The position numbers and the translations under genes are program-made. From Schizochytrium sp. TIO01 (Eukaryota > Sar > Bigyra > Thraustochytrida > Thraustochytriidae): 64,000 nucleotides of DNA. Of the stretch, positions 1 to 64,000 are shown in pieces. Each line of letters opens with the position of its first letter. Positions within the stretch are counted from its first letter, which is position 1. The stretch is from contig SMSO01000032.1 in assembly GCA_004764695.1 (NCBI GenBank), forward strand, positions 4,773,483 to 4,837,482. Direction: 5' to 3'. The notes under the pieces were generated by a model, which did not search any database, had not been told where the DNA came from, and saw only the letters and a program-made list of their open reading frames with translations.

Positions 1-482
1 GAACACAGGGGCCTAACGCGTCCCTGAGAACGGTGAGTGTATACTGTATAGGATCTCTGCAAGCATCTGCTCTTGCCTTAACACCTGCCAAGATAGATCC
101 GTCTCGTTTGGCTTCAGTTCATGCCTGGAGCTGAGTCACAATATCTATTCTCCTCGAGCTTTTGCTGCTGCTTGCACTGCTGCTTTGGCTGGACCTAGAG
201 GACAGGTTGGATAGGTTCTGGCTGAGGAAGAGGAGGTTATATATTTGAACGTGCTGGAGCAGGTCCTGTAGAATACAGTTGTTTTACTCGTTGAAGTCCT
301 TGGTTGCTTGGTTGACTAACTCGTTGAATATCTTGCATACGATCAATCCCACCTTATTTTAATTTATTACTACGTGGATACAACTCGTGCAAAATTGCGT
401 GGCTAACACAGCTTTGCAAAACGAGGGCAACCTAGGCAGCTCTCTAGAAAAGCTTGAGGCGTGTATTCCTTGTGGAGAGCTT
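1..482. other. 5' flank of VPS35
   Basis: No gene is visible. The stretch is the presumed promoter and 5' leader of the plus-strand VPS35 gene. A GTGAGT donor-like site lies near position 31, so a leader intron or the end of an upstream transcript is possible. The reading frame of VPS35 is open back to about 387, but it contains no ATG before 483. Confidence 0.4.
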
Positions 483-3269
483 ATGGCAGCATTGGCAGGC
501 CGAGGAAGAGGCGCTGCGAGATCGAGAAGAGCATCCGGACCGCAGGCATACCCTAGCATGGACCAACATGATGATATGGCGCGTCGCCTTCGCGATGCGT
601 TGCGCGATGTTGAGGAGAATGCCTTCCATATGAATCGTGCCATTGATGCGAACAACCTTGATGATGCAATCAAGTACGCCCAGAATATGCTCCGCGAACT
701 CCGATCTGGTGCGCTGTCACCGCGCCCTTACTATGAATTATGGATGAAGATCTTTGACTACCTGCGTCAGCTGCACTCATACTTCTTGGACATTAATAAC
801 AAGGGAATGCCAATGGAGGAATTGTACAGAAAAGTACAGTCTTCGAGCTTTATCATTCCGCGCTTGTACCTCATGATTACTACGGGCTCAGCTTTCCTCA
901 TGTCCCAAGAGGCATCTTCGCAGGAGATTCTTACGGACTTGATCGAAATGTCAAAGGGCGTCCAGCACCCAATGAGGGGTCTCTTTCTACGCAACTATCT
1001 TTTGAAGATGACACAGGATAAGCTGACATCGGAGTTCGATGTCAGCACCGAGTTTGCCATCTCCTATGTTCTCCAAAACTTTGGAGAAATGAACCGACTT
1101 TGGGTTCGTATGCAGCACCAAGGCAACCCCAAAACCCGTGCCCGCCGAGAAAAGGAGCGCCAGGACCTAAAGGTTCTCATTTCGTTCAATCTTGTTCGTC
1201 TTTCGGAGTTCGAGGGAATGACCTCCCAGGTTTACCAAACCTCTGTACTTGGCCAAATTCTTGATTTAGTGACAAACTGCAAAGATACGATTGCTCAACA
1301 GTATTTGATTGATGTTCTGGTTCAGGTTTTCCCTGCTCAGTACCATCTTGATACTCTGGAAAGACTTTTTGCTGCTTTTGAGCACCTTGAGCCCGCAGTG
1401 GACCTGAAATCCGTCTTGGAAAGCCTCATGGACCGCATCAAATACTACGGCGAAGAGGAAGACGAGGAAGATCAGGAGACTGAAACCGCAGAGAAGTCAA
1501 TCCAACCGCCCGCTCCTCCTAGTGATAAGACAGAGGACGCTCCTTCTGCAAAGGAAGATGCTGATGATGAAGATGCTGTAGATGAGGAACAGGGTGAGGA
1601 TGCCATTGATGATGAGGCTCAAGATGAGGACGAGGATAGTAAGCAAGGTGAACCGAAGGAATCGGAGCCAGCACCGATTGAATCAAACGGTGCAGAGGAA
1701 AAACCGAAGGAGCATGGAGTTCCTGCACGTGCGTACCAACTTATCAATGAAGTGGTGGCAAAAACAATTGCTAGTCGTCAAGACTTGAACCCCGAATCCG
1801 TTTTAGAACTGCATGTGTCTATGCTGGACTTTGTAGTTGCTTGCTACCCAGGTAATCTTGAATACCTTAGCAGTGTACTAGGATATTGTGCCGACTATTT
1901 GGAGAAGCATGAAGAGGCTGTACGTGCTCAAAATCTCGACCCTCTTGTCATGCAACTCCTCCGGGTCCCTCTCAAACAACAAGAACTTGGGTCGCTCGAC
2001 CTTCTCCGCCTTGAGCACTACCCTAACCTTATGGCTCGCCTAGCTAAGGTTGATAGTAAAATGAAGGTGGCGCACTGGTTTCTGCAGCATGTACTCTCTG
2101 ACGCAGACCTCCGTCTTAGCAAGCCCGAGGAGGTCACTGCCTTGCTTAGTTTTATTTCTCCCCTTGTTGCCAATGACCCGGCCAGTGGTGGGGATGCAGG
2201 AATCACTGCCGGGTTCGAGTCTCAGCAACAGACTGTAGCAAAGTTTCTTCACCGCGTTGATTCTGAGGACCCAGCGATGCTTTTTGAGATTCTTAACATC
2301 GTGCGGAAGCAGCTTTCCAAGGGAGGCTTAAACCGTATCCGCTACACACTTGTGCCTCTGTCCATGAGATACATTGACCTCGTAGATAAAATCCTTGCAG
2401 TTCGCTCTTCAATTGATGGTGATGCTGAAGAGTCACAAAAGGATGAAGGTAACAATGATAACCAGGATGGCGACGAGGATGATGATGATCTTCTCGGCCT
2501 TGGGTCGAGCAAAAAGAACAACGATGCTGTTAGTTTGCGCAAAATCTTTCAAATTCTTCACGAGCTTGCATCCTCTCTTGGTGCAAATGTAGACCTTCAA
2601 CCGATGGCCATGCGCGCTTTTCTGCAAGCTGCTTTGTCCGCGGATCGTGCTCGTGAACAAGAAATTGCGTACGAACTCATGGTACAAGCGTTTACACTGT
2701 ATGAGGATGTCGCCGACTCCAAGGAGCAAGTGCGCACATTGCCAGTGCTTATCGGCACGGTCATGGAAACTCGTGGCTTTGACAAGGACAACTATGATAC
2801 ACTGAGCACTAAGCTGACACAATATGCAGCAAGGTTGTTGAAGAAACCAGACCAGTGTCACATGGTCCTTTCATGTGCTCATTTGTATTGGCATCCCGAC
2901 TCCAAGCGGGACGGTTCTGAAACCGATGAAGACGGTGCCATCGGCCAAGATTCCAAACGTGCAAATGAATGTCTCCAGCGTGCGTTACGCATTGCCGACT
3001 CTTGCATGACCCCATCTACTCATGTGGCTCTTTTTGTGCATATCCTGAACCAGTTTCTCTATTTCTTTGAAGCTGGTATGGACAAGGTGACCGCTGAGAA
3101 GGTAAACAACCTCGTAACCCTTGTGAAACAGAACTTTGACGAGATTGATGCCGAGTCGGAGGAGCGATCTACTGCTGAGCTTCATTTTCGCAATACAATC
3201 GCACACCTGAAGAGTCTTCAGGAGAAGCAACCAGAGAAATACAGTGCTGTGGACCTTGGTAGTTTGTGA
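483..3269 (+). CDS. VPS35: VPS35, retromer cargo-recognition subunit
   Basis: This encodes the large alpha-solenoid subunit of retromer, the endosomal coat that returns cargo receptors to the Golgi or plasma membrane. The signature near the N terminus (PRLYLM, then KGVQHPMRGLFLRNYLL) is the VPS35 hallmark that binds VPS26. LWVRMQHQG, IRYTLVPL and a C-terminal LLKKPDQ...CAHLYW block also match the family. The protein is 928 aa, longer than the roughly 800 aa of animal VPS35. The excess is mostly an acidic Asp/Glu-rich insert at about residues 323-413, with a shorter one near 640-675. The start is the first in-frame ATG; a second ATG at 558 opens on a sequence closer to the usual VPS35 N terminus and may be the real start. 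It is one uninterrupted exon and converges on the RING-LON gene. Confidence 0.97.
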   Translation: MAALAGRGRGAARSRRASGPQAYPSMDQHDDMARRLRDALRDVEENAFHMNRAIDANNLDDAIKYAQNMLRELRSGALSPRPYYELWMKIFDYLRQLHSYFLDINNKGMPMEELYRKVQSSSFIIPRLYLMITTGSAFLMSQEASSQEILTDLIEMSKGVQHPMRGLFLRNYLLKMTQDKLTSEFDVSTEFAISYVLQNFGEMNRLWVRMQHQGNPKTRARREKERQDLKVLISFNLVRLSEFEGMTSQVYQTSVLGQILDLVTNCKDTIAQQYLIDVLVQVFPAQYHLDTLERLFAAFEHLEPAVDLKSVLESLMDRIKYYGEEEDEEDQETETAEKSIQPPAPPSDKTEDAPSAKEDADDEDAVDEEQGEDAIDDEAQDEDEDSKQGEPKESEPAPIESNGAEEKPKEHGVPARAYQLINEVVAKTIASRQDLNPESVLELHVSMLDFVVACYPGNLEYLSSVLGYCADYLEKHEEAVRAQNLDPLVMQLLRVPLKQQELGSLDLLRLEHYPNLMARLAKVDSKMKVAHWFLQHVLSDADLRLSKPEEVTALLSFISPLVANDPASGGDAGITAGFESQQQTVAKFLHRVDSEDPAMLFEILNIVRKQLSKGGLNRIRYTLVPLSMRYIDLVDKILAVRSSIDGDAEESQKDEGNNDNQDGDEDDDDLLGLGSSKKNNDAVSLRKIFQILHELASSLGANVDLQPMAMRAFLQAALSADRAREQEIAYELMVQAFTLYEDVADSKEQVRTLPVLIGTVMETRGFDKDNYDTLSTKLTQYAARLLKKPDQCHMVLSCAHLYWHPDSKRDGSETDEDGAIGQDSKRANECLQRALRIADSCMTPSTHVALFVHILNQFLYFFEAGMDKVTAEKVNNLVTLVKQNFDEIDAESEERSTAELHFRNTIAHLKSLQEKQPEKYSAVDLGSL

Positions 3270-3867
3270 ACTTACAGTTTTTAACATACAACATACTCTT
3301 CTCTCTTTTTTTAAAGTAAAGCAAAAGCAATTTTCTTGTTTGATTTCCATTTCTCATTGGCCATATCAAAAGACTCTGACAAGAGAGTCTAGATTGCACT
3401 CATTTTACTAAGTTATAAGTGTGTATGGTGAGGGAGTTGCTTAGACTCCTCGCCATTTGCTGATGGACTTTCGAGGGTCTCTAGACTCTCCACCGTATAT
3501 TAATTAATGATAGAGCGCAGTTTCCGATACCTAGATTGAAAAATCTCCTGGTAATTTAAAAAAACAACACAAAAACGCACCGACCAAATTTTCTTTTGAT
3601 CTTCCGAAATTAAGGGCCGAGTTATATCTTGAAAAACATAAACTTGGAGGGGGGAATAGGTGAAATTGGATACACTTGAAGTTTAGATTAAAAAAAGATA
3701 CCGTGCATATTTGGAATAATCAGGCAGTCGAGACATTGTTTACAAATTGGTAGAGATTGGATATCGAGGACCTCACTGGTTTTAAAATCGTTTGAAAAAG
3801 AGCATGAAAATAGCACCCGGCGTGATACTCTGTACTCTGCAAGAATGAGATTGTCTTCTCATATTCA
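3270..3867. other. convergent 3' intergenic spacer
   Basis: AT-rich spacer between the 3' ends of VPS35 and the RING-LON gene. It must hold both 3' UTRs and polyadenylation sites. I see no gene or clear repeat. Confidence 0.5.
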
Positions 3868-5586
<1,719 letters not shown>

Positions 5587-6243
5587 CTAATTATCCTTTT
5601 TCCTAGCAAAGGCTGACACGCCGCGGCGAGGGCGGAGAGGCGTGAAATTGAGTTGTGCAAATATCCGTTCGTAAGAATTACGAAAGGGAGGGTTCTTGTC
5701 GTGAGAATCGTGGTTCACGTGCATGCAAGTTCTTTCATTTCGTTGCGACGGATGAGTGCTCAGAGTGTGTGCGTGTGTGGGAACCATAGTAAGGGAGGCA
5801 TTGAGAATGCAGAGACATAGGCATTAATGAGTGCAATGATAAACCAAGCTGAAAGAAAAAGTGCTAGAATATTGTCAGCGATTGTTATGGGAAGGGGCAT
5901 ATAGAGAGTTGGTGCTCCTGAAACGTGCAGTCAGTATTATTGGAAAGGTCACATCCATCCTCATCTAGTGTTGCATCACGCGCTTCTATTTCTGCGAGCT
6001 TGGCTGGTGTTAGAGCCTGGTGCAGGGGAGAGATTGACCAGAAGTTCCATAGCTCGATCGAAGAGGAGCTTTGGATCTGACCATCTATCTCACTATAGTC
6101 TCGACTTTGATAGCAACATTATCCTACTGAAACGTGAATCGGGGCAGAATTTTACGTCGGGCAGCTCAGAAGTAGGGCCAAGCTAACTTGGCCATACTTC
6201 TCTAACGAAGGATAACTTGCAAGAAGTAATCATAACTAAGTCG
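5587..6243. promoter_or_regulatory. divergent promoter region
   Basis: Intergenic segment between two divergently transcribed genes, RING-LON (-) and the GAF protein (+). It should hold both promoters. I recognise no specific element. Confidence 0.35.
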
Positions 6244-8401
6244 ATGCTTAGAGCGCCTCAACAGGCAATGACCAGCCAATTACAGCAAGACTACCCGTCG
6301 AGGGGAATGCTAGCAACTGGGAAAGCCTCTCCAAATGGGCACAAAATTATTGGCAAAATGGGGCGAGGAGTCTTACCTGGACCACCGGCACAACAACGAT
6401 CTGGCCCAGTGCCTGGACAACTTCAGCGGTCAGGAAGCATCAACTTGAAACAGTTTGAGGCTCTTCTGGACCAGTATAAGGTAGATCCTGGTGAAGTATC
6501 TGTGAAGGAAGCTTACCAATTCTTTAAGCGCATTGAAAGCCAACGAGATAGGAAATCTTTAGATAGTAGTCCAGCAGTTGTCCTTTCGCTCATGCGAGAC
6601 CAGCTTACACTTTTGCGACACAAACGAGGCGATTCCTTTCGTTCGTCAAATAATGAAGGCTCAACCCGGTCCATAATTCCGCCGCCACCCTCTAGATCTC
6701 CTTCGACATCCTCGCTTGCACCTGCTCTAGCTCGCACTGATTCCGACATTTCAATGTTGCAACGTTCTCCTTCCTCTTCATCGATGTTTCGCGGCTCTCA
6801 AGGTGAACCACCCCGTGCCAGCCGCCAAGTCTCAAATTCTCAGCTTGTCATTGAAGAGATGCGTTCTGGGCTTGATCAGGCAAGAAATTTGGTGAACGGT
6901 CTCATGCCTGCAAACCCAACCTCATCGCCATCTCGTATGCCTGGTCGAAAGCAATTGCCGCCGCCTCCTCAGCGCCCGCCCACAGACCTACCTCCAAGTA
7001 ACGAAGGGAAGGAAAGCGAGCGTGGCGGTGCTACCTTTGTGCGCCGTCATTCGGAGACAGCTGCGAGGATGAATCAGGAAAAGGCTCCAGGATTTCTCGT
7101 AGAACGCCACTCCATGAGTAATTCTCCTATTAAAAAGAAACCTCCGCCGCCAAGCAACCCTCCACCCATATTGCGTCGGAATAGTAGTAATATCGAAGCT
7201 CCGGGGAGCCCAATGGCAAGATTGAATGCCTTGTCTCCCTTGGCAAAACAGAATTCGTTTCAGAAACCTCCCCCTCCATCTCTCATGAGTTTTGGTCAAA
7301 CTCGGCCAAAGACAAATGAAGATAACCTGAACGAGGACTCTGATGACGATGATTACAGGAAAGGCTTACTTGATATTGAGCAACAGAATAAGCAAAACAC
7401 AACAGATAGTCTCACAAAGAATCATTCACCACACAGCAAGAAAAACACAGGAGACGTATCTAGCGGCACTTTGGGATCTCAGAATCCTACAACGGTATCA
7501 GCTTCTGCAGAGCGCGAGATGTTTAAGCTTCGTGAAAAACTAACCGCTCTGGAAAACCAAGTTGTGCGAGAGCAAAACGAGAAAGAAAGGCTGCGCAATC
7601 ATTTGCTGCAAGCCCAAAGAGAACTGCATATGTCTGATACAAACCTCAAGGAGGTTGAAGAGAGCCTGAAGGGTATCCGGGATCGAGTTGCATCCAATGA
7701 AAAGGTGATTGCTGAGCAGAAAGATAAAATCAAAGGCTTACAGCTTGAACAGAAGACATCATTGCGAAAGTCTCATCAGCGTTTTCGATGCTGCCATTGA
7801 CTTTATGAAAGGTCTTCTAGTTGATACAAAATTTGAAAGTCTAGTGCAGACACTCAAATCAAGGTTGCGTATGATTGTTGGTGCAGAGAGAGCCGAAATC
7901 TATATTGTTGATCGGCAAGCTGAAGAACTGATTGCTTACAGGGAGCGGAGCGGATCTAGGCGACCTTTACCGAATGGATCAAGCCTTTGGAAGGGTCGTT
8001 TTCCTATGGATGCAGGCATTGTCGGTAGCGTTATTCACGAAAAGACTATGCAGGTAGTTCAGGATGTTGAAAAAGATGTTCGTTTTGATGCGCTAGTTGA
8101 TGGTATAGGCTCAAACGGGGTTCGTTCTCTTGTGGTATATCCTATTCTCATGCGTCAGGAGGTAGTTGCAACTGTCGTCGTAGTGAATAAACTATCTTCG
8201 AATGGACGAATCACTGGGGATGCGTTCAGCACGCAAGATATCAATACTGTCCAAGATTTTGCAACACTAACAACACTGGTGTTTTTGCAGCAACAAATTC
8301 ATAAAACCCGCATGGCATCTACTTCAAGTATTCGCAAGCTCGACGTTGAGGGTTCAGATGCCGAAGAAGAATCAGACAGTGAGGAGTATAAGAATAACTA
8401 A
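6244..8401 (+). CDS. proline-rich, coiled-coil and GAF-domain protein, frame-shifted
   Basis: The first part (ATG at 6244 to a stop at 7798-7800) has a short helical block (about residues 65-120), then long Ser/Pro-rich disordered sequence with several poly-Pro runs that could bind SH3 or WW domains, an acidic patch, and a coiled coil. The second part is open from before 7709 to 8401 in another frame. It holds a GAF-type sensor domain (GAERAEIYIVDRQ, then GIVGSVIHEKTMQVV, then VRSLVVYPI) and an acidic tail. A GAF fold right after a coiled coil is a natural arrangement, so I read this as one gene of about 718 aa with a +1 shift near 7760-7775, where AAA and TTTT runs occur. GAF domains bind small ligands such as cyclic nucleotides or mediate dimerisation; the ligand cannot be read from the sequence. 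The family is not recognised. Confidence 0.7.
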
Positions 8402-8770
8402 TCATGGTATCGCCTTATCCATTGGAGCGTAAATAATTGTGTTATATATAATTCAACAATCCATTTTGAAAGTTAATTTTTTAATGCTGTTCCTTCACTC
8501 CATCAACGAAGAATGCGTGAGAGGACGAGAAGCTTAGTAGAAATAGTGAAACTTCCGGGCTCCCTGTTCCATTGTTAATTTAAACAATCAAGAGCAAAAA
8601 CCAAACTAGAATAGACATACTTACTGTTATAAATCCTATTATTTCTAAGAAACGACAGAGGAACAGACGGGCTGAGCAGGATAGATAGAGTTCTACCGTG
8701 TTAAAGTATTGTGATTACACAGTTTACTAAGCGTGGGATTTTACACTACGCCTTGAAAAGAGTATAGTTA
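8402..8770. other. convergent spacer
   Basis: AT-rich spacer between the 3' ends of the GAF gene and the UDP-xylose synthase gene. Nothing further is seen. Confidence 0.5.
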
Positions 8771-9811
8771 TCACTTGGAAGGTGTAAGCTTTTCTGAGTT
8801 AGCGTGCGCAGTATGCTTAGTGGGATCCTTGTACCGACGCATATCAAGGTCCTTGAAATATTCAATGGTCTTTTGCAAACCATCACGAAGCTGGACATTG
8901 GGCTCCCAGTTGTTAAGGTACTTTTTCGCCTTGGTAATGTCTGGGCGGCGCTGCTTCGGGTCATCATTAGGAAGCGGCATGTAGATAATTTTGCTAGAGG
9001 ACCCTGTGAGCTCAACTACAAGCTCTGCTAGTTCCTTGATAGTGAACTCATTTGGGTTACCGAGGTTGACGGGACCGACGGTCTCAGTCTGGTTCATGAA
9101 ACGAACCATGCCTTCAATGAGGTCATCGACAAAACAGAATGAACGAGTTTGACTTCCATCTCCATAAATGGTAATATCACGGCCCTGAAGAGCTTGCATG
9201 ATAAAGTTAGAAACGACACGACCATCGTATGGATGCATTCCAGGACCAAAGGTGTTGAAGATGCGCAGTACTCGGATATCAACGTTGTTTTGACGGTGAT
9301 AGTCGAAAAAGAGGGTCTCCGCAGCACGCTTTCCTTCATCGTAGCAGGAGCGGACACCGTTCGGATTTACATGACCCCAGTATTCCTCAGGTTGGGGTGT
9401 AACATCTGGATCACCATAAACCTCGCTGGTAGATGCCTGGAGGATACGTGCCTTTGTGCGCTTGGCAAGTCCAAGCAAGTTCATGCTGCCCATGAAGCTG
9501 GTCTTCATTGTCTTGATTGGGTTGTACTGGTAGTGGACTGGGGACGCAGGGCAGGCAAGGTTATAAATTTGGTCCACTTCCGCGTGAAAAGGCTCGGTAA
9601 CATCGTGGCGGATGAGCTCAAAGTTGGGTTTATCTAGGAGATCGGCTATGTTGATACGCTGGCTCGTGAAGAAGTTATCAAGGCAGATTACCTCATGGCC
9701 TTCTGAAACGAGACGTCTACACAAATGAGAGCCAAGAAATCCTGCACCTCCTGTCACCAAAACACGCTGAAACTCCGCTGGTGCCCAGGTCTCCTCAGCC
9801 GTGGTCGTCAT
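8771..9811 (-). CDS. UXS1: UDP-glucuronic acid decarboxylase (UDP-xylose synthase)
   Basis: This extended short-chain dehydrogenase/reductase converts UDP-glucuronate to UDP-xylose, supplying xylose for glycoproteins and polysaccharides. It has the NAD-binding [10 protein letters not shown] motif near residue 20, the substrate-loop STSEVYGDP motif, the catalytic Tyr-x3-Lys (YDEGK) near residue 155, and [21 protein letters not shown], diagnostic of UXS. The protein is 346 aa from the ATG at 9811, about the length of cytosolic plant-type UXS, with no membrane anchor. The frame stays open a little further upstream but without an ATG, so a Golgi-type N-terminal extension on a separate exon cannot be excluded. 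Confidence 0.95.
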
Positions 9812-10546
9812 GATGTCGATTGGCTTGATGCTCGCTGGCTCACTAAACAGAGCAGTACCTTCAAAGCTTCTAAATAAGAATTCGACTAACTTTCTGATCC
9901 AGGACAACAGATGTCACCCAGATATCTGTCTGACTAGCTTTCACACGTAGTCAGGCCGTGCAAAGGTGTCTCCTAGAGAAGCCAGGGTTGATGTGGTTTT
10001 GCTAGCTGCCAATGCCAAGAAAATGTTTCCCTCACGAGCGAGTAGAAGACGGCTCACTTTTTGCGAATGAACAGCTACTACAAGAATTATATGTGAACTA
10101 TGTTTTGCACTACATTTAAAAAAAAAATGCTTTGGAGCACATTGGATTCAGTGTTCAGAATTTATTAGCACAATATTATACGGTGCTTCAGAATTGCTGT
10201 CAGATACAAGTTGGTTAGTTCTTACAGACAGTAAGTGAGTTAGATTTCGTTGGAGTCAAAGATAAGATTGAAGGGACAAACAATGTATGGTTTATCAAGT
10301 TTATGAAAATAAGGCTACGCTTTGCTTGCTAGCGAGCGAGCGAGCGGATTAGCCGAGCGGCCAGATCAAAGGAGGAAGTTCTGGACGAGAACAAAAGCGA
10401 CATCAAAAGGGGAAGGCGCACCAGGAAAAGAACTTCTACTAGTACTACGACCCGCCAAGGGAACATATGTACGTGTGGAAAATGGGTAGGAAACAAAACA
10501 ATGGTCAGCCGCGACTCACGGCTGTCGTTGCTTTGCAATTTTGGGT
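9812..10546. other. spacer upstream of UXS
   Basis: Contains the UXS promoter and the 3' flank of the next minus-strand gene. The 10100-10330 part is AT-rich. A plus-strand GTAAGT occurs near 10228, but no exon can be assigned to it. Confidence 0.4.
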
Positions 10547-11932
10547 TTAGACGAAGAGACTCGTGTTCGTGCCAGGGGACCACTGGGTGGGGCTGGGCTG
10601 GGAGTTATAGAGACTGGCGAATTTGCGACGCAAAGCAAGCTCTAAAAACTCTCCATCAGAACGTGCACGAGACGGACTGCGTTCCTGCAAAGGTGTGAGA
10701 TCCGCAAATCGAGTCGAGCGCATCCGAGCAGGTGTTCCTCCGGGAGACCGATCTCCCATGGTCTTACGGAGATGAAAGGAAACATGCTTATTGTTAGCAT
10801 CCTTGCAGTTTTCTTTGTCTGCGACGAGGGGTGTACAGGGCCGCAATTTGACTTGTTGCAGCTGCTCTAGAGAAAGAATAGCACCCGGGGTGTTGCCTCG
10901 TGCACGCGAGGTCTTGGGTTGCTTCTGCGGGGTTGCACGGAGCTTGACCTCGCGAAGAGCCTCGAGCGTGATGACAGCGCTGCGTGATTTATTATTCACA
11001 GGCTTAGGTTTTTCCTTGCGCTGAGGTGTCTTGTTAGCACCCCGGAGGCGAACTTGTTGAAGAGCACTTGCAGAAATCGAGGGACGTGGGGCAGGGATTG
11101 GTCCTGGAGCACCAGAGTTGGCAGAGCTTGAGTCGTTCTGGAAGTTTGGATCGTCCAGACCGCGAGTATCGACGCCGTCTTTCATCATAGCTTGCTCCAC
11201 GGCAGATCTAGGCACGCCAAAGCTGAGCATGCGATGATATTTAGCGTAGGCCGGATTCTTGGCCGAGGCCTTTGCGGCAGGTTTACTCATGGAAACTGGT
11301 TCTGGAGTCTTAAAGGCCTTGGCGGGAGCAGGTGCACGAGGGTGTGAAGCCTGAGTGAGGTTGTCGCTACGTTGGTTTGCAGATTCCTGTACCAGGGCCT
11401 CGAGACTGGCGAGACGTGAGCGAAGGCTTACGATTTCGTCTTGAAGTTCCTTACTAGGGTTCGGGCGGTATACGAATTCTGCAATTTTCAAAGCACGATC
11501 CTTCATGCGTTCAACAAGTGCAGAAGAGCATTTTGCAAGGGATTTGCGCAAGGCCAACCTTGCGACGACAGACTTTTGCGACCACACGTTAAACTGGCAC
11601 TGCACAGCGTGCTTGAAGGCTCTGAACTTGATCTGCACTGTATCCTCTTGCTTTTTAGCTCCCAACTTTGCCTGGCGAGGCCCTGTGGCCCTGATCCTTC
11701 CATTATTGACTGTTTGGGTGTCCAGAGTAGCCCCGTTCTGCTCCTCGGCCTCAGCAGCCTCCTTAACTCGTTTCTTGGTTCGTGTGCGGCGGCGGATGTT
11801 TTTCACGGGTGCCGGCGACTGGAGCGGCTTAAACGGGTTGTTGTTTTCCAGAGCAATATCCCGCGACCTCGTGGTGAACTGCAGCACATATGTGCCCGTC
11901 GAGGCACGCCTGCGAGCCTGAAAGCGTCCCAT
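10547..11932 (-). CDS. candidate actin-regulatory protein with WASHC3-like motif and three WH2-like repeats
   Basis: A 461-aa basic protein starting at an ATG. Near its middle is YAKYHRMLSFGVPRSAVEQ followed by MMKDGVD. This closely resembles the short motif in WASH-complex subunit 3 (CCDC53) and some formin-like proteins (x-Y-x-K-Y-x-K-M-x-x-x-G-V-P, then M-x-x-x-G-x-D). Downstream are three spaced copies of a (S/T)-L/A-x-x-L-x-x-V-(K/R)-L-R unit (ALQQVRLR, ALREVKLR, QLQQVKLR), which look like minimal WH2 actin-binding motifs. A coiled-coil stretch precedes the WASHC3-like motif. The rest is disordered, with SP/TP phosphosites. The domain matches are from memory of motif shape and the repeats are short, so an actin role is inference. 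Confidence 0.8.
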   Translation of the reverse strand: MGRFQARRRASTGTYVLQFTTRSRDIALENNNPFKPLQSPAPVKNIRRRTRTKKRVKEAAEAEEQNGATLDTQTVNNGRIRATGPRQAKLGAKKQEDTVQIKFRAFKHAVQCQFNVWSQKSVVARLALRKSLAKCSSALVERMKDRALKIAEFVYRPNPSKELQDEIVSLRSRLASLEALVQESANQRSDNLTQASHPRAPAPAKAFKTPEPVSMSKPAAKASAKNPAYAKYHRMLSFGVPRSAVEQAMMKDGVDTRGLDDPNFQNDSSSANSGAPGPIPAPRPSISASALQQVRLRGANKTPQRKEKPKPVNNKSRSAVITLEALREVKLRATPQKQPKTSRARGNTPGAILSLEQLQQVKLRPCTPLVADKENCKDANNKHVSFHLRKTMGDRSPGGTPARMRSTRFADLTPLQERSPSRARSDGEFLELALRRKFASLYNSQPSPTQWSPGTNTSLFV

Positions 11933-13350
11933 CAGCTCAACTCAAGATGTCGCGCTCCCAAAGTCTCAAAATCTTCAAGGTACCCCAACCCTGACGAACC
12001 CGAGCTGTCCACGACAGTTGCTCAAACTGTCTGTCGCCGCACAACTTCAGCCGCTGTTCGACTTTGTAGCAGCCGGCTTTACAGGAATGGTCTCGTCCAG
12101 GTTGCTTGTTTCTTATCTGGTCTCGAAAGCTCTGCATTACACCGTCAATATACTCACTCTTTCATTCATTTCTTCAATCAACAACAAATCATCTCTTCAT
12201 CGCTGCGACCTCCTTCTAGCTCCTAGATAGGCAGTACTATAGGTCAACACTGATATCTATCTAATTAACAGTAAAAGTGGTGCTGCATATTGTGTCTAAG
12301 GCGATGGATGTGAAACGGTTGCATGTCATCTCTGCACTATCAGGCAACACAGTGATTGGCATGCACGCGGGAAAGGACTCGTGGCAAGGCGTAGGAAACG
12401 GGTTAACTAATACGTCATATTGTCACCCGCTGGAGGCGTTCGGTGGTTTTGGTCATAGGGAGAAGTGGGCTCGTGCATGATCATGGTTGAGTGCTACACC
12501 AGAAAAGTTAAAAAAACGAAAAGAAAAAAAAAACGAAGAACATCATGTCTAAATAACATAATATGGGTAATAGAACTATGGTGATAATGAGAAAAAAACA
12601 GAAACAAAAAACAGAACTTTATGAATGGAGCGTTGCGAACGTGCAACAGCCAAAAGGGAGGTGCAGACAAAGTGCGAGAACAAACTCAACTGTCGAATAA
12701 GTGATGGAGTAAATAAAGTATTTGCATTGGGTGGTATATGATGGTGGTCCTGGTGGTGCACGAGATGCTGCAATGATTCCAATTGACTAGCTCTTATGTC
12801 TTAGATCCAAGTAAACTTGCTTGGAGATTGGGGACTTGTAGAATACGACGTGTGTCATGTAACCAATACTACTCAGGTACCTAAAACCGACGACCACATA
12901 TTTTAATATCTACGTATTGAATTTTCTATTGTGAACTGCAGAGGAATGAATTGCTTATGATTATTGTTCTAAACATAATTACTGCGCATGAAGAAACAAT
13001 CCTAGGTAATCGTCTTAGAAATAATTACAAGTCAAAGGGAGTCTGGGTCCTTGTCCAATTCAATTCGAGCGATACTGATACTAAACATTAGCTATTTAAA
13101 TCACATCTATAAGCGAAATACATAGCTTATTTCTGAGAGAAAAGTCGAATGCCACATTTTGTCCAAGAAGGCACTGAATTCTTTACATTCTATGCAAAAT
13201 CGGCATTGTTTAAATTCCATAGAGAGAAGAGCACGCCATAAAACTGTGTTATTATACACGCCGTCTCTGCAATACCCAATATATATCGAGTACCTATTTT
13301 TTGGACGGGAGGCAAAATTTTAGAATTTTAGAGGTGAAGAAATAATAATT
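11933..13350. other. gene-free spacer
   Basis: About 1.4 kb between the starts and ends of two minus-strand genes. Composition is AT-rich from about 12480 onward. A 67-codon ATG frame at 12280-12480 on the plus strand has no recognisable features and I do not call it a gene. Confidence 0.45.
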
Positions 13351-13436
13351 GCAGTAGCAGCAGCAGCAGAAAGCAATTTCAGCAATATCAGCAATACCAG
13401 CAATACCAGCAAAAACAGCAAAAACAACAATAGCAA
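13351..13436. repeat. degenerate CAG/CAA trinucleotide tract
   Basis: A run of CAGCAG, AGCAAT, ACCAGC and CAACAA units that drifts from CAG to CAA repeats. It lies about 130 bp downstream of the PP1 stop codon, probably in its 3' UTR. Confidence 0.7.
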
Positions 13437-13565
13437 CAACAGAAGCTTAAAGAATAGATTCATCAAAAAAGCAAAGGAAGTGATTGGTTTAAAAAAAAAA
13501 AGAAAGGTAACGATTTGAGTTTAGCAACGAGTTGAAAGTGGTTGTGAGCGGCATACAGAACATGG

Positions 13566-14564
13566 TCACTTCTTGTTCTTTGGGTTGCGCGGTGGCGTGG
13601 CAGGGCGGGCCCCACCGGCGCCGCCAGCGGCCCCGGCGTTGCCTCCGTATGTGTAACGAGTGCGTTTCTCTGCTGGCTTGAGGATCTGAAAGGAGCACAT
13701 GAGCGTGTCATCGACGCTCATCATGGCGCCTGCGTTGTCAAACTCGCCACAATAGTTCGGGGCACTGAAGAGCGTGACGAGGGAGCGCTTGGCGAAGAAC
13801 TCGTATCCGTCCTCCACCACCTGGTGGGCTCTGCAGACGAGGTCGAGGTCGTGTTTCTTGAGGAAAATCTGCACCACGTCAGGGCCAAAGGTGAAAGAAA
13901 CACCTCGGTCGTTCTCACCCCATCCCAGGAGGTCCTTGTCGGGGTCAGCCCACAAGAGATCACAAACGAGGCCTGTGTCTGGTACATCCGTGGGCCTCAT
14001 TACACGCTTAATCTGGTCCATAGTGTGCAAGTCAGGCGAAAGACCGCCGTGCATGCAGAAGATCTTCTCATCAATGATGGCTGCGATGGGAAGGCAGTTG
14101 AAGGCGTCGGTGAAAGTCTTCCAGAGCTTGATGTTGTATCTGCGCTTGCACTCGTCGTAGAATCCGTAGATACGGTTGATAGAGGCGCTCTCGTGGTTAC
14201 CGCGCAGGATGAAGAAGTTTTCAGGGAACTTGATCTTGTACGCCAGCAGCAAGCAGATGGTCTCGAGGCTCTGCTTACCGCGGTCCACGTAATCACCCAA
14301 GAAGAGGTAGTTGGCCTCAGGCGGGAAGCCACCGTACTCAAAGAGGCGCAGAAGGTCATAGTACTGTCCATGGATATCACCACAGATTTTGATGGGCGCC
14401 TCTAGCTCGAGCAGGATGGGCTGGCTCATGAAGATCTCGCGGGCGTGCACGCACAAGTTCCTGATCTCCATCTCTGTGAGGGCCACATGCTTTCCGGGCC
14501 GTGCTCCTCGCACCTCGAGGAGCTTGTCAATGATCTCATTTACGTTGAAGGTGTTGCTGGCCAT
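13566..14564 (-). CDS. PPP1C: serine/threonine protein phosphatase PP1 catalytic subunit
   Basis: This is the PP1 catalytic subunit, which dephosphorylates Ser/Thr on many targets through regulatory partners. All metallophosphatase motifs are present: GDIHG (about residue 63), GDYVDRG (about 92), RGNHE (about 122) and HGGLSP, together with [18 protein letters not shown] near the C terminus. The tail ends [11 protein letters not shown], which keeps the conserved TPPR site that CDKs phosphorylate in PP1. A Gly/Ala-rich insert (GGNAGAAGGAGGA) sits just before it. The length of 332 aa is normal. It starts at an ATG and is a single exon. Confidence 0.98.
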
Positions 14565-15230
14565 GGTGCCGCTGAGATGGATAGATGTATGTGTGAGTGA
14601 AACGTTTACGCGCCGACCACCAAACGAGCTTCAGCTAGCAATACAGAGTGCAAACAACGCACGCGGTCGTTCGCAAGTCCCTTGGTTTTCCTTCGAGCGA
14701 GCGATCGCCTTCGATGCGCGCGCCTGCTTGTGTGCCTCTCGTCCTACTTCTTCTACTACGGACGAAAGAAAACAGCAGAACTTCGGGGCACCGCCGTTAC
14801 AGCAAGGCCGCGATGGACGTGAGGGCTAGCAGCCACAAGGGCAGAGCCTCCGAAGTAGCGAGGAGAATGAACGGCTAGAGAGCGAAAAACGTCGCTCGCT
14901 GCTCCCCGCAAACAGGAGAGGAGGCACGCAGCTACGAGACGACTAGAGGAGCCCGAAGAAAGAAATGCGCTGGTTGCTTGCTTTTCCTAGCTAGCTGGTG
15001 TGAGGGATCCACCGGAAAGGCCGAGAGACCGGGAGAACGAGCGAGCCCCTTCCTCCGCGGAATAGAGCTTACTTTCCTGAGCACGAGCCTGCCGTCCCCG
15101 CCGACCCGCGTAGCTTCCTTGCCGTCGCGACGGGTTGAGAGCGAGAGGCCTTCGACTGGCGAAGAAGGTATGTACGTAATATTTATGTACCTCTCTAACT
15201 AAGTTTGTATGTGCGTCTTATACAATAGAA
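14565..15230. other. GC-rich 5' flank of PP1
   Basis: GC-rich block upstream of PP1, presumably its promoter and leader. On the plus strand a GTATGT donor-like site occurs near 15168, right before the first microsatellites. No exon could be confirmed. Confidence 0.35.
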
Positions 15231-15280
15231 ACATACATATACATACATTCATATATACATATACATCTACAAATATATAT

Positions 15281-15313
<33 letters not shown>

Positions 15314-15323
15314 TATATATATG
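15231..15323. repeat. (ACAT)n/(AT)n microsatellite
   Basis: Imperfect ACAT tetranucleotides grading into a pure AT run. Confidence 0.9.
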
Positions 15324-15393
15324 TGTCTCTCGACGAGTCTCTATTTCTATATTCCTTTATTTATTTTTCTTTCTTTCTCACTTTCCGAAAGTT

Positions 15394-15433
15394 AATGAAT
15401 GAATGAATGAATGAATGAATGAATGAATGAATG
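15394..15433. repeat. (TGAA)n microsatellite
   Basis: About ten uninterrupted copies of TGAA. Confidence 0.95.
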
Positions 15434-15556
15434 ACTGCGCGAATAACCATTTTTCTTTTCTTCTTTTTACAAAGAAAAGAGACCAATTCAATTCAATGAA
15501 GAGAAGAGAACAGAACAGAGCAATTGGGAAAAAGAATCGAATAAAACAAAGCCCAA

Positions 15557-15631
15557 CAAACAAACAAACAAACAAACAAACAAACAAACAAACAAACAAG
15601 GAAAGGAAGGAAGGAAGGCAGGCAGGCAGGC
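15557..15631. repeat. (CAAA)n followed by (GGAA)n/(GGCA)n
   Basis: About eleven CAAA units to 15599, then directly a GGAA run that changes to GGCA by single-base drift. Confidence 0.9.
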
Positions 15632-15786
15632 GCCACGAGCCGATCAGCCGTCGCTCGAGTGCGCGCTGCTTCCTGCGCGGGCGGGCGGGCCTCCCTTCTG
15701 CCTCTGTCCCTGCGTCTCCCTCCTCCCTGCTCTGCTCTGCTCGTCTTCTCTCAAGAAAGCCCTTTCTTTCAATCCCTTTTCTAAGT

Positions 15787-15829
15787 TCATTCATTCACTC
15801 ATTCATTCACTCATTCACTCATTCATTCC
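15787..15829. repeat. (CATT)n/(CACT)n mixed microsatellite
   Basis: Alternating ATTC and ACTC units, the reverse-complement class of the TGAA repeats nearby. Confidence 0.85.
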
Positions 15830-16241
15830 ATCGTTGTCATTTCATGGCGCATTGGATTGAATAAAATTTTGAAAGCAAGTTTCAAACTTTATTCTTTCTT
15901 TGCCAAGAAAAGAACGCAAAGCATTACACGAAAAACTTTCAAGTTTCAAATCGACCGCTTCGTACCCACTCCTAGCCGGTACGCTAGCTGCCAGCCTAGC
16001 CGTCTAGCTAACCAATAATTCTATCCCTCAGCTTAGGGCGCCTCATCCCATACAGCATAAAGACCTAAATACGTATATGAATACATAAATGATGATGCAG
16101 AAATAAATCATGTTATATAGTACGTACAGACTCCTTCAGACGTCCCATTCATTACTGTGAGCGAATTATTCAATGAGTCCATCCATGAATGAGTAAATGA
16201 TTGAACGAGTAAATGAATGTAATGAGTAAATGATTGAATGA

Positions 16242-16341
16242 TTGAATGATTGAATGAATGAATGAATGAATGAATGAATGAATGAATGAATGAATGAATG
16301 AATGAATGAATGAATGAATGAATGAATGAATGAATGAATGA
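16242..16341. repeat. (TGAA)n microsatellite, about 100 bp
   Basis: The longest perfect tetranucleotide run here, preceded by diverged TGATTGAA and TGAGTAAA units. Because the unit has no stop in some frames it creates artificial long reading frames on both strands. Confidence 0.95.
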
Positions 16342-16564
16342 GTAAATGTAGAGCGTCCGTCAGCTTGGCCTTCGCTCTCTCCGCTGGTTCCTGCCTTCTC
16401 GTGAGCCTGTCTCGACAGGTACATAGGCGACTCTCTCTCCTCTCGATCCCATTGGCGCCTTCCTGCGGCTGCTGCGTCTCGTTCGCAGCGGCTTTAGGCT
16501 GATTTCGAGGGCGCGGCACTTGCTCTGTTCTTGGCGGCGCCCGTGTTTCCGAATTTCTTCTTAA

Positions 16565-16584
16565 CTCTCTCTCTCTCTCTCTCT
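16565..16584. repeat. (CT)n dinucleotide
   Basis: About ten CT units. Confidence 0.85.
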
Positions 16585-16893
16585 TATTCATGCATATAAA
16601 TATATTTATATACTTTATTCGCGCGCGCACAGTAGGTTATAGCAGGGCCGCCTACAGTGGCGCAAACCCCTCCACTATGAAGTATTCTCTATAGCCCACT
16701 TGCGGCAGCCCACTTCCGCACCCCCACTGTCTCCTGCGCCGTTCTTTTCGATCTTGGAACACGCCCGACTAAGGGTTTCATATGGGATAGTATACGCTAG
16801 CAGTAGGGTCTGTTCTAATCCATCCCATGATGGCTCTGAGTACGTTCTGAGGATTATCATTGTTGTCGGTATGTTCTTTTGGCTTGAATAAGA

Positions 16894-16930
16894 ATTCATT
16901 CATTCATTCACTCACTCACTCACTCACTCA
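16894..16930. repeat. (ATTC)n/(ACTC)n microsatellite
   Basis: Four ATTC units pass into five ACTC units. Confidence 0.85.
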
Positions 16931-17051
16931 GTTCCTTCATCTGTGACTAATCCGCATCGACGAACTAATGTGGTTTTGCTTTGAGTTGCCTGGAAATCGA
17001 AGGGCATCGCAGCGCATTTTAGAAGCACGAAACGAATGCGTGAATAAAATG

Positions 17052-17099
<48 letters not shown>
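17052..17099. repeat. (AATC)n microsatellite
   Basis: About twelve perfect AATC units. Confidence 0.95.
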
Positions 17100-17200
17100 T
17101 GCATTGCGAATGAATCAAAATCTCTCTATACGAGAATAACTTGAATTTGAAATGGGACCTTTCTTCTGACTGACTAAGCTAAAAAACATTATAACAAACA

Positions 17201-17236
17201 CATTACATTACATTACATTACATACATTACATTACA
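17201..17236. repeat. (ACATT)n pentanucleotide
   Basis: Seven near-perfect ATTAC units. Confidence 0.85.
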
Positions 17237-17490
17237 CTACGATATACTACACCACTTACATACATACAAATGTCTATCATATACATGAATATATACATGC
17301 ATAGTACATATATAGTCCATATAGACAGACCCATCAGTAAACAGCGAATTAGTCGAATGACTAACAAAGAAGCGTCACTTCGTTGGTGCAGAGAACGCCA
17401 CGCTTCGGCTGCCGGGCCAGCCGTCGGTTGCGCGCAGCGGCGGGCCTCGACTCGCGGCCTCCCTCTCGCTGCCACGCTGCGGCGCGGCCG

Positions 17491-17536
17491 TCTGCCTGCC
17501 CGCCTGCCTGCCCGCCTGCCTGCCTGCCTTCCTGCC
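17491..17536. repeat. (CCTG)n microsatellite in a GC-rich block
   Basis: CCTG and CCCG units inside a strongly GC-rich segment of about 400 bp (17390-17830). Confidence 0.85.
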
Positions 17537-17879
17537 CACGCCTACGCGCTGACGCAGAGACTGATGCGGCGCGCGATTCCGCGGAGGGCCCCGTCGATTC
17601 TGAGTGGTTGAGTGGAGTGAATGACTGAATGAACGTATGTGTAACGTGAGAGAGCCTTCTGAGCGGCTGCTCGGGGCGGCACCGGCGCGGGCCTCGAGGC
17701 AGGCCCTGCCGCGCACGGGAGCCAGGTCGAGCAGGGGAGGGCAGGCGGCCGCTGGCCAGAGGTGGCGCCAGCGCCGCCAGCGCCGCGAGACGCCTGCGGC
17801 CTGAGGAGAACTTGTATCAGGGCCTCAGGAGCAGAAACTTTTAACGCGCAGCGGTGGACAGCAAAAAAGGGACTTGGGG

Positions 17880-17921
17880 GAAGAAAGAAAGAACGAAAGA
17901 ACGAAAGAAAGAAAGAAAAAA
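17880..17921. repeat. (GAAA)n microsatellite
   Basis: GAAA units with occasional GAAC. Confidence 0.85.
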
Positions 17922-18421
17922 GAACACGTTAGAGCAGAACAGAGGAAGGCGGGAAGTGGGATGCGGCACTGACAGAGGCACACTGAGGCACTGCGGGGGC
18001 GATTTGGAGGGTTTAGTGTGAGGATTAGCGAAGATTACTGCGGCTGAGGGGGGGTCGCCACCGGTTCGTCACTGGGGTCGGGCGAGAGGTCGAGGGGCTA
18101 GTGGGGCTGTGAGGGAGAAGCGCGGCGAGAAAAAGGGTACTTGACGCTTGTGAGGGGCTGCGAGGTTATGGTGTGGGCCATATCGACTTGTATCTGCGAA
18201 GCTGAGACAGTGTGGAGTGGAGAAAGCGCGGCGTGAGGGGCTGACGCAGGCAGGGCCAAAGGAACGGTCTGTGATGCATGCGTATACAGTCTACAGTAGC
18301 TTGTAAGCTTCTACTGTGGAGAATGCGAGTTTTCTATTTACAGCGTCCTATTTGCCTCAGTGGGCGCTGAGCCTCTACTGTAGAGCAAACCTTCCTCGTC
18401 CTTGAAGTTCTCAGCTGTCAG

Positions 18422-18450
18422 AGAAAGAAAGAAAGAAAGAAAGAGAAAGA
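18422..18450. repeat. (GAAA)n microsatellite
   Basis: A second short GAAA run, about 80 bp before the poly-T tract. Confidence 0.8.
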
Positions 18451-18525
18451 ACGAACAAGCGTCCACGAAAGAGAACACCGCCGGCGATGGAAAATTGGAA
18501 CAGACTTTTAAAAGAAGAGCATCGA

Positions 18526-18529
<4 letters not shown>

Positions 18530-18563
<34 letters not shown>
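18530..18563. repeat. poly-T tract, about 34 nt
   Basis: Uninterrupted T homopolymer followed by AT-rich sequence. The minus strand would read it as poly-A, but no retroelement body is recognisable beside it. Confidence 0.9.
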
Positions 18564-18567
<4 letters not shown>

Positions 18568-19058
18568 ATAGTTGCCTAAATTTTATAAAATTAAAATAAA
18601 TAGAGGTCGTTTTTTTTTTTTAAATATCTGTTCTTTTCTTTTTCAATTAAACATTTAAGAGTTAAAAGTTATACGATTAGAACTATGACTACTCTTCATA
18701 TAGTCCCAGGCTATGATTACTTAGTCAAAGAAACTGGCAGGCAGTGTTCTACTTGCTAGCGAACCCCTAACTGGCTGCTATTAACGAGAAAGCGCTAAGA
18801 ATTAAAAAAAAAAAAATTTAAAAAATAGATAAATCGCACACAACAAAGGAATGGAGGCCGAAACAGTGGCCAACTCTCAACATTGAGGCGCTGTTTCTTT
18901 CTCCCTTCGCTTCTCCCTTCGCTTCTGCGGCACCATCACTCGCCCACTCACCCACTCACTCAATGGCTCAATCACTCAATCACTCAACCACTCAAGGCCT
19001 GACTGACTGACTGAGTGAGTGAGTGAGAAGCGAGCAGACGAAGAGCCTGAGGGCCTTC

Positions 19059-19074
19059 CTTTCTTTCTTTCTTG

Positions 19075-19133
<59 letters not shown>

Positions 19134-19134
19134 T
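19059..19134. repeat. (TTTC)n microsatellite
   Basis: About nineteen TTTC units with one TTGC interruption near the start. Confidence 0.95.
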
Positions 19135-20018
19135 GTTTTCTTTTGTTTTTTCCCATTTGCGGCAAAAGCTCTGCAAAGACGGCGGCCCGAAGGCTCTGCA
19201 GACATATAGACACATACAAAGCATGCTTCGTATGTATGCAAGGCAATGCATGTGCGTATGGGCGTATGTGTTTATCTGCGGCCTCCATCGATCGTAAGTC
19301 AGACAGAGTTCTGCGCTTCAGGGCGCTGTGAAACGAAGGGAGGAAAGGCGGAGACCACGCGCGAGGAGGAGGCCAGCCAGTTCGCCGCCTTGCGCCGCAG
19401 AGTTTCATACGAATATAGGGGTGCACACCCCGCCCTTGACGCCACAGTCCGCACAGCGCAGAGGAGTGCGGCCCCCCTACTAATGGAACGGATGGAACGG
19501 GTGGAACAGGAGGCAGATGAGGGAAGAAGGGGCAGGGCTCACGAGAGACTGGGATATAGAACGGAATGTGCATGGAACGGAGAGAGGTTAGGGCTACTAT
19601 TTGAGGAGGTTAGGAGTAGGAAACTGCTAGGACCCGCCGCTAGTGACGTGGGAGTCTTAGCCCCGCAGTGAATGTGTATGGCGGTTACTGAAAACAAACA
19701 AACAGACAGACAGACAGACTTGGATAATAGAGAATAATAATAAGAAGAAGAGCAGATGGGTTGAGTTTATCAAAGTAAAAAAAGTAAAAAGGACAGAATA
19801 CTATGTAGACTGATAAATTCATTCGTTAATACCTGCTACTGCCAAGTGGTAGTGCCTACCTACGTACGTACTGCAGCCAATTAAACCGGACTCCGCAGGG
19901 CTATTGACTTGAATGAAGTTTTTATTGAATCAACATCATTGATTGATTATCGGAAGGAAAAGAGAAAGAAAATACTCACTGCGCTAGGAGTACCTAGGGG
20001 ACAGACTACAAAGGGAAA

Positions 20019-20285
20019 CTAATGTTCGGTCCCAGACGAGGAGGGCATAGGAGTACTAAGGTAAGTCGAAGAACCCGAAGAACCTGGTTCTCGCGTTGAT
20101 TGCATCCATCGCAACAGAGGCATGCATATGAGGAAATGCCGGAGCGGCTTTTGGTCTGCACTGGTGAAGGTTTTATGAAAGAGCTGCGCGCATGCACGAT
20201 TTACTACTTCAACGATCGTGTCGAGGCAAAGCATACACCCCCCCTCCCATTCGTGGGGCTCTTCGTCTCCGTCAAGTTCATGCAG
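20019..20285 (-). CDS. possible terminal exon of an unrecognised spliced gene
   Basis: On the minus strand an 89-codon frame runs from a CAG acceptor-like site at 20286 to a TAG stop. It has an acidic start (HELDGDEEPHEWEGG), a cysteine pair (CMLC), then an apparently helical hydrophobic segment and a Ser-rich end. The composition is protein-like, but no domain is recognised and no partner exon is proven. It may be chance. Confidence 0.25.
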   Translation of the reverse strand: MHELDGDEEPHEWEGGCMLCLDTIVEVVNRACAQLFHKTFTSADQKPLRHFLICMPLLRWMQSTREPGSSGSSTYLSTPMPSSSGTEH

Positions 20286-20343
20286 CTGTTACGCTGTAGG
20301 ATCTGGTGGTTCTATGAAGCACTTTGAGAACTTCTTTGAAGGC

Positions 20344-20345
<2 letters not shown>

Positions 20346-20379
<34 letters not shown>
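20346..20379. repeat. (AATC)n microsatellite
   Basis: About eight perfect AATC units. Confidence 0.95.
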
Positions 20380-20380
<1 letters not shown>

Positions 20381-20628
20381 TGGTTCAATGCGGAATGATC
20401 GAGTTGGCTCGAATGAGCGAGCGCGAGTACCTACCTCCCTGACATACATACCTTCCTCGCGTGCCTCCTTCCTGCGGACAAGAAGGTACCGCGGCCAGAG
20501 CTCAGAGCCCAGCGCCTAGCGCCTAGAGCCCGGCGCCACCCCGGCTGGGCCTGTCTTCGTGTCGAAGGAGCGATCGAACTCGAGGGCGGCTGCGACCCTC
20601 ACGCTGTGTATGATTCGATTCATAGCAA

Positions 20629-20650
20629 ATGTATGTATGTATGTATGTAT
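20629..20650. repeat. (GTAT)n microsatellite
   Basis: Five to six GTAT units. Confidence 0.85.
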
Positions 20651-20851
20651 GCGAATGCGATATGGATGGATGCACAAACATGATTGGACAGGACGGGACC
20701 TTGGAGAATGTAAATTTAGGCTCGTCTTTGGCGATCACGATGCAGAAGCCACGGAAAGTTGAGCGTCGATTGACGGATTTCTACACGAAACCCACAAAGC
20801 GAGAAACTAATAACTCCATGAATGAGTGAATGAAAGAAAGGGTGGATGAAT

Positions 20852-20899
20852 TTGCCAGATGGGTTGCCAGATGGGTTGCCAGATGGGTTGTCAAATGGG
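20852..20899. repeat. 12-bp tandem repeat, four copies
   Basis: TTGCCAGATGGG is present three times exactly, followed by a fourth copy with two changes (TTGTCAAATGGG). Confidence 0.9.
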
Positions 20900-20990
20900 G
20901 TGAATGAACAAGTGGCTGTGTTGATTGGAGGAGGAGGAGCAGATTACGTGCACAGCGGGTCGAGCAAAAGCAGACCAAGGATCATCATCA

Positions 20991-21521
20991 TCAGCAGGAG
21001 GAGGAGCAGGAGGAGGAGTTCCTAGAACGAGGCTCGGTCTCCGCGAGATCGCCGCTGGCCTGATTGTTGTGAAGAAATTTCACGGCATACACTGAACGAA
21101 CAGTCAACTTGGAGGGGCCCTCCTGCATTTCGCTGGTGCTACTATATTTTCCTCCTCCTCCTTTCTTCAGTTACGCCCAAGGAAAAGGAGGCAACACTCG
21201 CCAAAGGGTGCAGCAGCTGCTGCTGCCGCCGCCCTCTGCGTTTCCCAGCAACCTCTAGAGTATCCACGGAAACCCATCGTAGCGCAAACTTTCGTTTGAC
21301 TCGCACGCGCTCGCGGCTTACTCTTGCACACCTTTCATCGAAAGCTAACACACATACCGTTCTCAATTTCGTGAGCTGCGGGACCAATCTTATTGCCTCG
21401 CCAAGTGACAGCGGAGCCCGTGAGACCGAGCTGGAGGCGCTGGGCGCACATACGCTTGATCTCAGTGCAGGCAAGCGCATGCGAATGCTGCTGCAAATCC
21501 TCGTGATGGGTCTGGAGGGGG
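20991..21521 (-). CDS. possible two-exon fragment of an unrecognised gene
   Basis: Minus strand. A candidate exon runs from 21511 (after a CCCCCTCCAG acceptor with an upstream CTAAC branch-like site) or from 21521, to a GTATGT donor at 21357. A second runs from 21160 (after AAAG) to a TGA at 20991-20993. Spliced across 21161-21357 the frame stays open and gives about 107 residues. Upstream a GTGAGT donor near 21599 would make a compact intron with the first acceptor. The peptide matches no family I know. The opposite strand of the second exon is also open, so this is weak. Confidence 0.25.
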
Positions 21522-21599
21522 CTTTCATAAAGTTAGAATGAAAATGTCCAGCGAAGGTCGTCGTGCCAATCAATGCCCACTCAGCAGTCAGTCACTCAC

Positions 21600-23622
21600 T
21601 CCTATGAATAGTGCTACAGTTTAGGTTAGAAGGCATGTCTTTTGAAAAAGGCCCGGTCCGAGCAGCAGCTTGCAGAAATCCATAGGTGTCCTTTCAACCA
21701 CATCTACGGTCAGCAGCGGCAACGGGCACGACACCTGAACTGGAGATGGCACGGACTGTGGTGGGAAGACATTGTCACGGAGATGACATCATGACAGCGG
21801 TGGACGCGTGGATGTGAATACATATTTTGTTGTTGTGATTGGCAGAGATGATTGTTAGTGAACGGATATGACAGAGATTTAGTGCATCATGTCTACGATC
21901 TTTGATTGGTTCAATCAATTCTTCCCCAGAATAAATGGTTGAATGCGTGCGGCTGGAGTAAAAGTCGATTAATTGTTTGGAGACAAGAAGTCCTATTCGA
22001 CGTAGAGTTTGTGCGGAAAAGAATCGCTGTCAAAAAATGAGGTTGGGGGGGAAACATGCACATGATTGTGCCCGGTCATTGATAAACTATTATTGGATCA
22101 AATCGGCGATTCGACAGAGTAGATACCTGCGGAATTCTATCTAGCATTGGGGGGATATTCGAAAAGGGAGAATTCGTATTCCTCCAGGGCCCAATAAAGC
22201 AAATAATACGATCAGTTCAAAGAATTAAAGCCGAGCCAAAGCCTCTCTTCCACTATTTGATGGGACAAAATTTGGCCGGTTGTTTATAGGTGGTATAAAA
22301 TAATACACCACCCCAATTGAGAGCACACTACCCAACATAATATATATGAATTAGGAATCACCTAACCGCGATTTCAACATAAAGACCAGGTTTTATATTT
22401 TGATGCACAGAACAATAACAAGGTTCTCCTTGAAAAATAAATGAAGTCTTATCTGGACAATTTGTGAGAGTCATATTCTCTTTTCTGATTAATATCCCTC
22501 GTAATTGTGCACTCTCTGTGATAACATAAGCTGCGCTTTTTAGCATATCTCAAGCAATAAATTCCACGTTATTACTGTTATTCGTTGTGTTATCTTTTAT
22601 ACGCCGCGTACTCTCTAGAGTACCACCGAAGCAATATGCTTCTAGTGACAAAAGGAGGAATAAAACGTTCCGTCTTTTGTAAATAGCGGATCATTTTTTA
22701 TTCTCATCCTTTCTTTCTCTCGTTCTGTTTTTTTTTTTTTTTTTTTATATAACCAATTTATAACCGCTTTTTTTTTCGTTGAAATAACAAAAAACAAAGG
22801 ACAAAAAATGCACGGTTCTATCAGGTGTATGTATGTATGTATATATGTATGTATATGTATGTATGTATACATACTACTTTGCCAATAGGAGTCTTGGCGT
22901 GGGGAATTGAAATCCTCAAACAGAAGCTCCAACTTGATGCTCAATGATTTCTGGCTCAATAGCAATACCTCACCCAAGCAAGTTTCTCCTTTCTCTTCAC
23001 CGCTAAACCGATCAGAGTCAGTGCTGACACAGAAACTCCTAATGACAAGATTGTAGTCAACTTTCCCGCAGGAGAAGCTACGGAAAGAACTGCCACAAGG
23101 CCCTGTATACCTTCTGATGCTTTCAGTTCGAAGTGCGCAAAAATGAACTATGTAGGAAAGATGCGAAAGTATCAGATCCTGTTTCTACAAGCTCCTACAA
23201 ACTTCCTGCCATGATCATCGCAATAGAACAAACTCTGCGTTAACATTGTCTATCCTAGCCTCGACCTGCAACAACTATGCAAATTTGCGTAATTATGCGC
23301 TCTCCTGACAACGGCGGTCGATTATAAAGTTCATGAGACGGTTAGAACTCCAATGAGACTGGCATTGGTACAATAATAGAAAGCACTCACCCACTCACTA
23401 GAAGCAACTAGCAGCAGCACACTTATCGTCCGAATTACACAGGTCATAGGAATCAATACAAATCGCCAACACAGCACAAGCGGCTCGCTAGCAAGATAGC
23501 TGCGAAGCAGTATACTTAGCTGTGTCAGCACGACTCTGTATGCCACGGCTGTAGCCTGTCGCTGTGCAAGCGGAGAAAGAGCTGCTGTGCGGAAGTTTTC
23601 AAGCCTCGCCTCCAAAAACACA
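21600..23622. other. spacer before the oxidoreductase gene
   Basis: About 2 kb without a supported gene. It includes poly-T near 22729-22746 and a (GTAT)n run at 22827-22874. The end is the promoter region of the Gfo/Idh gene. Confidence 0.45.
22827..22874. repeat. (GTAT)n microsatellite
   Basis: Imperfect GTAT run interrupted by ATAT. Confidence 0.85.
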
Positions 23623-24732
23623 ATGAATGAGGCAGGCTTGCTCACCCGAGTGCTAAGGCTACTCCGAGCAGGCGAGCCGGATACGAGCGATGCAGGGCCA
23701 AACAATGCAGATCAAAGGCCAGCGCTTCGTGTGGGACTTCTTGGAGCGTCAAATATTAGTAAATTTGCCATGATCAACCCGGCAAGCCGAAGAAGTGATG
23801 TTCAAGTATATGGAGTAGCAACACGGACGCCCGGTAAAGCAGCATCTTTTGCTCAAAGCCACGGAATCCCGCATGCATATGATAGCTTTGAAGACCTACT
23901 TGTAGACGAAAGCATCGATGCAGTCTACATCAGCGTTGTTACTGAGGAGCATTTCAGGGTTGGTCTCCAGGCAATTCAAGCTGGAAAACACGTGCTCTTG
24001 GAAAAGCCTTTGGCTCTAACAGCGAAGGACGCGCGTACTTTGTACGAGGCTGCAGACAAACATAATGTTATTCTCATGGAAGCCATGCACTACAAACACC
24101 ATCCGGTTCTTCAACGGGTTCGAGACATCCTCGATTCTGGGGAAATCGGTGAGGTGGAGAATATCCACGTGCGTTTTGCTAAATTTGACACAGCATCACG
24201 TGGGTATCTAGGAGAACCTTACACAGAGGAGAAATTACGCACGAAAATGTTCGATCGCTGGATTTACTGTATTGACTTAATTAACTTTCTCGCACCCAAT
24301 CACAAAGTCAGCCAAGTCCTTGAAGCACATGATGAAGGATTCATTATTCACGGCGAACTTGAGCTCGAAGTTGTGTCCATCACTGAAGGCAGGGCACCTA
24401 TTATCCATGCAACATGGGAAACCGATTGTCAGAGTATGCAAATACTTCCTGATTGGTCGGCTACAGTTGAATGCTCGTTTGGTTCCTTGCAATTACAGAA
24501 CTTCAACTTTCCCTCTTTGTATCATCGTATCTATGTAGAACCTCTACGAGAAAACGCACGTTATGAAACACATTATGGTGAGGATGGTAAAACAACCTTT
24601 GAATATCAACTGGACTCCTTCTGTCAAGCTATTGGACAGAAGGCAGTCGATCCACTAATCGCGCCGGAGGTGACTTTAGCTTCCCTCGATGCTGCTGACC
24701 GAGTACGCGATGCCTTTATTACAACAGAGTAA
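23623..24732 (+). CDS. Gfo/Idh/MocA-family NAD(P)-dependent oxidoreductase
   Basis: A 369-aa dehydrogenase of the glucose-fructose oxidoreductase family. It has an N-terminal Rossmann fold with LRVGLLGASNISKFAMI near residue 38 and the family hallmark EKPLALTAKDA near 133, where the Lys is catalytic. The closest functional types by layout are trans-1,2-dihydrodiol dehydrogenase or NADP-xylose dehydrogenase. The usual Gly-rich 'GGGAxxDxGxY' region is replaced by KMFDRWIYCIDLINFL, so the usual His/Tyr active-site pattern is altered and the substrate is uncertain. The start is the first ATG; the frame is open upstream only from a GTG. Confidence 0.88.
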   Translation: MNEAGLLTRVLRLLRAGEPDTSDAGPNNADQRPALRVGLLGASNISKFAMINPASRRSDVQVYGVATRTPGKAASFAQSHGIPHAYDSFEDLLVDESIDAVYISVVTEEHFRVGLQAIQAGKHVLLEKPLALTAKDARTLYEAADKHNVILMEAMHYKHHPVLQRVRDILDSGEIGEVENIHVRFAKFDTASRGYLGEPYTEEKLRTKMFDRWIYCIDLINFLAPNHKVSQVLEAHDEGFIIHGELELEVVSITEGRAPIIHATWETDCQSMQILPDWSATVECSFGSLQLQNFNFPSLYHRIYVEPLRENARYETHYGEDGKTTFEYQLDSFCQAIGQKAVDPLIAPEVTLASLDAADRVRDAFITTE

Positions 24733-25756
24733 ACTGTATCCCCGTGTTTTACCTTTCGTTTTTAAATGAAATTCCCAAGTAGAAATGAATAATGTGTAAT
24801 TCAAACTAGACAAAACTCAAAACAATTTTGGTTGTCGTATTACCTTTCTTACTGCTATATGTTGATTGATCAGACATGGAATTTGCCGTTTTAGGCATCC
24901 ATACTTCTTTCTACGCTTCATGTGGAACATAGGTTTTTGTATTTGCACGAACATTCCTTGCTTGAAGGAGTAGGCCAAGATTTACAAACTGCGCATGAAT
25001 AGGTCCATATGTACCAGACAAATATAAGCTCATCGACCCAGAGCACGGAAGTCGCTCACAGGGTCTCGCGCACGCAGCAAGGAGAGAAAAAGAGATACAA
25101 GGAGAAATTTATAGTGAGAAAGGAAAAATAACATCATATGTGTAAAGTAGTGAACCTGAACGACGGACAGCTCATGCAAGAGCTTCAATTCCCAACAAAC
25201 GCACAAGCAATGCCTTCGTAGACCTGACGCAGGCTTTATTTAAGAACATAAACAGTTTTGTTCGCCCGCGGCCTCTGAGTGTTTTTCATCTATGACTAGG
25301 CAGTGTCTGACAGGATCTAATAAAGAACATTGATTGAGGGAAATGACATGTGTAATTTGGCGCATTAATGCTCGAGTACAAGGTCGCGCCTGCTCGACGC
25401 GACTTTGTGCTAATTGTGTGTAGGCCATTTTCATTTTGCCGCAACAACAGATTGCCACGAAATCATACATAACCTACACAGACTTTGGGTCAATACCCTC
25501 GTACTTGCTTTCGAAAAACAAAGATAATAAGTCATCTGACTGACTATTATGCTTTGCGGAACAGGAGATTCGTATCCCATGTTCAAATTATTTCGTTGGA
25601 TTCAACCGGTATGCTCGAAGATGTGAAGTGATGAGGAAAATGGTAACTCCTAAAGGAGGATCGTGTTACCAAACTCGGAATAAAGCAACGCACAAAATCG
25701 AGACACCAGGGAATAAACGATAACAATTGTAACTATGTGCGAGTACGATTGTCAGA
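24733..25756. other. convergent spacer
   Basis: About 1 kb between two convergent genes. No gene or notable repeat is seen. Confidence 0.45.
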
Positions 25757-27001
25757 TTATGCGCCGTATCGTTGAACGTTGCGCTTATCTATCGCATAAC
25801 TACGTTTCTCAGCTGCCTTAAATTGCATAGCCTTTTTGGCGCCACCAACCTGGCGTCCAGCAAATGTTGGCATTTGTAAGTCGTACAGGTCGCCTTCGTC
25901 CGCCGAGTCGTACATATCGAATGAAGAGGGACTGTCACGTCCGTAGTTCCGCGACTTGCGCTCATGTGGAGGTGGCGAGCGTTGGCGTGCACGATATGAC
26001 TGCCCACCTCCCCCTCCTCCTCGGCCTGCATTACTTCCAGTATCCGACTTTTTCTTGGTTGCCGATACGGTTTCCCACGATGCCATTTCGGCCTCATCCT
26101 CACCAATAACCGACTCGTCAATCTTACCAACAGCGGAACGGTGCGACCCGCGGGGGTTTCCAAAGACTGCATCATCGGAGCTGATTCTATGCGGCAGGTG
26201 CGCGTTGAGTTCATCGTCCGTGCCTTCATCTTCATCTTCAGACCACATTAGCGCTGCAAAGTTGTTCTTATTGCCGTCATTGGACTCATGCGACTTAGAT
26301 CGCCGCAGCTTCGAAGCTGCCGCCTGCATGGCAGTTGCCGAGTTCTTGCGCTGGGGTACCTCCTTGCGTCTTTGCTGTTGCTGCTCCTGTGGTACGTGTC
26401 CTGCGCCAAAGTTTTGGTTGTGATTTTGGTTTTGCATACTCTGGTTGTTTTGACCAAAGCTGTGGCTGCGGTTGCGGCTTCCATCAAGCTGCATAGGCGG
26501 CACGATAGGGTCCTGTGGCATATGCGCGGGCTCCATATTGGGAGACAGGGTAGATCTGGGCATACCGCTGGGTCTCGGCGAGAGCGGAACAAGCGGCTTT
26601 TCGAAGAGAGTCTGATTATAGACACCCATGAGAAGCTGGCGCCCGGTTTCGGAGAGTGCCCGAGTGCGGTTGGACCTCGCCATCTGCGCATGAGCTCCGG
26701 CTACGGCATCCATGGAAGCCTTTCTCGGGGCAGAGTTCGCGAGAGGGGACCCAACAGAAGCCTTCTCGAGCACATTGGGTGCTGACGAACAGGGCACAAG
26801 CGGAGCATGGGACGGTTCCGTAAAGGATTGGGCGCGGCCGCGTCGGTTGTCGGAGCGGCTGTGCATTGGCGCGGCGCGATCAACGTGGGAGTGGTAGAGA
26901 GGTTTAGATTCGTCGCTGCTTCCCACGCCCATGAGCAGCGAGGCCGAGGCGGAGGGAGTGCCGCGAGACTCGCTGCTGGCACCAGATCCGCTGCCCATCA
27001 T
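25757..27001 (-). CDS. low-complexity phosphosite-rich protein, function unknown
   Basis: A 414-aa protein starting at a double ATG. It is almost entirely disordered and rich in Ser, Arg, Asn and Gln. At least five basophilic-kinase or 14-3-3-like sites are spaced along it (RAQSF, RTRALS, NRSHSF, RKNS, RRSKS). It also has an LLMGVYNQTLF segment near residue 118, a Gln/Asn-rich block, an acidic patch (SEDEDEGTDDE) and a Gly-rich run. The conserved-looking ends are the LLMGV repeats near the N terminus and KAAEKRSYAIDKRNVQRYGA at the C terminus. I do not recognise the family. A scaffold or RNA-granule role would be pure guesswork. Confidence 0.75.
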   Translation of the reverse strand: MMGSGSGASSESRGTPSASASLLMGVGSSDESKPLYHSHVDRAAPMHSRSDNRRGRAQSFTEPSHAPLVPCSSAPNVLEKASVGSPLANSAPRKASMDAVAGAHAQMARSNRTRALSETGRQLLMGVYNQTLFEKPLVPLSPRPSGMPRSTLSPNMEPAHMPQDPIVPPMQLDGSRNRSHSFGQNNQSMQNQNHNQNFGAGHVPQEQQQQRRKEVPQRKNSATAMQAAASKLRRSKSHESNDGNKNNFAALMWSEDEDEGTDDELNAHLPHRISSDDAVFGNPRGSHRSAVGKIDESVIGEDEAEMASWETVSATKKKSDTGSNAGRGGGGGGQSYRARQRSPPPHERKSRNYGRDSPSSFDMYDSADEGDLYDLQMPTFAGRQVGGAKKAMQFKAAEKRSYAIDKRNVQRYGA

Positions 27002-27780
27002 GAAATGTACGAACCCGAGCCGGGAGAACCTGCGCCCGACCGCGATTTCCGAACTGCTCGCACCTGCAACCAGACAGCCAGATTCCAAGAGAGTGACGCG
27101 GACCCTGCGAGGCTGGGAACTCCTCGCGAAGCCGCGTTCAAGCCCTGAGGCTGAGATTGACTCGCTAGCTTTGACGAATTGATTTTTATTTATTGTTATC
27201 CCCAGATTTCCTTTTCTTTTGATAATTCTTTGGCCCTTTCCAAGTGCTACCGTTCTCCCTACCGGCGGCCCTACCGGGCCTTCGAAGAGATCTGCGAAAG
27301 AGGAAAAGGCGAGGAAAGAAAAAGAAGATTAGATCAACTTATTAGCACTAAAGAAAAGATTCACCCATCCTTCTCTCACCGTGGAGACGACCGCCCCGTT
27401 CCACCCCGCCCAGGCCGCTCTCGACCCGCGGCACGAAGGCAGCCCAGCCCACGCCCGGTGCCTGCCTACCTGAGCTCCGGGCCTGCAAATGGTCTCTCGA
27501 CACCGCTCCGTCGATGGATTGGTCTGTGGCGGAAGACTTTGCTTTTCTTCCTTCCTTCCTAAGCTCTTCCTTTCTTTTAAGCTCTTTCTTTCTTTTAAGC
27601 GCTTTCTTTCCCTCCAATAGTTTCTCTCTTCTTCAGACTATGAGAGGAAAGAGAAACCTGTTTTAGGTTGGATATGCTTCGCTCCAATTGATTGAGTGAT
27701 TAACAGTTGATTGAATGAATGAAAGTGGGCGTATCTCTCTCTCTCTCTGTCTGTCTCTGTGACACTATCAAATCTCTCCT
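27002..27780. other. 5' flank and start of gene-poor island II
   Basis: Promoter region of the preceding minus-strand gene, then GC-rich sequence (27380-27540) and CTTT-rich sequence (27540-27620). No supported gene. Confidence 0.4.
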
Positions 27781-27781
27781 C

Positions 27782-27853
27782 CATTGCATTGCATTGCATT
27801 CATTGCATTGCATTGCATTCATTGCATTGCATTGATTGCATTGCATTGCATTC
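27782..27853. repeat. (TGCAT)n pentanucleotide microsatellite
   Basis: About fourteen GCATT/TGCAT units with two shortened ATTCATT interruptions and one GATTG. Confidence 0.9.
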
Positions 27854-28146
27854 TTTGGTCTTTCAGTCTCCAGTCTTGAAGAGGGAAAGAAAGGAAAGCA
27901 AGACTGACTGACTAAGTAAGTATCAGAACTGGATACGCCCGCCTCTTGGGAGCAGGCATCGTCAGTCCACTTGCAGCCCTGCGTTCACTCTCTGCTGTGC
28001 GAGGAGGCCTCAGGGCGGGCGCTTGACTTGCTTTCCCTCTCTCCGCTGCAATGCAGTTTGGAGGAGGCTGAGTCAGGTTTTCCTCCTTTGATTCAATAAT
28101 TCTTTCTTTCGTGTTTCTTTCTTTCGTGTTTCTCTCTCGCCAGAAT

Positions 28147-28282
28147 GAACGGTCAATCAATCAATGCAGCAATACAATACATCAATGAGTCAACAAATGC
28201 AAAAACAATCAATGCGTCAATCGATCAATCAATCAATCGACCAATCAACCAATCGACCAATCAATCGATCAATCAATCATTC
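28147..28282. repeat. degenerate (AATC)n tract
   Basis: CAAT and CGAT units over about 135 bp, heavily diverged compared with the perfect AATC runs at 17 and 20 kb. Confidence 0.8.
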
Positions 28283-31200
28283 AATGCGGACGTTCTGTCT
28301 TTTTGTGGTTTTTGTTCGTTTGTTTGTTCTTCATTGAGGAATGCCGGAGCCAGCACCCGTGGAACAGCGTCGGAACCGACACGGAACTTGCGCGGGTACG
28401 GGGAAACCCGCCGCAGACCGCCCGCGGAGACAACGGAGACAACGGAGACAAGCGCGCTGCGCCGTAGCCTCGAAGGATCTCGACGCGAGCTCTGCGAAGG
28501 GCGAAAGGGACGAAGCCGGCAGCAGGCCTTTGCACAAGGTGCATCCACTCTGGACCTCTTGAGTCTAGTCCAGCCAGAGGCTTGCTTGTGTGTTGGGTAA
28601 AACACAAGTTTATGGGACGTATGGAAGGTCTAAGGGAGACTAGAAAGGAAGACCAATGTGGATCTCGCGAGCACGAGAATGACGATGAGGTTGTTTGTTT
28701 GTGCTGCTTGTGTGTGCTGTTTGCGGTGCAGAAAACCTGATATGGATGGCGCAGGTTGAGCAGGACCTGATGGGGTACCGTAGGCGCAAAAGAAGTTGAA
28801 GCTAGGTTTCGCATGCGTTCGTGATCGCTTTGAGAGAGAGCTTCACTTCACTAGGTCAGAATTGCAATAGCGATGAGGAGAACGAGAACATCAAGAACTT
28901 CTACTGCTGCCAAAGACATAGTATGGTGGCATGTATGACGCACTGCACTGCTCCACTAGCTTTCCTTTTGGAGATCCACGAACACGAGTACAATGGATGT
29001 AAAACGAGGCTCATCCTGACTTGCATTGGGGGGGAGGAGGAGAAGGTGGAGTTGGTAGCATTCATTGTGGGGTGGCATAACATTACCACGCAGCCATGGA
29101 AGCACTGGGTATTGTCGCGAACGAGGGAAAATCATGTTGATCAGTGGCCAGTATTGCTCCAGCTGTGCATCGATTTTTTTTTTTTTAACATTTGAGTATT
29201 GTGAGTCGCCGGTCTAGTGAGGCAAGAAACGCGCCAAACTTCGTGCATGCCACGTTTGTATTACTTGAAACGCTGAGAATTTATACCGATACTATCGCCC
29301 AAAGTTCTGCAAGGTACAATATGTTCTCCTTTAAAAGGTGATTTAAAAAGGAAACAATGTTTTTGATAATAATCCACGTCCTTAGTAACTCGTTGTACTA
29401 AAAGTAAACCGTTGAAGTACGATATACCAGTTCAGAATGTATCGCACTCAGAAGAGAAATTCAATATTTGATTTTTTATTGGAAAAACGAAATTGAAGAA
29501 ATAAATGCAAGATCCTGCTTCGATTGTTATTTCCTGTGAAATTTTGCATTTTATGGTGCCGTTCTATTGTCTTAAACTACACCAAGATAAGCCTTATCGG
29601 GATATTAAACTCTAAGCAATCTTTGAAATTTGATCAAATTTATTATCCTTTTATTGAACCGGTAGATATAGTATCTTGTTAATTGTTTTATCCAGCTTTC
29701 TTCACAAAGCACATCATGACGCCTTGCAAAAGATTCCCTTGATGGACTAAGTTCCTGAGTAATCCATCTATTGCAACACTTTATTTGTGCAATTCACACT
29801 TTCTTTGGGCGGAGAAGGGTGCTTTACTTGCTCTTCACGTGTTGCTGCATGAGGAACTATTCTGCAATGAATACTATGCTACGTGAGTAAGTACAGTCAC
29901 TATGAGAAACTCGATTTGGCCGCTATCCTGGATACGTGTAGAACATAGAGTACACCCCTTATCGTCATGACGATGCCTCTAGAAAAAGGAAACAACACAG
30001 AGCCAGAACGGGGCCAAGATGCCATGTAATACGAAGTCTACCTATGTAGTTAACGACAATTGCAAGGGCCTTACCTACTCTTAAACTAGTCAGGCTGAGT
30101 CTCCATTCACCAACCAGAACACTCTTTTCAATGAGACCGTCATTGTAAACAATCTATATGTCCACCTTGCCTCGTTTCTGTGGTCCTCCTCAGGTTCTCA
30201 AGGGCGGACCTTAGTCGTTATTGCCCCTACCCAAGCGACGTCACTTTGTCGTTATCCCATCCCTCATGCATTCATCCATTCGTTAATTCATGTAATCATC
30301 CCCCAGACCTCCTCCTAATTCGGTACGGAGTGCGTCGGGATTACATCTATCCAGCTCCACCCACCCCTCCTGAAGCGAGCAGCACCGTCGCGACTGAAGA
30401 GCGAGCGTGTTCCATAAGTCCATCTGATCGTGCAGCTGACTCTGAGTCGAACTAACTCCCATCTTGGTCGTCCATAGTGCCATGTTCTTCAAGTTCCGCA
30501 GCAGTAGAACCTAGCTACTTCCCTCTAGCACACGAGGGTTCTTCGTATCAGTAAGCAATTACAAACACACAAAAGCTCTATGTCCACCTTGCTAACAGCT
30601 TCTTACCGGAAAAGCTAGCGCACCGTATTTGCTTGCTTGCTTATTGTCACAACAGTTTTCAATCTCAACTTGAAGGGCACGGGGTTTCTTTCTCTTGCAG
30701 GAGGCCTCGCCGTAACGCACGGCGACTGGCCAGCCCCACCCAAGCAGCGCGAGAGGCGGCGTCAGGCAAGCAGCACGGCATTTCACTCGGCCGAGGGAGA
30801 GTCGAGACTCGCGATGGAGTGCACGGCGGAAGGGAAAATGGAGACGAGAGCCGGAAGGACCGCCATCTTGAATGGCGTTGAAAACTCATACTATACTCGT
30901 ATCTAAACCTCCGCCGCAACTTATTTCTCACGCCGCATCTGCGCCCCGCCGCGTGCGGGGAGACCACCACGCGTGCTGTGAGAGAGAAACCAGACCTGGC
31001 GGATTCTGTATACTCTTATCGAGCTACACGCCGTGTTCTGGTATTAGTGGGTACACGTGATGCGAGGCCTGATACGCGGGGTCTGTTGAGAGCCAGAGAG
31101 AGGGGAATAGGTCGTGCAGAGAGAAAAGGACAGCGAAAAGAAAGAGAAGGGCGGTGCAAGAGAGGAGCTCGTCACTGGTGAGGGGAAAAGAAGGTTTCCT

Positions 31201-32032
31201 CCTCTCACTGGGCGTGCTGTTTTGCGGTGTTTGCTGTGAAAAGAAGGGAGCTAGCGAGAGGGGGAAGAGTTAAAAAGAAAGGAGAGAGAAGAGAGAGAAG
31301 AGAGGAGCAAAAAGAGAACTAAGAGGTGTCTATTCAGCAGTAGGGAAGTGGTGGTGGTAATTTGTAAATAAAGAACGAATGAAGGAGCACGTATAAAGAA
31401 GTGAAATAAATTAGAGCAATAACTGCGAGAGTCACAGAAGCCGAGCAAAGGCAGGCAAGGCAATCAGCGTATTGGCAGGTTGCCACAGAGCCCTATCGAG
31501 GAAAAGTCTTTGGCAGCAGCAGGCATCGAGCTCTGGCAGGAGCAGAAGGCAGAGCAGCAAGAGTGACAAGGTCTGGTTAGAGAACTAATTTTTGCATCGC
31601 CGGGAACGAGAGAGACACCAGTCGCCAGGGCCCGCGCCAATCACTGCAAAGACCACCGAGCTAGCCAGAGAAGTTGGTGGAGGAAAGCGGCTAGAGGAGC
31701 GCCAAGGAAATCAAGGAGAGGAAGCGGTACTGTAAAGGAGAGCGGAGCTTTTCAGAAACCAGAAGCACGCGTGAAAAGTCGCAGGAGTACAGCGTCCGGT
31801 GAAGTAGCGGAACCTGGTGGCCCTTAGACCAGTAGAAGTCACCTAAGCAAACACTAGCTAACAAGACGGGAAACGTTGAAGAAGTGAGAGAGCAACTGCA
31901 ATAACAGGCATCTTTGAGGACTCTGAAATCCTCAACAAAAGCAAAGTGAGCGCAGTCTAAAGCACTCACAAAGAAACCACAACGTCAAAACTGAATTGCT
32001 GCAGATAAGCTAGCTAACTCCGGACAGCGAAA
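28283..32032. other. gene-poor island II
   Basis: About 3.7 kb without a gene I can support. It has a GC-rich block at 28340-28570. A plus-strand 90-codon ATG frame at 28923-29195 is Cys/Trp/His-rich but unrecognised. 29200-30100 is AT-rich and 30650-31250 mixed. 31250-32030 is purine-rich and is probably the promoter and leader of the GNAT-like gene. Confidence 0.45.
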
Positions 32033-32974
32033 ATGGATGGATTTGTCACGTCGTCTATGGGCATGGCTGCCATGGATGGCGTGACGATACTAAGCGGAAC
32101 AAAACAACTCCGTCAAACTGTAGAAATTCTTGGTCAGTACTTTAGCGACAATGTCGCAGATATCGAGGCGACTCTCGCCAAGGAGAACGCCCAAAATGCA
32201 TCTGGGGAAACTTATGTTCGTAGTGTACTCGGGTGTGTTGATGCGGATGGCGATGTGCAAGCAGCAACCATTTGCTTTGTTAGGACTATTCCCAAAGCTG
32301 GGCTGAAGATTGTGGAGATCGTGTGGTTTGCTTCTCGCGCCAAGGGCAATGGATGGGGCAACAGACTCTTCAGGGGTGTCGTGGAGGCCTCCAAGGGCAT
32401 TGGTGCTGATGCCATTCTCAGCACCAGCACGAACTCGGCACTTCGCTTTTGGCTTACTCGCACGAATATCCGTATGGCTGATGCTGTCATTCGCAACAAG
32501 GATCGTAGGGCAATTGAATGGCCTCGTGAGCTTGGTTTCAAAGTTGTGCCAGCGCCATCCAGCAGCGTTATGGAACGCCTTTACACAAGTGTCATCGTAC
32601 GCAACCGTAAGGGCCGAATGGTTGGCGACTTTGAAGGCAAGCCTTACTACTACGACGTGAACACGAGCAACCATGTCTGGTACCTGCTCAACCGCAACCT
32701 TCATATGAAATCTGTAACACACAAGCCTGGCACTCGATTCGAGCTGAAAGAGAATGTCCCGGTGTTTGCGCCCAAGGTGTCTAACAATCAGGCCATTTCA
32801 CGCCTTGAAGAAAAGGTTCATATTGTTGAAACCTTGAAGATCCAGACCACAACTGTGTCTTCAGGTGGAAGCCTCCTTGTGGTAGAAAGCCTTGTCCCTC
32901 AGATCGAGGAGCTTTCAGTAGCAGGTGATGAGGAATACCCTACCCCTGCCTCCACGCCCTCGCTGCCGATGTAA
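32033..32974 (+). CDS. GNAT-like acetyltransferase with a WW-like segment
   Basis: A 313-aa protein from an ATG. Residues about 20-190 look like a GNAT N-acetyltransferase. A beta strand (KIVEIVWFASRAK) leads into the acetyl-CoA loop RAKGNGWGNRLF (R-x-x-G-x-G-x), followed by a helix and a strand with STSTNSALRFWL, which fits GNAT motifs A and B. At about 200-222 is GKPYYYDVNTSNHVWYL, with the aromatic trio, Asn/Thr turn and second Trp of a WW domain, but the first WW tryptophan is missing. The C-terminal third is a Val/Thr-rich tail with no clear domain. The acetyl acceptor is unknown. Confidence 0.8.
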   Translation: MDGFVTSSMGMAAMDGVTILSGTKQLRQTVEILGQYFSDNVADIEATLAKENAQNASGETYVRSVLGCVDADGDVQAATICFVRTIPKAGLKIVEIVWFASRAKGNGWGNRLFRGVVEASKGIGADAILSTSTNSALRFWLTRTNIRMADAVIRNKDRRAIEWPRELGFKVVPAPSSSVMERLYTSVIVRNRKGRMVGDFEGKPYYYDVNTSNHVWYLLNRNLHMKSVTHKPGTRFELKENVPVFAPKVSNNQAISRLEEKVHIVETLKIQTTTVSSGGSLLVVESLVPQIEELSVAGDEEYPTPASTPSLPM

Positions 32975-34017
32975 ACTTCAAATTCGAAGGGAACCTCTCA
33001 GCAGTACTGTTTTTGGATCCTGCTTCTTTTTAATTATCTAGTCTCTCAGACACTCTGTTCGGGAATAGTCAAATGCCTTGTCACCTAACATTTACCTCAT
33101 TCAAATTAACCATGCAGTAGCAGAAGCGCTGTTATGTTTTTATTCTAGTAGTCCATCTCTATTTAGCTGTAATTTGGATAGCCTCAGCTGGTATTACTTG
33201 CAACTGTTAATCTTCCATAAAAAAGGTTTACATGATGTCATTCATTTTTTTGCTGTCTTGCAGATGAAAGTTATGCCATTCATATTCTAATTTATTTTTG
33301 TTCTATTTGTCATCTCTGTCCCCGTGCTCTGTACTACTCAAGACGAAACTTAATGTTTTTGTGCATTTTCCTCCTGTAAAGGTTGACCTGAAAAAGGTAG
33401 AATAAGCTAGCCAGCGACCTAAGTATGGACTCAAACTCAACTACCTAACCGGCGTTCCATAAGTTCGACCAAACCCTATAGTCCCACAGTACCTCACTTT
33501 AGTCCTTACCGATATACCCTATGGTTTACAATATATGAGGCGCCTAATGATAAACGGTCTTTAAATTGCGCGTTGCGCTGCGTCCGTGCTTTAAATTCAC
33601 TAGTAGTGATTAAATACTTCCTAACAGTAAGAGGCCTATCTCGCGACAGCTCAAGGCCACAAGAACCTCTCGTTATAAGCTCGTTAGTTGGTTCGTTAGT
33701 GCGATGGTTGAATTGGTTGTTAGTTAAGCAGCCTTCGGTTTAAGAGTTTAGGATGAAGTACACGAAAGCGATGAAGGTCGGCGCATGTAAGCGAGGTGAG
33801 GTAGCGTGGCCTATGGACATAAAATGCAGGATTGATACATCTTTACGGCCTAGTGATGAGATGTGTAATAAACTCCCTCCGAATGAATTCATAAAATTGA
33901 TGAATTTAATCGAAATGACAGAATTCTATGGAAATGAAATGCGACGAGATGAACTGGATCATGAATATATGTTAACGAGGCAAAACAAAGCGAGGAGCTT
34001 CTACTAAATATAATGCG

Positions 34018-34051
<34 letters not shown>

Positions 34052-34712
34052 TGCTCACCTTCCATTCGTCACCAGCAAACCCAACCGTTGTGTTCTAGCT
34101 TTAGTAAAGCTCTCTATGCATGAAACTATCTTCCTCTCGCAAGAACATCATCCTGATTGATCTTCAAGTTTGACATCTGCCCTTGTGAATTTTAATTTCA
34201 TAATGTTAAATTAGCCATGTATCATTCTGTACGTAGGTTGGTACTTCTTGCCATCAATTATTTTCGATTCACATGAAGCTCGTATCAAGAAACCCCTCCT
34301 TCCACGCTAATCTCCACTAACCCCTTATACCGTCTAAAGGCGGTTTATCCAAGTGAGTTAAACCCGCGCGTAAGTGAGTTATAGCTGACCTACAATAGGC
34401 TATTTGGGTCGTACACAGTAGAGCAAAGAAGAGCAGCGAAGGAGGAGAAGAAAGCCTCTCGTTTCCTCTCCTTGTTGTTGATTGTTGCTTGTTTGGCGCG
34501 AGAGGAGCTTGTGCGGCTCTGCGCATCCAACTTTCTATTCTCCGCGAGGAAGCACAGGGTCGGTGGGACTGAGGTTGTTCTTCCGCGTCTTCCAGCGTCG
34601 CCTCTGCTGAGTTGTGTGGGTGGCTTTGCGTGGAGTTTTAGTTGCTGGAGAGCAGCGGGTTTGATCGCAGAGCGAGATCGATTGACAGGGAGATCTAATT
34701 TGACGAAGAAGG
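32975..34712. other. intergenic spacer
   Basis: About 1.7 kb. An 84-codon ATG frame at 33753-34007 (plus) is unrecognised and not called. A (GCTT)n run lies at 34017-34050. A plus-strand GTAAGT near 34368 and a CAG-type acceptor near 34688 could frame a leader intron of eIF3f, unproven. Confidence 0.4.
34017..34050. repeat. (GCTT)n microsatellite
   Basis: Eight perfect GCTT units. Confidence 0.9.
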
Positions 34713-35636
34713 ATGGCAGAGCAAAGCGCGATGGAGGTCTCTACGGAGTCTGGCGCGTTCAAGATGGTGGAGACTTCCCGACAGGTCGTGAAGATGCACC
34801 CCGTGGTGCTCTTCGCTATCCTCGACCACTTCATTCACCGCAATGAGGGCCAGCAGCGTGTCATCGGTACGCTCCTGGGTAACAAGACGGCAACCGGCCA
34901 GTTCGTGGTGAAGAACTGCTTCCCTGTGCCCCATGTAGAGCAGGGTGATGAGGAGGTCGCCGTGGGCAAGGACTACTTGCAGCAGATGCTTGAGCTGCAC
35001 AGGTCAGTGAACTCCGGCGAGGAGGTGCTGGGATGGTACGCCACCACCCCTGGCCAGGGTGTTCTCATTAACCAGCAAAGCTGCCTTATCCAGGACTTTT
35101 ACAGCGCCGAATGTGGCGACCCTCTGCACATTGTGGTAGACACCAGCCTCGCAAACAACGTCTTGGGCGTGAAGGCCTTCATGAGTGAGACCGTCAAGCT
35201 CGGTGAGAGCGTCCTGGCAGCCTCGTTCGTGCAGCTCAAGGTTGAACTCCAGGCCTCTGAGAAGGAGCGTATTGGATTGGACTTGATGATCAAGGCCACC
35301 AAGAGCCGCTTTGACACTAGCCAGCAACTCCAGGACTCTAAGCAGATCAACACTGAGGTGGAGAACCTCGAACAGTCTATGAACCGCCTCCTTACCATGC
35401 TCGAGAACGTATCTGCCTACGTCGACGACGTTGTGGCCAAACGCAAGATTCCGGACTACCGTACTGGATCCAAGATTGCCTCTGTGATTTCTATGGTCCC
35501 GCGCATCGAACCTGCTGTCTTTGAAAAATCCTTCCGCAGCAACCTCCAGGACCTCCTCATGGTTGTTTACCTTTCCAACATGACCCGCACGCAGCTCGCT
35601 GTTGCCGAGCGCATCTCCAAGAGCACTATGCATTAG
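34713..35636 (+). CDS. EIF3F: translation initiation factor eIF3 subunit f
   Basis: An MPN-domain subunit of eIF3, the scaffold that binds the 40S ribosome during initiation. The MPN core begins VVKMHPVVLFAILDHFIHR and continues RVIGTLLGNK and GWYATTPGQGV. The metal-binding His-x-His of active JAMM proteases is replaced by YATTPG, as expected for a structural MPN subunit. The C-terminal helical part (NRLLTMLENVSAYVDDVV, then LQDLLMVVYLSNMTRTQLAVAE) matches eIF3f. The 307-aa length is typical. Single exon, ATG start. Confidence 0.97.
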   Translation: MAEQSAMEVSTESGAFKMVETSRQVVKMHPVVLFAILDHFIHRNEGQQRVIGTLLGNKTATGQFVVKNCFPVPHVEQGDEEVAVGKDYLQQMLELHRSVNSGEEVLGWYATTPGQGVLINQQSCLIQDFYSAECGDPLHIVVDTSLANNVLGVKAFMSETVKLGESVLAASFVQLKVELQASEKERIGLDLMIKATKSRFDTSQQLQDSKQINTEVENLEQSMNRLLTMLENVSAYVDDVVAKRKIPDYRTGSKIASVISMVPRIEPAVFEKSFRSNLQDLLMVVYLSNMTRTQLAVAERISKSTMH

Positions 35637-36595
35637 ATTGCTATATTCATTAGTATGTACTGGGACCTGGTTTCCTCCTGCTTTTACCCTTTTCGTTCCT
35701 TAACTTTGATTGCTTTCCCTATCTCATCAATCCTTGAAATTCCACTTGCAAAGAATTTAAAACAAAACCAAAACGCTTGCCCTACGCATCTGTTCTTTGT
35801 CTATAAAGTCTTGCTTTTTAAAATGTTTCCTAACATTTTTGCAGATGACTATGCGACGGCGGATTCTAATTGAACTATTCTTCTATATCTTTATTTCTGT
35901 CTGAAACATATTTCGCAATGATAGTGATTATGTAAGGGTAGCACCCTTTCGAGGGTAGTTGAAACCGTTTGATTCTAGTAATTAAATCAAATATAGAAAC
36001 TTTTGCATTTATTGTTTTCATTGATTTATTTTCATTTAAGTTAGGTTTTCGAACCTTTCATTCGAGCCAACTAAGCCTTCATTGAAGTTTTTATGTTTTC
36101 TTCTTGGTGTTATTAGCTATGAAAAAGTTCTGTAAAGGCTGAACACCAGTGACACAACCAACCTGAAGTTATTTTTGCATTTACTATGCTTGGTTATTCT
36201 AATCTACATCCTCGTTCAATTCGAACTCTTAAATTATCAAGATAAACTATTATAAAGCAAGCATACAGGGAAGAATGGAGAAGAATAAAAATAGAAAATT
36301 ACATCACGTTGGCAAGATTGCAGACCTTTGAAGAAAACATGAACCTGAAAAGTTCAGCCATGGGCAAGATGTAGTAAACCATGTTATACATCATGGTGTT
36401 CTTGTTGAAAGCCATGCACTGATCAATGAAAGGTGGCTAAGTCGCTTGGCTACTCCTACCATTCTCAAAGCTTCACGAACCTAGCTTAATGCAGCCCTTT
36501 CATCGATACACTTCCGGCTACATCTTTTTTGTACTTGGGTGGGAACAGACAAACATAAATTACTCCCACAAAGTAGTAGTATGTATGTGCTGTGT
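35637..36595. other. convergent spacer
   Basis: AT-rich spacer of about 960 bp between eIF3f and the Hv1-like gene. No gene seen. Confidence 0.5.
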
Positions 36596-37888
36596 TTAAT
36601 CACTCGACGATACTGACACAGGGAACGGTGACCCACGACCTGGTCGTGTAGACTGTTGCTGTGTTTGCAGCTGTGCACCGTTGCGAGGCATATGCTTTCG
36701 CCGCGACGCCTCCTTGCGCTCTTCAATGTCACGCTCTGCGTTATCGCTATCCATCTTTTTGCTGCCCCGAGCCATAGAACCTGAGACCATCGATACTTTG
36801 GCAAAGTCTGAGGCCCGGTCTTCATCCTGCTGCTTTGGGGACTCAGACTCATGATCATCTGTCTCAGGTCCAGATTCTGTTTCTTCGAACCCAGCAGAGT
36901 CCAAGTCTTCATCATCTTCATCGCCTTCGTCATCATCCTCAGTTGCGTTCACAACTGATTTGCCTCTTTGCAACGCGGTAGCTCCCCTACTTCGGAACTG
37001 TCGAGCTTTCCGTCGAGACTGAGATTCTTGCTCATCTGCATCCTCTTCCTCGGCCATCTTTGCAAGCTCAAGCTGATCTTGCTCGCCCATTATGTTTGCA
37101 ATTCCCTCTAATCCTTGCACTCGGGCCATCGTTTGAGCCGCAATTTGCAAGGCCTCCCGCAAAGTGTCGAGTTCATCTCTCTGCGCACGAAAACTCTGGT
37201 CAAGTCGCTTGTTTTTATCTGCCTCGCGCTTCTGGGCAAGATCGGCGCGCTTCGCCTTGAGCTTGAGTGCCTCAATCTTTTCATTAAGGGCGTGGACTTC
37301 TGCGCGTGTTCTTTCGTGGGCCTGCTCTGAGGAATACAATGCTGCGTTTACCATTCGTACAACACGCCACAGACGAAGCACGTTGAGCAAGCGTACAGAC
37401 GCAGCCCATGAAGCAGTGATGAGAACACCGTAGAACATTCCACTTACGAGAAAAATGTCGAGTGCGTAACCAAAATGAGCAAAGACCTCACTTTTAAAGG
37501 CTACGAGCATTAAACCCAGCTCGAGCACATACGCCAGCAACGCCATTCCAGAAAGATATTCCAAAATCTGAGAAAACGGATTTGTCCAGCCTCGAGCATC
37601 GGCGTACAGGACATAAAATGCAGCCAGAAAGTCTGAAACGATCAGCACCACAAACACAAGCTGAAGTTCCTGAGATTGTAGCATGAGCCCAAGCCTTTGC
37701 AAGAGAGTTTCTTTACTTTGGTCCTCGGATGCACGTTCAAGACTTGCTAGCTTCGGAGTTAGTCCTCCAGAGTTAGCCAAGCCAGTTTCGGCATTTTGCG
37801 GTTTTGAAGATTGGTCCATCTGCATCTTCTTGACAACTCCAACATTTACTGAAGCAGATGACAAATACGGAGAACTTGTAGGCTTCAT
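36596..37888 (-). CDS. HVCN1: Hv1-type voltage-gated proton channel
   Basis: A 430-aa protein with one voltage-sensor domain and no pore domain. Four membrane segments lie at about residues 75-97, 109-131, 141-159 and 163-184. S1 carries the Asp (VSDFL, about residue 86) that aligns with the proton-selectivity Asp of Hv1. S2 has the Glu of the charge-transfer site (YVLELGL), and S3 has the conserved Asp (YALDIFL). S4 reads RLLNVLRLWRVVRMVN, which keeps the Hv1 signature R-x-W-R-x-x-R. A coiled coil follows directly, as in known dimeric Hv1 channels. A long acidic Ser-rich tail (about 270-430) is unusual. The channel would extrude protons on depolarisation and help control pH. The start is the first ATG. 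Confidence 0.9.
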   Translation of the reverse strand: MKPTSSPYLSSASVNVGVVKKMQMDQSSKPQNAETGLANSGGLTPKLASLERASEDQSKETLLQRLGLMLQSQELQLVFVVLIVSDFLAAFYVLYADARGWTNPFSQILEYLSGMALLAYVLELGLMLVAFKSEVFAHFGYALDIFLVSGMFYGVLITASWAASVRLLNVLRLWRVVRMVNAALYSSEQAHERTRAEVHALNEKIEALKLKAKRADLAQKREADKNKRLDQSFRAQRDELDTLREALQIAAQTMARVQGLEGIANIMGEQDQLELAKMAEEEDADEQESQSRRKARQFRSRGATALQRGKSVVNATEDDDEGDEDDEDLDSAGFEETESGPETDDHESESPKQQDEDRASDFAKVSMVSGSMARGSKKMDSDNAERDIEERKEASRRKHMPRNGAQLQTQQQSTRPGRGSPFPVSVSSSD

Positions 37889-38953
37889 TCTGATGCTCGC
37901 TTTCTTTTCCAAAAATTTACAAATTTAACCCAAATATTTCTAAAACCTGCAGTAGAAGCAACTGCCCAGGCTCCTCAAGGTTCACGGGCAACGCCGATCA
38001 AACTTTACCTTACGTCGGGCTGCCTGCCTGTCTGCCTCCCTGTCAAGCCCAAAATAATGCGTCAACGGTCACCCAAGTTTGGCAATTAGTCAAAGCACAA
38101 CAACAGCCTCGCCGTAACCCAACGATGTTTGTCAAAGGCTAAACTCTCCCTCAAGACTTTGCCTATCGCAGGAACTTTACGGGAAAGACCCGTCTTGAGG
38201 ATGGTACAAGCAGTGCCTTGCTTACTTGCTTTGCTTTTCTGCATGCCGTTGTAGAAACCAAAAGAAAGCAGTCTATGGTCATATAGATAATCTTAGGCAT
38301 TTACTATGAACATAATAGTACTTTATAATGATAACATAAAGGAAAGATCTTCGTCCGTTCAAGTGGACTGCGCAACCCAGCGATCCGTTACATGTGAAGA
38401 CTAGAATGGGACTCTGTGAGGATATAAAATTGAGAACGCGGGGTGATAGGGAGCTGGATGCGGTATTTATGCACAACAAAATTTTGTTAAAAGAGTGTAA
38501 AAGACAGATATTAGAACTACCTGAGAGTCTTATCATGGTGCTGCAAGCTTTGGTACGGATTTACAATGCTGAATACATAATACGAAACAAGGTTGAGACT
38601 TCCAAGTTGTGGCTGAGAGACAAGGGCATAAATACTGTCGTTGCTGGTGTTAGTGAATAAGGTTTGTTGGGAACTACGAGCTGATGGACAACAGTCAGCG
38701 GATCATTGATCGTAGACAACATCCTTAGCTTTATTGTTTAGAAAGAAGAAATAAAAGCATTCGACCATTGGCTTTGGCTTTTGAAAAACATCACGAAGTG
38801 TCAGAGCCAAACGCACGAGGGTCCACGTGACTGTATACAATTCGATACAATAGCGCATGTGCCTTGTGATTTAAATTAAGTATCTCGAAAATTTAGAAAC
38901 GGATTGAGTTTGTGTCAGGCGAACAGGATTTCTGTGATCGTAACCTGATATAA
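37889..38953. promoter_or_regulatory. divergent intergenic region
   Basis: Shared upstream region of Hv1 (-) and the long coiled-coil gene (+). A short plus-strand ATG frame at 38406-38660 (84 codons) has no recognisable features. No specific regulatory element identified. Confidence 0.35.
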
Positions 38954-41900
38954 ATGGCTAGTACGACTGGGAGGCGAAGTTTGACTTCGCTAGATGCTCT
39001 TCGTAGGCAGCAGAGTAGTCGGGCCACCAAGGGCAATCATATCACTCACACAAACGACTCAGGACAAGTTTCCTGGAGCGAGCGACTGGCAGGTCGTCGA
39101 ATTGATCAGGGGAAAACAGCCTTAGCTTCACGAGGTCGCACGCTAACAAAATCATGGCAGGAGACATCAGCAGATACAACGCAAATTCCTAGCATACAAG
39201 CTGCGAGCAATCAATCCAAAGCAGCATTATCATCTATTTCTACACCTGCGCCGCATCCTGAATTCGATGATGCTCTTTTTGAGGATGAGCGTAACCAGAA
39301 TTCATCTTTTCCAAGTGGTAAACCTCAGTTAATGCGACGGCCTACATTAAGTGAAGGCCTCCGACAAAGCTCTGCCGAGGTCCAACGCCTGCAAGATAAG
39401 CTTGACAAAGTACACCGTGAGATTTCTAGTAAAGACTCTCAACTTCTTCTGAAAGACGTAGATATTCGTAAACACAAAGAGGAAGTACAAAGATTGCGGG
39501 AGGCAGCGCAAGGGAAAACTCTTGCTCAGCAAAAATTAGGTGAGCTCGAGATTAGCTTTCAACGCACAGAACAAGAACTCAAGCGGGTACGAAATACTCT
39601 CAAGCTTACAACTAGCCAGCTGCAGCACACGCAATCTAGACTCGCACAACGCACCGCGGAGCTCGAAGAGCAAAAGGCTATCAATATGGAGGTTCAGCAA
39701 GTCTCGCTTGAAGATAGCAAAACCACTGCGACAGGGGTGGTAGCTGTAGAGTCAGCGACTAAAATCAGCAAGTCAAGCGAGTCTCTGGAAGCACCACTTA
39801 ATTCTCCTGATCGTGATGCCAGGGAAAAAATGCAACTAGATAAAGAATCCTCGAACAGCGATACCTCTGCAACAATATCGTCTTTACAAGCGAATCGTGT
39901 GACCTTGTCGAATTCAACCTCATCGGAGCAGCTCCAAGCAACGATAGACATTGAGAAGCGCAAAGCTGAAAATCTTCAAATAGAACTCGAAAACGTTCGT
40001 GAGAGGCTCCATTCTTCTGAAGAGAGCCATATTACATCACAAAAGCAAACAGAACTTCAAATTGAGGCATTGAAATCCCAAGTCAGGCAAAAAGAAGAAC
40101 AGCTGCGTCATGCTTTTCAATCTATCAAGCAGCAAGAACTCGCAAAGGATTCTGAGAAACAAGAACTGCGATATGAAAACGTCGGCTTCAGGCACGCTTA
40201 CAAGATCTCGAGGCACAACTTGACTCTCGACTTAAAGCTGTTGATATTGAGCGTTTACGAACGCAAGCTTCAGACAAGACAGTTGCCGAGCTTTCAGAGG
40301 AGCTAAGCAGAGCAAAAGCAGCTCAAGATCGCACACGGCGTGAGGTTGAAAGATTATCTCACTCTTTAAGCACAGAATGCGCAAAGACAACATCTCTATC
40401 CGAGCACCTCAATCGCGCACTTGAGGAGTCAAAAGAATGGGCGAAAAAGTATCAAGCTGTTGTCGAGCAGACTGGGTTAGCTGCTGACTTACAGTGCAGT
40501 CTTGAAAAAACAAAAAAATTACTTTTGGAGACGACTGAAAAGCTTGAAGCCTTAGAAAGCCATAATGAATCTACTCAAAAGTCCTTTCAAGCGGAACTCC
40601 AGATGACAAAGTCCAAGGCTTCAAAGGAAGCTCAGGAGTACCTAAAGCAATGCTCAGACCTTGAAGAAGACCTAAAGATTGTGAAAGAAAAGAATAAATT
40701 GCTTGAGCAAGAGTATCAAAACGCGATACAAGAAAGCAAAATGTTAAAAGTAGCTTTACAGGATGAAGAGTCTCAACACACAAATCTAAAACGGAGTTCA
40801 GTCCAGGAGCAGAAATCTCGAGAAATTGAGTATGAAGCGGAACGCGTTGCTCTTGCTGAGGAGCTAGCTCGCGTTAAAGAAACCAGCATGGCTACTCTCA
40901 AGGAGGTAAGAGCTGAAAATCGTGAGGAAGTCGAACGTGTTCGCCAACTTTCTCTTCGTCATCTCGAAGAGACAAAAGACAAAGCAGATCGCGTTGTTGC
41001 AGAGATAAAGAACGTGTCCTCACAGCAGCTTGAGCAGGCAAAGCGAGATGCTATGGTAAACCTGAAAGACGCTAAAGAAGCGTTTGCAGCAGAGCTTAAT
41101 CAAGTGGTAGCTAAATCTGCTCTAGAGCTTGCACAAGTCAAGTCTGATGCTGCAAAAGCACTCGAAATGTCAGAAAAGGAGTCTGCCCGAGCTCGGGAAG
41201 AGGATGCACAAAAATCTGCTAAAGCCATCGCAAGTTTACAGAGCGAGTTGAACGCGGAATTAACCCAAGCTCAAGCTCAAGCACGCGCTGCAGAGGCGGA
41301 AACCGCTTCTCTTCGCAAAGAACTTGAAAAAAGCTTAGAACACTTGAGAGCGGAGAGTCAGGAGACCATCGCTGCTTTGCAAGGACGCGCTGAGTCTTGG
41401 CGTGCAAAGGCGGAAAGAGCAGAAAGGTCTCTTGAACAAAAGGAACATGAAGTAAAGCTTGCACGAACCGACCTTGCGCGTCGCTCCTCCGAGATGGAGC
41501 GCCTTGCAGAGCTGCAAAAAATCATCGAACATCGCGCTGAAGATGAAGGAAAATTGAAGGAAGTTCTTGTTTCGGTACGGGAGCAAATGGATGCTCACAA
41601 AGCAATGCTAAATCTTCGATTATTACTTAAGTCTGCTGATGCGACAGATGCTGTGACACATCTTGAATTTGCTCGTGTCAAAGAGAAAAACCTTGAGCAA
41701 CAACTTCAGGTCCTTGTTTATAATATTACAGCTTGTGAGTCTCACATGATCCAGTGTGATCCTGCAGCGACGCAGAAGCAGCAAATTACACGGATGCGTC
41801 GACTGGAAAAGCTAGAAAGTCAACTAGATGAGTCAGCAAAGAATCGAAATGACTATCTGAACACTTCAAAAACAAATCGTGAACGGTTAACACAGCTTCT

Positions 41901-41985
41901 TCATCAAGCTGAGACCCGGCTGGGCAAGGCCCAAGTCGAAACTTTGGAAAAGCTGCCTTCGGATGTCCGAAAATTTTGGTCATGA
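38954..41985 (+). CDS. long coiled-coil protein, frame-shifted
   Basis: The first part runs from the ATG at 38954; a second frame is open from about 40185 to 41985. Both are heptad-rich and join naturally, giving about 1010 aa. The N-terminal ~130 residues are disordered (SP, RRPTLS sites). Residues about 135 to 950 are almost continuous coiled coil rich in Glu, Lys, Gln and Ala, and a short conserved-looking end follows (FARVKEKNLEQQLQVL ... LPSDVRKFW). The frames part at an AAAA run near 40185-40188; one more A would restore a single frame, while the second frame has a stop immediately before it. A missing base in the assembly is the simplest explanation. The layout suggests a centrosomal, basal-body or Golgin-type scaffold, but I cannot name it. 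Confidence 0.75.
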
Positions 41986-42293
41986 AATTAGAGCAAGTCT
42001 TGACCTACTTGCACTACTACCTACGCACCTACTATTATCATATAAATTAAGTTGTTATATTACTGTTCTTTCAAATCCTTTCGGATTTCACTCAAGTACT
42101 TCTATATCATCATCTCATTACGATCACTTATTGCCTCTTTTGCACCACATTCTTTCGTTCAAGGTAGTTAGTTGCCTCATTTCATACTTCTTTTTTCAAT
42201 ATCGCTGCTTAAGTAGGTAATAAGAGAATGACCGTCTGAGTTCATGAAAGCAGGAGGCAGAAGGCAAACCTCTAAAACACAGCGACAGAGACC

Positions 42294-42785
42294 ATGGAGA
42301 ACCATACAGGAGGCAATTCTAATGAATACAATCCAGCACAAGCAGCGACACGAGCTATACAAAGCCGTCTAGGTCCTTTGCAAGCGGAGTTAGATAGTGT
42401 CAACCAAAAGCAACTGGCCATCTTGCGGGATGCTTCGAACTGTCGAGCAGATCTCTCCCTCATTCAAGACTCAGAAGCGCACAAACAGCTCCGCGACGCA
42501 CTAGAACTTATTCCACAATACCGAGAACGTCTTGAGCTTCTTTCAGTTCGAATGCAAGCTGTTTCAAAAATGAGCAAGCAACTTCGGGTTCGTGCTGAAG
42601 CAGCAGCTCAGAAAAAACGCGAAGATCTTGCAAGAGACCATGAGCGCCTGCGCCAGGAAGCCCTTTTAGATGCTCAAACTCGAGTAGACGTTGAACATGG
42701 CTCGACAAAAAACACAGTGACACCTATTCGTGTTGCACAGAAAAAGACAGCTGATCGTCGACGACGCGTAGCTGATGTGCTGTAG
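42294..42785 (+). CDS. short coiled-coil protein, possibly BLOC-1/SNAPIN-like
   Basis: A 163-aa protein from an ATG, nearly all helical, with a basic tail (KKTADRRRRVADVL). The spacing of LELIPQYRERLELLSVRMQ and the small size resemble SNAPIN-type subunits of the BLOC-1/BORC complexes that position lysosomes. That resemblance is loose and could apply to many short coiled coils. The gene lies 300 bp downstream of the long coiled-coil gene on the same strand, with its own leader. Confidence 0.7.
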   Translation: MENHTGGNSNEYNPAQAATRAIQSRLGPLQAELDSVNQKQLAILRDASNCRADLSLIQDSEAHKQLRDALELIPQYRERLELLSVRMQAVSKMSKQLRVRAEAAAQKKREDLARDHERLRQEALLDAQTRVDVEHGSTKNTVTPIRVAQKKTADRRRRVADVL

Positions 42786-43823
42786 AGTCCATGAGGTCTC
42801 CCTATTTTTTTTATTTACAGAGACATTAGCATCATTTAGATGTGAGGGTGCTTTGCCAAGATGTGGCCCAACGATTAGATGCTCCACTCGATATCGAAGA
42901 TTTTTCAGTAATTTGTAGAACTAGATGGACCAAGATTGTAATTCAACTTAGCACACAGTAAAATGCTGGAAAGGCTGCATGGCATGAGCTAGCTTCAACT
43001 CTGCTGATGATAATTATGCATCTGTACGCGCTGGCTAGCAATTCTTTCATTCTTTTTATTCCAAGCCAGCGTAGCCCGAAATTTGTACAAGGAGTACACG
43101 AAGCAAAAATGCTTACCGTAGTAAAGCCTGACAACAAACCATCGCATCAAGTTTCTGGGATTGAGGAGAGGATATATTTGTAACAAACTGACTATAGGCT
43201 CGTAAATGCAATCCATTCTTGACAACTCTTCAGATTTACTTTTGTGCATTGGATCTCAGCGGGAATCGTACTCTACTCTCCAATAAACGTGCCAACGGAA
43301 AGAAAAAAAAAAAAGGTATTTAGTAACAAAAACAGATTCACAAATTTTACAATGGAATTGACGTTCTGTAGATAAAGTTCTCTTGTGCTACGTTCTTTAA
43401 CAACGGAAATTAAAATTAAGAGCATGTTCGTCGTCGGTGCTGCAATATCATCGTATCGTCGAAGTGTTAATGCTTCTGTGGCTTCGTCAAAATAGACCAG
43501 TTTATATTCTGAGATGATTTCCTCTTTTCAAGGGAGAGGTGCCCTGCACAGAAACCATGATGCTTGAATTTCAAAAACAATGCTAAAAACATGGCAGAGC
43601 AACACATTACACCTTTATTTCTTAATGTCATGCTGGAGCAGTGCACAAATACCGAAATGCAACTAGAGGCCAACTCATCCCAGGCTCGGTTCCTTGCGCA
43701 CAATGTAGCACCAAAGCAAGGAGATTCACCATGTCTATTTAAGAAAAGAAAAAGGAACTTGTCTAGGGAGGCCATACGAGTGGATGACACAGACCTACCG
43801 TAGCAAGGTTGTACATCACGACT
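42786..43823. other. convergent spacer
   Basis: AT-rich spacer of about 1 kb between two convergent genes. No supported gene. Confidence 0.5.
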
Positions 43824-45704
43824 TTAAAGTGGCTGAAAAGAAGCAGGTTCTGCCTTCCGTTTAGCTTTGATAGACCATTTATCTCTCTTGATGTCTACCT
43901 TGAGCGGGGCCCAGTGGAGACGTTCAGGGTCGACACGAATGCCTTTGAGAGGATGCCGCTTTAGTTTCTCACGGAGGATACCTTCGTCTGCACATAAAAC
44001 GTAGCGCCCATTAACAAACTTAATTAAGTCAAGAAACTTCAGCGCTAGGATTACGTCTTCAGTCTTGATTGATGTATATTTTGTGATTTCGATCACAGAG
44101 ATAGCATCCCCAGGCATCTCTAGCAAAGCTTCTAACACTGCAAAACACCAATATGAGCGATATGAGAGCTGGCCAAGATCACTGAGCGGCTTTTCGGGCG
44201 AGCCTACCTTTTCTTCCTTCTTGGACAACTCGTATGAAAACGAGATCAAAAACTTACCATAACCCTTGCGCTGATAAGCTGGCAAGGTAAGAATGCAGGC
44301 AAGGTTGTAGCCTTGTTCACTATATTTCTCCTTACTAAAATAGCCCACGGGGTGGTATCCCTTTTCGTCATACTCGCAAAGCACATAAAAGAGAAATGGG
44401 TCCACATCCCAATGCAGGGTTTTGTGATCGAGAAAAAACTTGGCAATATAACTCAGGTTCTGCGAATAGATTTTAGACTTTGCACCGTCTACCTCAAACA
44501 TAGAAATCTTGTTTTCGTCGTCACGATAAATTTCATCGCCAGGCGGGTGTCTGATTTTGCATCGACGGTAATGACGTTCAAGCTCAGATTTGTGGCGATA
44601 CATATCGAGAGTGAATTCGCTAATGTAAAGAATATCCACAGAACCCTCAGGAAAAAACTCTCGTGGGATCGGAGAGAAGTACCACGTCTCCATAATATTT
44701 CTGCCTAGCTCAATCCGATTTACATTCTTTACCTTCGTAATCTCCTCATGTTCTCGGATACTATCTGGGTCCATACCATTGCTACCTCCGTACTCCTCTT
44801 CAACAAACTCTACAACATCTTGACGCCGTGTGCGACCTGATGGGTCATGGTCTGTGACGTCTTCAGAAGATACCCATGTATCCATACGACGATTAAACTC
44901 GATGTAGTGCACATAATATTTGACCGACCCATCAGAGTTTCTCTGTTTCTCAATAATCACACATGGCCGAAAGCTTCCGTCCTTGCGATAGGGACAGAAT
45001 ACTGCGGCGCCGATTTTGTAAGTTCCATCTTCTTCACGCAGGTCTTCCCAGTTGGTTTCCTCGTCCCCGTCACCTTTATCTGTGTCGGTAGTCTTTTTCT
45101 TCTTATTCTTGCTGTCGCCACTCTTGGAGCCCGCAGCCTTAGATTTAGTCGTGTTCTTTGAGTTTTTGGTGGAGTTCTTCGAGTTTTTTGAATTTTTCGA
45201 GGATGATGCCTTTTTGAGGACCTCAGTCTCCTCCTTCTCACCCTCCTGTTGTTGTTGCTGTTGCTTTTCCTCCTCGTCCTCGATCTTTACTACGTTTACG
45301 TCTTTACTTTCATCTTCTTCATCGCCATCAGCCTCCACCATTTCCACATCTTTATCATCTTCGTCATTGCCTTCGTTCTCACCACTTTTAGTTTCATCTT
45401 GAGCGGAGTTCTTGGCCTCTTCGGTGTCGCCTTCGGCAGCCATTTTCGTGTCTTCGTCCTCTGCCTCTTTCTTTACATCTTGATCTTTGATGGCCTCTTC
45501 TTCCTTCGACACCTCCTCTTCTTTCAGGGCATCCTCTGTATCTTCTACACCAGCTGTGGCATTCTCCACCTCTAAGTCTTCTTCTTCGGCCTTGACGTTC
45601 TTGGCGTTTTTGGCGCTGCTGGACTTGGAGCTCTTGGAGCGGGCCTTGGACTTTTTGCTGCGACGCGAATCCTCGCCGCCACCGCCGCGTTTACGGGACC
45701 TCAT
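43824..45704 (-). CDS. KAT5: MYST-family histone acetyltransferase (Esa1/Tip60-like)
   Basis: A 626-aa nuclear acetyltransferase of the Esa1/Tip60 type, which acetylates histone H4 and H2A in NuA4-like complexes. The first ~220 residues are a low-complexity Lys/Glu/Ser tract. A chromo-barrel follows at about 223-285 (IGAAVFCPYRK ... YVHYIEFNRRMDTWV). The MYST domain fills the rest: RHPPGDEIYR, then the autoacetylated-Lys region FLDHKTLHWDVDPFLFYVL, the catalytic Cys region NLACILTLP with the acetyl-CoA loop QRKGYGKFL, and the catalytic Glu in SPEKPLSDLG. The zinc finger has lost its first Cys pair (LYISEFTLDMY), as in yeast Esa1. An upstream ATG at 45965 keeps the frame open but adds a hydrophobic stretch unlike the family, so I chose 45704. 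Confidence 0.95.
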   Translation of the reverse strand: MRSRKRGGGGEDSRRSKKSKARSKSSKSSSAKNAKNVKAEEEDLEVENATAGVEDTEDALKEEEVSKEEEAIKDQDVKKEAEDEDTKMAAEGDTEEAKNSAQDETKSGENEGNDEDDKDVEMVEADGDEEDESKDVNVVKIEDEEEKQQQQQQEGEKEETEVLKKASSSKNSKNSKNSTKNSKNTTKSKAAGSKSGDSKNKKKKTTDTDKGDGDEETNWEDLREEDGTYKIGAAVFCPYRKDGSFRPCVIIEKQRNSDGSVKYYVHYIEFNRRMDTWVSSEDVTDHDPSGRTRRQDVVEFVEEEYGGSNGMDPDSIREHEEITKVKNVNRIELGRNIMETWYFSPIPREFFPEGSVDILYISEFTLDMYRHKSELERHYRRCKIRHPPGDEIYRDDENKISMFEVDGAKSKIYSQNLSYIAKFFLDHKTLHWDVDPFLFYVLCEYDEKGYHPVGYFSKEKYSEQGYNLACILTLPAYQRKGYGKFLISFSYELSKKEEKVGSPEKPLSDLGQLSYRSYWCFAVLEALLEMPGDAISVIEITKYTSIKTEDVILALKFLDLIKFVNGRYVLCADEGILREKLKRHPLKGIRVDPERLHWAPLKVDIKRDKWSIKAKRKAEPASFQPL

Positions 45705-46283
45705 CCTCACAGGCTTGATCTGCCTGTCTCTCCCCGGCAGAACCTCTGAGCACGCCCTGTGCAGAAACTTCCTCTCGACGGTGGTCACGATTCGGGATTT
45801 GATTGCTAGATTTGATTTGAGCGCGAGAAGAAAAAAAAGAAGAAACAAAACATTGTAAAGAAGAACGCCAAAAGAACGCCCAAAGAACACTGGACTTATA
45901 GAAGTGATGTTGAATTTTGACTTTGGCTTTGGCTTGGAGACATACTTTAACTTTAGCTTTTTCATTTCTTATTTTGAACACGACCAGGGCCCACCTCCGA
46001 TCTGCGTCTTTCCCAACCGTCCTGGTCTACAATGATAGCGATACCAAGTTTTCTACAATTATAAGCAATTGTCACTTTCTGTTCTTTTAGTCAGTTTTCT
46101 GTTTTTCTGTTTTCGTTGACGACGCAGATTTGGGTTTTCTGGATGCAAGCAAACAAACCAGGTTGAGCAGCGACGTGTCAACTTTGTTAGAAGCAGGTAA
46201 GGAGCGCCACCTGCTGCAGATCGACTCCCTCATTTAGTCTAGCTTTGGGTTGACTGTCTGGAGAAAGAGGAGAAAAAAAGGAG
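45705..46283. promoter_or_regulatory. divergent promoter between MYST HAT and taxilin
   Basis: Compact upstream region shared by the minus-strand acetyltransferase and the plus-strand taxilin gene. No specific motif could be assigned. Confidence 0.4.
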
Positions 46284-47603
46284 ATGGCACGGCAAGGACA
46301 CGGTCGTGATCTTGCTAACGCCAACGGTGCAACGAGCGAGGGTGAGACCACCGATGTTGAGGAGGTTGACGTCGACGTGGACACAGAGTGCGAAACGGAT
46401 GTAGAAGATGCATGTTCTGAGGCTGGGTCGCCTGCCAAAAAAAACTTGCCTGCACGCCACCGACAGCAACACGGTGCCAAAGCCGTTTCCGGGCTCGAGA
46501 ATGAGCAGTCAGAAACGACTTCGGAGGATACAAAGGAGCAAAGTGGACAAATGACTAAGCTTGATGTAGGCAGCGAAACCCAAAATCCTGAGAGTGGTGA
46601 TGTGGAGGACCAGGTTGAAAACTCCGACTCAATGGAAGCAAACGCGCCTGCAAAGAAGAATCCCTCTTCAAAGAAGAAGGGACCTGCGCAATACTCGTTA
46701 ACACCCGCTCAACGCCAGGAAATCAAGAAATTGGTGGAGGACGAATCCGTACCAGCTGAGAAACGGCTTAAAAACCTTCGCGAAAAGTATGCTGAAGCAT
46801 TGATGCTGCAAAATGGCTATGAGACGTATGTCAAGGTTATGGAAAAACGTCTTGAGAGCGTGGAAAACGACCTTACCAAGAATGTACAGCTCAAGAACCG
46901 CCTCGAAGCCCTTTGTCGGGATCTCCAGGCACATAATAAGAAGATCCTTGCTGATAGCAAGCTGGCTACCCAGAAACAAGAGCAGTTGCGTATGCAATCT
47001 AACGCAGAGTTTCAATCAGCATTGGATAGCTTAAGCCAGAAGATCGAATCCAGTGGTGAGATGGAAAGGATCAATACCCAGCTGCGGAAGGCTCTGGACG
47101 ACGCAAGTGCCAGGCTCAAGCTCATTGAGGAACACCACGCAAAACAGCTTGAGGCCAAGGGCATCGAATTGCAGCTACAAAGTGCGCGTGCTGCCCAGCA
47201 ACATCAGGTCATGGAATCAAAACTCCAGGAGTATAAGTTGCGGTCTCAATTGCAAGAGAGCCTTCTTGAAGAGAATCAGTCACTCAAAGATTCATTGAGT
47301 TCCTCTAAGTCCATGTTTGATAAATTGTACAGCACGGTGGGTGATACAGATAAAGCACTGAAAGGCATGCGTCAAGAAATGAAAGGTCTGGTTCAAAACA
47401 AGGCGAAGGTTATGGAAGAGAATCGTCAGCTCCGTGAACGTTATGCAACCCTTCAGGAAACACACAAGACTGAAACAAAGCGCCTCACAGCTCAAGCTGC
47501 TACCCAGAATGCTCAGTTGGATAAACTGAAGGCATTAACGCGTTCATTCAAGCAGCAACTGGATGCCCGTGATCAAAACCAAGCTCTTGAGGTCAACCAG
47601 TAG
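46284..47603 (+). CDS. taxilin-family coiled-coil protein
   Basis: A 439-aa protein starting at an ATG. The first ~130 residues are acidic and disordered. The rest is a continuous coiled coil with the taxilin signature KNRLEALCRDLQAHNKKI (family consensus K-L-E-x-L-C-R-E-L-Q-x-x-N-K) near residue 205. Taxilins bind free syntaxins and act in vesicle traffic; some also bind the nascent-chain complex. The length and the position of the signature fit the family. Which of the animal paralogues it matches cannot be told. Confidence 0.9.
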   Translation: MARQGHGRDLANANGATSEGETTDVEEVDVDVDTECETDVEDACSEAGSPAKKNLPARHRQQHGAKAVSGLENEQSETTSEDTKEQSGQMTKLDVGSETQNPESGDVEDQVENSDSMEANAPAKKNPSSKKKGPAQYSLTPAQRQEIKKLVEDESVPAEKRLKNLREKYAEALMLQNGYETYVKVMEKRLESVENDLTKNVQLKNRLEALCRDLQAHNKKILADSKLATQKQEQLRMQSNAEFQSALDSLSQKIESSGEMERINTQLRKALDDASARLKLIEEHHAKQLEAKGIELQLQSARAAQQHQVMESKLQEYKLRSQLQESLLEENQSLKDSLSSSKSMFDKLYSTVGDTDKALKGMRQEMKGLVQNKAKVMEENRQLRERYATLQETHKTETKRLTAQAATQNAQLDKLKALTRSFKQQLDARDQNQALEVNQ

Positions 47604-47985
47604 GACTTTTTGTCCGCCAGGGGAGTTGCCACAATCTTGAGAAAGTAGATGGACATGACGGCACCCCCAACGCGAAGGCCAGCGCATGAGAACCGTTGTG
47701 GTCTTAACTTGATAGAATCATGAACGATTGAGTCACGACACCTATCAAGCATTTGAGAATGAATGAACCTGACCGTTTTTTAATCTCCTCTAGACACTGA
47801 GAACCAAAACCAAAAAATATAAAAACTATCTTTCTTTATCTGACTCTTCTGCAGACACAACACCTCGTATAGATTATCCTTCTCTAAGTTTGAGTTTTAA
47901 GAAAATGCTAGTTGGCGGATAAAAGAACTGCCAGGTTGTAAGCGTTATATATGTTTTAGATAGTTTTAGAAAGGTTTGTTTTCAG
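47604..47985. other. convergent spacer
   Basis: About 380 bp of AT-rich 3' flank between taxilin and LSM8. Confidence 0.5.
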
Positions 47986-48276
47986 CTAATGCACGATGGG
48001 TTTTAATGGGGCGGCACGAACTGTTTCAAGATCTGTTTTGGCATCAGTCTCCTCGTCGAGTGCACCCACAAGAGCAACATTTGCGCCACGGAGGATCAGA
48101 ATTCCGTACGGTACACTTTCGCAGCCTTCGTCTTCCGAATAGATACGTTCGACACAGTCCTCTATTATAAGGTTTGTTTGGCGGTCAAGTCCTCGTAGCT
48201 TACCGATGTAGTGGCGGCCGTCATTGGCAATCACAGAGATCTTTTGACCTACAAGCTCATCGAGGTGTTTGGACAT
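47986..48276 (-). CDS. LSM8: LSm8, U6 snRNA-associated Sm-like protein
   Basis: A 96-aa Sm-fold protein. Sm1 is KISVIANDGRHYIGKLRGLDRQTNLII and Sm2 is ILILRGANVALVG; the C-terminal EETDAKTDLETVRAAPLKPIVH is characteristic of LSm8 rather than LSm1. LSm8 defines the nuclear LSm2-8 ring that binds the 3' end of U6 snRNA, so its presence agrees with active splicing in this organism. Single exon, ATG start. Confidence 0.95.
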   Translation of the reverse strand: MSKHLDELVGQKISVIANDGRHYIGKLRGLDRQTNLIIEDCVERIYSEDEGCESVPYGILILRGANVALVGALDEETDAKTDLETVRAAPLKPIVH

Positions 48277-50282
48277 GGGCTCTAAAATGAGAAACCCAGA
48301 TGTGTGTAGAAAAGAAGGATCTTGTTTTGATCTTGTTTTGCAGGGGTTTTCAGTAGCCTAATTCTCAGTAACAATATTAGCAGCCTTTTCAGAGCACGAG
48401 GTAGAGAACCACGAAAGGAACAGTGCAAAAAGAAATACTAGAACGAGCTGCCAGCTTTGCACCTCACCAGCACGAGGACCAAACAAACACCGCTTTGACC
48501 CTTCTTCCACAACAACTGAGTTGTGCAGATTCGAGGTCCACTGTATATAATTCCAACAAGAAGAAGAAGAAGAAGAAGAAGAAGCAAAGAGCCGCAATAC
48601 CAAGCGCTTACGTCAGTCTCAAAACTGTCCTTATGTTCCACCCTCCAGGTTGTATCCCTTTGCTAACCTCAGGGAAAACAATAAATTTTTAAACAACAGT
48701 AGACTAGTAGTCGTCCTCGAAGCCAGACAATGTAACAATAAGAACCAAGCCCAGCTTCCGTGGTCCCGAATTCAAGTGACGACAAACCGTCTGTAAAACG
48801 GGCGAAAATATCCTAAGCTTTTCCAGTAAGGTTACCCGTTTCCTTGGAATGTATGAGAAGCTGAGCCTGTGGCCAACGCCAAGGAATCCTTGAGATTGCC
48901 ACGCCAAAGTAGAACTACAAGTCAATCGTAGTCCCGCTGGATTGAGTGTAGATACAAGAAAAACAGCGGCAAGAGTCACACCAAGAACACCAACCAACTA
49001 CCCGCAAACTGTGCTGACCTCGCCGGACCGTAGGTTGTCGACAAATTAACTCACACCTCGAGGGTACTCTTTGGCCATAACCCTCGCTCTCCCCACTCCT
49101 CGCAGCGCGCTCCCAGGGGTGCAAGGTCGATAGTCTCGCAATCGCTCGCCGCGGTATCGAAACTACAACAATACGGAATTGAAGGCCCCTTCGCTTGTCT
49201 CCCCTTCTCCCGGAATTCCATACATTATTCCCGGAATTCCTTATTCATCGGAGTTGGGGTGTACTCCTCGCATCAAAAATAGAACGGTCCAGAAGGTTAA
49301 TATTCATACCCACCTTTATTTGCTACTTAACTCCGCATATGCCCCCAAAGTTTCATATAGCATAAGCAGGTATTTATCGAAAAGAACAAAGTGCATCACA
49401 GAAATAAATACAAGTTTATAAGTGCCCAAGAGAGCGCACTTTCTCCGCGTAGTACTAGTAATGTAGGTAGTGGCCCGAATTGCTATTTCTGGCGCGTTTG
49501 CACGTGCCACGAACCCTCAACTGGCGATCGGGCGAGCGCGAGACCGCTCACGGGCGGACGCTCAGCAACCCTGCAGGCCTCCTGCGCCTGCTGGGTAGCG
49601 ATAACTGAGCCTCGGTGACGGTTGTAGACCCCGGGGGTCTGGCGGAGCCCATTTGGCGCGTGTCTTGGGGCCATTTTGCATCGTCAATTCAATTCACTCT
49701 ATTTTGCTCGCGCGTATTCTACCTCTGCTATCGAGTTGTGCCTGCGCTTGCTTGCCTGCGTGGCTTGGGGACAAAGGGGAAAGAGCTGAAAGTAACTGAG
49801 ACTCCACACTGCTTGCCTGGTTGCTTGAAACTTGCTTGCTTGAGAAGTGAGTAGGTACAAGGACCAAAGAACATACTATTACACATTTGTGTATACATCC
49901 TGTTTAGTTCCGTGTATAGCTTCTGCGCGATTGTGTTACGTATTCGAAGCAGAGCAATAGCACTGCAAGCAGCTTTTCTTGTGGAGAATCTTCGTTGGTT
50001 TTTCTTTACGCGTGCTCTCGTCTGGCTGTACGTGGCTCAGTAGATTGAGTGACTGCGTAGTGCGTATTTACTCTCACAATTTATTTGTACCTGGGCAGTG
50101 TAGACAACCTGAAGCAGATTTCTCAAAAGGTCAAAAGATCCATATTCAAATTGGGAGCGGTTACTGAAGAAGACTTTGAATTAGTTCTCAAGGCTATTCG
50201 AGCAAAAATTGGTTGCTCATTGGAGCTTTTATTGTGAAGGAAGTACCCCTTTAGAAGAAAGCCCTTAGATCTAATCATTAAA
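48277..50282. promoter_or_regulatory. divergent 2-kb intergenic region
   Basis: Upstream region of LSM8 (-) and the giant kinase gene (+). It contains a (GAA)n run at 48557-48584. Short frames here have no recognisable features. Confidence 0.4.
48557..48584. repeat. (GAA)n microsatellite
   Basis: Nine AAG/GAA units about 280 bp upstream of LSM8. Confidence 0.9.
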
Positions 50283-53200
50283 ATGGGTACGACTTTCTCA
50301 AGCGGAAATGCCGCAGCACAAGGAAATCTTCAGGAGTCTTGGGAACGTCGCATGGAGCATGGTCTTGAAATGAGCTCTGGTCTGGGATCCCAAGGCGACC
50401 TACAGGGATTAACAGAGAGTGAAAAGAAATCGCTTTGGAAACTCAAGAACACGACTGCATCGGAGGCAAGAAAGCAATTTGAGCACGCACTTAGGGGCTC
50501 AAACCTGTTCAAACAGGCAAACCGAGAACTCGTGACTGAACTTTTTGATGAAGCAGTACCAATCTTTGTGAAGAAGGATCAAGTCATTTTAGAGAAAGGG
50601 GCAGTAGGACAAGTTATGTTTATTGTAGTTAAGGGTGCCGTTTCTGCCCACAAGAATTCAGATCTCTCTCATTACAGACTAAGACAGCTAAAGGACTCTG
50701 GTGATATGATAAAGCAGTTTCAGAGCTTTATTAAAGGACCTGAATACTCAAGTTCTGATGATGAGCAGAATGATCTGGATAGCGATAATGACTTTGATGA
50801 TAGTGGGGATATAGAGGAAAGCGAGACTGAGAGTGATGGCCCTGGTCATGGAAGCCCAAAGGATAGTTCTGAGTACCCTGAATCTATTGCATCTTCTGTT
50901 TCTTCTCTCTCAAATTTAAAAAGAAGACTGAGCAGACGCAGATCAGAGATGCTCAATGTTCAGGTAAAAGGTACTGATGACACACCTTCTAACAATGTTG
51001 CAAACGCACGTGCGCAATCCTCCGTGGAACATGACCGAAGCAGGACCCCAGATAAGGTGGTAGATTCTTCTCAAAGCCAACACAAGACCCGGCTCGAGAG
51101 AAATCGCACTTTAAGAGGTCTTTTCAGTCGCCGCAGGATTGATACTTCTGAATCGCGATCTTTGGATGATAACAAACATGCCCGACAGACTCTGTCAACT
51201 GTTGGTACTGGAGTTTCTAACGCCACTAGTCTCTCTTCAAGTGAGCCAAGAGAGACCTTTACATCGGGCAGCAGCCGCAGCGACCTTATCGACGCTATTG
51301 AAACCGTAGAAGATAAGGAGTATGGTCATGTGGGTCATCTGATTCGTGGTACTACGAGGATGCAAAAGTCCCTCGGTCCAGGACGTGCTTTTGGTACTCA
51401 TTGCGTTCTTGTGAACACACCACATTCTTGGACGGTTTCTGCAAAACGAGACACTTTATTGCTGGCAATTCATCGGGTTCAGTTTCAAGAAGTTACTCAG
51501 CGTGTGTCCCAGCGAAGTCGCCTTCGCGAGGACGAGAAAGAACGTGAAGGCTGGCTATTGCGGTTTCCTTTCTTAGCCCAACTCAAACCAGAGAGCCTCT
51601 CCCAGCTTGCCAAGGAGATAACATCGTGCTCATTTGCACCAGGAGAAGTTGTTTGTGGATACGGGGAGCCGCTTGAAGGCATGTATGTAGTAATGACAGG
51701 AACACTGGCCTTTCGTAGCACCAACGGGGAAGAGGTACGCTGGTTCCACCAGGGGGATTGTGTTGGCCGTGGCATTTTTATGCTTGCTTCTGACAAACTC
51801 ATGGCACGTTGCAGAGCGGCCTCTCTTGAAAGTGGCCTTGAAATTGCTGTTTCAGGAGAAGATCATGTAGAGTGCATCTTTCTTGAATGGAAACGTTTGG
51901 TACAGCGTAGCTCAAACTACCCATCGTTGAATCCATTCTTTGCCTCAGGCTCAATCAAGTCTCTTATCACTGGTGATGACCGCAAAGCTGGTAAGGCGCT
52001 AGCACAACAGCAGCTGCAGCTGCAGCTGCAGGAGCACAAGCTTACTCAGTCTAAGGCATCTTCGAACAAAGATGCTGTCCAGACTGAGAATCAGGCTGAG
52101 ACTTCTTTGATTGAGATTGGTGCTGAAGTTAGTATAAACCTAGCACGGGATGCGCTCCAATCATGTCCGCTGTTCGCACTCTTAGATATGAATGAAATCA
52201 GCGATCTCGCTGAAAGCTTTGAGCTTTGCATCTTTGACGATGACGACGAAATATTCTCAGAAGGTGATGCCCTCGATGATGATCAAGCAATCTACTTAAT
52301 TCTGCATGGTGTGGTTGAGCTGTCTGGTCTCGTACTACCTTTCTGGGAGTTTGCTCAAACTGCTGTGCTTGCAGAGCTCAATGAAAGGAATCTCCGCAAC
52401 GATAGCAGGTGGAGTACCAATTCTTACTCCCCACTGCGGCGCGGATTGAGTCAGCAATCCCTTTCACCAGATTCGATAGATGCAGTAACATTTGCCCCAC
52501 CTGGCGTTGTAGGACGTACAAAGGATCAAGTGCTGCTGCTGGATGGAGACACCTTTGGTGAAGAGTGCTTAGAACGTGGTTCGCGAGGTGTTCACTCTAC
52601 CTCCTGTAAGGCGCTTGGAGCAGTTGTATGCGCACGCATACCAAAGGACCTCCTTGAGCGCGTCGGAGTACTTGAGAAGGTCCAGCGTGTTTACCTTGGT
52701 GCATACCAACCACCTACCTCAGAAATCAATCGTCGTAAATCCTCTACTTCCTCTGCAGGTAAGCGTCCTGCATGGCGCCGCCTTGCTGCGATGTCACTTG
52801 CTGAATCCTTCTCTATGAGTGACAACTTCTTACTTCTGCACGACCTTCTTGAATTCGAGCCTGGCGAAGACGGCACGATGCAAGCGCGGCGTCGCTCTCT
52901 TATGCGCACAATCAATCGTGAAAATCTTAAGGTTGTTTCAAGACTTCATGAAACTCGAACGACCAATGTTTTCCTGGCACTCCATGCCCCAACCATTCAA
53001 CTATGTGTAGTCAAGAGTACAAATGTAGAGCGTGCGAATGAAGATGGTATGGGTCGTTTTGTGTTGACTGAGCAGACGATTCTTTCACAAGTCGAGAGTC
53101 CATTTATCATCAAACTTCTTAGTGCTTGGAATGAAAGCCCGTCAACTTTGGTGGCACTTGAACCGGCTCTGGCTGGCTCTCTTGAGCACCGCTTGACAGT

Positions 53201-54614
53201 CCTCCCAAAAGGTATGCGTAACCAGTTTGGGGGTATGCCTTTTCACATATGTCGCTTTTTTGCTGCGGGTATTCTGATGGGTCTAAAGCATCTTTATGAA
53301 CTACGTATTGTGCACCGAGATATCAAGACAGTCAATATATTGGTGGATCATCATGGATATCCTAAACTGGCTGATTTTGGCGTGAGTAAAGCTCTGGATC
53401 ATCGCACATCTCGCACTGCAACTTTTGTTGGTTCTCCACGATTTATGGCCCCAGAGCAAGCTGCTCTCGCTAGTGGAAACAGCAGTGGCTACGGAATTGG
53501 TGTCGATTGGTGGGCCTTTGGCTGTGTGCTGTACAAAATTGCAACCGGTGAGGACTGTTTCTCAATCAGTCGTCCGCGCCGCGCACAGAATAGTAGTGGG
53601 GCACAACGTAATACAAGTACAGACAGCTTTGATTCCATCCTCGGTTCTATTATGAGCTTTGGGGAAAAGCACCGTAGTAAGAGTGGTTTGAGTCCATATG
53701 AAGCATTAACAGCACGCCGCAATGACCGCCATCTGAAGTATTTTTGTGATGGCGCTCTTAAGATGATATCCACGGATGAGGCCCGAGTCTGGCGTATATA
53801 CGGTGAATTCGTCGCGGCTCTACTCCACCCCGATGCTAAATTACGCCTTGGAGCGAACCATTGGGGCCCTCGCAGTGCTCAATACCACCCTCTTTTTCTA
53901 GAGATTCCTGAAAATGACATTGAACCGTGCAACTTTGATGCTCTATTTAGCAGACATATTCCTGCCCCATGGGTTCCTCGGCGCGAAGATCTTATTGTCG
54001 ACGTCAATCAGCTGCGTCGGATGCACAAGGAAATTCGATTGGAAAGACGACAAAAGAAGTCACAAGGTCCCTCCATGCAGGTGGTTATGGAGGACGATTC
54101 TGATTCTCCCGACGAGGAAGATGATAAATCTGACTCCGAAAGCCACAGTCGATCATCGAAGCGACTATCAGGCAGCGCCGCAAGAGGCATGAATTTACTT
54201 ACAGCAACGAAAAAGATGCAAGCCCTCTCAGTTGCAACACTACACACGGTGACATCGGAAGTTACGGAAGCTGACCAAGATGACCAGGCAATGGCTGATG
54301 AAGAGCGCAGCCCAACTATTGAGGAAGGTGTCCGACATCGCCTGGAAATTGAAAGCAACCAACTCATGGGGCCTTCACTGCGTCGTAAGCGTCAGCTTCG
54401 CGAGGAAATGATGCTCGCTAATAGAAGACGGGCTAAGATTTTAGAGCTCAAGCGTCGAACCCAAATGACCGGGTCTATCGGGGCAGCGGTTCTTTATCGT
54501 GTTATATCAGCTGAGGAGCACCATCAGGGAATGCTTTCACAAGTTGTCCAGGATGCCATCCAAGCGCATGCCTCTATCGCTAGTGGTGATGACAAAGATT
54601 ACCATTCAATTTGA
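50283..54614 (+). CDS. giant PKG-like kinase with three cyclic-nucleotide-binding-type domains
   Basis: A 1443-aa protein. The N terminus MGTTFSSG fits an N-myristoylation site (Gly2, Ser6), suggesting membrane attachment. Three CNB-fold regions follow: one at about residues 69-400 split by a ~200-aa acidic Ser-rich insert, one at about 423-545, and one at about 623-810. Their phosphate-binding cassettes are degenerate (AFGTHCVLVN, CVGRGIFMLA, FGEECLERGS). The usual Glu survives only in the third and the usual Arg-Ala/Thr pair is not clear in any. The kinase domain (about 879-1220) has Lys911, HRDIK at 1011, DFG at 1031-1033 and FMAPE ending at 1058, but its Gly-rich loop is replaced by SRLHETRTTNVF. 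A charged, partly coiled tail follows. The order resembles PKG. Ligand binding is doubtful; catalysis is plausible. Confidence 0.93.
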   Translation: MGTTFSSGNAAAQGNLQESWERRMEHGLEMSSGLGSQGDLQGLTESEKKSLWKLKNTTASEARKQFEHALRGSNLFKQANRELVTELFDEAVPIFVKKDQVILEKGAVGQVMFIVVKGAVSAHKNSDLSHYRLRQLKDSGDMIKQFQSFIKGPEYSSSDDEQNDLDSDNDFDDSGDIEESETESDGPGHGSPKDSSEYPESIASSVSSLSNLKRRLSRRRSEMLNVQVKGTDDTPSNNVANARAQSSVEHDRSRTPDKVVDSSQSQHKTRLERNRTLRGLFSRRRIDTSESRSLDDNKHARQTLSTVGTGVSNATSLSSSEPRETFTSGSSRSDLIDAIETVEDKEYGHVGHLIRGTTRMQKSLGPGRAFGTHCVLVNTPHSWTVSAKRDTLLLAIHRVQFQEVTQRVSQRSRLREDEKEREGWLLRFPFLAQLKPESLSQLAKEITSCSFAPGEVVCGYGEPLEGMYVVMTGTLAFRSTNGEEVRWFHQGDCVGRGIFMLASDKLMARCRAASLESGLEIAVSGEDHVECIFLEWKRLVQRSSNYPSLNPFFASGSIKSLITGDDRKAGKALAQQQLQLQLQEHKLTQSKASSNKDAVQTENQAETSLIEIGAEVSINLARDALQSCPLFALLDMNEISDLAESFELCIFDDDDEIFSEGDALDDDQAIYLILHGVVELSGLVLPFWEFAQTAVLAELNERNLRNDSRWSTNSYSPLRRGLSQQSLSPDSIDAVTFAPPGVVGRTKDQVLLLDGDTFGEECLERGSRGVHSTSCKALGAVVCARIPKDLLERVGVLEKVQRVYLGAYQPPTSEINRRKSSTSSAGKRPAWRRLAAMSLAESFSMSDNFLLLHDLLEFEPGEDGTMQARRRSLMRTINRENLKVVSRLHETRTTNVFLALHAPTIQLCVVKSTNVERANEDGMGRFVLTEQTILSQVESPFIIKLLSAWNESPSTLVALEPALAGSLEHRLTVLPKGMRNQFGGMPFHICRFFAAGILMGLKHLYELRIVHRDIKTVNILVDHHGYPKLADFGVSKALDHRTSRTATFVGSPRFMAPEQAALASGNSSGYGIGVDWWAFGCVLYKIATGEDCFSISRPRRAQNSSGAQRNTSTDSFDSILGSIMSFGEKHRSKSGLSPYEALTARRNDRHLKYFCDGALKMISTDEARVWRIYGEFVAALLHPDAKLRLGANHWGPRSAQYHPLFLEIPENDIEPCNFDALFSRHIPAPWVPRREDLIVDVNQLRRMHKEIRLERRQKKSQGPSMQVVMEDDSDSPDEEDDKSDSESHSRSSKRLSGSAARGMNLLTATKKMQALSVATLHTVTSEVTEADQDDQAMADEERSPTIEEGVRHRLEIESNQLMGPSLRRKRQLREEMMLANRRRAKILELKRRTQMTGSIGAAVLYRVISAEEHHQGMLSQVVQDAIQAHASIASGDDKDYHSI

Positions 54615-55010
54615 TCATTATATCATTATTTGATACATCTCACTTGCTAGCTGCGGTTAAAGGTAGGGACAGGGCGCACTGTACCTTTGTAAATGGGCTT
54701 TTTGTTTATAGCTGCCCATGCATGACCTATCAAGTTTCTACCGCAGCACTTCGAAAATTTGTTCAACAACTGTTCCTGTTATTTTGTTATGTTTTTTATT
54801 CTTTCTTTTAAGATTTTTCGCAAATTTCTCCGTATTTAGTTTCCCCTTGGTCTTTCATTAATTCTTCGATAACTCTAACACTAATCTAACAATCAACATC
54901 CCTCTGTCTCGCTAAACTCCAGAAAGCTTGATTTTACTTGGGTGAAAATTGTTTGTGACAGGAACGGTACATAAAAAGGCGCAGCCTTTCATTTAATTAA
55001 CTAAATCATT
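54615..55010. other. tail-to-tail spacer between the two giant kinase genes
   Basis: AT-rich 400-bp segment carrying both 3' ends. Nothing else seen. Confidence 0.5.
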
Positions 55011-58000
55011 CTAAGCATACGAAGGTCTAGATTCCCTTTCCAACATGGCCTCAAGCCTCGACTCAATCTCAGCAAAATTAGGTCGCTGCGATGCATCGGC
55101 GCTCCAGCACTCTCGAATGAGTTCTTCCATGGGAACAGGAACGTTGGAAGGCATGCGAGGGCGCAAGCCTTCGCGAGCCACTTGATAAAGCACCTGAGTT
55201 GCGTGCAATCTCGGGTAGGGTTGTCTACGAGAGTAAATTTGCCATAAGACGACAGCAAATGAGTACACATCTGCTTTTGCAGAGTAACCATCGTCACGCG
55301 ATACTATAACTTCGGGGGCAACCCAAGAAGCTGTACCTACAAAAGAGCGGACAGATTGGCTCTCAAGTTTAAATCGTGCAAGCCCAAAATCGCATACTTT
55401 GACAGTCAGATCAGGCATAGAAACGAGAAGGTTTGATGTTTTGATATCGCGGTGAAGAATTTGAGGATTAGATTCATGAAGCACTCTGATGCCTCTTGCG
55501 GCACCCAAGGCCAACTTGAGGCGCCACTGAGAGTCAAGAGAGTCTAAGTCCCATGAACTTCGAGAAGCGCTGCGCTCTCGGCTTGGAGTGACTGCACCTG
55601 CACCACGCTGTTTACGGCCCCGTCGCACAGTGATATGGTTCATATTTACAGGTTGGTTCTCTGGCAAGGCCCTTGAATGTGGTGCTGCATTGGCTGAGAC
55701 TTTATGATCATCCAAGAGAATGCCTAACATTGAACCAGAGGCGACTAATTCCATCACCAAACAGATATGCTGAGGTTGTGAACTCATTCCATAGAATGAG
55801 ACTAGATTTGGGTGAGCAGGGAGCCCTCGCATAACCTGTGCTTCGCGACGAAAATCAAGCAACGCTCGAGCGCTTAGGGATGATGTAGCATGGAATGTTT
55901 TAATCGCAACACGCTGGCCGTGAAAGACGCCTTCATGAACTTCACCAAAAGAGCCACGGCCAATACAGGTACCGAAGACGAGGTCGGCAGGGTCTATTTC
56001 CCATGCAGAATCATTTTGAGCCTGTGCCATGCGCTGCTTCTCATCGACTCCACCAAATCTATACAACATTGAAGAGTTAGTATTTTCTTGAATTGGTGCC
56101 AAGATATCTAAATTCTCCTGTACATAGCTCGTGCTACGGTCAATACTACTCTTTGAAAGGTTGTTCTGTTGCTGCAACACTGAAGATGCGCGAGCATATG
56201 TGTTACCAACTTGATCATCTATTGTAACTATGTTTTCCACTTCATTTGCCTCAGAGCTGTCCTTTGCGTCGTTTCCGATGTCAATTGGCTCCGAAAGAAC
56301 TGGTACTTGAGCTTCAAGAGAGGAGAGGAGTTGAGGCAGAAAGTCTTGCCACATTCGTGACTGCTGGCGCGCATGTTCGATTTGGTGTTGTACGAAGGTG
56401 GTTACGTGATTGATCATCTCCTGTTTGTTTCTCGAAGCAAGCCATGTAGCTTCAAGTGACGCATCCGCGCGCGTGCTTTTCACCTTGTCTTCAAGATTAG
56501 TAAGGTTTTCCTTAAGGCGTTTTCGTTCAGTCGGGTTTACTTGCTTGGCTCTTGATCCAGTAGCCTCACTGCTGTTATTGTTATTAGTGTTCTGTACATC
56601 ATCTTCATCATTAAGACCTGCGTGAGCGCCCATGTGTATACTTTCTAGGAGAGATCGCTTGATGCGGCATGAACGCTGTAGCAAAACGACTGAATGAGCA
56701 CGGTTTTCAAACCATGCAGTAGATTCCTCCAAAGAACGATGCCACTCTTTGAGTTGCATCTTGGTTTCCATTGTGCGAATACACGCAGCACGATTTGAAG
56801 TCGCTGTTAAGACATCAATTCGAGACAAGGAAGATAACAACTCTACGACAGCCATTGCCGAGTATGACAGTGGCAGCCTGTCATTAGTGAGGGGTACTTC
56901 AGAAAAAATATCAGCTTCGCACGGCGAACGACCCTCCGCCGTCAGTGGTGTATCTGCTCCAAATGCGCACCTAAGCTCCTGTACACGGCGAGGGTCACTT
57001 GCCAATTCACGGATCTCGGGAAGTTCAGTTGCTGCAAGAAATTTACACGCTTTCGCTCTGCTCTCTAGAAGTTCTGCTTGGCGTACGTAACAGGCGGCAA
57101 GCTTCTCCATACGTTTATAACACTTTCGCAGATTTCGCTGATACTCACCACCAAGAATCACGCGAACATCACCATCTCGGTGGCGAGTGGAACCTGTTAG
57201 TAAAAGTCGATTCAGGGTCTCTATATCTACCGTGGCGTGTTCAGCAATTCGCTGTCCATTGTGCAATATAACATTCGGTTTACGGTGTGCAATATCGACA
57301 ACTTCGTCACTAGCCATTGCTGACGAGGCCCATTCAGCCGATTTCCTCCTTCTTGAGCGCTTGTCCCTAGCTCGTTGGGAGACCCGTGCATAATATTCTG
57401 GTTTTGCTTGATCTAAAGGGCATCTCTGAAAGAAGGTTTGCGTTGGTTCAGCCTTGTGGAGTACAGGGTGAACTACGATAATAGCGATAAAGTGCTCAAG
57501 AGCGTGCATGCGTGCATCAAGAAAGGTTTCATTGAAACGACCTAAAAATTGTTTTCGAGGAAGCGGTGGAATGACACTTTCGTCACCATACCATTGTGCC
57601 AGCTCCTCGCGTAGCCAGGTAAAGTCACTATATCTTCGAAGTACCTCAAAGCCAGGGAGACCCTCGTTGCCCTCCACCAGAACACGAAAACTAGTAAACG
57701 AGCGTAACCCAAAAACTGCCCCAGGAACTGCTTGCTCAGCAATCTCTAAGCGGATGCCACAGGCCAGTTCGCTACGCCTTGGTACCCCTTCGTTGTCAAT
57801 TTGTGGGTCAATAAACTCTTTGCCAACAAACAGTACTTGCACAGCTCCATCAAATCCAACCATTGCACGTCTTAACAGAGGCTTTTCTGAGCTCAAGGTC
57901 TTGCTTGATGAAATATGGAGGCTCCATTGCACAACCTCCTTTAGATTGTCAAGTTTTTGGGGAAGAATTGCTACACGAACCCTTTCTACAATATCATACC

Positions 58001-59030
58001 AAGTCCCACCACAAGCACCAAAGTTTCGTACTTCAGAAATAGTTTCTTCCAATACCTTTTCTCTGATTTTTGTCACTAAATCTACTTCGGCATTGGCAGC
58101 GTTCATCTTTTTCTCAAGGGAATAAGAACTTGAGATCTCCTCTTCGTCTTCTTCCGTGATCGCCAGTTGGTAGTGATTTATAATGGGCTGGCGTGATTTG
58201 TGAAGTAGGAGTTCGTTGAAGAAGTCTGAGGGTAGGACAGCAAATCCTACTGGGTCAGAGCTCTCGTAGCCAAGGAAACGTGTTCGAAAACACGATTCGC
58301 AGATGCAATGAACCAAGGCGTCTTTAAAAGTTGCAATGCGCGAGCTTTTTGAATAATCGCCTCCAAGGACCTGCCAGGATCCAAGTGTGTTCTTCGCGCA
58401 GAGGAAGCAATATCTGAACCTCTCCTCCGCAGTTGCTGAGATAAACTCGTCGGCGTGAACGTAGAGAACCTGGGCTCCTGAATCTGGAGGAGCAGGAAGC
58501 CTGACAATAGGTTTACCGTGGAGTTCTTGCCGTCTTGAACAGACTCTCGTTGACTGCAAGCTCAGCTCCTTTGCTACCGCTTTGGCAGCCTCCGAGTCCT
58601 TGCTTATGCCAAGCTCCTCTAGAACCTGTGCTGACGTACACCCCACGTCTGCAAAGGTCTTCACCACGTCCACGACGCGAGCTGCCACAATTGCAGAGAT
58701 TGATTTGCTAGCGCTTTTTTTCCCCTGACCAGCGACTCCAGATTTGCAGTCCTCAGCGCTGTCGATTTTGCGAATATTGGCGTTCCCGAGGTTGTCGTTC
58801 AGAAAATATTTCTGCTCCGCGATGTTATGGTGTTGCTTCGAAATCAAAGTAGATGCAGGGCTGCCAAGAGCACTTCGGGTGGCGTGCGCCTTACGAGGCT
58901 CGTCCGGGCCCTCGTTTTGCGGGTCCAACAAGCCCAGTTGCCGGTGCTGCGTTGCTGCCGATCTCGGCGCAGCGGCGTCGAGCTTGAGCGTGGCTCCGAC
59001 GCAGGGCTCTCGTGCAGGCTCCGTGGGCAT
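55011..59030 (-). CDS. PX-domain / helical / TKL kinase fusion protein
   Basis: A 1339-aa single-exon protein with an unusual order. An N-terminal region (about 50-330) has two helical repeat-like units and Cys pairs (CFLC, CICESC). A PX domain sits at about 430-535, with the phosphoinositide-binding RRYSDF at 465-470, PPLPRKQFLG, and RMHALEHFI. A helical region (about 590-880) is in the position of the BAR domain of sorting nexins. A protein kinase fills the C terminus (about 1010-1335): Gly loop GRGSFGEV, VAIK, HRDIKTSN at 1193, DFG at 1214, SWVAPEV, and a C-lobe of tyrosine-kinase-like (Raf/MLK) style. All catalytic residues are present, so an active kinase recruited to PI3P endosomes is a fair inference. 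The start is the first ATG; the frame is open slightly upstream without ATG. Confidence 0.93.
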   Translation of the reverse strand: MPTEPAREPCVGATLKLDAAAPRSAATQHRQLGLLDPQNEGPDEPRKAHATRSALGSPASTLISKQHHNIAEQKYFLNDNLGNANIRKIDSAEDCKSGVAGQGKKSASKSISAIVAARVVDVVKTFADVGCTSAQVLEELGISKDSEAAKAVAKELSLQSTRVCSRRQELHGKPIVRLPAPPDSGAQVLYVHADEFISATAEERFRYCFLCAKNTLGSWQVLGGDYSKSSRIATFKDALVHCICESCFRTRFLGYESSDPVGFAVLPSDFFNELLLHKSRQPIINHYQLAITEEDEEEISSSYSLEKKMNAANAEVDLVTKIREKVLEETISEVRNFGACGGTWYDIVERVRVAILPQKLDNLKEVVQWSLHISSSKTLSSEKPLLRRAMVGFDGAVQVLFVGKEFIDPQIDNEGVPRRSELACGIRLEIAEQAVPGAVFGLRSFTSFRVLVEGNEGLPGFEVLRRYSDFTWLREELAQWYGDESVIPPLPRKQFLGRFNETFLDARMHALEHFIAIIVVHPVLHKAEPTQTFFQRCPLDQAKPEYYARVSQRARDKRSRRRKSAEWASSAMASDEVVDIAHRKPNVILHNGQRIAEHATVDIETLNRLLLTGSTRHRDGDVRVILGGEYQRNLRKCYKRMEKLAACYVRQAELLESRAKACKFLAATELPEIRELASDPRRVQELRCAFGADTPLTAEGRSPCEADIFSEVPLTNDRLPLSYSAMAVVELLSSLSRIDVLTATSNRAACIRTMETKMQLKEWHRSLEESTAWFENRAHSVVLLQRSCRIKRSLLESIHMGAHAGLNDEDDVQNTNNNNSSEATGSRAKQVNPTERKRLKENLTNLEDKVKSTRADASLEATWLASRNKQEMINHVTTFVQHQIEHARQQSRMWQDFLPQLLSSLEAQVPVLSEPIDIGNDAKDSSEANEVENIVTIDDQVGNTYARASSVLQQQNNLSKSSIDRSTSYVQENLDILAPIQENTNSSMLYRFGGVDEKQRMAQAQNDSAWEIDPADLVFGTCIGRGSFGEVHEGVFHGQRVAIKTFHATSSLSARALLDFRREAQVMRGLPAHPNLVSFYGMSSQPQHICLVMELVASGSMLGILLDDHKVSANAAPHSRALPENQPVNMNHITVRRGRKQRGAGAVTPSRERSASRSSWDLDSLDSQWRLKLALGAARGIRVLHESNPQILHRDIKTSNLLVSMPDLTVKVCDFGLARFKLESQSVRSFVGTASWVAPEVIVSRDDGYSAKADVYSFAVVLWQIYSRRQPYPRLHATQVLYQVAREGLRPRMPSNVPVPMEELIRECWSADASQRPNFAEIESRLEAMLERESRPSYA

Positions 59031-59715
59031 GGCCTGGCTCGGGGCTTGCCGTGGCGACGCTCCGCGCGAGGCCGAGGTCGCGGTCAAGCTCGTTGCCTGC
59101 GTTCGTTTGCGTCGTGTTTCTGTGATGCTTTCCAGTCTCGATAATCTGTTGTTTCTGTTGTTTTAATTGCAACGTTGTTATATTTTTTTTAAATCGAAAA
59201 ATCACAGTTTCCTAGTCAATCAATTTGTGATGGTTTCCCCGGTTCAGGTTCCAGCTCCATTGCCCTAGTTGAGATTTTGATGTTATTCTCCCTGGCCATA
59301 CAGATCAGAACCAGTTTGAGATGAATATAATATAGACCCCAAGCAGTCTCGTTGTGGAGAATTTCCACATTGTCTTTTGAGATTTGAAGGAGTTTCAACA
59401 TCCCGTCTTCAGGTTCTTGAACCGTTTTTCACGTTCTTCGTGTTGCATTTTGTCATTAGAACGTCTTTGCAAGATAAAATAATCGCTGGCAGACAGTCGT
59501 GACAGAATCGGGCCTCCAATTTACATGGATGTGGAACAGGATTGTATAGAAGTCTTTGCAACGAAGAATTGGGACTCTCTAGATTTGTGGCTTCATCACA
59601 AGACTGTTTATGAGCTTACCTACTACCAGTACCTACGTGCCTACTACAATGCTAAATTTAGCTTTATCTTTATCTTCTTTTTTTTTAATTAAAAAATTAA
59701 TTTTAAATCATCATT

Positions 59716-59747
<32 letters not shown>

Positions 59748-60279
59748 AACAATAATAATAACAATAATAACAATAATAATAACTTTGAAGAGCTTAATTA
59801 GTCAGGAGGTAATTTCAACAACGCTTTTATCGGCCACAGCAGTACCACGGATAGCTGCCGAACGATAATTATTTGAAGGGCGATGATTAGCCGATGGTAT
59901 TGGCAATGACCACAGACAATCTATTGTAAATTTCTCAGCAACAGGCAATGGTGTTCATCATGACCTTGATTTCATTCACGTGGGAGGAGGGCGTATTTAC
60001 CAGCGCTACATTACAAGTTACTTTTTTCTCCTTACTTCAAGCGTTAACCCAACCTGTACCTATAAAGAAGTGACAGCTGTGGACAGTTTATTCGTTTAAT
60101 GGGGACACAATAATTTTGCATGCACGCGTGAGCGACTTCGACGTCTCTCCTGATAAGTATGCGCGCTGTACCTTTAATATATAGGATTTTCACATTTGTT
60201 ACACAGGCTTATCATTTCATTTTTACTCTCCTGAGAGTAAACAGTAAATGATTATCCGAGTTAATAAGTGAATAAATAA
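59031..60279. other. spacer upstream of the PX-kinase gene
   Basis: Promoter side of the PX-kinase gene, then AT-rich sequence with a trinucleotide run. No gene seen. Confidence 0.4.
59707..59782. repeat. (ATC)n followed by (AAT/AAC)n
   Basis: About a dozen ATC units pass directly into AAT/AAC units. Confidence 0.9.
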
Positions 60280-60761
60280 AAACGGGTTGGAAGCACCACG
60301 AGCTACTCAGCCTGTACCGAGAGACACCCCAAAACATTGCAAATTCGATCTCCCCTATCTACAGTGAAGAAGTACCTAATTGTTTTTCTTTCGATCGCTG
60401 TTTTGAACCCCATCTCGGAGTGGGGGTCTAAGTCCAGAGTGTCAGAAAATACCAAAAAACGTGGTGCAAAAAGACTTGGTGGCTGGAACATCAACCTTGT
60501 TTCCTCAATACTGCAGTCAGTGATTCGCAACAACAACCATTTAGTGTAAGTTGACTCTCCACCAGATTTACCGGGGCACCCTGGAAAATATGAACCGCAC
60601 GATTCATTGTAGATGAACAATGAGCAAGAGCTCGTGGAAACAGAATCGAGCTTTCTTCTGTCGGATGGCATTTGATAGGGGTGGATGCGCTGTGAAACGA
60701 AAACGTCAGGCATAGGTCTAATTCTCGTACCTGCTCTGGTTGGGAGAGGAGTTGCAAACAA
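60280..60761. other. ambiguous reading frames on both strands
   Basis: On the minus strand an ATG frame at 60713 runs 136 codons to 60303. On the plus strand a 90-codon frame runs from 60280, contains a CTCAG acceptor-like site ending at 60310 and ends over a GTAAGT donor-like site at 60546. Both peptides look ordinary and neither is recognised. One may be a real gene or exon; transcript data would tell. Confidence 0.3.
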
Positions 60762-61764
60762 TCAGTCCAGAGAACCGGAAGCAAAAATAAATCACAAATC
60801 TACCGCTGTTTGCCCCTCCACTTGCAACACGAATATCTATCTGTCTTGGGGTCGTCAGTGGTCCTGACAATGTAAATATGCAGCTTGTAAGAAACTTGAT
60901 GTGTAGTTTCAAAGGCTGCTTAAATTGAAAAGGTGCTTCACTTAGACATATGACTCAATTGGTTCGTTTGTTTCTTTTTTTAATTCAAAATAAAATAAAA
61001 TAAAAAACAATCACAATAATGAATAGTTGAATATGACTACAGAGATAGTCAGAGCCGTTGTGCTGCCATGATAATTGTTTTAGCTCGAGTGTTTACCCAA
61101 ACTAAAAGGTTTCAACGGGACGCCTCTGGTTAATGAGAGTGTTATGCTGCAAGTAGGAATAGTTAAAGTAGAGCAACATCATGTTAATACCTGCGAGAAT
61201 CAAGCGTTTCAAGATTGATGCTGTGGCTTATATTGAATCGGCAGCCCTCTATATTTTGGGCAGGAGCTGAAAGGCCTTAAGGTGTGGAGATCTGCATGAA
61301 AGGAGAACCAAAACTTCCGCTGGTGCGTACTACCAAATACTTTCACTATCAATAAACGGTATTCTCTTTTTACCAAGATGCGGTTGAGATACTGACTCTT
61401 CTATTAAATTTCCAACTCACAGAGAGAATATTATATATTATAGAGCAAAATTTAATTCAGAGATGCTGTAGGTGTGTTGCAGCCGTTCTTAGACTAAACA
61501 GAGTGTAAGGGCATGCTCTCACAGCAGCACATGCAGCAAACAACATATTACCGGGCCACCAACTGCAAAAGGGTTGAAGTGCTACAAAAATCAATACTAG
61601 ATATCAGTCATTGACAACGTTGCTCGTGAGCCGCGCAAGGAGATAATCCTGAGATTGTATGCAGCTTTGGAACGTTTCACACGTGTGTTATTTGGCATTA
61701 TTCGGTGCTGCTCAGTACTGTTAGGTTCGCCTGCCAAGTTTGCTCAAGCATACTCTATTTCCGA
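60762..61764. other. 5' flank of the P2X-like gene
   Basis: About 1 kb, AT-rich in places, with no supported gene. Presumed promoter and leader of the P2X-like receptor. Confidence 0.4.
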
Positions 61765-62967
61765 ATGTCCTTCCAAGATTACCTTAGGTACTTCATTCGT
61801 CACAAATCAGCTTCTTATATTGTTGTTGAAAATGTCAAAGTTGGATTGGTATTGAGATTTACCCAATTCGCGGTATTTCTTTACATGTCATGGTCCCTTC
61901 TTGGCTTGAAATCGTACTTTGAATTTCAAGCTGCTGATGGTTATGCAAATCTTTGGCTAGATAACTTTTCTCAAACCATTCCAACCCCCCTGCCTCATTA
62001 CTGCTCAAATGAAAGCCTCAACTTTGTGTACAATGAAGCCTGGGTTTATCAGAATCATAGCTGCCGTCCTTTTGCATTTGGTGAGGTCTTTGACAAGCGC
62101 AGTGGAGAGTTCTTTATCCTGACATATATGCAAGAAACCTGGAAACGTTTTTCTGAATGCAATGAAACTACGCTTCAGTGCAAGGTCAACGACATCGTCA
62201 AAGTCAAGAATTCATTTGTGCCAACCATTGATACTGTTGAGATTGGATTTGATCACGTTTTCAGCACCGACTTTCGCTACGGTAAAAACGTAGCTACAAC
62301 CCTTGTTGGATCTAATGGGGAAACTATCAAAGAATTTGCTGTTGGCGTGCCTGGGTCAATATCTCTTCAGGACATACTGGATATTACAGGTATACATAGT
62401 CTTGACGGAAAAAATGACGCTGCATATGTGGAAGGTTCTACTGGAACCGCTATTTTCCGCATGACTGGGTTTAATGTAAATCTTCGTTTAGAATACCAGA
62501 ATTCTGACACGTGGTCAGGGAAGGTTGTGACCGCAAAACTTCATGTCGAGCTTGTAGACGCTGGATGGGGTACTATTGGGCCCAAAGTCGATTATGCAGA
62601 TCTTTCTATCAACGAAGATGGCCTTACCTCGTTCTATGTAAGAGACACATATTCCTATGGCATTCGTATTACTATTGAAGCAACTGGGAACATTGGACGA
62701 CCAGATTTCGTTACAGCTGTGAACTCAGCTGTAACATTTTCCGTTCTGTTTGCCTTAGCTGGAATTGTGGCAGATTTTGCAGCCTTCCATACTCCAGAAA
62801 TTTCAGAAAAGTTTCGTAAGAAAAAACGCACAACCGTTCGCGAAAATACAAGAAGCATTCTTTATTTGGAACCTGGGAACCAGGGTTCATCAAAAATCAT
62901 GCCACGAGACTCTAGTACTTTATGTCAAGATGATAAAAACAAAAACACTTCTTACGAGGGAAAATAG
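61765..62967 (+). CDS. P2X-like ligand-gated cation channel
   Basis: A 400-aa protein with the P2X layout: short N terminus, TM1, large extracellular part, TM2, basic tail. The start matches the family well: YIVVENVKVGLVLRFTQF then a Trp-containing TM1 and GLKSYFEF, compare the P2X pattern V-x-N-K-K-V-G-x-x-x-R-x-x-Q ... W ... G-Y-Q. The region before TM2 also matches (SYGIRITIEATGNIG near residue 298, compare YGIRF-x6-G-x-G), and TM2 contains the conserved Gly-x-x-x-Asp end (LAGIVADF). The Lys-x-Lys pair after TM1 that binds ATP in vertebrate P2X is not visible, and the usual ten-cysteine pattern is sparse. P2X channels in Dictyostelium act in contractile vacuoles. Ligand and location here are unknown. 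Confidence 0.75.
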   Translation: MSFQDYLRYFIRHKSASYIVVENVKVGLVLRFTQFAVFLYMSWSLLGLKSYFEFQAADGYANLWLDNFSQTIPTPLPHYCSNESLNFVYNEAWVYQNHSCRPFAFGEVFDKRSGEFFILTYMQETWKRFSECNETTLQCKVNDIVKVKNSFVPTIDTVEIGFDHVFSTDFRYGKNVATTLVGSNGETIKEFAVGVPGSISLQDILDITGIHSLDGKNDAAYVEGSTGTAIFRMTGFNVNLRLEYQNSDTWSGKVVTAKLHVELVDAGWGTIGPKVDYADLSINEDGLTSFYVRDTYSYGIRITIEATGNIGRPDFVTAVNSAVTFSVLFALAGIVADFAAFHTPEISEKFRKKKRTTVRENTRSILYLEPGNQGSSKIMPRDSSTLCQDDKNKNTSYEGK

Positions 62968-63158
62968 CACAAGCTAGAAGATACGTTCCCTTAAATTTTG
63001 ATAATACTTTCTTTTCTTTACTAGGGGAAAGCAAGAGCAAGGCCTTTAGAACCACGATTTTCTAATCAACGCAATCATGACAGCATTTTGTTATAAACAA
63101 CTGTGAAGGTACAAAACTAAGCCACGAAGCCTAGGTGAGTTGCTATCATGAGCAGGGA
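62968..63158. other. short convergent spacer
   Basis: 3' ends of the P2X-like gene and of the small spliced gene meet here. Confidence 0.5.
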
Positions 63159-63719
63159 TTACTTTGCGGAAAGCTCTTGTTCCAGCACCGTCAGTGTGTC
63201 ATGGAGTTTTTTACGTTGAGTCTCTTTCGCTTGGGACTGTGTCTCAAGATCAGCAAGCTTTTCCTGAAGAGCGGACGTTTCCATCTCCTTAGAACGGACT
63301 AGAAAGCTTAGCCCCAAAGCTCCCGAACGTTCTAGCTCCTGCTCAAGTTTGCGAATATCCCGCATTGCTTGGTGGCCAAGCTGTGCAGCATTTTTTGATG
63401 ATTCCTGGCTGTAAAGGCATTTGAGATTGTGTAATTCACGCAAGATTGAGCCGTGGTCGCGGACAATACAATCAAATAAGGTTAGTTCCCTCCTTCATAC
63501 TAAGTCTATCCCTAGGAGGCCTGCACTTGCGTGCGAGCCGCCTTTGTTGGCGAATGAGCCAGCACTTGGACCCCGCGTCGGGCAAAGCCGCCCTACTTAC
63601 AGCGCCTTAAAAAAAGCCTCACCACTTGCTTCTGCGCGCCTCAGTGCTGTATCGAGTGCTTGCCCCTCCGGAAAATTGGGCTTCACGACGTCAACGCCAC
63701 TCGGAGCACTCATGTTCAT
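63159..63719 (-). CDS. small two-exon coiled-coil protein
   Basis: Minus strand, exon 1 at 63719-63601 and exon 2 at 63492-63159. Exon 1 begins ATG AAC ATG and ends in phase 2 at a consensus GTAAGT donor (63600 downward). The acceptor AAG at 63495-63493 restores the frame; a GAG acceptor three bases further also works. The intron is 108 or 111 nt. The product is about 150 aa: a short polar start, then helical sequence (LFDCIVRDHGSILRELHNL) and a Glu/Lys/Gln coiled coil. Unspliced, exon 1 stops after 40 codons. I do not recognise the family; small coiled coils of this kind occur in BORC, kinetochore and dynactin complexes. Confidence 0.7.
63493..63600 (-). other. spliceosomal intron
   Basis: Bounded by GTAAGT and AAG on the minus strand; it joins two frames into one open reading frame. 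This is the best intron in the window. Confidence 0.65.
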
Positions 63720-64000
63720 CGAAGTTTTTGGTCTTTGCGTAGACTCTCACTTCGACCAAATTTATATTAGGCCTGTTTTCCATTAGAATACACCTCTTTT
63801 ACCCTTCCCATTTTTATTTTTACATTCTTTTTAGCCTCATGTTAGTAATTTAATTTCTAAAACGTTTTTGTTTATTTTTTGTAAGTAGTTACACAGTAGT
63901 AGATATTTACATCTGACGCCGTCATGGTAGCTTTGCAAGAGGCTTCGTTTATACTCATGAACTCATTTTGATTTATACTGCAATATTTCGAATCATATTC
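63720..64000. other. right-edge flank
   Basis: AT-rich sequence upstream of the small coiled-coil gene. No gene seen. Confidence 0.4.

Follow-up and report, generated by a model that had tools for sequence, protein, structure and literature searches.

Organization of the locus

In the window (the whole 64,000-nucleotide stretch of Schizochytrium sp. TIO01 contig SMSO01000032.1 that was analyzed), a single open frame of 1339 codons occupies positions 55011..59030 of the minus strand, on which all features described below are located. The start ATG lies at 59030 and the stop at 55011, with no introns in between, and the coordinates, strand and single reading frame given in an earlier note on this DNA proved exact. 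The claim of that note that a PX domain and a tyrosine-kinase-like (TKL) kinase share one chain is borne out by the uninterrupted frame, Pfam matches to both domains and intact kinase motifs. The GC content of the window is between 0.41 and 0.54 per 2 kb.

The earlier note named two findings that would overturn its reading, transcripts separating the PX and kinase parts and a structure prediction lacking a BAR or membrane-curvature fold, and neither emerged here. Separate production of these parts, either from two adjacent genes or because the continuous frame is an artefact, appears very improbable. A GTGAGT donor-like site is present inside the frame (offset 1882; n = 1), which would fit such a split, but the stop-free stretch extends over 1383 codons (chance of ~1e-33 from base composition), and in all 14 blocks, the linker included, codon usage favors this frame over the other five, if narrowly (0.21 vs 0.20) in the last block of 39 codons. 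The single uninterrupted frame thus argues against two genes.

The TKL kinase domain

The C-terminal domain (aa 1013-1332; 55035..55994) was assigned to the TKL-type Ser/Thr kinases from the Pfam matches, the nearest solved kinases and the catalytic motifs. The match at 1019-1326 is far above the Pfam cut-off and better for PF07714 (E = 1.5e-53) than for PF00069 (8.4e-45), and all catalytic motifs searched for are intact: GRGSFGEV (1024-1031), VAIK (1041-1044), FRREAQ (1060-1065), which we take to carry the alpha-C Glu, HRDIKTSN (1193-1200), DFG (1214-1216) and APE (1238-1240). The HRDIKTSN loop is presumably of the Ser/Thr rather than the tyrosine kinase type, and the kinase is apparently catalytically active. 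In PXK-like PX pseudokinases, by contrast, the kinase motifs are degenerate. The complete TKL-type kinase reported earlier is therefore confirmed. As to the earlier term "Raf/MLK-like", the best match among solved kinases is plant CTR1 (4.7e-49), followed by TAK1 (5.2e-38) and MLT (ZAK; 8.8e-38), with the MLKs and B-Raf further down. Unlike CTR1, TAK1 and MLT, which have the closest solved kinase domains, the frame contains none of the regulatory domains of these MAP3Ks in the Pfam search. An insert of 56 residues (aa 1106-1161; 55548..55715) with the basic patch RRGRKQRGAG falls in the gap between two stretches of the CTR1 alignment. Pfam detected no Pkinase_C domain in the frame, so no AGC C-terminal extension was found.

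The PX domain

The PX domain (aa 445-545; 57396..57698) was delineated by Pfam, by putative PtdIns3P-binding residues and by PDB matches that lean to the PX domains of SNX-BAR proteins; the Pfam match at 461-536 (E = 2.4e-17) is far over the cut-off. Four PtdIns3P-coordinating residues, Arg, Tyr, Lys and Arg, are named in PMC6449406. When positioned by motif against this description rather than via a structure, all four appear to be present, namely Arg466 and Tyr467 in RRYSDF, Lys493 in IPPLPRK and Arg507 in RMHALEHF, in agreement with the full phosphoinositide-binding signature claimed earlier.

The top six PDB matches are all chains of SNX1, Vps5, SNX7 and SNX9 (plant SNX1, 1.2e-13; Vps5, 8.3e-12 and 5e-11; SNX7, 2e-11; SNX9, 7.3e-11 and 8.1e-11), closely followed by a designed SGK3 (CISK) PX domain in the 7th place (8.9e-11) and BAR-less SNX3 (1.3e-10); Mvp1 (2.4e-7), human SNX1 (8.3e-6) and natural SGK3 (3.2e-4) are weaker. 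The sequence thus leans to the SNX-BAR PX domains, by narrow margins. In a PX tree, this domain grouped with those of loci L009, L010 and L018 of the same genome (support 86/92), but the grouping was lost once six rows were removed, and none of the three groupings tried was rejected by the AU test. Because the tree grouping is not robust, the kinship of the PX domain rests on the PDB matches.

In the genome, 26 PX frames were found, of which five also encode a protein kinase: three are AGC-like (L011, L023 and L033; Pkinase_C in L011 at 7.9e-8) and two, including the present one, are TKL. The protein could accordingly be viewed as a PX-targeted kinase of the SGK3/PX-AGC type, with the PX domain likewise N-terminal to the kinase, in which the AGC kinase alone was swapped for a TKL kinase, the latter lacking a Pkinase_C match. 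Apart from the three PX-AGC-like frames and the CISK match, this possibility is favored by Table 2 for P. infestans, where 3 PX kinases appear and PX is listed, within that table, on AGC kinases only, and by the AU test, which did not reject a clade uniting this PX domain with those of the three AGC-like frames (p = 0.156). We nevertheless consider it improbable. SNX-BAR proteins take the first six PDB places and natural SGK3 falls far behind, unlike in the case of the L011 PX domain, for which nischarin and SGK3-type PX domains lead (natural SGK3, 3.7e-11; plant SNX1, only 0.0032). Furthermore, the spacer between PX and kinase is 482 aa long and contains the SNX-BAR profile signal described below.

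A candidate BAR domain

Between the PX domain and the kinase, a low-confidence AlphaFold model contains a helix-rich stretch at 626-908, in agreement with the earlier observation of a long helical region in the BAR position. It consists of a probable BAR helix 1 (aa 626-667; 57030..57155), a helical segment at the position of BAR helix 2 (aa 745-810; 56601..56798), an Asn/Ser-rich loop (aa 811-832; 56535..56600, from the composition of 813-832) between the last two long helices, and a probable BAR helix 3 (aa 833-908; 56307..56534), which ends in the SNX-BAR-like HVTTFV..MWQDFLPQL. With hhalign, helix 1 was aligned at 629-672 to a 5-sequence SNX-BAR profile (E = 1e-4, probability 58) and helix 3 to a SNX-BAR profile with E = 6.1e-5 (probability 65); the two helices were detected with different profiles, in the order found in SNX-BARs.

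A four-member SNX-BAR profile gave 19.5 bits on the helical region, compared to at most 9.6 in 2000 shuffles, with the signal at the end of helix 3. Among the 2121 frames that the 26 PX loci provided, the whole frame ranked 3rd with 17.0 bits, behind L009, which scored 318.5 but is itself part of the profile, and L010 with 24.7, the next frame scoring 7.2; the best reversed frame reached 4.6 and the best other frame of the window 5.2. The 5-sequence profile yielded 19.0 bits vs 9.7 for the top of 5000 shuffles and 10.6 for the next of the 2121 frames, and five leave-one-out profiles gave 17.1-21.5. The left-out SNX1/Vps5 members scored 110-134 bits and L010 29.4, compared to 17-22 for the PX-TKL frame, so the candidate BAR domain must be much diverged. 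In L018, one of the three loci that grouped with this frame in the PX tree, the profile detected no BAR signal (rank 17 among the scoring rows).

Other searches did not recover a BAR domain. The helix 2 segment produced no SNX-BAR signal (393rd of 1920 scoring rows), and a forced global hhalign alignment to the SNX-BAR profile had a probability of 1.3. Pfam detected neither a BAR nor a Vps5 domain in the frame, yet found Vps5 in L009 at 2.6e-31; across the helical region and residues 100-440, its matches were all below the cut-off (CheY-binding, 0.036; KHA, 0.042; NYD-SP28, 0.064; KIP1, 0.072). A phmmer search of the PDB with residues 560-960 as the query returned no match, even at E values of up to 10. 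Two AlphaFold models from the single sequence were of low confidence (mean pLDDT 39.4 and 49.8) and did not show a BAR fold, and none of the 22 Foldseek matches of the low-confidence model was a BAR domain (best E = 3.0); at this confidence, these results cannot refute the BAR fold. The domain search and structure prediction that the earlier note proposed thus recovered PX and the kinase through Pfam, but no BAR domain, the identity of which is moderately supported by the profile comparisons and, with less weight, by the tendency of the PX domain towards SNX-BARs, and not by Pfam, PDB or the models.

These observations bear on another possibility, that the PX domain is followed by a non-BAR dimerizing coiled coil serving as a membrane spacer, which would make the protein a TKL kinase that is recruited by PtdIns3P but does not sense curvature. 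Certain MLK-type kinases use coiled coils to dimerize, and the absence of credible Pfam or PDB matches for the helices, the silent helix 2 and the score far under that of true SNX1/Vps5 members would all be compatible with this architecture. We regard it as unlikely, if considerably less so than the AGC swap, given that the SNX-BAR profile signal exceeds those of all shuffles and all other frames except L009 and L010, and that the PX domain directly upstream leans to SNX-BARs. On balance, judging from the sequence, the protein is probably a PX-BAR sorting nexin with a built-in TKL kinase.

Comparison with other PX and BAR proteins

Like SNX1, SNX2 and Vps5, the protein combines a PX domain, for which these are the best matches, with a stretch in which both ends of their BAR profile are matched in the correct order; it differs in the unrecognized N-terminal third, the C-terminal TKL kinase, the insertions that follow helix 1 and precede helix 3, and the weak BAR similarity. 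FES and FER combine an F-BAR domain with SH2 and a tyrosine kinase, and share with the present protein the fusion of a (here probable) BAR-superfamily domain to a kinase. However, they contain F-BAR instead of PX-BAR, SH2 and a true tyrosine kinase, whereas Pfam found neither F-BAR nor SH2 in the frame, and its catalytic loop is of the Ser/Thr type. A precedent is yeast Vrl1 of the VINE complex, in which, according to PMC9507130, a PX-BAR protein also contains a VPS9 domain that must be recruited to membranes for its GEF activity. In both cases, a PX-BAR module (here a probable one) in an unannotated stretch shares a chain with a signaling enzyme, but in Vrl1 the enzyme is a GEF and the PX-like domain lacks the key PtdIns3P residues that are apparently present here.

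The second PX-TKL frame of the genome, L030, also has the PX domain N-terminal to a TKL kinase with a long spacer, but carries a PH domain where the present frame has the BAR-like stretch. Its PX domain is nearest, weakly, to those of SNX16 and SNX25, and its kinase C-lobe scores 4.6e-15, compared to 8.6e-34 for the best paralogue, although the L030 C-lobe is interrupted by an insert, which weakens this comparison. L030 probably represents a separate PX-PH-TKL fusion, which suggests two independent fusions of PX with a TKL kinase in the same genome; next to the three PX-AGC-like kinases, these two joinings point to a recurrent route. Among the papers listed in the literature searches, judged from titles and the beginnings of abstracts, we recognized no description of a PX-BAR-TKL kinase, and a scan of viral contigs turned up five pattern stretches but no relative.

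Possible function of the fusion protein

SNX-BAR proteins shape endosomal tubules and, to our knowledge, the kinases acting on them are all separate proteins; here, the switch enzyme may be built into a coat-forming protein itself. The PX domain would bind PtdIns3P, and the BAR region would pair with itself or with another SNX-BAR, such as the SNX1-like protein at L009, so that the protein would gather on curved endosomal or recycling-tubule membranes. Clustering could then raise the local kinase concentration and allow trans-autophosphorylation across the dimer or lattice, switching the kinases on, after which they might either phosphorylate Ser/Thr residues of cargo and coat partners or trigger a MAP3K-type cascade locally. 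The ligand, dimerization, location, order of activation and substrates in this scheme are all inferred. It would make the coat protein a MAP3K-type kinase that is switched on by its own PX-BAR lattice on PtdIns3P tubules, with retromer SNX-BAR coat partners as likely substrates, a tentative proposal to which we give somewhat less than even chances. A precedent is SNX5, of which the phosphomimetic S226E form does not pair with SNX1 or SNX2 (PMC6231649). If the proposal is correct, membrane curvature would be converted into phosphorylation within one polypeptide. A chain that joins an active-looking kinase to PtdIns3P sensing and probable curvature sensing would couple tubule formation to signaling, in parallel with Vrl1 and its GEF activity.

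The N-terminal region

The N-terminal third of the protein (~110-440), to which no family could be assigned, was absent from the earlier note. A PDB sequence search with residues 100-440 yielded three matches, none credible (best E = 0.35). Inspection by eye shows CxxC (208-211) and CxCxxC (242-247) motifs within a possible zinc-binding stretch (aa 205-285; 58176..58418) that matched no family in Pfam or in the PDB sequence search. On either side of it, self-comparison revealed two possible repeats (aa 115-197, 58440..58688; aa 322-407, 57810..58067), the first without a known family and the second with no family above the cut-off. A hhalign comparison gave a probability of 1.6. BLASTP of residues 101-205 against 306-425 gave E = 0.004, and the score ranked 5th among the 1918 rows that scored in a test with 2000 shuffles, which is no more than suggestive of an N-terminal tandem repeat.

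An apparently single-exon gene encoding a PX-TKL protein

On the reverse strand, an uninterrupted open frame spans positions 55011-59030 (ATG to stop, 1339 codons). It is embedded in a stop-free stretch of 1383 codons for which the probability of chance occurrence, given the base composition, is about 1e-33. Under a codon usage model derived from three genes in the window, this frame is favoured over the five alternatives in all 14 blocks, those covering the PX-kinase linker among them, albeit only by a narrow margin in the last block (39 codons). From its sequence, the gene reads as one exon. Pfam matches to PX (aa 461-536, E 2.4e-17) and PK_Tyr_Ser-Thr (aa 1019-1326, E 1.5e-53) fall within this single frame, and the kinase retains its catalytic motifs, confirming the earlier observation that the PX and kinase domains share a reading frame.

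The solved kinases closest to this kinase are plant CTR1 (4.7e-49), followed by TAK1 and MLT/ZAK. The matches to CTR1 in the N-lobe and in the C-lobe are separated by a 56-residue insert that contains a basic patch. The HRDIKTSN loop, which is of the Ser/Thr type, points to Ser/Thr specificity. The N-terminal third of the protein may be a regulatory or partner-binding part. A possible tandem repeat around a Cys-rich stretch (CxxC/CxCxxC) is seen at aa 115-407 (57810-58688, reverse strand), a segment in which no known family was found.

Affinities of the PX domain

The top six PDB matches of the PX domain are SNX1, Vps5, SNX7, Vps5, SNX9 and SNX9, each of them an SNX-BAR protein; the seventh is a designed CISK (SGK3) PX (8.9e-11), followed by SNX3 (1.3e-10). 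The match to natural SGK3 has an E-value of 3.2e-4, compared with 8.3e-6 for human SNX1. As controls, the PX of L011, a PX-AGC kinase of the same genome, is led by nischarin and SGK3-type PX domains, with plant SNX1 only at 0.0032, and that of L030, a PX-PH-TKL frame, weakly picks SNX16 and SNX25. When the 26 PX domains of the genome are placed in a tree, the domain groups with those of L010, L018 and the SNX1-like L009 (support 86/92), a grouping that is lost once six long rows are taken out; AU tests rejected none of the three PX groupings tried. In its PDB matches, the PX sequence leans, by a small margin, towards SNX-BAR PX domains. Arg466, Tyr467, Lys493 and Arg507, placed by motif, correspond to the four residues named as necessary for PtdIns3P binding in PMC6449406.

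A probable, strongly diverged SNX-BAR domain

Three predicted helices (aa 626-667, 745-810 and 833-908, from a low-confidence structure model) lie between the PX and kinase domains. No credible match was found for aa 560-960 with Pfam or phmmer against PDB. Pfam detects Vps5 in L009 (2.6e-31) and finds no BAR (E up to 0.01) in L010, a PX protein resembling, by eye, Mvp1/SNX8, which scores 24.7 bits with a profile of four SNX-BAR sequences (L009, plant SNX1, Chaetomium Vps5 and human SNX1). With this profile, aa 560-1000 score 19.5 bits versus 9.6 for the best of 2000 shuffles, and the whole frame ranks third (17.0) among the 2121 stop-to-stop frames of the 26 PX loci, behind only L009, itself a profile member, and L010; the fourth frame scores 7.2, the top reversed frame 4.6 and the top other frame of the window 5.2. 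When L010 is added as a fifth sequence, the protein scores 19.0; the highest score among 5000 shuffles is 9.7, and the next non-member among the 2121 frames reaches 10.6. The five leave-one-out profiles give it 17.1 to 21.5. SNX1/Vps5 members, when left out, score 110 to 134, and L010 scores 29.4.

The four-sequence signal is centred on the end of helix 3 (aa 869-901; hhalign E 6.1e-5, probability 65), whereas the five-sequence profile instead picks helix 1 (aa 629-672; E 1e-4, probability 58). Taken alone, the helix 3 segment scores 22.6 versus 15.5 for the best of 2000 shuffles, the helix 1 segment ranks 4 among 1725 scoring rows, and the helix 2 segment gives no signal (rank 393 in 1920 scoring rows). 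Under forced global hhalign (probability 1.3), the parts line up in order, with inserted stretches following helix 1 and preceding helix 3. The helical stretch is therefore a probable SNX-BAR domain, strongly diverged. The interpretation in the earlier note is partly supported; its suggestion of a BAR-like region stands on firmer ground than the note itself could offer, but is not yet proven.

Other PX-kinase combinations

At an E-value cut-off of 0.001, a search of single frames finds at least 26 PX matches in the genome. Five of the 26 frames include a protein kinase, a single-frame count that would miss kinase exons in other frames: the PX-TKL protein, L030 and three PX-AGC-like frames, with Pkinase_C at 7.9e-8 in L011 and, below the cut-off, at 0.025 and 0.068 in L023 and L033, respectively. 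Additionally, L015 (4252-8118, reverse strand) encodes, in a single frame, a PIP5K lipid kinase with PX at the C-terminus, and L019 (4444-6687, forward strand) combines PX with a family-28 glycosyltransferase N-terminal domain. L030 (868-5436, reverse strand) comprises PX, PH, a TKL kinase and a long C-terminal tail. The PX-TKL kinase matches another kinase of the genome better than it matches that of L030, a comparison weakened by a long acidic insert, noted by eye, that splits the L030 C-lobe. Because, moreover, the PX types differ and L030 has PH where the PX-TKL protein has helices, PX was likely joined to a TKL kinase on two separate occasions. An own-genome search with the whole protein, in which 35 of 272 candidates were scored, gave no further copy of the PX-helical part, although a diverged one may have escaped it.

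Possible mode of action

Among known systems, Table 2 of PMC3019232 lists PX on three kinases of P. infestans, all AGC. The best precedent for an enzyme-carrying coat protein is yeast Vrl1, in which, according to PMC9507130, a PX-BAR module is combined with a VPS9 GEF whose activity requires membrane recruitment. Phosphorylation can control SNX-BAR-type coats, given that, as described in PMC6231649, the phosphomimetic S226E form of SNX5 is unable to pair with SNX1/SNX2. Most likely, the PX-BAR module would bind lipid and dimerise, concentrating the protein on curved, PtdIns3P-bearing membrane, where crowding would switch the kinase on, and the active kinase would phosphorylate coat partners, cargo or a downstream MAP2K.

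The window also encodes VPS35, the retromer core subunit (363-3266, forward strand; Pfam E 2.4e-230), about 52 kb away; this is probably a coincidence, a functional partnership being possible. The convergent neighbour (50238-54611, forward strand; 1458 codons) contains cyclic-nucleotide-binding domains and a protein kinase, and is PKG-like. At 61630-62964 (forward strand), there is a frame with a borderline match to the P2X receptor (E 1.4e-6, 28.1 bits, with a cut-off of 27).
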